DNA from: a virus
Direction: 5' to 3' (one strand)
IMG/VR virus record: IMGVR_UViG_3300042462_000039
Coordinates: 1-29,201 of that record
Length of the DNA stretch: 29,201 nt
Shown here: positions 1 through 29,201 of the stretch, one piece after another
Position numbering within the stretch: position 1 is the first letter of the stretch
How the letters are laid out: each line of letters opens with the position of its first letter
The notes under the pieces: model-generated
What the model was told of the DNA's origin: nothing
What the model saw: the letters and a program-made list of their open reading frames with translations, nothing else
Database searches by the model: none
Program-made: the position numbers and the translations under genes

Positions 1-127
1 AACCGTTACAAGATATCCCCCAAGAAGCTATATCGTTCTTATATTCTCTATACCATGCCGAAGTTTGACTAGTTACTTCTTTTTGATCAACTGAAACATT
101 AAAGCTACAATCTGTTGAACACGAAAA
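1..127. repeat. Terminal direct repeat (circular junction overlap), left copy
   Basis: The first 127 bases are identical to the last 127 bases of the window (29075-29201). An exact overlap of this length at both contig ends is what a k-mer assembler leaves when it closes a circle, so the real molecule is circular or circularly permuted and 29,074 bp long. An open reading frame runs through the overlap without interruption, which supports circularity and argues against a packaged terminal repeat. Confidence 0.95.
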
Positions 128-214
128 CGGAATATCCCTTCCGTCAGGGTATGCCTCCGAACTAGGTTCGTGGTAATAAAGTAAAATATTCTTGCCAATT
201 ACATTCTCTGCCAT
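1..214 (-). CDS. Second tail-tube-like tail protein, N-terminal part (gene continues at 29074)
   Basis: This is the start of a gene cut by the contig ends. It begins at the ATG at 212-214 and reads without a stop into 29074 and on to the TAA at 28587, giving 233 codons (join of 214..1 and 29074..28587). The N-terminal half has the pattern of TP901-1-type major tail proteins: a short beta strand with IPFSCSTDCSF, then VDQKEVTSQTSAWYREY and a WGISCNGL strand. A TAAATTTG promoter-like box lies 4 nt before the ATG (219-226). It follows the hub gene by 20 nt. It is probably a distal-tail or second tube protein; the role is inferred. Confidence 0.75.
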   Translation of the reverse strand, partial: MAENVIGKNILLYYHEPSSEAYPDGRDIPFSCSTDCSFNVSVDQKEVTSQTSAWYREYKNDIASWGISCNG

Positions 215-218
215 ATTA

Positions 219-226
219 CAAATTTA
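219..226 (-). promoter_or_regulatory. TAnnTTTG -7 box, 4 nt before the start of the junction-spanning tail gene
   Basis: TAAATTTG on the minus strand matches the Bacteroidota -7 consensus TAnnTTTG. It is followed by TAAT and then the ATG at 214, a spacing that would give an almost leaderless mRNA. No clear -33 TTTG was found at the usual distance, so strength is uncertain. Confidence 0.45.
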
Positions 227-234
227 AACAATTA

Positions 235-2391
235 TTATCTAGGGTCATTTACATAACAAACTCCGTTTGGTGCAATAAAATAAATTCTATAATTAATAAG
301 ATTTTCTGATTGTACCTTATACCAAGCATTATTGCCATTAAATAAAACACTGCAATATTGGTCAGTATATGCCTTTGCTCCAGCATAAGCAGTTGAAGAC
401 TGGCCTAAAATATATAAAATATTATCTGTCAAATCTGCTAATACTGCCGCTGGTCTAGTTGTTTTAGGTAAAGACCGTTTTACAGGGTATGGACTACCTT
501 GTGTTTCAATAGTATAATTTATATCAATTGTAGTTGCAGTAGAGTTTTTTTCTAATTCAAGTAAAGTAGATTGAGATTCATTATTTACTAAATTAATAGT
601 TGAATTACCAATTATATATGACTTATCTTGAACAGAATTTACTATATTGGTATCAGTCATTTTTATAAGTGTACTATTATTTAATTTAATTGTTGTATCT
701 GCTGGTACAGCAAAAAAAGAAGAATCTACATTAATTACATTTTTAATTAATGAATTAGAATATGCATTTATAATTAATTCAGCCAAACTATTGTATATAA
801 CACTTGAAGTTCTTTGATTATACCAATTATATAAACTATCTCCATTAGAATTGCATAAAAATCCATTATAGTAATATTGAGCAATGTTTATACTATTAAA
901 TCCATAAGGCAAATCTAATTCATAAACATAATCATTACTATTTGTAAAATAAGAATCAATTGTTACATTTATAAGCCTCTCTGTTATACTTAAAGCAAAA
1001 TTATTTATTTCTACCCAACCACTTGAAGATACTCCATCAATTACTCCTAAATAAAATTGTATAGTTAAACTTGAATTAAAAGGTACACGAGTACAATTAA
1101 TTGTTATTTGCCCATCATTTTTTACGGAATAAAATACACTTCCTGTAGAGCCTGCGTTTACCCATTTTTCATCACTACTCCAAAAATACCCATTATCAAG
1201 CATTATTTTAACATACATATTATTCTCGGTTATTCCAAAGCCCCCAGAATCTAAAATATTAAAACTTATTTCAATATTATCTAAATAACTTAAAGAAGGT
1301 AAATTTTGAGGACTTACATAAACATAATCTGTAGAACCTCCATTTTTATAAAGTATAAAAGAATTTAATTCTGCATTTGTATATTTTTTTATTAATATTT
1401 GACCACCACTTATTTGATTTGTCCAAGCCAATGCAGTATTATCAACATAATTTTGTAAATTATAATTAGTAATATAGTTACTAGGATATTCAATTTTTTT
1501 ATCTATTGATATTTTATTATAACCCTTTTTTAATAATTTATATTGAGAATTATTAATAAAATAAGCACCACTAGTATTATTAGTAAACTCTTGAATTGTT
1601 ATTGTCTTACTTCTTTGACCAAATGAAACAACTGCACCTAAAGTATTATAAATTGTATAATAATAATAATCATTTGCAAATTCATTTAAAGGCACAATAA
1701 ACCATAAGCCTTCCGCTTGGAATATTCTACTCCCAAAAGACTTAGCTATATTGCTTAATATTTCAAAACAATTTAATGGTTGTAAATCATTATCTAATAA
1801 AGTTGTTAATCTAACATAAGTTTGATTTAGTGTTTCATTACTACCTAAGGCAGTTCTATTGCTCATACCATTTGAAAAATAACTAATACCAGATAATACA
1901 TTTAATCCTGTTGGGAATTGAATAAATGATAATGAATCTAATAATATTGTTAAAAGTTTTCTTGTATTAATATATCTATAATTTTCAGGTAATTGAAAAG
2001 GAATACTTTCTAACATACCTAACCCGTCAATAGCATTAAAAGATAATTCTTTTCTACCCGTTGTATAAGAAATGTCAACATTATCACTTAAAGCCCAACC
2101 TTGCCATTCTAAATTTGTATCACTAAATAACTTTACTAAATATTTCCTATCATTCAATGTAGTAAAATTTGGCATATTATCTACATTGTCTGTAATATCT
2201 ATTGTTACGCTTAATTGACTTACAACAATAGGTTCATAAATATCATCACTTTTGGGTATGTATTCAAGTAAAACACTTATAGCAGGATATTCTATTAAAT
2301 CCCCTAAATACCCTTCTTCAAGCAAATAAACATAAGAATTTACCCCAGATTTAGTTGCAAATGTTATTTTATATTTATTATTGTATGCCAT
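235..2391 (-). CDS. Tail hub / distal tail structural protein
   Basis: A 718-residue protein directly downstream of the tape measure gene, where siphoviruses encode distal tail and tail-associated hub proteins. The N-terminal ~130 residues carry a pattern I associate with Bacteroidota phage baseplate proteins: an aromatic-rich opening, a conserved W-G segment (EWQGWALSDNV) and FNAIDGLGMLESIPF. The rest is Asn/Ser/Tyr-rich beta-type sequence without recognised catalytic motifs. The start is fixed by a TAATG overlap with the tape measure stop at 2391. The gene is visibly more AT-rich than the head genes. The hub assignment rests on position and N-terminal pattern; it could alternatively be a fused distal-tail/receptor-binding protein. 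Confidence 0.6.
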   Translation of the reverse strand: MAYNNKYKITFATKSGVNSYVYLLEEGYLGDLIEYPAISVLLEYIPKSDDIYEPIVVSQLSVTIDITDNVDNMPNFTTLNDRKYLVKLFSDTNLEWQGWALSDNVDISYTTGRKELSFNAIDGLGMLESIPFQLPENYRYINTRKLLTILLDSLSFIQFPTGLNVLSGISYFSNGMSNRTALGSNETLNQTYVRLTTLLDNDLQPLNCFEILSNIAKSFGSRIFQAEGLWFIVPLNEFANDYYYYTIYNTLGAVVSFGQRSKTITIQEFTNNTSGAYFINNSQYKLLKKGYNKISIDKKIEYPSNYITNYNLQNYVDNTALAWTNQISGGQILIKKYTNAELNSFILYKNGGSTDYVYVSPQNLPSLSYLDNIEISFNILDSGGFGITENNMYVKIMLDNGYFWSSDEKWVNAGSTGSVFYSVKNDGQITINCTRVPFNSSLTIQFYLGVIDGVSSSGWVEINNFALSITERLINVTIDSYFTNSNDYVYELDLPYGFNSINIAQYYYNGFLCNSNGDSLYNWYNQRTSSVIYNSLAELIINAYSNSLIKNVINVDSSFFAVPADTTIKLNNSTLIKMTDTNIVNSVQDKSYIIGNSTINLVNNESQSTLLELEKNSTATTIDINYTIETQGSPYPVKRSLPKTTRPAAVLADLTDNILYILGQSSTAYAGAKAYTDQYCSVLFNGNNAWYKVQSENLINYRIYFIAPNGVCYVNDPR

Positions 2392-4082
2392 TATGCTCCC
2401 CTTCTTAGATTTAATGAATAATTAGAACGTTGTAAAGCTAAAACTAAATCTTGTCCTCGCAAAACAAAACTACCATTTTGTGCAGAACCGCCACCTGAAG
2501 CAGCACCACTAGCAAAGGCATTACCCATTACGGAATCTAATTTACTTAAAGGCATAACTGCTTCGCTTTCCGTTCCTTCACCTATCATAGCTAAAGTAGG
2601 ACCAGTTACGATACCTCCACTTGCTAACCCTAATAAAGAACCTAAGCCGCCTAATGCACCGCCACCACCACCAACACCACCCATACCCAAAGCACTCATA
2701 ATAGCCTTAAATATTAAAGCCTGAATAACCATTTGGGCTAATTGCATAACCATATCTTTAAACATATTCAAAATAGCATCGCCTGCACTTTCTCCGTTTG
2801 CCATAGCTTCGAAAACACCTGTTACACCATTTGCTATACTATTACTTAATTGGCTTGCTACTTGTAATTTTTGGTTGTATACTTCCAAGTCATCCTTTCT
2901 TTTATCAGCTTGTTCTGCCTCGTATTGTGTAGCAAAAGCAGGTAATACTGCAGGTAATTTTTTAGGTGGCACTAACGTTCCAACTTCGTAATCAATACCA
3001 ACTGCCTTGCGTCGCATTTCTCGTGAAGGAGCAGCTATTGCGTTAGCAGCACGAAGATACGCTTGCATATCGCTTGTCAATGCCTTAGTTTCAGTACCTT
3101 GCTTTTTTAATGCACTTGTAGAAAGCGTAGTAGTATCATCAAGTTTTATTTGGTCGCTAATTACTGCACCATATTGTGTATTTAAACGCTTTAAATTTCC
3201 GTCTACTTCATTAATTGCGGCAGCATTACCGTCTAAAGCCTTTGTAGTCAATGCGGTATTTAATTCTACTACTGACATCGCAGAACCTGCTCCGCTTATT
3301 GCACTTTTAATAAATTCCCAAGCCTTTGTTGCACCACCTACGCTTTCACGCATTTGGTTCATATCCTGCATTTGTAATCTAACCTTCTTAGCTTCTTCTT
3401 CTGCTATAATTGTAGCAAAAGCCTGTGCCATTGCTTTACGCTTTAACGCTGCTGCAATGCCGTCTATAATACCTGTTAACTTTGCTCCGTCTTGTATATC
3501 TAATGCCTGTAATTCTAAATTGCCCTTATATGTCGTTTTAAGCATATTTAAAGCCCTTTCTCTTTCTTCTGTACTCTTAGTACTATCTGAAACTATACCG
3601 TTTAAAATCGTCAGCTTATCAATTTCTGCTTGTGCTTCTCCAACACTTTTAGACATTGTTTCGTTAAACTTTGACAAAGATTGTTCTGCTCCTGAACTTT
3701 GAGTAATAAAATTTAATATTTCATCGCCAAAAGAAACAAACAAAGAAGAAACAACACCAACTGCTAAACCAATACCTGCTGGACCCATTAAAGCTGAACC
3801 CATAGCCTTTAATGCTTTACCTGTGCTACCTGAAGAAGTTTGTAAACGTTGGAAAGATTCTAATAAAGGGTTAATGTTATTCGCAATACCCATAAACCCA
3901 TAAGGAGCATCCTGTGCAACCCTTGACAAGTTAGATAAAGCCATTGTGGCTTGACCGCTTGCATTAGGTAACTTTTTAAACGCATTACCTAAATTAGTAG
4001 TTGCAGTTACAGTTTCTTGTATATTTTTAACGGCTTGTTGATTGTCTGCCGTTATGGTAATCTTTAACGTTTCTTGTGCCAT
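2391..4082 (-). CDS. Tail tape measure protein
   Basis: A 563-residue protein. It has an Ala/Gln-rich helical N-terminus, a hydrophobic Gly/Ala segment (about 90-120: ALMGPAGIGLAVGVVSSL) and long coiled-coil-like stretches. The C-terminus holds a hydrophobic Met/Leu/Ile helix, a poly-Gly run and the LASGGIVTGPTLAMIGE motif seen at the end of many tape measure proteins. The order tail tube, G/GT chaperones, tape measure, hub is canonical. At roughly 0.15 nm per residue it would specify a tail of about 80-85 nm, which is an estimate only. Its stop overlaps the hub start (TAATG). It lies 4 nt after the GT stop. Confidence 0.9.
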   Translation of the reverse strand: MAQETLKITITADNQQAVKNIQETVTATTNLGNAFKKLPNASGQATMALSNLSRVAQDAPYGFMGIANNINPLLESFQRLQTSSGSTGKALKAMGSALMGPAGIGLAVGVVSSLFVSFGDEILNFITQSSGAEQSLSKFNETMSKSVGEAQAEIDKLTILNGIVSDSTKSTEERERALNMLKTTYKGNLELQALDIQDGAKLTGIIDGIAAALKRKAMAQAFATIIAEEEAKKVRLQMQDMNQMRESVGGATKAWEFIKSAISGAGSAMSVVELNTALTTKALDGNAAAINEVDGNLKRLNTQYGAVISDQIKLDDTTTLSTSALKKQGTETKALTSDMQAYLRAANAIAAPSREMRRKAVGIDYEVGTLVPPKKLPAVLPAFATQYEAEQADKRKDDLEVYNQKLQVASQLSNSIANGVTGVFEAMANGESAGDAILNMFKDMVMQLAQMVIQALIFKAIMSALGMGGVGGGGGALGGLGSLLGLASGGIVTGPTLAMIGEGTESEAVMPLSKLDSVMGNAFASGAASGGGSAQNGSFVLRGQDLVLALQRSNYSLNLRRGA

Positions 4083-4086
4083 TTTA

Positions 4087-4751
4087 TTATTTTACTCCGT
4101 ATAATTTCAAAGTTCGTTGTAATTGTTCGTCTGAAATCTTAGGCGATTCATCTACTTCTACTTCATCACTAGGCAAAGGAAAAAACGTTTTAATACTTTT
4201 AGGGTTCTTTTCTGCTGAATTTGACCTGTAAATCATATAAGCCAAAGTCCTTGTTCTTTCCCATTCCTTTATTTGCCTATTATCATAAGCCGTTTTATAC
4301 AATAAAAATTCCCGCCACGTCAATTGCCAAAACTCATTAATTGTTAAGCCAACTTCAATAGCGAGAATAATTACTGAATCCCAACTTATATCACCTAATT
4401 TTTTTTTTCTTCCTTCTTTCCTTTTTTATCCTTTGTTTCGGGTGTCATTGAGTTTTGCATATACTTGATAAATTCTATAAGTTGACCATCTTTTGCAGAC
4501 AATCCCCCTACTTCATCAATCCATTCGCATACTTCAAATTCTTCAAAGTCAATTGGGCTTTTATTAGTCTTGCATCCACTTTCAGCAGACGCACGAATAA
4601 TATTTATAATTGTGCTAAGTTCAAAGCTGCCACTAGATAAAATATTAATTAAATCTACTAACGACTTATTTTCTAATTCACAAAAACGCTTCATTGCCCA
4701 AGTTCCCCATTGCAAAGAAATAACTTTGTTGTTTGTTTTTAGTTCGTACAT
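4087..4751 (-). CDS. Tail assembly chaperone GT fusion made by -1 ribosomal frameshift
   Basis: Translation starts at 4751 and reads the 118-aa G frame to an A10 run (4399-4408). A -1 slip at A AAA AAA then enters a frame that stays open to the stop at 4087. Joined as 4751 to the slip plus the -1 frame, it codes for 221 residues. The -1 frame runs through K-L-G-D-I-S-W, VIILAIEVGLTINEFW and LTWREFLLYK, a typical T-domain sequence. The T segment has no ATG of its own; the only candidate is TTG at 4323, inside the continuous -1 frame. Lambda G/GT is the model: GT recruits tail tube subunits to the tape measure. Gene order matches exactly. Confidence 0.85.
4395..4751 (-). CDS. Tail assembly chaperone G (unshifted product)
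   Basis: A 118-residue protein immediately downstream of the tail tube gene and upstream of the tape measure gene, the canonical place of lambda gpG-type chaperones. It opens with a beta-like LKTNNKVISLQWGTWAMKRF and then a helical domain. It ends in a Lys/Glu-rich tail encoded by GAA GAA AAA AAA AAT and a TAG at 4395. The poly-A run in this tail is the slippery site for the GT product. Most ribosomes are expected to stop here, giving G in excess over GT. Confidence 0.85.
   Translation of the reverse strand: MYELKTNNKVISLQWGTWAMKRFCELENKSLVDLINILSSGSFELSTIINIIRASAESGCKTNKSPIDFEEFEVCEWIDEVGGLSAKDGQLIEFIKYMQNSMTPETKDKKGKKEEKKN
4399..4408 (-). promoter_or_regulatory. Poly-A programmed -1 frameshift site
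   Basis: Ten consecutive A on the minus strand contain an A AAA AAA heptamer in register with the G frame. It lies one codon before the G stop codon. The -1 frame from this point is open for about 107 further codons, up to 4087. No strong stem-loop was identified just downstream, so slippage may rely on the homopolymer and the nearby stop codon. Confidence 0.8.
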
Positions 4752-4766
4752 ATGGTTGTTTTTTTA

Positions 4767-5207
4767 TTAAGTTGTTTCAGTCTGTGTCAAAGGAGGTGCA
4801 GCTACTACAAAAGTTGCAGTGAACTTAACATCGTCTTTGTCATCAGCAGTAACACCCCAGTCGCTAATCCAAACAGTACCTGAATAGGTAATATCGCCTG
4901 AAGTAGGAACAGCTTTACCAAACTTAGCAGCAAAAATAGTACGTGCAGTGTGTGCAGCATATAATTGTTGATAAGAATCTTTAGCAGGTGTTCCTGTTTC
5001 ATCAATCGCAAAACCTTCACACTCAATAGTTTGAGAGAAAGAAGGACTTGGAGTGTAAGAATCGCCACATTTAGAAGTTGCGTCAATAGTGTCCAAAGTT
5101 GAAGTAATTGAGTTTGAAGTCAAACAAGCAACTGGTTTGAAAGTAGAATCGCCGTCGATATCTACTAAAAGGATAATATCCCTTGCTGAAATTTTAGTTT
5201 CTGCCAT
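4767..5207 (-). CDS. Major tail (tube) protein
   Basis: A 146-residue protein with the features of TP901-1/lambda V-type tube proteins. It has an N-terminal strand AETKISARDIILLVDIDG, a middle segment KCGDSYTPSPSFSQTIECEGF, an SYQQLYAAH helix and a C-terminal strand pair (TYSGTVWISDW, VKFTATFVVA). It lies after the tail terminator gene and before the G/GT chaperones. The ATG at 5207 is 4 nt after the upstream stop. It should form the polymerised tail tube. A second, longer tube-like protein is encoded across the contig junction. Confidence 0.85.
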   Translation of the reverse strand: MAETKISARDIILLVDIDGDSTFKPVACLTSNSITSTLDTIDATSKCGDSYTPSPSFSQTIECEGFAIDETGTPAKDSYQQLYAAHTARTIFAAKFGKAVPTSGDITYSGTVWISDWGVTADDKDDVKFTATFVVAAPPLTQTETT

Positions 5208-5211
5208 TTTA

Positions 5212-5616
5212 TTAGATTTGTGTTATTATTATATTATAAGTTATAATCGTTCTAAATACGTTTTCAAGTGGACTTAACCCATCTAAATTTCTTATACTTT
5301 CTACGCTTAAACTTGAGGCATTCCACCCTGTGCTTAAACTAATATTAGTATCAGAATTTATCGCAGTTAATATCAAATTGCTAATTTCTTCCGAACGCTT
5401 GTACCCAAAGTTAGCACTTTTTGTAACAATGTCCACTACTATACTTGTATTATTAGTATAACCGCTTTTTCCTTGTTCTTGACTTGAAGTTCTGCCTGTT
5501 AAAATTATGTATTCATTTGGTGCTGAATCAGGAGCAAATCCGTCATAGACAGGAACTCCAATTGAAGCCAAATTAGTTACAAACCATTTCTTTATTTCTA
5601 AACTAGCGTTATACAT
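5212..5616 (-). CDS. Tail terminator / tail completion protein (DUF3168-like)
   Basis: A 134-residue protein with the alpha/beta pattern of neck tail-terminator proteins (DUF3168, SPP1 gp17 or lambda U type). An N-terminal helix is followed by VPVYDGFAPDSAPNEYIIL, a strand NTSIVVDIVTKS, helix RSEEISNLILTAI and a closing strand VFRTIITYNIIITQI. It sits between the gp10-like protein and the tail tube gene and overlaps the former by 8 nt. Such proteins cap the tube and join it to the head connector. Family assignment comes from pattern and position, not from a search. Confidence 0.75.
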   Translation of the reverse strand: MYNASLEIKKWFVTNLASIGVPVYDGFAPDSAPNEYIILTGRTSSQEQGKSGYTNNTSIVVDIVTKSANFGYKRSEEISNLILTAINSDTNISLSTGWNASSLSVESIRNLDGLSPLENVFRTIITYNIIITQI

Positions 5617-6028
5617 TTAATAGTTTTTTAATTCTTGTTATCAATTTAGGCTTTTCACTTTCAAATGAAGGTATTAAAAACGCTTGTGGTCTTATATTTA
5701 CCTTTCTTACGCCTTTCCCTTTAAATAAAATAGCCAAATCTTCATATCCTGCTGGAACGTCAACTAATCCACCTGTGCCAAATTCAATATATGCAGCATA
5801 TTTAGCTTTAGCCTCTACATAATAAGTTAATCCATTTGCAGAAGGGTCTATTCCTATTGAACCCCTTAAAAATCCCATATCAATAGGAGCAAGCCTTTTA
5901 GCACTTGAAGCAATAGTTAAAGCAGAAGAATTCATTTCGTCTGACAAATCTTGTGTTAATTGCTTATCTATTTTATTTAAAGCAACTTGAATTTCTTTTA
6001 TGCCTGATAAATTTACTCCAAATGACAT
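5609..6028 (-). CDS. HK97 gp10-like neck/tail completion protein
   Basis: A 139-residue protein with the gp10-family signature: a helical N-terminus, IASSAKRLAPIDMGFLRGSI, then YYVEAKAKYAAYIEFGTG, and a C-terminal RPQAFLIPSFE...KPKLITRIKKLL. The 'AP...G.LR.SI' and 'YA.YIEFGTG' motifs are diagnostic of HK97 gp10-like proteins. The start uses a TAATG overlap with the head-closure stop at 6028. It acts at the head-tail connector during tail attachment. Confidence 0.88.
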   Translation of the reverse strand: MSFGVNLSGIKEIQVALNKIDKQLTQDLSDEMNSSALTIASSAKRLAPIDMGFLRGSIGIDPSANGLTYYVEAKAKYAAYIEFGTGGLVDVPAGYEDLAILFKGKGVRKVNIRPQAFLIPSFESEKPKLITRIKKLLNV

Positions 6029-6369
6029 TATGAATAAATTACTAGTTCTAAAAATCTATGCTGATTTTCTACATCCTTTATTGAGTGTATTGTATATGTT
6101 ACTCCATCAATTTCTAATTGTGAAGTATCACTAATAACTGCCCCGTAACGAACATAAAGTCTATTAGAACGGTCAAACTCTAATCTTCCTTCATCTACTG
6201 CTCTACTTTGGTCGCTAGGTCTTAAATCGCCCCATATCGTAGATTGTAACGTAAAAGTAGTTGTATAGCCGCCTTGCCCGTCGCTAGTCAAAGCTGAAGC
6301 ATATACTTTAACTTGTCTAGTCATTGTATTAGCGTCTATGTAGTTTGATTTGGCTTTTCCTAATTTCAT
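6028..6369 (-). CDS. Head closure (head-tail joining) protein
   Basis: The longest frame opens at 6444, but I favour the ATG at 6369 (MKLGKAKSN), 1 nt after the stop of the adaptor gene. This gives 113 residues and avoids a 74-nt overlap. The protein has the SPP1 gp16 / Phage_H_T_join pattern: RQVKVYASALTSDGQGGYT, IWGDLRPSDQSR, a 'RLYVRYG' strand and YTIHSIKDVENQHRFLELVI at the end. These beta-barrel proteins close the connector channel after packaging. A start at the second in-frame methionine (MTRQVKV) is also possible. Confidence 0.8.
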   Translation of the reverse strand: MKLGKAKSNYIDANTMTRQVKVYASALTSDGQGGYTTTFTLQSTIWGDLRPSDQSRAVDEGRLEFDRSNRLYVRYGAVISDTSQLEIDGVTYTIHSIKDVENQHRFLELVIYS

Positions 6370-6370
6370 A

Positions 6371-6904
6371 TTAAAGTATTGGGCTAATTCTTGTATTTCT
6401 TTGACACGCTTTCCAAGTCTTTTCGCAAATGCCAGTATTAGCATCTAGTCCCCTATTTTCATAATCATAACTTACTTGGTCTAAAATAGCTATTTTTAAA
6501 TCAGCAGGTACAGTTGTGTAACCTACAGTGTAAGTAGCTTTTAAATTAGCGTATGTAGGACGTTGTAATTTAGGGAACTGCCCACCAAATAAAGTATATC
6601 CAGTAGCATCTAATGTAGTCCCTGCTTCAGTTATTAATGAAGTAAAAGAAACCATAGGACCAAAAGGTAATTCAAATTTGCCATCAAAATTGCTAAACCA
6701 AACTATTGCACCTTTAGGAATTAAACTTAATCCTGTAGCTGATTCTACTGCTTCCCTAGCTTGTTTAATCATTAACTCTATTTGAGCATCGTCAGCAGTT
6801 GTAGTTACCCTACAATAAAGTTTAGCTTCTGCAAGTGTTACTGGTTCTACTATGGTTCCAGTTGGAGTTAAAGTAAAATCTAAAATATAATTAGAATAAG
6901 CCAT
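6371..6904 (-). CDS. Head-tail adaptor (gp6-like connector)
   Basis: A 177-residue protein opening with the classic adaptor signature EPVTLAEAKLYCRVTTTADDAQIELMIKQAREAVESATG: a 'tl.eak..lr....ddd..i..li..A...ie..tg' pattern followed by a beta region and a final helix (LKIAILDQVSYDYENRG). These proteins form a dodecameric ring under the portal. It is the first gene after the terminator that follows the major capsid gene, and a TAAATTTG -7 box precedes it by 13 nt. That suggests its own promoter, separate from the head operon. Confidence 0.88.
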   Translation of the reverse strand: MAYSNYILDFTLTPTGTIVEPVTLAEAKLYCRVTTTADDAQIELMIKQAREAVESATGLSLIPKGAIVWFSNFDGKFELPFGPMVSFTSLITEAGTTLDATGYTLFGGQFPKLQRPTYANLKATYTVGYTTVPADLKIAILDQVSYDYENRGLDANTGICEKTWKACQRNTRISPIL

Positions 6905-6917
6905 ATAGTTCTTTTTA

Positions 6918-6925
6918 CAAATTTA
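6918..6925 (-). promoter_or_regulatory. TAnnTTTG -7 box for the neck/tail genes
   Basis: TAAATTTG on the minus strand lies 13 nt before the adaptor ATG and just after the intrinsic terminator at 6941-6968. The following TTTGTAAAAA and ACTAT are nearly the same as at the 24427-24434 box, which also sits 13 nt before its ATG. No clear -33 element was found. Confidence 0.5.
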
Positions 6926-6940
6926 GTCATTTTATCTAAT

Positions 6941-6968
6941 AAAAAACCCCCACCGATTAAGGTGAGGG
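6941..6968 (-). terminator. Intrinsic terminator after the major capsid gene
   Basis: On the minus strand an 8-bp stem CCCTCACC / GGTGGGGG (one T-G wobble) encloses the loop TTAATC and is followed directly by TTTTTT. It lies 25 nt after the capsid stop codon. It would partly or fully separate head from tail transcription. Confidence 0.85.
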
Positions 6969-6993
6969 AAATTTATCTTTATAAACCTTACAA

Positions 6994-8085
6994 TTAAGCG
7001 TTTACTGTTGCATAAATTGCAGAAGAAGCTAGCATTAGGTTAATGTCTTCCATGCACTCAATTCTAGCAGTTACTAAGTTCTTTTGGAAGTTAGTTCCGT
7101 TCTCGTAAGAGAATTCAATTGCTAAAGATTCAGTTTCTACTCTTTCGATGTAGTCTTGGTCAATAACTAATGCTTTATCGTTAGTTACCCAACTTGCAGA
7201 AATTACAGGAACTCCCCAAATTGTCATTCCACCCATAGGGCTAACAACAACTGAACCAGAACCAGCGTAATAACCAGCAGCGATAGTAGCTTTCAATAAT
7301 TTACCCATTTGGTTTTCGCTAACTAACACATAAGAAGCGTTAAAGTTTGCAGCCTTTTGGTTACCGATGTAATCTACTAATTGTAACAAATCGTTAGTTT
7401 CTGCAGTTGTAGTTGAACCTGTTGCAGCACCTGAAACAACACCAAAGAAAATAGCGTTCTCTTTCTTGAAGAAATCACGTTGTAATAATCTTGGTAAAGT
7501 TTGAGTAATGAAAGGTAAACTCTTAAGCATTTGCTTAGAGAAAGTAGAGAAACCAGCGATATAATCAGTAACTATTTTAGTTTCTGTTAATGCGTAGTCG
7601 TTCTGTCCTTTGTCGTCGCCTTCAGTTTGAACTGCAATGTTATTCACATTACCAGCGTTCTCACGATACTGAACATAAAGACCAGTTGTGCTTTGAACTG
7701 TAGGAACTAAATCACGAAAATTTACTTTCTGTGCAGGGAATATAGCTTGACGTGTGCTATAAGAAGCTACAGGGTCGCCAGTTAAGCTATTGCTTAATAA
7801 CATATTCTTTACTTCTTTCAAATCCATACGGTAAGAACCGTTAGAACTTTTAAGTGCATACTCTAATTCGCCGAACTTTCCGTCTAATTTCTCTAAGATA
7901 GCTTCGTTAATGTTCTTGCTTTCTTTCTTTTCAGCCTTCACTTGCTTTGCAGCTTGTGCGTCGAATTGCTTTTGCATTTCGTCTTTTACTACATTGATTG
8001 TAGATTTTACTTCCTCGATTTGAGCAGATACGTCAGCCTTTAAGCCTTTTACGTTTTCTGCCATTTCGTTAATTACGTTTTCCAT
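6994..8085 (-). CDS. Major capsid protein, HK97 fold
   Basis: A 363-residue protein. Residues 1 to about 95 form a charged, coiled-coil delta/scaffold domain (Lys/Glu-rich, no aromatic core). From about 100 onward the sequence follows the phage major capsid family: LTGDPVASYSTRQAIFPAQK, VPTVQSTTGLYVQYRE, the E-loop/A-domain region, and GGMTIWGVPVISASWVTNDKALVID near the C-terminus. It is directly downstream of the U35 protease, which should remove the delta domain; the exact cleavage site cannot be read. A strong terminator follows, as expected for a highly expressed gene. Confidence 0.93.
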   Translation of the reverse strand: MENVINEMAENVKGLKADVSAQIEEVKSTINVVKDEMQKQFDAQAAKQVKAEKKESKNINEAILEKLDGKFGELEYALKSSNGSYRMDLKEVKNMLLSNSLTGDPVASYSTRQAIFPAQKVNFRDLVPTVQSTTGLYVQYRENAGNVNNIAVQTEGDDKGQNDYALTETKIVTDYIAGFSTFSKQMLKSLPFITQTLPRLLQRDFFKKENAIFFGVVSGAATGSTTTAETNDLLQLVDYIGNQKAANFNASYVLVSENQMGKLLKATIAAGYYAGSGSVVVSPMGGMTIWGVPVISASWVTNDKALVIDQDYIERVETESLAIEFSYENGTNFQKNLVTARIECMEDINLMLASSAIYATVNA

Positions 8086-8087
8086 TT

Positions 8088-8828
8088 TTACTTTTTAAAT
8101 AGATTGTTAAATTGATTAATTGCCTTTGTTACTTCTTCATTACTTGGTTCTTCAATAGCTATCGGCTGAACTGCGTCTGCGGGTTCAGTGAATTCTTTTA
8201 CTATTTCTAACTCCAATAATGAAGCCTGTATTCTTTTTATTTGAATTTCCATTAAAGCAAAAGTGTCGTCTGTGAAACTACCACCTCTAAACGCTTTAAT
8301 TAGATTGTCTAATTGTATTGATAAACTTTCTTTAGTTTCTACTCCTTCGCTTTTAAATCCTAGCGTTGGTGTTTCAGGGTTTGCACCCCAAAGAACTGCT
8401 GAACCTTCGTAAAGTTTTAATTCTCTTATTGTTCTAACTTGGTTTGTTTTGTTTATGTCGCTTTTAATAGTACTAAAACCAATTGAATGCTGATTGATTA
8501 AACCTGCCTCGTATAGTTTTATTACGTCTTCCCCAGCTTCTGTTTCTATTATTTGAGTAATAGCTACTAACATATCGCCTTCTACATAAAGGTCAATTGG
8601 TTTGCCTATTGTATGTCCTAAATCTGCCTTATGGTCTATTAATGACCAAACTAAGTTTTTACCTTTAGGGCCACGTTCTGCAATAGTTTTAGTAAACGCT
8701 TCAGCTACGATTATATCGTTGTCTAAATCCACGTTACCAATTCTGCTCCAACACGCTTTAACGGTTCTTGATTCAGATGAAATGTCTAATATAGAATCCA
8801 TTGCACCTTTTTCTTCAAATTTACTCAT
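8088..8828 (-). CDS. Prohead maturation protease, U35 (HK97 gp4-like)
   Basis: A 246-residue protein. The N-terminal catalytic domain shows the U35 herpesvirus-protease-like pattern: VDLDNDIIVAEAF, then SLIDHKADLGHTIGKP with the likely catalytic His66, then GLINQHSIGFST with the likely nucleophile Ser115. ELKLYEGSAVLWGANPETP follows around 136-154. The C-terminal ~80 residues are helical and may act as an internal scaffold extension. It lies between the MuF-like gene and the capsid gene, the normal HK97 order. A TAACTTTG box lies 4 nt before its ATG. Confidence 0.9.
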   Translation of the reverse strand: MSKFEEKGAMDSILDISSESRTVKACWSRIGNVDLDNDIIVAEAFTKTIAERGPKGKNLVWSLIDHKADLGHTIGKPIDLYVEGDMLVAITQIIETEAGEDVIKLYEAGLINQHSIGFSTIKSDINKTNQVRTIRELKLYEGSAVLWGANPETPTLGFKSEGVETKESLSIQLDNLIKAFRGGSFTDDTFALMEIQIKRIQASLLELEIVKEFTEPADAVQPIAIEEPSNEEVTKAINQFNNLFKK

Positions 8829-8832
8829 AAGA

Positions 8833-8840
8833 CAAAGTTA
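8833..8840 (-). promoter_or_regulatory. TAnnTTTG -7 box, 4 nt before the protease start
   Basis: TAACTTTG on the minus strand is followed by TCTT and then the ATG at 8828. This is the same 4-nt spacing seen at three other starts in this genome. No good -33 box was found about 20 nt upstream. Confidence 0.45.
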
Positions 8841-8851
8841 TATATTTTTTA

Positions 8852-9727
8852 TTATTGTAATGCCTCAGTTATTAACGTTCCTATTGTTTGACCTAATAAG
8901 TTCCCCATTAAAGACCATAATAAACCTGCGTCGCCTTTTGGAGGGTTATTTTCTAAGCGTAATAATTTCCCGTTAGCATCCCTTTGTGCTTCATAACCTA
9001 AAGTACATCTACAATTACAAACGTTACCTGCTCTAGCTGTTGAATCAGCAGGATGCAGCATATAGTCTATATATGTTTTAGCCCTTACTTCAAACTTAGC
9101 ATCCATTGGAAGTTTAACCCCGTCCATATGCAAGTGGTCGTTTGCATCACGTGGGATTCTTCTTGTACGATTGTCCTTTGCTGAAATCCATTCTTTAACC
9201 GTTACTAAGCCTGTAGACATTGCACCAACCATTGAACCTATGTTAGCTGACCTTCCTGTTTCTGTTCGTGCTATTAGTTCTGCCCTATAATCTGTTAATC
9301 CTGCTGACCTTAATAATCTTATCGTTTCAGGTAATGTTAGGTTTTCTGCTGCTGCTTTATCTAGAAAGGATTGTATTTGTTTCTTAGTCGTGTCTGTTAT
9401 GTCTGCTGCTAATTGGTTTAATCCCCTAGCCTCTAAATAAGTTAATATAACATAAGCAAAAAAGTCTGTTTCTTTACTCTTTACCTCAAAATCAATTCTT
9501 TGCCCCTTTACAGACGTTTTAACGTCCTTTTGACTAATCTTAGCCATACGAGTACCCATTGCAACGTGAAGCTGCTTAATGGTCGTTTTAATGGCTTTAT
9601 CGCTTATAGCATCAAAGTCTAAAGTATCGCAGTATGTATCTACTTGTTTCTGCAGTTCCTTTTTGAACTTTGGCGAATAGGTTTTTAAAGCATTAGCGTA
9701 TAACTTTTTATAGTCTTGCCAAATCAT
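8852..9727 (-). CDS. MuF/SPP1 gp7-like head morphogenesis protein
   Basis: A 291-residue protein. The N-terminal ~140 residues are helical. The C-terminal MuF domain is clear: LIARTETGRSANIGS at 152-165, KEWISAKDNRTRR at 178-190, HLHMDGVKLPMDAKFEV at 199-214, and the Cys-rich NVCNCRCTLGY at 235-245. These proteins associate with the portal inside the procapsid and are ejected or assist assembly in SPP1-like phages. No toxin domain is fused after the MuF domain; the final ~45 residues are short and hydrophobic. It begins 1 nt after the end of the portal coding frame. Confidence 0.88.
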   Translation of the reverse strand: MIWQDYKKLYANALKTYSPKFKKELQKQVDTYCDTLDFDAISDKAIKTTIKQLHVAMGTRMAKISQKDVKTSVKGQRIDFEVKSKETDFFAYVILTYLEARGLNQLAADITDTTKKQIQSFLDKAAAENLTLPETIRLLRSAGLTDYRAELIARTETGRSANIGSMVGAMSTGLVTVKEWISAKDNRTRRIPRDANDHLHMDGVKLPMDAKFEVRAKTYIDYMLHPADSTARAGNVCNCRCTLGYEAQRDANGKLLRLENNPPKGDAGLLWSLMGNLLGQTIGTLITEALQ

Positions 9728-11101
9728 TTATTCAGGTATTGTTAACGGCTGGAATTCGTCTATTGGTTGTACACTTGTAGGTATGTAAAGTTTCTCTAAT
9801 TCTGCTTCGTCAATGTAGTCAGGAACTTCTAACCCCATTAAATCCATTTTTTGCTTAGGTGCTATCCACCACGCATTATTTAACCATTCTACTTGCTCTT
9901 TCTTATTAGATTCTAATTCAGCATAAATACTAGCGTCATAGTCTACATAAATATTTTGTCCTGTATAACCCCAATCGCTTTGTAGCTTTCTATTAATGTT
10001 ATCCCTAATAGAATTCAACAAAGGTATTGCACAACGTAATGTTAAAGCCTTTTCGCCTTCTAATTGGTTGTTATAAGTCTTATTGTCTGCGTCATTTAGT
10101 AATTGTGAAGGAACTCCGTAAATATTACAAAGTGCTTTCATGTCCCACTTTTCAGATTCGATTATATTTAATTCAACAGGGCTAAGTCCTATTTGCTTCC
10201 AGTCTACTTTATAACCTGAAACCGCTATTGAATTGTAATTAGCTGAACCGCCTTTTTCACTAATAGATTTTTTTAATGCCTGTGCTTGTGAAAGACCTTG
10301 TACTGAATCATATCTTTCGTCATTCATAAATAAAACACCTGCTGGACCGCCATTTTGGAACGATGCAACTGCCGCCGTCTTAGCTTCGTTAGAACGTGTT
10401 AAAGTCCTTGCTGCTGCTAATAGCGGTGACTGCCCGTACAATTGGTTACCTGTTGAGTTCCATTGCGGATTAAAGTATTTATCGTGTAATATTTCTTTTC
10501 TAGTAAATTGAAAAATAGGACCATACTGAAGTTGATAACCTACTGCAACTGCAGGGAAGGCTTGTGTATCAGCTATAACCGCCGTATATTGTGAAGGCAA
10601 AGCGTAAAGAGCAAAAGGTTTACCCATATTAGCCCCTGCTTCTATTGTCTTTGAATAGATAAAAGCGTTACCTGTAATTAGTTTAAATCCACACCATTGT
10701 TCTACTAAGTCGCTAAAAGCATCGTCTTCGTTTGGATATTTAAGTAACTCATTTAAACGAGCATCGCCAGTATATAGTTCAAACGCTTTTTTATGTAACG
10801 TTTCTAGTTTCTTAAAGTTTTCTATTTTGTCAGGCTGCGACATTAACGCTTTGTACTTTCGTGCTGCCTTTTCGTCTATTACCTTATAAACACCGAACGG
10901 AGCCAACTTAGCTTTATCAGTAATTAGCTTTACGATTGAATAAACTATATCGTTACCCTGATAGCCGTCGTGTACAAATGAAGCTGCGTTCTGCCCACTC
11001 CAAGTAACTAAACCGCTTTGAATTGCTATCTGTGAAGCCATTGGATAGTTAGGCAAAATATTATTAATCTTCTTTTTATTGAAGATGTCGAATAAACCCA
11101 T
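9728..11101 (-). CDS. Portal protein, HK97 family
   Basis: A 457-residue protein with the phage portal family layout. An N-terminal MGLFDIFNKKK is followed by GYQGNDIVYSIVKLITDKAKLAPFGVY, WCGFKLITGNAFIYSK, a 'YALPSQYTAVI' strand, HDKYFNPQWN, YGQSPLLAAARTLT and the stem/wing region KWDMKALCNIYGVPSQLLND. The 'iaallgVPp.ll' type helix is typical of the portal crown side. It forms the dodecameric DNA channel and binds terminase. It lies directly after TerL, separated by 35 nt that contain a TAACTTTG -7 box. Confidence 0.93.
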   Translation of the reverse strand: MGLFDIFNKKKINNILPNYPMASQIAIQSGLVTWSGQNAASFVHDGYQGNDIVYSIVKLITDKAKLAPFGVYKVIDEKAARKYKALMSQPDKIENFKKLETLHKKAFELYTGDARLNELLKYPNEDDAFSDLVEQWCGFKLITGNAFIYSKTIEAGANMGKPFALYALPSQYTAVIADTQAFPAVAVGYQLQYGPIFQFTRKEILHDKYFNPQWNSTGNQLYGQSPLLAAARTLTRSNEAKTAAVASFQNGGPAGVLFMNDERYDSVQGLSQAQALKKSISEKGGSANYNSIAVSGYKVDWKQIGLSPVELNIIESEKWDMKALCNIYGVPSQLLNDADNKTYNNQLEGEKALTLRCAIPLLNSIRDNINRKLQSDWGYTGQNIYVDYDASIYAELESNKKEQVEWLNNAWWIAPKQKMDLMGLEVPDYIDEAELEKLYIPTSVQPIDEFQPLTIPE

Positions 11102-11117
11102 AATGTAATAATTTAAA

Positions 11118-11125
11118 CAAAGTTA
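11118..11125 (-). promoter_or_regulatory. TAnnTTTG -7 box upstream of portal
   Basis: TAACTTTG on the minus strand lies 16 nt before the portal ATG. A TTG (11151-11153) and TTTG (11154-11157) occur upstream, but the spacing of 25 nt or more is longer than the usual 17-23. Confidence 0.4.
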
Positions 11126-11136
11126 GTTATTTTATA

Positions 11137-12447
11137 CTAAAAAACCGATACAACAAATTTAGGAGTGTATTCAAAGTACATTCGCATAGCTAAAGTATCG
11201 CTAAAGTCAGGGGAACGCCCTATTAATTGTTTTACCTTATCCTTAGGTATTATTCCTTTTTTAGCGTCGTTATCTACAGACTTTTGTTTTACCTGCTCAA
11301 GTTCTTCTATAATGATTTGCTTTTGTTTCCCGTCTGCTATTATATGTATTTCGTTCTTATTTATTAGTTCAGCTAGTTTGTAGTAACATTGGCTTTTTAA
11401 GTTATCAAAGTTTTCCTTCTTTTTAGTAATAGGGTTTTCTAATGGAGAACTATTGTTAACAAATCCTTTGCAGCGTAGTATATCGCATACGCCACCGCCG
11501 ACACCGTCTTCGTCTACAACTATGTGCGAAGTAGGTACTTTATTTTCCTGTTGGAAGCGTTTAACTAGGTCTGCTACCTCAACAACTGATTTACCATTGA
11601 ATTGATAAAACCGTACACGTAGCCCACTCCATACACCAATAACAGTACTATCTTTTCCAAAGCGAGCCACATCACAAGTAATAAAACTATCGCCGTTAGG
11701 GACAAAATCATTTGTAAACGCATCAAGTATCTTTTCATATTCAATTAATTGTGATAAATCTGATAAGTATTCCCAGTTACCAAATAGCAAACGTTCTTTA
11801 CTTTGGGTATCTAGTGTTAAAAGGTTTTCTTTATAGTGCTTAGATATAAAAGGGTTATCGTCTATTAACGAACTTATAAAGCGTTTATTGTCTTTAATGC
11901 TTCCGTCTTGTTGTGGCTTGTAAAACTCCGAGTAGGTCCAATTCTTAGCAGGGTTACAGGTGTAAAGAATCTTAGGGACTAAATCGTTTTGGTCTAACTG
12001 AAACCTTATTCTTGACTTAATAATATTTCTAGCCTTATCGTCTACCTGATTTGCTTCATCAATAAAAGCGTCTGTAATTTCTAACGAACCTAATTCATCA
12101 AAGTTTGGGTCGCTTGGGTAACTATAAAGGTCCTTTAATAGAATAGTTGAACCGTTAGGGAAGTCTATTGTACTTGACTGCGAATTATATTTATAGTGTT
12201 TACCTGCGTCTAAGCCTTGCAATTTAGCTACCTGAAAGAAAGATACTAAAGTAGTTTCTTTAAGTGTTTTAAGTATTGAACGACCTATTAAACCCCTAGT
12301 GTTAGGGTATTTTAACCTTTGTTTTAATTGCCAATAACAACCTATTAAAGTTTTACCACCACCCGCTCCGCCACCGAAAAGTATTTCGTTTGTAGTTTTA
12401 TCTTCAAGTAAATCTAAAGCCGTTGTTTGTTTAATGGATAATTCCAT
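11137..12447 (-). CDS. terL: Terminase large subunit
   Basis: A 436-residue packaging motor and nuclease. Walker A is FGGGAGGGKT at 24-33, and Walker B with the catalytic acid is ITDAFIDEAN (Asp130-Glu131). The coupling motif is YTCNPAKN at about 162-169. The RNase H-like nuclease domain shows ITCDVARFGKDST (Asp259), VVDEDGVGGGV (Asp312) and SPDFSDTLAM (Asp414/Asp417), consistent with the three-acid site. TerS lies upstream and portal downstream. The intergenic region before it (12448-12505) contains a stem-loop. Packaging mode (pac or cos) cannot be decided from the protein alone. Confidence 0.96.
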   Translation of the reverse strand: MELSIKQTTALDLLEDKTTNEILFGGGAGGGKTLIGCYWQLKQRLKYPNTRGLIGRSILKTLKETTLVSFFQVAKLQGLDAGKHYKYNSQSSTIDFPNGSTILLKDLYSYPSDPNFDELGSLEITDAFIDEANQVDDKARNIIKSRIRFQLDQNDLVPKILYTCNPAKNWTYSEFYKPQQDGSIKDNKRFISSLIDDNPFISKHYKENLLTLDTQSKERLLFGNWEYLSDLSQLIEYEKILDAFTNDFVPNGDSFITCDVARFGKDSTVIGVWSGLRVRFYQFNGKSVVEVADLVKRFQQENKVPTSHIVVDEDGVGGGVCDILRCKGFVNNSSPLENPITKKKENFDNLKSQCYYKLAELINKNEIHIIADGKQKQIIIEELEQVKQKSVDNDAKKGIIPKDKVKQLIGRSPDFSDTLAMRMYFEYTPKFVVSVF

Positions 12448-12457
12448 AATTTAAAGA

Positions 12458-12493
12458 GTGCAGTCAGGTCTTAAGCCCTTGTGGTTACTGCAC
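12458..12493 (-). promoter_or_regulatory. Inverted repeat between terS and terL
   Basis: Perfect 7-bp arms GTGCAGT (12458-12464) and ACTGCAC (12487-12493) enclose 22 nt. It sits in the only non-coding gap between the two terminase genes. It lacks a following T-run on the minus strand, so a terminator is unlikely; a packaging or recognition site or an RNA control element are options. Confidence 0.4.
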
Positions 12494-12505
12494 GTTTTAT
12501 CCACT

Positions 12506-12844
12506 TTATTTATTTTCTACGTATGTTTTATTTTCTTCCCAGTTAATCTGTAGTCCACCGCTTAACTCTATTTCGCTTGTTTGCTTTGCCCTACCTTCTA
12601 GTCTATCCATTAACTCTTTATAAGCGTTTAAATCGCCTTTAAATGCCTTTTGTAATACTACTAGGTCTAATTGTTCCGCTACGCTAAATTCTTCTTTCTC
12701 CCCTGTTATTGGGTTAGTCTTAGTCTGTACTAACTCAAGTAAACGCAATAAACGTGTCTTGCTATTAGGTACACCTTTTGGTCTGCCGTTTGGGTTTCCG
12801 CTTACACCTTTAGGAAATGGTTTTAAGTTTTCATCGTTTGCCAT
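12506..12844 (-). CDS. Terminase small subunit-like protein (DUF5681 type)
   Basis: A 112-residue protein directly upstream of TerL. Its N-terminus carries FPKGVSGNPNGRPKGVPNSKT at about 9-30, the hallmark of DUF5681 proteins common beside terminase genes. The middle is helical (EQLDLVVLQKAFKGDLNAYKELMDRLEG) as in TerS DNA-binding/oligomerisation domains. It should recognise phage DNA and load TerL. The small-terminase role is inferred from family and position. Confidence 0.8.
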   Translation of the reverse strand: MANDENLKPFPKGVSGNPNGRPKGVPNSKTRLLRLLELVQTKTNPITGEKEEFSVAEQLDLVVLQKAFKGDLNAYKELMDRLEGRAKQTSEIELSGGLQINWEENKTYVENK

Positions 12845-12921
12845 ACTTCGTTGATTTCTCGTTGTATTTGAGCGGGAAGGTGGTATTGCACCCCTTCTTT
12901 TGGCTGGAATGCCAAACGCAT
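12823..12921 (-). CDS. Possible 32-aa protein between mom-like and terS
   Basis: The ATG at 12921 lies 5 nt after the Mom-like stop. The frame runs through RLAFQPKEGVQYHLPAQIQ and REINEVWQT to a TAA at 12823, overlapping the start of TerS by 22 nt. It fills an otherwise empty 82-nt gap, and its composition (Leu-Pro, Gln, Trp, Glu) looks protein-like. There is no recognised domain. It could be a chance frame, but the tight packing on both sides favours a real small gene. Confidence 0.4.
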   Translation of the reverse strand: MRLAFQPKEGVQYHLPAQIQREINEVWQTMKT

Positions 12922-12926
12922 TACTT

Positions 12927-13628
12927 TTATGCTTCTCCCGCTTGTCTTGATGCCAAAGTTACCTTATTCCCTTTATACATCCCTGCACCCATTTCATCTA
13001 TTTTGCTAAATGGAAGTATTGGAACTGATAAATCAGCTATTTTTAATTTGTCTATAAAATATATATATTTCAATTGAAACCCTTCTATTGGCTTTGCTTG
13101 TCCTGTTTCTAATAAATGCCTACTATAATATTTTCCATTTATAGATGGATAGTTTTTATTATCTAATGTTTTTTTAGCTACAATTTTACCATCCCAATTC
13201 AATATTTGTTTATTTTCTTTAACCCCTATTAAATTAAATCCACTTGCCCTGTATATTGTTCCATCTCCACATTGACTGCCATCTGCAAAACTAATTATCC
13301 ATTTTATATGTGGTGCATTTTTTTTTAATAGTTTAATTGTTATTGCAATACATCTACTTTCGCTATACTTTGGCAAATATTCATCAAATGCCATTCGGTT
13401 AAGTTCAATAAATTCATTCCATCCTGTATTTTTAACTGTTGCACCAACTTTGTATTTATCCATTGAATTGCCATAACTTAAAACTCCGTGCATTTTACCA
13501 TCTAAAAAACAACCAAAATGTACTGTACTATTAGGCACAAATTTACCTGAATAATGGTTTAATTTAACAAACTCATTAGCCACTTTACTAGATATAACTT
13601 TTACTAGGATTTCCTTTGCTCTGCCCAT
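12927..13628 (-). CDS. Mom-like DNA modification protein (GNAT-fold)
   Basis: A 233-residue protein resembling phage Mu Mom, which modifies adenines in phage DNA and protects against restriction. Visible motifs in order: LNHYSGKFVPNS at 23-34, a strand FGCFLDGKMHGVLSYG at 38-53, FIELNRMAFDEYLPKYSESR at 73-92, and WIISFADGSQCGDGTIYRASGF at 110-131. The 'ELNRM...SESR' and 'FAD...GTIY.ASGF' blocks are the family hallmark. It overlaps the ParB-like gene by 25 nt. The coding sequence is clearly more AT-rich than the neighbouring terminase genes, suggesting separate acquisition. The exact chemical modification cannot be read from sequence. Confidence 0.82.
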   Translation of the reverse strand: MGRAKEILVKVISSKVANEFVKLNHYSGKFVPNSTVHFGCFLDGKMHGVLSYGNSMDKYKVGATVKNTGWNEFIELNRMAFDEYLPKYSESRCIAITIKLLKKNAPHIKWIISFADGSQCGDGTIYRASGFNLIGVKENKQILNWDGKIVAKKTLDNKNYPSINGKYYSRHLLETGQAKPIEGFQLKYIYFIDKLKIADLSVPILPFSKIDEMGAGMYKGNKVTLASRQAGEA

Positions 13629-14188
13629 TGCATTATTATTAAATATAAAGCGTTACCATTTGAATTTTCGTTACCCATTGTTTCTGCATATTTATATTCT
13701 TCGGTGCGTTTAATTTCCTCAATAGCATTTTTTAGTTGTGTAGCCTGTTCATCTGCTAAAGTAAAAGTCATTTGCTGAAAAGGAGATTTATCGCCATCAG
13801 GCAAACTAAATCCTTCGCCTAAATCCTCAACATTATCAAACCCAATTATATCTAATCCCCATTCTTGAATTAAATCTACATCCCAATTGTTTGCCAATTC
13901 CGACCAATCGTGTGAGCCAAATGAAACATTATCTTTAATTATAAACTCTTTCTTTTGTGCTTCAGTTAAGTCTTTCGCTTGTTTTACTGGAACGTCTTTT
14001 AATCCTGCTTCAATACAAGCCTTTAGCCTCATATTGCCTCCAAGTACCATATTGTTTTCGTCTATTACAATAGGTCGAAGTTCAAGCATTTGCGGAAAAT
14101 CTTGAATAGACTTTACAAGTTGCTTAAACTTATTGTCCTTTATCAGGCGTGGATTGTTTGGATTTGGTTTAATATCTGTTATTAGCAT
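13604..14188 (-). CDS. ParB/Srx-domain protein
   Basis: A 194-residue protein with an N-terminal ParB/Srx nuclease-like fold: ITDIKPNPNNPRLIKDNKF, LVKSIQDFPQM, RPIVIDENNMVLGGNMRLKA at 38-57 (the ParB GG-x-R box) and CIEAGLKDVPV. Next comes a segment (about 73-115: LTEAQKKEFIIKDNVSFG, HDWSELANNWD) typical of phage ParB proteins near methyltransferase or modification genes. The C-terminal 60 residues are helical. There is no HTH for plasmid-type parS binding. The start uses TAATG overlap with the zinc-ribbon gene. It is likely a partner of the Mom-like protein. Confidence 0.82.
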   Translation of the reverse strand: MLITDIKPNPNNPRLIKDNKFKQLVKSIQDFPQMLELRPIVIDENNMVLGGNMRLKACIEAGLKDVPVKQAKDLTEAQKKEFIIKDNVSFGSHDWSELANNWDVDLIQEWGLDIIGFDNVEDLGEGFSLPDGDKSPFQQMTFTLADEQATQLKNAIEEIKRTEEYKYAETMGNENSNGNALYLIIMQWAEQRKS

Positions 14189-14382
14189 TATCTGTTTTTT
14201 GTTGGTGTTCGTATTGCTGCCGTTTCTATTTGTGGTAATTTATAAATATCTTCTATTCCTAATTTAGTTTTACATTTTGAGCAGCTAAACTTATACTTGC
14301 CAAGTTCGCTTTGCCATACAAACTGTTCTTCGTTTGAACCGCATTTGCACTTATATATTCTTTTGCCGTAACTATCTTTCAT
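14188..14382 (-). CDS. Small zinc-ribbon protein, possibly Com-like
   Basis: A 64-residue protein with two Cys pairs, C12-x-C14 and C34-x2-C37, separated by a short beta-rich segment: a minimal zinc ribbon. It is linked by TAATG overlaps to the 40-aa gene upstream and to the ParB gene downstream, so it belongs to the modification cassette. Mu encodes a similarly sized zinc-finger protein, Com, that activates mom translation. Position and size invite that comparison, but sequence alone does not establish it; many phage zinc ribbons have other roles. Confidence 0.65.
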   Translation of the reverse strand: MKDSYGKRIYKCKCGSNEEQFVWQSELGKYKFSCSKCKTKLGIEDIYKLPQIETAAIRTPTKNR

Positions 14383-14504
14383 TATTTGCCCTGTCTATTA
14401 TATGCTTTAACTGGCTTATCCTTTGGTCCGTTGCTTTTCTTATACTTGCCGCATTTCCTTTTACCGAACGTTGCCTTTGTGCTATCCCCTTTTATCTTCG
14501 CCAT
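14382..14504 (-). CDS. 40-aa highly basic small protein
   Basis: Translation from the ATG at 14504 gives 40 residues, very rich in Lys/Arg/Gly (MAKIKGDSTKATFGKRK and YKKSNGPKDKP). It ends in a TAA that overlaps the zinc-ribbon start (TAATG). It overlaps the upstream 61-aa gene by 23 nt. The composition suggests nucleic-acid binding, and similar short 'GDSTKATFGKR' proteins appear familiar from Bacteroidota phages. Function unknown. Confidence 0.7.
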   Translation of the reverse strand: MAKIKGDSTKATFGKRKCGKYKKSNGPKDKPVKAYNRQGK

Positions 14505-14667
14505 TTTTTAAATATTGTTTTATATAATCAGCCATAAAGTCAAATGCTTCCATTTTAGTATTACCAAAAACATAATGCGTCGTTCCTTCAATTACAAATG
14601 AATAACAGAAGTATCCGTTTATTTCAGTTGCTTTGCAAGTGTCGTATATGTTAACTGTATCTTTCAA
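14482..14667 (-). CDS. Small hypothetical protein, 61 aa
   Basis: Starts with KDTVNIYDTCKATEINGYFC and ends in a helical EAFDFMADYIKQYLKNGEDKRG. No family recognised. It overlaps the NinG gene end by 17 nt and the 40-aa basic gene by 23 nt, consistent with a compact operon. Confidence 0.6.
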   Translation of the reverse strand: MKDTVNIYDTCKATEINGYFCYSFVIEGTTHYVFGNTKMEAFDFMADYIKQYLKNGEDKRG

Positions 14668-15022
14668 TTAGTTCGTTTAATTCAGTTCTTGACCATTTTT
14701 TAACTAACCTAAACTGCTGCTCTAATTCTATTACTTTGCGTTCCCCTACTTTATCTATTAGGTTCTTTCTATATCCTACTAAGTGAAATTCATTAAACCC
14801 ATTACACGATATGCATTCTCCGTTTACGTTATATTCGTCAAATCTTAAAGCAGAACTTCCTTTTTGTGGTACATAATGTCCAGCGTTCATTTGACTAACT
14901 TCTTTATCCTGACCGCAACTAATACAAGTAAAATAACCGTCTTCACTATCCCTTTTTCTTATATAGGCATTAAATACCTTTTGGGCTTTAGCAGTTAGTT
15001 TAGGTATTGTTATTAGTGCCAT
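14651..15022 (-). CDS. ninG: NinG/Rap-like recombination nuclease
   Basis: A 123-residue protein matching lambda NinG: helical N-terminus (KLTAKAQKVFNAYIRKRD), a zinc pair C33-x2-C36 (FTCISCGQ), the HNH-like core MNAGHYVPQ at 45-53, LRFDEYNVNGECISCNGF at 59-75 with C70/C73, and YRKNLIDKVG. Lambda NinG (Rap) is a structure-specific endonuclease that acts on branched recombination intermediates. It fits with the Bet/RecT annealing protein in the same operon. A TAGTTTTG box lies 4 nt before the ATG. Confidence 0.9.
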   Translation of the reverse strand: MALITIPKLTAKAQKVFNAYIRKRDSEDGYFTCISCGQDKEVSQMNAGHYVPQKGSSALRFDEYNVNGECISCNGFNEFHLVGYRKNLIDKVGERKVIELEQQFRLVKKWSRTELNELIERYS

Positions 15023-15026
15023 ATTG

Positions 15027-15034
15027 CAAAACTA
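15027..15034 (-). promoter_or_regulatory. TAnnTTTG -7 box, 4 nt before ninG
   Basis: TAGTTTTG on the minus strand is followed by CAAT and the ninG ATG at 15022. Spacing equals that of three other candidate leaderless starts. It lies in the 14-nt gap between ninG and the 77-aa gene. Confidence 0.45.
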
Positions 15035-15036
15035 TG

Positions 15037-15270
15037 TTATTTATTAATGCGAAATACTATTTTCCTGCCCTGATATTCAAATTTCTTTTGCTTTAAAGGA
15101 TTAAGCCCTAGTCTTATACTAGATTCGTGTATTCCTGTAATTCTAGTTGCATAAGCAATAGATTTAAAGACTTGTTCTGTTTTGTCGTCTATGTATATTA
15201 ATCTTACCTTCTGTGCGTTGTCGATATTAAACATATTGCAAACTTGTTTTATTTTATAAATCTTTTTCAT
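15037..15270 (-). CDS. Orphan NUMOD1-like DNA-binding protein
   Basis: A 77-residue protein. Residues ~20-75 read IDDKTEQVFKSIAYATRITG, IHESSIRLGLN and FEYQGRKIVFRI, the layout of a NUMOD1 DNA-binding module: strand, 'S...A...tgI....I' HTH, closing strand. Normally this is fused to HNH or GIY-YIG homing nucleases, but no nuclease is fused here. The ATG at 15270 overlaps the upstream 28-aa ORF by 17 nt. An alternative start at M13 (15234) has a TTTGCAAT-ATG context like that of ninG. Confidence 0.65.
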   Translation of the reverse strand: MKKIYKIKQVCNMFNIDNAQKVRLIYIDDKTEQVFKSIAYATRITGIHESSIRLGLNPLKQKKFEYQGRKIVFRINK

Positions 15271-15340
15271 TGGGTGCAGTTATTATTTCATAAATTACCC
15301 ATAACCAAATAAAAGCTATTATTATTGCTGTTTGTATCAT
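15254..15340 (-). CDS. 28-aa membrane peptide
   Basis: From the ATG at 15340: MIQTAIIIAFIWLWVIYEII then a short polar tail to a TAA at 15254. It is essentially one transmembrane segment. The ATG is 3 nt after the stop of the 47-aa ORF. The initiation region is a 17-bp exact repeat of the one used by the 47-aa ORF. Function unknown. Confidence 0.45.
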   Translation of the reverse strand: MIQTAIIIAFIWLWVIYEIITAPNEKDL

Positions 15341-15354
15341 ACGTTATTTGTTTT
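15338..15354. repeat. 17-bp gene-junction repeat, copy 1
   Basis: CATACGTTATTTGTTTT on the plus strand. Read on the minus strand it contains the last two codons and TAA of the 47-aa ORF and the ATG of the 28-aa ORF. An exact copy lies at 15485-15501 with the same stop/start arrangement. Confidence 0.85.
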
Positions 15355-15487
15355 TATGTTTAAATACTATATCCCAATCACAATTAAATTTTCTACCCCA
15401 ATATCCTCTATTATGATAATTAAATGTAAGTGCTGCTGGTCTATGATTATACTTACTCATTTGTAAAAAAAAGTTTAACTGCTTCAT
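15344..15487 (-). CDS. 47-aa hypothetical protein
   Basis: Starts MKQLNFFLQMSKYNHRPAAL, continues YHNRGYWGRKFNCDWDIVF and ends KHKNK. Rich in aromatic and basic residues. It starts 3 nt after the stop of the 58-aa ORF in the sequence AACAAATAACGTATG, which also occurs at its own 3' boundary. No family recognised. Confidence 0.5.
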   Translation of the reverse strand: MKQLNFFLQMSKYNHRPAALTFNYHNRGYWGRKFNCDWDIVFKHKNK

Positions 15488-15501
15488 ACGTTATTTGTTT
15501 T
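15485..15501. repeat. 17-bp gene-junction repeat, copy 2
   Basis: Exact copy of 15338-15354, spanning the stop of the 58-aa ORF and the ATG of the 47-aa ORF. The conserved stop/start layout suggests duplication of, or recombination at, the gene boundary. Confidence 0.85.
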
Positions 15502-15667
15502 GGTCATTTAAAAATATTTTCATTGTTCTACCATCATCTTGAATAGATACTTCAACTTTAACCCCATATTCAACTACATATCTACCTCTCATTTTTTTAG
15601 AATGGTCTATTACTTCAAACCTTGTAACATTTTTTAATATTAATTCTAGTAAGTCTTTATCTTTCAT
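15491..15667 (-). CDS. 58-aa hypothetical protein
   Basis: Starts MKDKDLLELILKNVTRFEVI and continues MRGRYVVEYGVKVEVSI, QDDGRTMKIFLNDQNK. A predicted helix is followed by an antiparallel beta-hairpin pattern with good alternation, which supports a real folded protein. It is preceded by a stem-loop at 15691-15743 and an A-rich leader. No family recognised. Confidence 0.55.
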   Translation of the reverse strand: MKDKDLLELILKNVTRFEVIDHSKKMRGRYVVEYGVKVEVSIQDDGRTMKIFLNDQNK

Positions 15668-15690
15668 ATATTATTTTTTTTGTTTTTAAA

Positions 15691-15743
15691 AGCCCCCACG
15701 TATTACAACCAACCCCTTGTTTATAATGTTTTTTGTGAGGGCT
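15691..15743 (-). terminator. Stem-loop after the DUF6633-like gene, possible terminator or attenuator
   Basis: On the minus strand AGCCCTCAC (15743-15735) pairs with GTGGGGGCT (15699-15691), 9 bp with one wobble. An inner 7-bp stem ATTATAA/TTGTAAT lies within the loop, and TTTTAAAAA follows. It begins 5 nt after the upstream stop. The T-run is short (4), so termination may be partial. Confidence 0.6.
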
Positions 15744-15747
15744 AATG

Positions 15748-16353
15748 TTATTTTGTTTTTAAATATTCAATCATTGCGTTTCGGTTAGCATCTTTGTCTA
15801 TTTCGTTACTCATTCTGTTTGTGTCCCCTGCAGCCTTGTTTTGGCTATGTGTTTCTTCTTTAAGTCCTGCATAGGCTAAATGTCTTTGCTCCCTGTACAC
15901 CTCTAGCATTTCGTAGAAAGTAGGCATATCCATTCTGTCGTAAACTTTACCATATTTGTATTTTACCATTCCGTCTAAAAATAAAAGTATGTCCTGAATT
16001 GCTAACTGGTCTTCTTCTGCTGATTCAATTAAAGAATAGGCTAACTGTGCTATTTGGTCTGAATTCATCCCAACTCGTAAATTGAAGTTATTAAGTGCCT
16101 TAGTAATAGCCTTAGATAAAACAATAGCTATTTTATCATTCCCGTATAATTTAGCAAGTGCAGGAAGTCTTTCACTTACAGGTATTAGTTCCATTACTTT
16201 TAATGGTAAAACTTCACCTTTATCTTTAAACCTGCATAGTTCGTTAAATACCTCCCCCGTTGTGCCAATCATTAGCACGTTTAATAAAACTTTGGTGTAA
16301 CTGTTCGTCGGTAACTTTTGGACAAGTCCTTGATTGTGTTTGATTAATTCCAT
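15748..16353 (-). CDS. Conserved phage protein, DUF6633-like, replication region
   Basis: A 201-residue mainly helical protein. The segment IQDILLFLDGMVKYKYGKVYDRMDMPTFYEMLEVYREQR resembles a motif I associate with replication-region proteins of Bacteroidota mobile elements (DUF6633-like). It follows the winged-helix organizer gene, so a helicase-loader-like or accessory replication role is possible but unproven. The frame from the ATG at 16353 overlaps the upstream gene by 110 nt. A start at M28 (16272) would shorten this to 29 nt. I prefer the longer form because KLPTNSYTKVLLNVLM looks like part of the domain. Confidence 0.6.
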   Translation of the reverse strand: MELIKHNQGLVQKLPTNSYTKVLLNVLMIGTTGEVFNELCRFKDKGEVLPLKVMELIPVSERLPALAKLYGNDKIAIVLSKAITKALNNFNLRVGMNSDQIAQLAYSLIESAEEDQLAIQDILLFLDGMVKYKYGKVYDRMDMPTFYEMLEVYREQRHLAYAGLKEETHSQNKAAGDTNRMSNEIDKDANRNAMIEYLKTK

Positions 16354-17005
16354 TGTTGTTTGTTTTTATTTCAAATAATCCTTTCCAGCCTTTCGCCATT
16401 GATTGTTCTATAATTTGTAAAGCAGTATTTTCATCCCCTTTTGATAATTTAACTAAATCTTTTAATGCAGCTTGTTCACTTTGTGGAGTTGCGAAAGTAA
16501 ATTTAAGTTGCTTTTTCTTATAATCCTTCCATAAGTCCCAATAGTTTATAAATATTTCTGAATCAAAAGGCATTATAACCATAACCTTATCTTTAACCTT
16601 ATCCATTACCTTATCCATAACCATATCCTTGTCCCCTTGTAAGGGGCTATTAAGGGGCTTAAAGTTAGTAATTTCATCTTTATATTTATCTAAATTTTTA
16701 ATAATAGCAGTATGTGCTTTATTAGAATCACTTAAACCGCTAGGATATTGAAATTCAATAAATGAAGGTATGAACCATTTTGTGCCATTATCTAAAGGAA
16801 TTATTTTATCATTAAAATATAAAATTGCTTTATTTAAGTCTAATTTTTCGCCAATTCTTATTTCTGCTACTTCTATGTCTATTTGCCATATCCCAGTATG
16901 GTCGCAATCGTCGCATATATATAACCAAAGCAGCTTATAAGGGGCTTTCAAGGTTCTTATAAATGGTTTTTTCCATTTTTCTGTATCTGTAAATCTCTTT
17001 GCCAT
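16244..17005 (-). CDS. Winged-helix replisome organizer protein
   Basis: A 253-residue protein. The N-terminal ~110 residues match phage replisome-organizer N-domains: MAKRFTDTEKWKKPFIRTL, LLWLYICDDCDHTGIWQID, VAEIRIGEKLD, KWFIPSFIEFQYPSGL. The linker has a repeat-rich segment (DKVMDKVKDKVM) encoded by four 12-bp units. The C-terminal part (FINYWDLWKDYKKK..., TALQIIEQSMAKGWKGLFE) resembles the DnaB-loader/DnaD-like C-domain 'I..si.ngWkGlf'. Such proteins bind the phage origin and recruit host helicase, fitting the absence of a phage helicase. A long stem-loop with a T-run lies immediately before the ATG. Confidence 0.8.
   Translation of the reverse strand: MAKRFTDTEKWKKPFIRTLKAPYKLLWLYICDDCDHTGIWQIDIEVAEIRIGEKLDLNKAILYFNDKIIPLDNGTKWFIPSFIEFQYPSGLSDSNKAHTAIIKNLDKYKDEITNFKPLNSPLQGDKDMVMDKVMDKVKDKVMVIMPFDSEIFINYWDLWKDYKKKQLKFTFATPQSEQAALKDLVKLSKGDENTALQIIEQSMAKGWKGLFEIKTNNNGINQTQSRTCPKVTDEQLHQSFIKRANDWHNGGGI
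16580..16627 (-). repeat. Four 12-bp tandem repeats inside the replisome organizer gene
   Basis: Units at 16580, 16592, 16604 and 16616, reading GATAAGGTTATG, GATAAGGTTAAA, GATAAGGTAATG and GATATGGTTATG on the minus strand. They encode (D-K/M-V-M/K) repeats in the interdomain linker. In phages and plasmids, origins are often repeats within the initiator gene, so these are candidate origin iterons as well as a protein linker. Confidence 0.8.
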
Positions 17006-17010
17006 AAAAT

Positions 17011-17066
17011 AAAAAAAGGGCTTCAGACTAAACAGGTAATGCGACTACCTGTCAATCTTCTGCCCT
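17011..17066 (-). terminator. Long stem-loop with T-run in the leader of the replisome organizer
   Basis: On the minus strand, AGGGC (17066-17062) pairs with GCCCT (17021-17017). After a 3x3 internal loop there is a 7-bp stretch, a single bulge and a 6-bp stretch, with apical loop GTCGCAT. Seven T follow directly, and the ATG at 17005 comes 5 nt later. This is the shape of an intrinsic terminator placed as an attenuator in front of the replication gene. Confidence 0.75.
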
Positions 17067-17109
17067 AATAAGTTTTTGTTGATATGTCGCATATATCAAT
17101 ACAAATATA

Positions 17110-17301
17110 CTAAATAATTGAATAAGAAGCGTAACTTTTACCTTCTTTTGTAACTATTTTAGTAATAATCTTTAATCCGTCGTTTCTTAAATCGCTTATC
17201 CTAGCTGCTAACCTAAAGCAGTTAAATTTGTTTAAAGCGTCGATTGGTGTTATTGCTTTTCCTTTACTAAGATAGTTAGCAATTTGTTGATTTTGTGTCA
17301 T
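17110..17301 (-). CDS. Small helix-turn-helix protein
   Basis: The longest frame opens at 17364, but the ATG at 17301 (MTQNQQIANYL) overlaps the upstream TGA as ATGA and starts a clean domain, giving 63 residues. The sequence ITPIDALNKFNCFRLAARISDLRNDGLKI is a winged HTH pattern often seen in small phage DNA-binding proteins; the C-terminal KIVTKEGKSYASYSI forms the wing. It probably binds DNA as an accessory regulator or replication factor. Confidence 0.75.
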   Translation of the reverse strand: MTQNQQIANYLSKGKAITPIDALNKFNCFRLAARISDLRNDGLKIITKIVTKEGKSYASYSII

Positions 17302-17483
17302 TGTTGTTCGTTTAAACGTATGATTAATTGAAATTCGTCTATGTAGTTTACTAAAGGAAGCCAACTTAAAACTATTACTTTCCTAATAGCCTTAGAGCCA
17401 AAAGACTTAGTTCGTATTACTTTGCCGTTCTTAGTTAACATTACTAATCCTGTTGTTTCTTTTCCTTTTAGTCCGTTGTTCAT
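17298..17483 (-). CDS. Small hypothetical protein, 61 aa
   Basis: Basic N-terminal half (GLKGKETTGLVMLTKNGKVI, RTKSFGSKAIRKVIVLSW) and a C-terminal strand (FQLIIRLNEQQ). Its TGA overlaps the ATG of the HTH gene (ATGA), indicating translational coupling. A 7-bp inverted repeat lies upstream at 17506-17530. No family recognised. Confidence 0.6.
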   Translation of the reverse strand: MNNGLKGKETTGLVMLTKNGKVIRTKSFGSKAIRKVIVLSWLPLVNYIDEFQLIIRLNEQQ

Positions 17484-17505
17484 AAAAAAGTGTGCTTATT
17501 TTCTA

Positions 17506-17530
17506 ATAGGTTCTTATTCACCCAACCTAT
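17506..17530 (-). promoter_or_regulatory. 7-bp inverted repeat in the gap before the 61-aa gene
   Basis: ATAGGTT (17506-17512) and AACCTAT (17524-17530) with an 11-nt loop, located in the 54-nt gap after the SSB-like gene. No T-run follows on the minus strand, so it is not a standard terminator. RNA processing or protein binding are possible. Confidence 0.35.
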
Positions 17531-17537
17531 ATATTTA

Positions 17538-17822
17538 CTAAAATAAATCGTCTAAATCTGTAACGTGTGATTCTTTTTCTTGCTGGTTTACTGAATATTC
17601 TTTTTTCTCAAAGTTGTATTCTTTGCCATTACCTGCATACTGCTTTTTAGCCTTTTCTGCTCGTTCTTCTTTGCTTTGGTTGTTGTACACAGTATGAGTG
17701 TTTTCGTACTGGTCTTTCTCTTTCCTAGCGTCTACAACTAATGAAGCGTAATGTTTAACACCTGATTTAGTTTGTACAGGCTTCCATTGAATGTCTTCTT
17801 GTGCGATTGAAATTACTATCAT
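17538..17822 (-). CDS. SSB-like protein with acidic DLDDLF tail
   Basis: A 94-residue protein. The first ~35 residues alternate like OB-fold strands (MIVISIAQEDIQWKPVQTK, HYASLVVDARKE). The middle is disordered and rich in Lys/Glu/Asn/Gln. The protein ends exactly in DLDDLF, similar to the acidic-aromatic C-terminal tail through which bacterial SSB recruits partners. It is encoded in the same operon as the Bet/RecT annealing protein. A phage ssDNA-binding or partner-recruiting role is inferred; the N-terminal domain is shorter than a standard SSB OB fold. Confidence 0.6.
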   Translation of the reverse strand: MIVISIAQEDIQWKPVQTKSGVKHYASLVVDARKEKDQYENTHTVYNNQSKEERAEKAKKQYAGNGKEYNFEKKEYSVNQQEKESHVTDLDDLF

Positions 17823-17832
17823 TTTTTTTTAT

Positions 17833-18024
17833 TTATTGGTTATTTAATTTTTCTTCTGCTGCTCTTAGCATTATTTCATCCATATCGTTTTGTTCTTGTT
17901 CGTCCTTTATTTTTTCTTCTTCGTCTTCTTCATCTAAATTTTCCCAGTCGCAATGCTCAAAGCATTCAGGACATAGGTCGTAGGATATTTCGCTTTCATA
18001 TCCGCAGCAAGTATTAATCAGCAT
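17833..18024 (-). CDS. Small acidic Cys-rich protein
   Basis: A 63-residue protein with C6-C7, C18-x2-C21 and C25 in the first 26 residues (NTCCGYE, LCPECFEHCD), a zinc-knuckle-like arrangement common in small phage proteins. A Glu/Asp-rich helical tail follows. It overlaps the 77-aa gene by 11 nt. Function unknown; the acidic tail could mimic DNA or mediate protein binding. Confidence 0.65.
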   Translation of the reverse strand: MLINTCCGYESEISYDLCPECFEHCDWENLDEEDEEEKIKDEQEQNDMDEIMLRAAEEKLNNQ

Positions 18025-18247
18025 ATTCTTCGTATTTTTCGGTGAAATCAGACATAAGTAAAAACTTTACTTTACTCATTTTAGCTTCTACTTTATAGCC
18101 TGATTTTAAATAATATTCTTTTAATTTCCCCTTATAGTATAAATACTTATCGTAATTTTCCTGCTTAAATACAAAAGGATTGTTACTACTGGATAGCTTC
18201 CTGTAAAGGTCAAAATTATCCTGTAATTTAATTAATTGTAAGTCCAT
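18014..18247 (-). CDS. Small hypothetical protein, 77 aa
   Basis: A helical protein rich in Tyr, Lys and Leu (LQLIKLQDNFDLYRKL, NYDKYLYYKGKLKEYYLKS). Its ATG overlaps the Bet/RecT stop as TAATG, so it is coupled to the recombinase. No family recognised. Confidence 0.65.
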   Translation of the reverse strand: MDLQLIKLQDNFDLYRKLSSSNNPFVFKQENYDKYLYYKGKLKEYYLKSGYKVEAKMSKVKFLLMSDFTEKYEEYAD

Positions 18248-18957
18248 TATAAAGTAGTTTTTTTGTTAGAAAATAGTTTTTTAATAGCTTTGTTTTCTTC
18301 TACCATATCTGCATTTTGAACGTAAAGTTGCTTTAATTCATCTAAAGAAACAACCAAATCAATAGCTAATTCTAGGTCTTCAGCTATTTCGTGCTTCTTA
18401 ATGTAAGCTGGATTCTGTACGTCTGATTGGTTCATTTCATCCCCAGTGTATAAGCCGCTTAAATCTTGTGGGTATGCCTTTCTTAGTGCTAATGCTTCAG
18501 CAACCTTAGAAAGCATCGTGTGAGGCATCTTAGCCCACATTCCCGTTACTTTACCTTCGTTGTTTTTAGGTGCGTATTCATCCCAATAAGCTACACCTAC
18601 AGAAGCCTCGTAACGTACTTCATTATGAAAGCGAAATACTGATACTTTGCAGCTTATTAAAGTACCTTCTTTTTCAGCAAATACAGGTTCACTTTGTCCA
18701 CCATAAGTTCCTGAACGTTCAGCAATTACCCTAAACCCGTCAATGCTTGTTTGGATTGTCATTTTCTTAACCCAGTTAGCACCTTGCTTTACGTTCCTGT
18801 GGATGCAATAAAGTTGTCTAGTAAGTGGGTTTAAGCCCGTTAATTGTGCCTGATAAAGAAACAATTTTAGTTCTTCAGCAGTTGCCTCTGGTGCAATTTG
18901 ACTTCTAATTAGGTCAAATTCTTCCTTGTTAAAGGTCTTTTTTTGTAACTGATTCAT
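18247..18957 (-). CDS. bet: Bet/RecT-family ssDNA annealing protein
   Basis: A 236-residue single-strand annealing recombinase. Family motifs: ATAEELKLFLYQAQLTGLNP at about 25-44, RQLYCIHRNVKQGANWVKK, the core TIQTSIDGFRVIAERSGTYGGQ at 67-88, a strand VSVFRFHNEVRYEASVGVA, and KVAEALALRKAYPQDLSGLYT. It anneals complementary strands at replication forks or during recombination-dependent replication. Unlike lambda, no adjacent 5'-3' exonuclease is seen; a 3'-5' DEDDy exonuclease lies far downstream. NinG and the SSB-like protein are in the same operon. Confidence 0.93.
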   Translation of the reverse strand: MNQLQKKTFNKEEFDLIRSQIAPEATAEELKLFLYQAQLTGLNPLTRQLYCIHRNVKQGANWVKKMTIQTSIDGFRVIAERSGTYGGQSEPVFAEKEGTLISCKVSVFRFHNEVRYEASVGVAYWDEYAPKNNEGKVTGMWAKMPHTMLSKVAEALALRKAYPQDLSGLYTGDEMNQSDVQNPAYIKKHEIAEDLELAIDLVVSLDELKQLYVQNADMVEENKAIKKLFSNKKTTL

Positions 18958-19011
18958 AGTTAATAATTGGTTTTGTAGTGTAAATTTAAGCTATTATTCG
19001 TTAATAACCTG

Positions 19012-19392
19012 TTAAAGTTGAATATTTATATTAAAATAATCTTGTTTAATATCATCCCTGTATTTGCTCCTTACTAACTCCCCTATTTTGTTAAATGAAT
19101 ATAAATAGGTAGTTCTGTCCCTATCAAAGATTTTGGCTATTGCTTCAGGCCCAAGCTGTGTTTTTTCCCTAATAATATACATAGCCATTTGTCTAGCCTG
19201 TGTTACTAATTCGCCCCTGTATTTGCTCATTAATTGCCCGTATTTGACCCCGTAATAAGCACATACTACTTCGCAGATATTAACTGCCGTTTCTTTCTTT
19301 TCCTGCTCTATTTGAGGCTTGTTTTTGCAATAAGTCCTTGACGGCTTTAAGTTCGTTTCTAAGTTCAATAATTCGTTTTCTAAGTTCTTCAT
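19012..19392 (-). CDS. DnaA domain IV-like replication initiator protein
   Basis: A 126-residue protein. Residues ~33-126 form a DnaA C-terminal DNA-binding domain: AVNICEVVCAYYGVKYGQLMSKYRG, the helix TQARQMAMYIIREKTQLGPEAIA and the signature KIFDRDRTTYLYSFNKI at 87-103. In DnaA the signature usually reads RDHTTV; here an Arg replaces the His and Tyr the Val. There is no ATPase domain, so it may bind DnaA-box-like sites as an adaptor or competitor of host DnaA. The first ~37 residues overlap a 50-aa coiled-coil frame that starts at a TAATG; the true N-terminus may come from that frame. Confidence 0.8.
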   Translation of the reverse strand: MKNLENELLNLETNLKPSRTYCKNKPQIEQEKKETAVNICEVVCAYYGVKYGQLMSKYRGELVTQARQMAMYIIREKTQLGPEAIAKIFDRDRTTYLYSFNKIGELVRSKYRDDIKQDYFNINIQL

Positions 19393-19432
19393 TTTCTAGT
19401 TGTGTTAAGTAGTGTTGTTTAATTTCGTACAT
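19280..19432 (-). CDS. 50-aa coiled-coil frame overlapping the DnaA-like gene
   Basis: The ATG at 19432 overlaps the upstream stop as TAATG, the usual coupling in this genome. The protein reads MYEIKQHYLTQLENEELRKR and IIELRNELKAVKDLLQ, a clear coiled coil. It ends at 19280, overlapping the DnaA-like frame by 113 nt in another register. Either it is an independent small gene or it is the real N-terminus of the DnaA-like protein, joined by a +1 shift or broken by an indel in the A-rich stretch. Confidence 0.55.
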   Translation of the reverse strand: MYEIKQHYLTQLENEELRKRIIELRNELKAVKDLLQKQASNRAGKERNGS

Positions 19433-19629
19433 TATATGGTAATTAATGCTTCTTTGTTTAAATAGGTTTCTAAAAGGTCACTTTCTATTATGTAAACTTC
19501 TTGCTCTGTTGCTCCGTCTTTCATTAATCGGAACTTAAAAAGGCTTATAATAGTTTCGCAAATCTTCAACTGATCTAGGTTAGTACAACTGTTTATGCAG
19601 TTTATAACCCATTGTGTATTTTCTTGCAT
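19432..19629 (-). CDS. Small hypothetical protein, 65 aa
   Basis: Helical protein (MQENTQWVINCINSCTNLDQ, ICETIISLFKFRLMKDG, VYIIESDLLETYLNK). Starts 1 nt after the stop of the 28-aa membrane peptide and couples to the coiled-coil frame by TAATG. No family recognised. Confidence 0.6.
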   Translation of the reverse strand: MQENTQWVINCINSCTNLDQLKICETIISLFKFRLMKDGATEQEVYIIESDLLETYLNKEALITI

Positions 19630-19630
19630 A

Positions 19631-19717
19631 TTATATATTTTGTAAAAAAGCCGTTAGTAAAAAAGCTACTATTAGTACAACAATAGCTTGAAAGTTCCTG
19701 TTTTGTTCTTTGCTCAT
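19631..19717 (-). CDS. 28-aa membrane peptide in the early operon
   Basis: From the ATG at 19717 it reads MSKEQNRNF, then a single hydrophobic segment AIVVLIVAFLLTAFL, and stops at 19631. It starts 1 nt after the upstream stop (TAA A ATG), and the next gene starts 1 nt after its own stop. This perfect packing supports expression. An early membrane peptide could act on the host envelope or in superinfection control; that is speculation. Confidence 0.6.
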   Translation of the reverse strand: MSKEQNRNFQAIVVLIVAFLLTAFLQNI

Positions 19718-19718
19718 T

Positions 19719-19901
19719 TTAGTTTTGTTTAAGATTGATAATAATTGTATGGATGCACTCAGTAAACGTAATTGATTCTACCCTGAAAAAATGTACTTCG
19801 TTAATAGGTTTTAAGAACAATAATGTTCCCACATTGGGAAGGTGCGTAAATTCCCAGTCCCTAAATTCGTTTTCAAAACATACTTTAATTTGCTGATTCA
19901 T
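19719..19901 (-). CDS. First gene of the leftward early operon, 60 aa
   Basis: A 60-residue beta-rich protein (QIKVCFENEFRDWEFTHL, VGTLLFLKPINEVHFFRVES). No family recognised. It is first after the divergent control region, so it is likely among the earliest transcribed genes. Its small, beta-only architecture resembles many early phage proteins of unknown role. Confidence 0.6.
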   Translation of the reverse strand: MNQQIKVCFENEFRDWEFTHLPNVGTLLFLKPINEVHFFRVESITFTECIHTIIINLKQN

Positions 19902-19955
19902 AATTGTTTGGTTTAATTGTTATGTAAATATCAAAAAAGTTATTGACACTAAAAA

Positions 19956-19990
19956 GTTAAAGTTGTTAAAAAAGTGTTAAAATTGTTAAA
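19956..19990 (+). repeat. GTTAAA iterons
   Basis: GTTAAA occurs at 19956, 19965, 19976 and 19985, forming two pairs GTTAAA-N3-GTTAAA spaced 20 bp apart. Two helical turns between pairs place them on the same face of DNA, as expected for operator or origin iterons. Confidence 0.7.
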
Positions 19991-20108
19991 ACTATTGATA
20001 ATCAAGTAGTTATGAGTAGTAATTGCATTAATTTTTCCGATATGTCAACTTTTAAGAGTGGAAAACTTAAAATATCAAGTAGTGTAATTTGGACAATACC
20101 CGAAATAG

Positions 20109-20136
20109 TGTCACAAATATTGCAAAATATGTGACA
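20109..20136. promoter_or_regulatory. 28-bp near-perfect palindrome, operator candidate
   Basis: Arms TGTCACA and TGTGACA are perfect. In total 12 of 14 positions of each half match the other half around a central GC. It lies in the middle of the divergent control region. A dimeric DNA-binding protein, possibly the product of the adjacent HTH gene, is a likely ligand. Confidence 0.75.
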
Positions 20137-20216
20137 TAATTAGGGTTAATTCGGAGTTTGTTTGTAATAGAATTATAAAAAGTTGTTGTACTTAAATTAG
20201 AAAGTTAAGCTATTAT

Positions 20217-20243
20217 TATACTTTATGGGTTTTATAAAGGATA
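20217..20243. promoter_or_regulatory. 27-bp inverted repeat next to the rightward promoter
   Basis: TATaCTTTAT and ATAAAGgATA match in 9 of 10 positions and are separated by 7 bp. It ends 6 bp before the -33 TTTG of the rightward promoter, a good place for an autoregulatory operator. Confidence 0.55.
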
Positions 20244-20249
20244 AGTAAA

Positions 20250-20281
20250 TTTGATATTACGTTTAAATAAAAGTATATTTG
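20250..20281 (+). promoter_or_regulatory. Rightward Bacteroidota-type promoter
   Basis: TTTG (20250-20253), 20 nt, then TATATTTG (20274-20281), matching the -33 and -7 consensus. The ATG of the GIY-YIG gene begins 4 nt later at 20286, so transcription would start at or very near the start codon (leaderless). Confidence 0.7.
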
Positions 20282-20285
20282 TGTT

Positions 20286-20987
20286 ATGAAGTACACAAAT
20301 TTAATTTATGGTTTAAGAGACCCAAGAAATGATGTATATAAATACATTGGTAAAACTACTGTTGGAGTTAAAAGACCGCTTATGCATTTAAGAAAGTCGC
20401 ATAATATTCTTGTTAATAAATGGATAGATGAATTAAAAGAAATTAACCTTTCCCCAATTGTTGATATAATAGAAAATAATGTGTCTTTAGAACAATTGTC
20501 AAATAGAGAGAAGCATTATATTTATTATTATTCAGGTATTTCAGACCAATTGTTTAATGGAGGAGAAAGTGCAATAGAAACTATATCAAAGCCTTCTATA
20601 CTTTCAGATACTGATATTAATTCTTTATACATTTCTTTTTTAAACACAAGAGAAATATATAAACTATTTAAATCTTCTACATCTTTTAGTGATGCCGTAA
20701 TAGCAAATGTTTTAGGGGTTGGTAGAAAAACAGTATATCGTATTAAAGAAGGCAACATAAAAATAAATATGGAAACTATATTTAAGTTGATTGTTTTTAT
20801 ACAAAAAGGAACTGCAGATGTTTTTGAACACTACTATTCAAATTCAAATGAATTTCAGGGCAAATATCCAGATTCATATGCAGATTTTATAAAAGAATGT
20901 ACAATTAATGATAGATTTTGCACTAAGTGGTTTACTTCATTTTATAATGAAATAACAACTAAAGATAAAAAATTATATGGGATATAA
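20286..20987 (+). CDS. GIY-YIG domain / helix-turn-helix protein
   Basis: A 233-residue protein and the only plus-strand gene. Residues 1-95 show the GIY-YIG fold: LIYGLRDP (Tyr8), YKYIGKT (Tyr20, Gly22, Lys23), Arg30 or Arg36 in a RPLMHLR helix, the catalytic-type Glu75 in NREKHYIYYY, and Asn91 in FNGGES. Residues ~134-172 carry an HTH: SFSDAVIANVLGVGRKTVYR, then IKEGNIKINMETIFKLIVFI, like phage repressor DNA-binding domains. The C-terminal 60 residues are unassigned. It stands alone beside palindromic operators, the place of a repressor in temperate phages, yet carries a nuclease fold. It may be a free-standing homing enzyme or a regulator using a GIY-YIG scaffold. Confidence 0.8.
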   Translation: MKYTNLIYGLRDPRNDVYKYIGKTTVGVKRPLMHLRKSHNILVNKWIDELKEINLSPIVDIIENNVSLEQLSNREKHYIYYYSGISDQLFNGGESAIETISKPSILSDTDINSLYISFLNTREIYKLFKSSTSFSDAVIANVLGVGRKTVYRIKEGNIKINMETIFKLIVFIQKGTADVFEHYYSNSNEFQGKYPDSYADFIKECTINDRFCTKWFTSFYNEITTKDKKLYGI

Positions 20988-21000
20988 TGTATAAAGGACT

Positions 21001-21044
21001 TTACTCAATACAATGAGTGAAATTACTCAATTGAATGAGCAAAA
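21001..21044 (+). repeat. Two 22-bp tandem repeats with palindromic cores
   Basis: Copies at 21001-21022 and 21023-21044 share 18 of 22 bases; each contains ACTCAAT-N3-ATGAG, a short inverted repeat. They lie 14 bp downstream of the GIY-YIG gene stop. They may be binding sites; no T-run follows on the plus strand, so they are not a standard terminator. Confidence 0.65.
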
Positions 21045-21072
21045 AAAGGGGGACAAATAGAAATAAGTCCCC
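21041..21072 (-). terminator. Second intrinsic terminator at the end of the leftward operon
   Basis: On the minus strand GGGGAC (21072-21067) pairs with GTCCCC (21054-21049) around a 12-nt loop. One C and then seven T follow. It backs up the terminator at 21115-21145 and protects the opposing plus-strand gene from read-through. Confidence 0.75.
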
Positions 21073-21114
21073 GTAAACCTGTTATGAATCGCTGCAAATA
21101 TAGTGTATTAAAAC

Positions 21115-21145
21115 AAAAACTGCCCTCCTTTTTAGGGGAAGGCAG
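21115..21145 (-). terminator. Intrinsic terminator after the metallopeptidase gene
   Basis: On the minus strand CTGCCTTCC (21145-21137) pairs with GGAGGGCAG (21128-21120), 9 bp with one wobble and an 8-nt loop, followed by TTTTTGTTT. It lies 18 nt after the last minus-strand stop codon. Confidence 0.85.
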
Positions 21146-21163
21146 AACCATACCAACAAACAA

Positions 21164-21433
21164 CTATTTACTGCCGTCTTGTAACGGCAAATGCTTACTA
21201 TTATCAACCCGTCTATAACCTTCTTTCCAAAGTATCTTAGTCAAAGTTATTGATTTTTCAACTATGGCATCTTCGTCGTCTTCTGCCCAAAGCAAGTGAG
21301 CAACTTCGTGAATAAGTATTTCTAAGTGTTTACGACCCTTCAGCCTTGAATCTATATAAATTTCACCGTCAGACCACGCTAACCCATGTACTTTCTCTTT
21401 ACCTAGCTTTTTATATGTAATTTTTATTTTCAT
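21164..21433 (-). CDS. Small HExxH metallopeptidase-like protein
   Basis: An 89-residue protein with HLEILIHEVAHLLWAEDDED at 36-55. H42-E43-x2-H46 is the zinc-binding HExxH motif, and an acidic cluster follows that could supply the third ligand. The fold is a minimal metzincin/ImmA-like core, strand GEIYIDSRLKG then helix. It is the last gene of the late operon and overlaps the 64-aa gene by ATGA. In other phages such proteins range from active peptidases to inactive scaffolds; target unknown. Confidence 0.75.
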   Translation of the reverse strand: MKIKITYKKLGKEKVHGLAWSDGEIYIDSRLKGRKHLEILIHEVAHLLWAEDDEDAIVEKSITLTKILWKEGYRRVDNSKHLPLQDGSK

Positions 21434-21624
21434 ACTTTTAGTTCTTCTAAGTCAGGTCTAATTAATTCCGTTACTTGGTATTTATAGCCGCCTCTAACCT
21501 TAGCTAGTGCCTTAGTAATTTCATCAACTATTAAATACATTTCGTTTAGTTTCTTAGCTAGTGTTTGTTCTTGTTGTAGTAAAGTCATTTTATTAAATCC
21601 TTTTGGTAGCTTACTTGTCGCCAT
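21430..21624 (-). CDS. Small hypothetical protein, 64 aa
   Basis: Starts MATSKLPKGFNKMTLLQQEQ followed by helical heptads (LAKKLNEMYLIVDEITKALAKV). The 'KLPKGF.KM..LEQE' style opening looks familiar from Bacteroidota phages. It is coupled upstream by TAATG and downstream by ATGA. Function unknown. Confidence 0.65.
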   Translation of the reverse strand: MATSKLPKGFNKMTLLQQEQTLAKKLNEMYLIVDEITKALAKVRGGYKYQVTELIRPDLEELKV

Positions 21625-22373
21625 TATTTATCAGTTTTAGTATGTGTTTTAGAGCAGGTCTTACATTGATACTGAACCTTTTTAACGCCAGTTGCTGAAA
21701 CTCTAGTTCCTTTTCTTACAAGTTCATCGGAACCACATTCAGGACAACTACCCCTGTCGCCACCAAATATAACCCCGTAATGCGTCTTGGATGGTATATG
21801 GTTAGATAGTTTCTTGTGTACCTTTTCAAGTAGTATTACGTCCATTTTGCAGTACTTAATCATTTTACCCATAGCTACAGGACACTTCTTTAAAACAATA
21901 TCAGTCCATAAACTGAAGTCTGTTTTAATCTTTTGCCCAATGCCTAAGAATTTACCTATGTAATCTAATTTATTAGAATTGAATTTAAACTTAGAACGTG
22001 CGACCTTTAATGTATCTATTGTAACGTATGTAGGGAACATTTCTATTTCGTGAAATAAACATCTAGTCCTTATCCAAGCTAAATCGAATTTGTCGCCATT
22101 ATGCCCTACTAATTCGTCTGCTTCGTTTGCTACCTTAACAAATGCCTGAAGCATCTTTTTGTCGCATTGCTTACTATCCCAGTTTAATGATTGTGTTTCT
22201 TTGTCGTCTTCCCACTTATAACAAATGCAAATTAAAGCCCGTTCTTTAATAATGTTCTGTGGACCAATTTGTAACTTGTACCCAGCCTGCCAAAAGAAGC
22301 CAATATTCGGTGCAGTTTCCACGTCAAAGTAGAGGCGTTTTCTTTTTGTTCTTAGTGTTGTTTGTTTGGTCAT
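21624..22373 (-). CDS. DEDDy 3'-5' exonuclease-like protein with C-terminal zinc ribbon
   Basis: A 249-residue protein. The RNase H-like exonuclease core is clear: YFDVETAP with Asp17 and Glu19, ELVGHNGDKFDLAWI at 87-101 with Asp94/Asp97, TIDTLKVARSKFKF, LDYIGKFLGIG, and KYCKMDVILL with Tyr174 and Asp178 (the DEDDy Y-x3-D). A zinc ribbon is fused at the C-terminus: C210-x2-C213 and C237-x2-C240. There is no polymerase domain. It could degrade host DNA or trim recombination ends together with the annealing protein, but it lies in the late operon after lysozyme, which suggests a late role. Confidence 0.85.
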   Translation of the reverse strand: MTKQTTLRTKRKRLYFDVETAPNIGFFWQAGYKLQIGPQNIIKERALICICYKWEDDKETQSLNWDSKQCDKKMLQAFVKVANEADELVGHNGDKFDLAWIRTRCLFHEIEMFPTYVTIDTLKVARSKFKFNSNKLDYIGKFLGIGQKIKTDFSLWTDIVLKKCPVAMGKMIKYCKMDVILLEKVHKKLSNHIPSKTHYGVIFGGDRGSCPECGSDELVRKGTRVSATGVKKVQYQCKTCSKTHTKTDK

Positions 22374-22383
22374 TGTTTGGTTT

Positions 22384-22989
22384 TTATGCGATAGATTGTA
22401 AAATCAAATCTGCTTCTGCTTCCCGTCTAGTAACTAACCCCTCCATTTTTTTATTTTCCCAAAGTCGTTTACTAGCTTCAACCTGTTCTGCAATTCCTTC
22501 GTAGTCCTGTTTAGCTACTAAATTAACAATAGCTTTCATTTCCTTTCGTGAATCCCCTTCTAATTTATTACCCCTGTTAAATACCATTGAAACCAAAGCC
22601 CCTTGAGTATCTTCGTTTAATGTTTCTAATTCAGGATAAATATCCTTTGTAAGTTTGTAGTATCTAGGCAACTGGGATTTAATAAACACTTCATAAGCAG
22701 CTAAATAAGGTATTCTAACGTTCATTACTTCGCCCTTCATCATAGGTACAACCTTTTCACCTTTAACCCCTATAAACCGCCTTAAAGCGTTTACAAAGTT
22801 TAAATTAATAACACCTGACCAATCCTTTAGAAATTGCTTTTCTGTTTGGTAGCCTAAATCATAGCCGAAGCCCACCGTAAGCCCGCTTTCTCCTTTAGGA
22901 TAAGTAGGTTTCTGTAGGAATCGTTCGTAGTATGATTTACTTCCTACCTCGTGCAATATTATAAAATCAGACGCTTTTTTGCTTATCAT
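22384..22989 (-). CDS. Endolysin, lysozyme-like
   Basis: A 201-residue peptidoglycan hydrolase. The frame opens at 23025, but the ATG at 22989 (MISKKASDFIILHEVG) overlaps the upstream small membrane gene as ATGA and puts the catalytic-type Glu14 near the N-terminus. The PKGESGLTVGFGYDLGYQ segment corresponds to the 'D..G..TIGyG.dlG' block of GH24/pesticin-like lysozymes. A later helix, DTQGALVSMVFNRGNKL, matches the 'al.slvfN.G' motif. No signal peptide, so release depends on a holin. Neighbouring genes are small membrane proteins, forming a lysis cassette. Confidence 0.85.
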   Translation of the reverse strand: MISKKASDFIILHEVGSKSYYERFLQKPTYPKGESGLTVGFGYDLGYQTEKQFLKDWSGVINLNFVNALRRFIGVKGEKVVPMMKGEVMNVRIPYLAAYEVFIKSQLPRYYKLTKDIYPELETLNEDTQGALVSMVFNRGNKLEGDSRKEMKAIVNLVAKQDYEGIAEQVEASKRLWENKKMEGLVTRREAEADLILQSIA

Positions 22990-23069
22990 AAACTCATTAT
23001 AAAATATGTCATTAATACACCCCAAATAAAACCAGCTACTTCAAATGCTAATCGTTCGTTGTCTTTCAT
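22986..23069 (-). CDS. 27-aa membrane peptide in the lysis cassette
   Basis: From the ATG at 23069: MKDNERLAFEVAGFIWGVLM then TYFIMSL and TGA at 22986. It has one transmembrane helix. Its ATG overlaps the holin-candidate stop (ATGA) and its stop overlaps the lysozyme ATG (ATGA), so it is translationally locked between them. It could be a holin partner or antiholin; unproven. Confidence 0.65.
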   Translation of the reverse strand: MKDNERLAFEVAGFIWGVLMTYFIMSL

Positions 23070-23272
23070 TTTGTAAATTTATCTAGTGAAGCTAAACCCA
23101 TGCAGCTACAAACAAGCCAAAATATAAGGTCAGCCAAATGTGAATCAATATTAACCTTAAACATAAAAGCCGAGAATAAACATAAAGCCCCAATAGTTGC
23201 TATTACCCTTTTATGGCTTATCGCTCCGTTTTCCCCTGCTAACATATTTTCTATAAATCCTTTAATACTCAT
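23066..23272 (-). CDS. Holin candidate, two transmembrane segments
   Basis: The ATG at 23272 (MSIKGFIENML) lies 1 nt after the upstream stop and is preferred over one at 23296, giving 68 residues. An amphipathic N-terminus is followed by helix 1 VIATIGALCLFSAFMF, a short loop and helix 2 ADLIFWLVCSCMGLASL. A KFTK tail ends it. The layout is that of class II-type small holins and lies two genes upstream of lysozyme. Role inferred from topology and context. Confidence 0.7.
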   Translation of the reverse strand: MSIKGFIENMLAGENGAISHKRVIATIGALCLFSAFMFKVNIDSHLADLIFWLVCSCMGLASLDKFTK

Positions 23273-23273
23273 T

Positions 23274-23810
23274 TTATAATTTTTTATAGTAACCAAATGA
23301 ATAAAAGTTAGTCGAAGCAGAAAGCGTAAATAAGGCGTTTGTAGACGTTTTAAATCCTAAGTTAACTCCTAACCCTACTTTGTTATCAAAGTGTCTTAAA
23401 TCGGCTAATATGCCTAAATAAACCTCATTCCTAGCCTTTTTCTCAAATGATATAGTATTATATATCATTTTCTCGCTTATTTGAGCAGTAAAACGCCTTC
23501 CAATAATTGAATTTCTACTTATTGTATCTAAAATAACAAACGAACTAGAATCGACCTTAATTGTATCAGAATAAACCTTAGTCTGTACATAATCTTGTAA
23601 AATGTGTATTGTGTCGTGTATTTCATCTATTTGGTATAAAGTGTCTAAAACGACAAAAGGGATGCTATTCCCTTTCTTGTAAAACGTTGTCGTGTCGGTC
23701 TTATAAACTGTGTCGGTCTTAACTATTACTACTTGATTTGTACTTGTAACATTGTTAGAAATAACAATAATAGCTACTATAATAAGTAAAGTAATAATTA
23801 AATCTTTCAT
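23274..23810 (-). CDS. Membrane-anchored protein, spanin-like candidate (DUF6808-like)
   Basis: A 178-residue protein with an N-terminal anchor (KDLIITLLIIVAIIVISNN) and a long Asp/Thr/Val-rich periplasmic-type middle with strand repeats (TDTVYKTDTTTFYKK, VLDTLYQIDEIHDTIHIL). The C-terminal 50 residues alternate like outer-membrane beta strands (EVYLGILADLRHF, KVGLGVNLGF, TLSASTNFYSFGYY). It lies in the lysis cassette and could bridge the inner and outer membranes as a unimolecular spanin. There is no lipobox. Similar proteins in Bacteroidota phages are described as DUF6808; the lysis role is inference. Confidence 0.55.
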   Translation of the reverse strand: MKDLIITLLIIVAIIVISNNVTSTNQVVIVKTDTVYKTDTTTFYKKGNSIPFVVLDTLYQIDEIHDTIHILQDYVQTKVYSDTIKVDSSSFVILDTISRNSIIGRRFTAQISEKMIYNTISFEKKARNEVYLGILADLRHFDNKVGLGVNLGFKTSTNALFTLSASTNFYSFGYYKKL

Positions 23811-24025
23811 CGGTTTTGCTTGTTTTGTAACTCAATAGCAAGCCTGTTAATCGTTTCTAAAATGTTGTCTAATTTCTTTGCTATAATATCGTCTTGCTTT
23901 TCCACCATTGAAACCCTTACTTCGAGTTCCTTTAGCTTTAAACTTACTTTAATATAAATACTAATTAGACCAATTAAAATAGTCAGTGCCTGACCAATTA
24001 AAAAAACGATTAAACTTGTTGCCAT
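23807..24025 (-). CDS. Small membrane protein with coiled coil, lysis-associated
   Basis: A 72-residue protein with an N-terminal transmembrane helix (SLIVFLIGQALTILIGLIS) and a coiled-coil cytoplasmic or periplasmic tail (LKLKELEVRVSMVEKQDDII, LDNILETINRLAIEL). The topology resembles XhlA-type or holin-accessory proteins in reverse. Its stop overlaps the spanin-candidate ATG by ATGA. It is part of the lysis cassette by position. Confidence 0.6.
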   Translation of the reverse strand: MATSLIVFLIGQALTILIGLISIYIKVSLKLKELEVRVSMVEKQDDIIAKKLDNILETINRLAIELQNKQNR

Positions 24026-24026
24026 T

Positions 24027-24413
24027 TTACAATACTTCTTCTTCTTCTTTAATAAATGTGATACCTGTTGTCCAATTTTCTAGGAAAGTAAAGTTTTCTA
24101 AACCATTTGCGTTAATAACTTCAATAGCTTTAAACTCAAACTCCTTTTCTCCTAGTTCCTTGATTTGTTCAGTTAGTTTTTTGATTCCGTCTTTAGTAAA
24201 TTTGTATTCGCCTTTGTCGTTAAGTAATAAACAGTCTTTATCGTCAACTTGTGCGTTATCTAAACGTAATTCCTCAACTTTAGCCTGATATTCCTCGTAG
24301 CTAGGTTTAACCTTTTCAAATAACTTGAATAGCTTTTTAGCTACTTTGGTTTCTTGACTGCCAATTACTGCGTTTAAATTAGCTACTAATGTGTTTAATT
24401 GTGTGTATTTCAT
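24027..24413 (-). CDS. Conserved hypothetical protein, 128 aa
   Basis: Helical protein: YTQLNTLVANLNAVIGSQET, KLFKLFEKVKPSYEEYQAKV, then DDKDCLLLNDKGEYKFTKDG and a C-terminal acidic EKEFEFKAIEVI...KEEEEVL. The pattern resembles DUF1617-type phage proteins, which are of unknown function. A strong candidate promoter (24427-24459) lies 13 nt upstream, making it the first gene of the lysis transcription unit. Confidence 0.6.
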   Translation of the reverse strand: MKYTQLNTLVANLNAVIGSQETKVAKKLFKLFEKVKPSYEEYQAKVEELRLDNAQVDDKDCLLLNDKGEYKFTKDGIKKLTEQIKELGEKEFEFKAIEVINANGLENFTFLENWTTGITFIKEEEEVL

Positions 24414-24426
24414 GTTATAGTTTTTA

Positions 24427-24459
24427 CAAATATAATTATATTATACTACTGCAACCAAA
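24427..24459 (-). promoter_or_regulatory. Candidate lysis-operon promoter
   Basis: TATATTTG (24434-24427) matches the -7 consensus. Upstream, TTTG (24459-24456) and TTG (24454-24452) give spacings of 21 and 17 nt. The ATG at 24413 is 13 nt further on. The sequence after the box, TAAAAACTATA, nearly repeats that at the adaptor promoter. Confidence 0.6.
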
Positions 24460-24785
24460 TTTAATTTATCCATACTCCAAGTATAAGCCGCTTCATTTGC
24501 AGAAGGGTCTGAATCCCAAGTTTGATAGTCTGCTCCATCCATAGTTAAATTACCGTCTACTAATTTTTCAGCATAAGCATCTATTACTAAAATATCAGTA
24601 GTAACTTCTTCGCCTGTAATAGGGTCAATAACTGTTTTAGTTTCTAAATGGCTTATTTCTTCACTTGAAATTGAGTAATAAAAAGTAGCTGAAGTACTTA
24701 AATTGTCATTAACTACATATAAGTTAAAGATTGTACCTAGTTTTTCTTGTCCGTTTTGCCACGAACTGATTGGTTGAATTTTCAT
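24441..24785 (-). CDS. Hypothetical protein after the tail fibre, 114 aa
   Basis: A beta-rich protein: KIQPISSWQNGQEKLGTIFN, DNLSTSATFYYSISSEE, a central DPITGEEVTTDILVID, and WDSDPSANEAAYTWSMDKLNL at the end. Directly downstream of the tail fibre by 16 nt, so it may be a fibre-associated or assembly protein. No catalytic motif; family not recognised with certainty. Confidence 0.6.
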   Translation of the reverse strand: MKIQPISSWQNGQEKLGTIFNLYVVNDNLSTSATFYYSISSEEISHLETKTVIDPITGEEVTTDILVIDAYAEKLVDGNLTMDGADYQTWDSDPSANEAAYTWSMDKLNLVAVV

Positions 24786-24801
24786 ATTATTTATTTTTTA
24801 T

Positions 24802-27800
24802 TTATACGTTTTGATACATTATATACCAAGCACTACCGCCACGTGATATAAGCTGAATGGTTTTATATGCTCCTAATGAAATACTAGTTGAACCTGAACC
24901 GCTACTTAATCCCATTATAACACCCCCTGAATGTGCTGCTATTGTTACCGCTATACCTGAACTATTTTTTATAAAATGAGTATTATTGTTACCCGTAGAA
25001 GAATACATAGTTAAAGTTTGTCCTGCCGCACCCGTAAACTCCCAAAAATAGAAAGAAGAAGTCATTGTAGTGCTAGATGTAAATGTTGTATTTCCTAATG
25101 CTAAAGCGTTTGTTTTAGTAATACCATTAACATCTAGTTTATATCCATTATCCGTTGTAGTTCCTACAAGTAAGTTTCCCCCCGATGTGATACGCATTCT
25201 TTCGGTATTGTTAGTACCAAATAATAATGGATAAGCTGATTCAGTTACCATACTAAATCCATAAGCAGCACCACCAGTTGCAAATAAACCTGTTCCACTT
25301 GAATTATCTACACCAAAATAATTATTCCCACCTGAATTTATAAAATTCATATAGGCAGCATTTGTTCCCGTTGTAGATTGTAACCATAATTGATTTGCGG
25401 CAGATGCTTTTGCTAAATGCAACAACACACTAGGACTGCTCGTGCCTATTCCTACATTGCCTGAACCTGTGATAGTCATTAAAGCATTTCCAATTAATGC
25501 ATTTGTTCCTTGTGCAGTTGATGCTGATAAAACAAATTTTCCTATTAAATCAGTAGTATTTCCACCACCGCCATTACTCCAAGCAAAGTTTCTTGAACCT
25601 CCACTATTATTATCGTAAAATTGAATTGAAGCAAATGCTGCTATACTTCCACCATTTCCTGCAATATCTAATTTAGAATAACCACTTGATGCACCTGATA
25701 CTCCTACACTACTAGAGAATGTAGCTGCTCCTGTGGAGGATAGTGTTAAGGCTCGTGTTCCAACAGTAGACCCAAGCGTTGCGTTAGTATTAAATCCTAA
25801 CGTAGGAGCACACATAATTCCCGTATTTGGACTAATAGCCCAAGTCAATATTAAACCTGCTGCTGAATAAGGACTTCTGCCTCTAATTAAAAATGGAGTT
25901 GAATTTGAAATTATTGTTAAATCACCATTACTGTTATCTGAACCAAACCTTCCCGTTCCGTTGACATCTAGCTTGTAGCCTGAATCTGTTGTAGTTCCTA
26001 TTAAGACATTCCCACTCACTGCTAATCCATTTGTAGGTGCTGCGGTAGATGCTGAATAACCTATTGCAGCGTTTCCATTGACTTGTAGTTTAGAGCCGAT
26101 TGTGGTTGTGTTTAGTCCCAAATCACCACTTGCATTAATTCTTATTTTTTCTAAATTACTTGCAATAAATATAATAGGTAAAGCTGCACCATCTCCACCT
26201 ATTTGTAAAACCCCATTATTATTTTTAAATATAAATCTATTTGTAGTTAAACCAGTATTTGAACCGCCATAGAATTCCATTACTGAAGTAGTATTTGTTC
26301 CACTTGGAGCAAATTGAAATACTGCATCTTTATTTCCCGAATTAGGTTGTATTAATACTTGAGTATATGCAGCAGCATTTGTAGGTTCTACAAATTTAGT
26401 TCCTGCAAAATTTATACCTTTTGTAGTACCTGTTGTTACAGTTAAAGTATCTTGAATATTTGCAGTACCACTTACTACACTATTAGAACCTAAAGTAATC
26501 AATGTACCACTATCTGTAATATTACTATTTCCTATTGTAGAAGCAGCAGTAAACTTAGGTAGGTAGTTTGTAGTACCCGTTCCCGTTACACCGCCTGTTG
26601 TTATTGCTACTCCGTTAACATAGTAATTACCCGTTACGTTTACGCTACCGCTTACATCTATTCTGTAAGTACTTGCAGCCGTAGCAAAACCAAAGTTCCC
26701 ACCATTGTAGTTTAAGTTAGTATCACCTAAAGAAGAAGAACCTACCGCAAAAGGAACTTTACCTGCCGTTAAACCACCGCCTTGCATCTTACTATTAAAA
26801 GTATTCCAATCTGTACTAGATAAATAACCGCTTGTTGTAGTAGTAGCTTGTGCTATTGAAATAACGTTAGAACTAATACTTAAAGGAGCAGTTGCACTTG
26901 TTATTCTCAAAGTGTAAGCCGTATCCCAATTAGCTGAATTATCTACTAAAGAAGTTCCCCACGCAGTACCTGTTGAAACCGCTATACCTGCTGAAGGGTA
27001 AACCATTGAATTAATAGTCCAAGTCCTATCTGCACTTAAATCGTATGTAGTTCCGTTTATAGTTATTGTTCTAGAAGTTGGTACACCACCTAAACCTGCT
27101 AAGGTATAAGTAGGTACGTTTAATGTTGCACCTATTAATGTAGAAGCACCGCTAGTTCCTGTTGTTGTTAATGTTAAAGCACTTTGATAAGCAGTTGAAT
27201 CAACTGTGCCATCAGCCTTTAAGAACTGACTTGATGTACCTCCACTCTTTACTAAAGTAGTTGCGTTTAATGTACCTATTATCGTTGCTGCGTTTCCGCT
27301 TCCACTTGTCTTGTTTATGTATAATCCTTCGCCAGCACCACCTTTAGTAATATTCAAAGCAATTCCGCTACCGCTTGAATGATTAATAGCGAAAGTATCA
27401 CTACCACCATTTGATGCAAAAGAACCTGTTGCTCCTGTAATAACATCAGCAGTCAAATTAAAAGTACCCAAATCAACATTTGCAGTTGCACCTGTATATG
27501 GTACAAACCCTGTTAATATCGGAAAGGTTGTCAAGTTTCCTGCTCCGTTTACATATTGTAAATTTGTTCCGTTGAATCCTATATTAATCGTTCCGCTTGT
27601 TGTTACAGGACTTCCTGTTATCGTTAAAGAATCGCCTGATTCAGTTAATCCTACACTTGTAACCGTTCCTACTGCACCACCTGACCTTTCCCACGTTGAA
27701 CCTGAATAAACTACATAATCGCCAACTATAAAAGCAATAGGACCAGCACCGAAGTTAACCGTACCTGCCACGTTACACAAATAAACATCACCAGCGTTAC

Positions 27801-28029
27801 CCGTTCCATTTGCTAAAGTAGGAGTATTAGTAGCTGCGTTCCAAGTACCTAGAAACTCCATAACACTATTAGGAAGCTGACTAACTAATATTTTGCCACT
27901 AGAATCTAATTGCGGAATACCATTAGCAGTATTTATAGGAAGTGAACTTAACACCCCTGTTGTACCTGTTATTACACCATTTAATCCCCTTACCCTTGCT
28001 CCGCCAGTTATATCCAGTTGATTTGACAT
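24802..28029 (-). CDS. Long tail fibre / receptor-binding protein
   Basis: A 1075-residue Gly/Thr/Ser/Asn-rich fibre. The N-terminal part (SNQLDITGGARVRGLNGVI, DSSGKILVSQLPNSVMEFLG, GDYVVYSGSTWERSGGAVG) resembles attachment regions with repeated short strands. The middle and end contain fibre repeats: YRIDVSGSVNVTG, KLQVNGNAAIG, VLIGTTTDSGYKLDVNG, NVGIGTSSPSVLLHL and ERMRITSGGNLLVGTTTDNG. There is no S74 intramolecular chaperone domain; it ends in a beta-rich HFIKNSSGIAVTIAAHSGG region. It should bind host surface structures. Repeats at DNA level could allow recombination-driven variation. Confidence 0.85.
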   Translation of the reverse strand: MSNQLDITGGARVRGLNGVITGTTGVLSSLPINTANGIPQLDSSGKILVSQLPNSVMEFLGTWNAATNTPTLANGTGNAGDVYLCNVAGTVNFGAGPIAFIVGDYVVYSGSTWERSGGAVGTVTSVGLTESGDSLTITGSPVTTSGTINIGFNGTNLQYVNGAGNLTTFPILTGFVPYTGATANVDLGTFNLTADVITGATGSFASNGGSDTFAINHSSGSGIALNITKGGAGEGLYINKTSGSGNAATIIGTLNATTLVKSGGTSSQFLKADGTVDSTAYQSALTLTTTGTSGASTLIGATLNVPTYTLAGLGGVPTSRTITINGTTYDLSADRTWTINSMVYPSAGIAVSTGTAWGTSLVDNSANWDTAYTLRITSATAPLSISSNVISIAQATTTTSGYLSSTDWNTFNSKMQGGGLTAGKVPFAVGSSSLGDTNLNYNGGNFGFATAASTYRIDVSGSVNVTGNYYVNGVAITTGGVTGTGTTNYLPKFTAASTIGNSNITDSGTLITLGSNSVVSGTANIQDTLTVTTGTTKGINFAGTKFVEPTNAAAYTQVLIQPNSGNKDAVFQFAPSGTNTTSVMEFYGGSNTGLTTNRFIFKNNNGVLQIGGDGAALPIIFIASNLEKIRINASGDLGLNTTTIGSKLQVNGNAAIGYSASTAAPTNGLAVSGNVLIGTTTDSGYKLDVNGTGRFGSDNSNGDLTIISNSTPFLIRGRSPYSAAGLILTWAISPNTGIMCAPTLGFNTNATLGSTVGTRALTLSSTGAATFSSSVGVSGASSGYSKLDIAGNGGSIAAFASIQFYDNNSGGSRNFAWSNGGGGNTTDLIGKFVLSASTAQGTNALIGNALMTITGSGNVGIGTSSPSVLLHLAKASAANQLWLQSTTGTNAAYMNFINSGGNNYFGVDNSSGTGLFATGGAAYGFSMVTESAYPLLFGTNNTERMRITSGGNLLVGTTTDNGYKLDVNGITKTNALALGNTTFTSSTTMTSSFYFWEFTGAAGQTLTMYSSTGNNNTHFIKNSSGIAVTIAAHSGGVIMGLSSGSGSTSISLGAYKTIQLISRGGSAWYIMYQNV
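25131..25166 (-). repeat. Fibre repeat unit, copy A
   Basis: A 36-bp stretch encoding VGTTTDNGYKLDV; it aligns without gaps to 25965-26000, sharing the CATCTAG and GTTGTAGTTCCTA blocks (plus-strand reading). A more diverged relative lies near 26075-26105. Confidence 0.6.
25965..26000 (-). repeat. Fibre repeat unit, copy B
   Basis: Second copy of the 36-bp unit, encoding IGTTTDSGYKLDV, 834 bp from copy A. Recombination between copies would delete or duplicate an in-frame fibre segment, since 834 is a multiple of 3. Confidence 0.6.
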
Positions 28030-28041
28030 CTATATAATATT

Positions 28042-28581
28042 TTAAACGTATCTTAAATTTGTTCTATTTGGATTTTGTCCTATCATCATTGAATTCAATG
28101 TACCCTTTTTAATCCCAATAGAATCTGCCGCTTCTTGTAATCCGTTATAAAAAATGCCAGTTAAATCGTTTAAAATTAACTTTCTTTTCTTTAAACCACC
28201 TTTTATGCCATTTTCTTTACCTACTCTTTTACCTGTTTGTCTTACTGCATCTCTTTGTTTTTGACTATTATAACTAAATCCATTTTTATATGAATGCAAT
28301 TGATTTTCTGAATCAGTAGCCCATTCTAAATTTAATAAACAATTATCGTTTTTAATACCATTTAAATGATTTACTGTTCTTTTATTTTCTTTATTATCTA
28401 AATACGCTTCAGCTACTAATCTATGAATTAATAAATGCTTATTACCATTATTATTAAATAATTGAACTTGTTGATAACCATTAGCTACACTATGTGGCTT
28501 TAACCATTTCATAGTATAAAGACTAAATACTTTACCTGTAAGAGTAATTAAATAATTAGGATAATTTGTTATTTGTCTCAT
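28042..28581 (-). CDS. Free-standing HNH homing endonuclease (NUMOD4-HNH-NUMOD1)
   Basis: A 179-residue protein. Residues 1-30 form a NUMOD4-like lead (YPNYLITLTGKVFSL, WLKPHSVANGY). The HNH_3 nuclease spans ~50-95: HLLIHRLVAEAYLDN (His53, Arg54), TVNHLNGIKNDNCLLNLEW (Asn71, His72, Asn80) and ATDSENQLHSY. A C-terminal NUMOD1 HTH (GIFYNGLQEAADSIGIKKGT) at about 142-160 binds DNA. It lies between two tail genes in the same orientation, the usual place for a mobile gene inserted between structural genes. Clearly AT-rich. Confidence 0.88.
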   Translation of the reverse strand: MRQITNYPNYLITLTGKVFSLYTMKWLKPHSVANGYQQVQLFNNNGNKHLLIHRLVAEAYLDNKENKRTVNHLNGIKNDNCLLNLEWATDSENQLHSYKNGFSYNSQKQRDAVRQTGKRVGKENGIKGGLKKRKLILNDLTGIFYNGLQEAADSIGIKKGTLNSMMIGQNPNRTNLRYV

Positions 28582-28586
28582 AGTTT

Positions 28587-29201
28587 TTAATTAAAAAGCC
28601 CTCTAATAAATTCGTCTGATTCTAAAACCCTGCCAAATGTTAACGTACCCGTTGCCTTATTCCATTTAACCTGATTATCTACTGGCGTTCCTGTTGTTAG
28701 TATTTCTCTTACATCAATACCACCACGTGAAACATAAAGAATGTCATTACCGATTAAATCAGTCCAAACCTTTGTAGTTTCTCCACCTGCTGCAGTAAAT
28801 TGTTTCATTATTGTCGCACCACCTGTTATTACTGTGCCGCTAGGGTCTATTGTAGCCCCTGAAGTACCGAACGCACCTGTACCCTGTAAAGTAACTGAAT
28901 AGGTCGCAATATCCTTATAAGGGGCATTTATGTCTAAACTAGTTAGGTTACAGTTACCGCTAATTATTACTAACCCGTCTACTCCGTTATCTATTACGAA
29001 TTTTACTAGAATTGTAGTCCTAGTTTGTTGTTGGTTTAAAAGGAATAAATAACCATACCCTGATAAGGTAATTAAACCGTTACAAGATATCCCCCAAGAA
29101 GCTATATCGTTCTTATATTCTCTATACCATGCCGAAGTTTGACTAGTTACTTCTTTTTGATCAACTGAAACATTAAAGCTACAATCTGTTGAACACGAAA
29201 A
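28587..29201 (-). CDS. Second tail-tube-like tail protein, C-terminal part (continues from 1..214)
   Basis: This is the remainder of the 233-residue protein that starts at 214. The frame is open to the window end at 29201, which equals base 127. Residues up to about 160 complete the tube-like beta domain. The last 73 residues, from an internal methionine at 28808, form a separate Gly/Thr-rich segment (VSRGGIDVREI, TGTLTFGR, ending EFIRGLFN). Called in isolation, that segment would wrongly look like a 73-aa gene. The gene is followed after 5 nt by a homing endonuclease and then the tail fibre, so it belongs to the distal tail. Length and the extra C-terminal domain distinguish it from the 146-aa tube protein at 4767-5207. 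Confidence 0.75.
   Translation of the reverse strand, partial: FSCSTDCSFNVSVDQKEVTSQTSAWYREYKNDIASWGISCNGLITLSGYGYLFLLNQQQTRTTILVKFVIDNGVDGLVIISGNCNLTSLDINAPYKDIATYSVTLQGTGAFGTSGATIDPSGTVITGGATIMKQFTAAGGETTKVWTDLIGNDILYVSRGGIDVREILTTGTPVDNQVKWNKATGTLTFGRVLESDEFIRGLFN
29075..29201. repeat. Terminal direct repeat (circular junction overlap), right copy
   Basis: Exact second copy of bases 1-127; see the left copy. It should be counted once when the genome is circularised. Confidence 0.95.

Follow-up and report, generated by a model that had tools for sequence, protein, structure and literature searches.

I-TevI, the endonuclease of the phage T4 td intron, combines a GIY-YIG catalytic domain with a 75-residue linker containing a zinc finger and with a minor-groove helix-turn-helix (HTH). 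It is also a transcriptional autorepressor, and its operator resembles the homing site (PMC2988022). The free-standing GIY-YIG homing endonuclease genes of T4, which encode SegA to SegG, lie between other genes, some of them in tRNA regions (segB) (PMC2988022); seven of the free-standing T4 genes are cassettes that lack a promoter, and segD alone is antisense. In the T5orf172 homing genes and in Odn of phage ICP1, a GIY-YIG-superfamily nuclease of the T5orf172 subfamily is joined to an exchangeable DNA-binding domain, with RepA_N and CapR zinc finger domains as the examples (PMC8263062, PMC10448857). The closest bacterial enzymes act in restriction: PD-T4-3 is a 5hmC-specific GIY-YIG restriction endonuclease that is named as a defense enzyme in its PDB title, and the wH-GIY-YIG modification-dependent endonucleases Ahi29725I and Apa233I are type IV restriction enzymes that carry a winged-helix domain in the reverse domain order (PMC11037411).

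The gene described here lies in a window of 29,201 nucleotides (positions 1 to 29,201 of IMG/VR virus record IMGVR_UViG_3300042462_000039), which holds a near-complete siphovirus-like genome whose terminase, portal, capsid, tail, RecT-like, DnaA-like, and exonuclease genes are all on the minus strand. A 127-bp terminal repeat indicates that little or nothing of the 29.2-kb phage genome is missing. The gene is the only plausible plus-strand gene in the window, as the first-pass annotation had reported, and the block at 20 to 21 kb is the only one with a positive GC skew. Its product has the catalytic domain of I-TevI with an identical active-site layout, but the gene is not part of an intron, and the DNA-binding domain is a Cro/C1-type HTH that comes within ~15 to 20 residues after the nuclease. 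Like the seg genes, it is free-standing and intergenic, although its DNA-binding domain differs from theirs; unlike the promoterless T4 cassettes, this copy has its own promoter and runs antiparallel to all other genes. It resembles the T5orf172 genes and Odn in pairing a GIY-YIG-superfamily nuclease with an exchangeable DNA-binding domain, PD-T4-3 in the fold of the nuclease domain, and Ahi29725I and Apa233I in pairing GIY-YIG with a domain of the HTH superfamily. From the T5orf172 genes and Odn it differs both in nuclease subfamily and in the kind of DNA-binding domain. On the basis of the comparisons presented below, we consider it very probable that the gene is a free-standing homing gene encoding a GIY-YIG endonuclease whose DNA-binding domain is of the repressor type. 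No description of a GIY-YIG homing enzyme with a Cro/C1-type HTH was found in the literature searched, the coverage of which was partial.

TABLE 1 Features at the nuclease gene, in window coordinates
Feature	Position	Strand	Details
Predicted free-standing endonuclease gene, GIY-YIG plus Cro/C1-type HTH	20286-20987	+	ATG start, 233 aa
GIY-YIG nuclease domain, aa 1-95 (~95 residues)	20286-20570	+	Residues invariant in relatives; structural match to I-TevI catalytic domain
Cro/C1-type HTH domain, ~aa 111-176	20616-20813	+	AF2 model matching HigA/HipB/SinR/C-protein structures; weak Pfam/PHROGs HTH matches
Bacteroidota-type promoter inside the unit	20250-20281	+	TTTG (20250), 20-bp spacer, TATATTTG -7 box (20274-20281), 4 bp before ATG
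Phage-owned palindrome, outside the mobile unit	20109-20136		Outer arms kept in gene-less L066; degenerate copy in L065
Weak palindrome CTTTAT-N7-ATAAAG, spanning the left edge of the unit	20217-20243		Absent from closest homologue
Putative mobile unit, promoter plus ORF, ending at the stop codon	20225-20987	+	Common to window and L003; flanks from empty relatives

A GIY-YIG nuclease domain joined to a Cro/C1-type HTH

The first-pass annotation had recognized a GIY-YIG core, with its key Tyr, Arg, Glu, and Asn residues visible, and an HTH in a single protein. Both parts of this description hold, and the window protein is confirmed as a GIY-YIG nuclease domain joined to a Cro/C1-type HTH. The active-site residues Y8, Y20, G22, R30, H34, and E75 (window-protein numbering) showed no variation across 45 aligned relatives, and N91 was likewise invariant across the 40 relatives that are full length. 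Since the full-length AF2 model matched solved structures only through its HTH, the nuclease domain was modeled separately. Residues 1 to 100 were modeled with confidence (pLDDT 86), and structure comparison identified the beta-beta-alpha-beta-alpha fold of the GIY-YIG superfamily in the model. The nuclease-domain model matched the I-TevI catalytic domain (1ln0; Z score of 9.1, rmsd of 2.5, 82 aligned) and PD-T4-3 (Z score of 9.0 to 9.1, ~20% identity) at the same level, and UvrC (1yd6) with a Z score of 6.3. Residues ~111 to 176 were modeled as an HTH of the Cro/C1/HipB type.

Profile searches of the relatives identified the same two domains. The window protein itself falls below the threshold for the Pfam GIY-YIG family (PF01541), which 21 of 40 relatives match (E ≤ 0.01); HTH_3 (Pfam) is matched by 26 of the 40 and the group I intron endonuclease family TIGR01453 by 9, and the nuclease part of 21 to 23 of them matches PHROGs named homing endonuclease. 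A group I intron at the gene was considered and rejected, as Rfam gave no match; the gene is a stand-alone ORF in an intergenic region, outside any intron or intein. The family genes are intact, and the dN/dS ratios point to purifying selection (0.06 to 0.35 in 13 of 14 pairs; the remaining pair is near-identical). Relatives are as short as 185 aa, and the family may be a source of small nucleases that cut at specific sites and use a recognition fold that is well understood.

Occupied and empty sites

Eighty related phage loci were gathered via the neighboring exonuclease. Five relatives (L063, L064, L065, L066, and L069) kept the whole neighborhood and lacked the gene at the site; the proteins of their neighboring genes (p64, p89, p60, p65, dnaA, and recT) are 63 to 100% identical to those of the window, mostly >90%. 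None of the 80 loci encodes a relative of the window gene, and a search of whole records of the relatives with the family profile gave no match in 46, whereas the same query recovered 12 of 12 positive controls. The gene is polymorphic, being present or absent at one site among otherwise near-identical phages. By itself, this pattern could reflect loss of the gene, but the boundaries shared with L003, described below, argue for insertion. In L065, the p89-p60 gap is wider and holds a different open frame of 147 codons (L065:11524-11967), most of which falls where the other relatives carry no gene.

For the junctions, each flank was aligned locally, as global alignment produced spurious gaps. 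L003, an unrelated phage with another neighborhood, shares with the window only the stretch from position -61 to the stop codon, at 79% DNA identity. The empty relative L066 aligns with the window as far as 20202, and in the empty relatives L063 and L069 the match resumes at 20990. Given these flanks and the stretch shared with L003, the mobile unit would run from ~20203/20225 to 20987. At its right end, two independent boundaries concur, both falling ≤3 bp from the stop codon; in the window, L020, and L149, right-hand homology resumes 0 to 3 bp past the stop codon. Members L018, L019, and L020, which are 90 to 92% identical, have 53 to 55 bp in common upstream and almost nothing downstream; L027 and L028, at 97% identity, have 167 bp upstream and 56 bp downstream in common. 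Taken together, these comparisons show that the promoter-plus-ORF unit occurs in unrelated phage neighborhoods, and they indicate that the gene has probably been mobile recently.

Promoter and neighboring palindromes

The promoter in Table 1 was identified using the Bacteroidota consensus (PMC9723704). Of 44 distinct upstream regions from the family, 22 carry a TAnnTTTG box, where 3.9 would be expected. In a sister group of the family, TGTAT-N8-ATACA dyads overlap the promoter, and 13 of the 20 occurrences of this pattern in 1.62 Mb of fetched loci lie ≤60 bp upstream of sister-group genes; this count is suggestive, since the pattern was picked after inspection and then counted and its copies are related by descent. 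The dyad was not found at the window gene, and the only dyad in the window group, TTGTGT-N8-ACACAA, extends across the start codon and is partly coding. The sister-group dyads fit autorepression as it is known for I-TevI, and it is plausible that genes of this family repress their own promoters.

The first-pass annotation had proposed two adjacent palindromes as binding sites for the protein. Both exist as sequence, but as operators of the gene they were rejected, given that gene-less L066 retains the outer arms of the first and that the second is missing from L003, the closest homologue, and straddles the unit boundary. The first palindrome is strong as sequence and adjoins TTTTAAC repeats and the DnaA-like gene. 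Because its outer arms (AGTGTCACA...TGTGACA) persist in L066, which lacks the gene and differs in the center of the palindrome, we assign it to the phage, where it possibly belongs to an origin or early promoter. The second palindrome is weak (P of ~0.03 to 0.08 against shuffles). No palindrome was found to be conserved upstream of all family members, and the individual upstream dyads were mostly not significant relative to shuffles; the sister-group dyad was the only pattern to stand out. The AT-rich intergenic region at 19920 to 20155, near the DnaA-like gene, carries TTTTAAC-like repeats together with the 28-bp palindrome and is itself a possible replication origin or early promoter.

A lead to the recognition site comes from a TTTAC-N5/6-GTAAA dyad, which is found at the left junction of L020 and in the empty groES sites and, in a similar form, upstream of L018; we regard it as a candidate. 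The idea that the L020 insertion rebuilds an imperfect TTTACAAATTTGTAAA palindrome was weakened by L165, which has no detected family member and already contains the shorter form.

In the mechanism that we propose, the target of the HTH would be an intergenic DNA site in a gene-less phage, which the GIY-YIG domain would cut or nick during coinfection; recombination repair would then copy the unit into the break. A weaker step in this scheme is that the same HTH may bind an operator at its own promoter and so limit expression, as I-TevI does. Since the family is compact, has its own promoter, and offers clean pairs of empty and occupied sites, it allows direct tests of how a homing enzyme of the Cro/C1 type recognizes its target and whether it represses its own gene.

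Distribution of the family and alternative roles

A profile-based search located the family at 55 loci in viral contigs, with members between genes of unrelated phages. A single member came from the genome collection, where it lies on a short contig belonging to a Bacteroidetes metagenome-assembled genome (MAG), and the phage and plasmid collections gave remote matches only. Since the search patterns included the N-terminal motif DPRNDVY, the conservation of this motif is partly a selection effect; L146 to L150, L154, and L157 were found without it, so the family is wider than the set found by pattern. Five members lie inside tRNA arrays (L032, L038, L042, L048, and L056). The arrays of L038 and L056 are large: the stretches fetched hold 30 and 21 tRNA genes, respectively, with the nuclease gene among them.

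In L020, the member occupies the gap between groEL and groES, which were recognized from reading the protein sequences. This site is empty in L144, L145, L151, and L156, and in L146 to L150 and L157 a different family member is found ~250 bp away. The loci of L043 and L055 likewise have empty relatives (L175, L177, L180, and L182). The groEL and groES genes at L020:3642-5465 belong to a large phage; among the relatives, two or more different GIY-YIG/HTH insertions occupy the gap between them.

More tentatively, we suggest that these genes form a widespread homing-endonuclease family of phages, probably those of Bacteroidota, in which a lambda-repressor-type HTH takes the place of the usual DNA-binding modules. 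This HTH might have two tasks: binding a palindromic operator to repress the promoter of its gene, and directing the nuclease to a related palindrome in empty alleles. The unit would then be a portable, self-limiting cassette of promoter plus ORF.

It is improbable that the phage keeps the gene for exclusion or restriction, as a nuclease comparable to PD-T4-3 or ICP1 Odn that attacks rival phages or host elements, although this account overlaps with homing, since homing enzymes also give marker exclusion. It would accommodate the equally good structural match to the anti-phage nuclease PD-T4-3, the accessory and polymorphic nature of the gene, and the precedent of chimeric GIY-YIG-related phage nucleases that use borrowed DNA-binding domains against satellites (PMC8263062). 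However, the homing-like unit boundaries, the many unrelated insertion sites, and the matching empty alleles argue against it, as does the PADLOC comparison, in which no model, including that of PD-T4-3, matched the window protein and the matches of the relatives were mainly to HTH and control-protein models. If the gene does encode a homing endonuclease, its cutting of empty alleles could incidentally exclude related phages.

It is more unlikely still that a phage repressor or immunity regulator at the lysogeny control position has acquired a nuclease domain. The divergent orientation, the Cro/C1-type HTH, the palindromes nearby, and the PHROGs repressor matches obtained for the HTH part of relatives would all suit such a regulator, and the first-pass annotation had placed the gene in a repressor position. 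Near-identical phages have neither the gene nor any related gene at the site, however, and a regulator locus was rejected on this basis. PHROGs scans of the window's proteins identified no integrase, in agreement with the first-pass annotation, and no excisionase or other repressor; no lysogeny genes were found in the window. The palindromes are phage owned or not conserved, and the homologues, in the groEL-groES gap, tRNA arrays, and other unrelated places, are scattered across unrelated phages like homing enzymes, a distribution that the first-pass annotation had itself set against its regulatory reading. We conclude that the window gene is not the lysogeny repressor of this phage. From the earlier suggestion of a DNA-cutting regulator, the nuclease-HTH architecture survives and autoregulation is plausible, but a switch at a repressor locus does not agree with the absence of the gene from near-identical phages; an extrachromosomal maintenance switch found nothing in its support. 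Repressor-like features of a phage gene, namely an HTH, divergent orientation, and palindromes nearby, can thus belong to a mobile nuclease, which calls for caution in annotating regulators by position alone.

A decayed or domesticated homing gene, its nuclease disused and its product now acting only as a DNA-binding autoregulator, would fit the repressor-like HTH, the gene's own promoter, and the dyads at sister-group promoters, but it is scarcely credible given the invariant active-site residues, the purifying selection on the nuclease domain, and the apparent recent mobility of the gene.

Other nuclease and DNA-modification genes were also observed. The window carries a second homing-type gene, which encodes an HNH endonuclease (28042-28581, minus strand; phrog_59, E = 4e-33) and adjoins the tail genes; related HNH genes occupy several positions in L065, L066, and L079. 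L005, which has a family member, also encodes a separate GIY-YIG protein (L005:12050-12724, minus strand) with NUMOD3-like repeats recognized by eye. Finally, neighboring ParB-like and Mom-like DNA-modification genes are located at 12927 to 14188 of the window, on the minus strand, suggesting that the phage may modify its own DNA.
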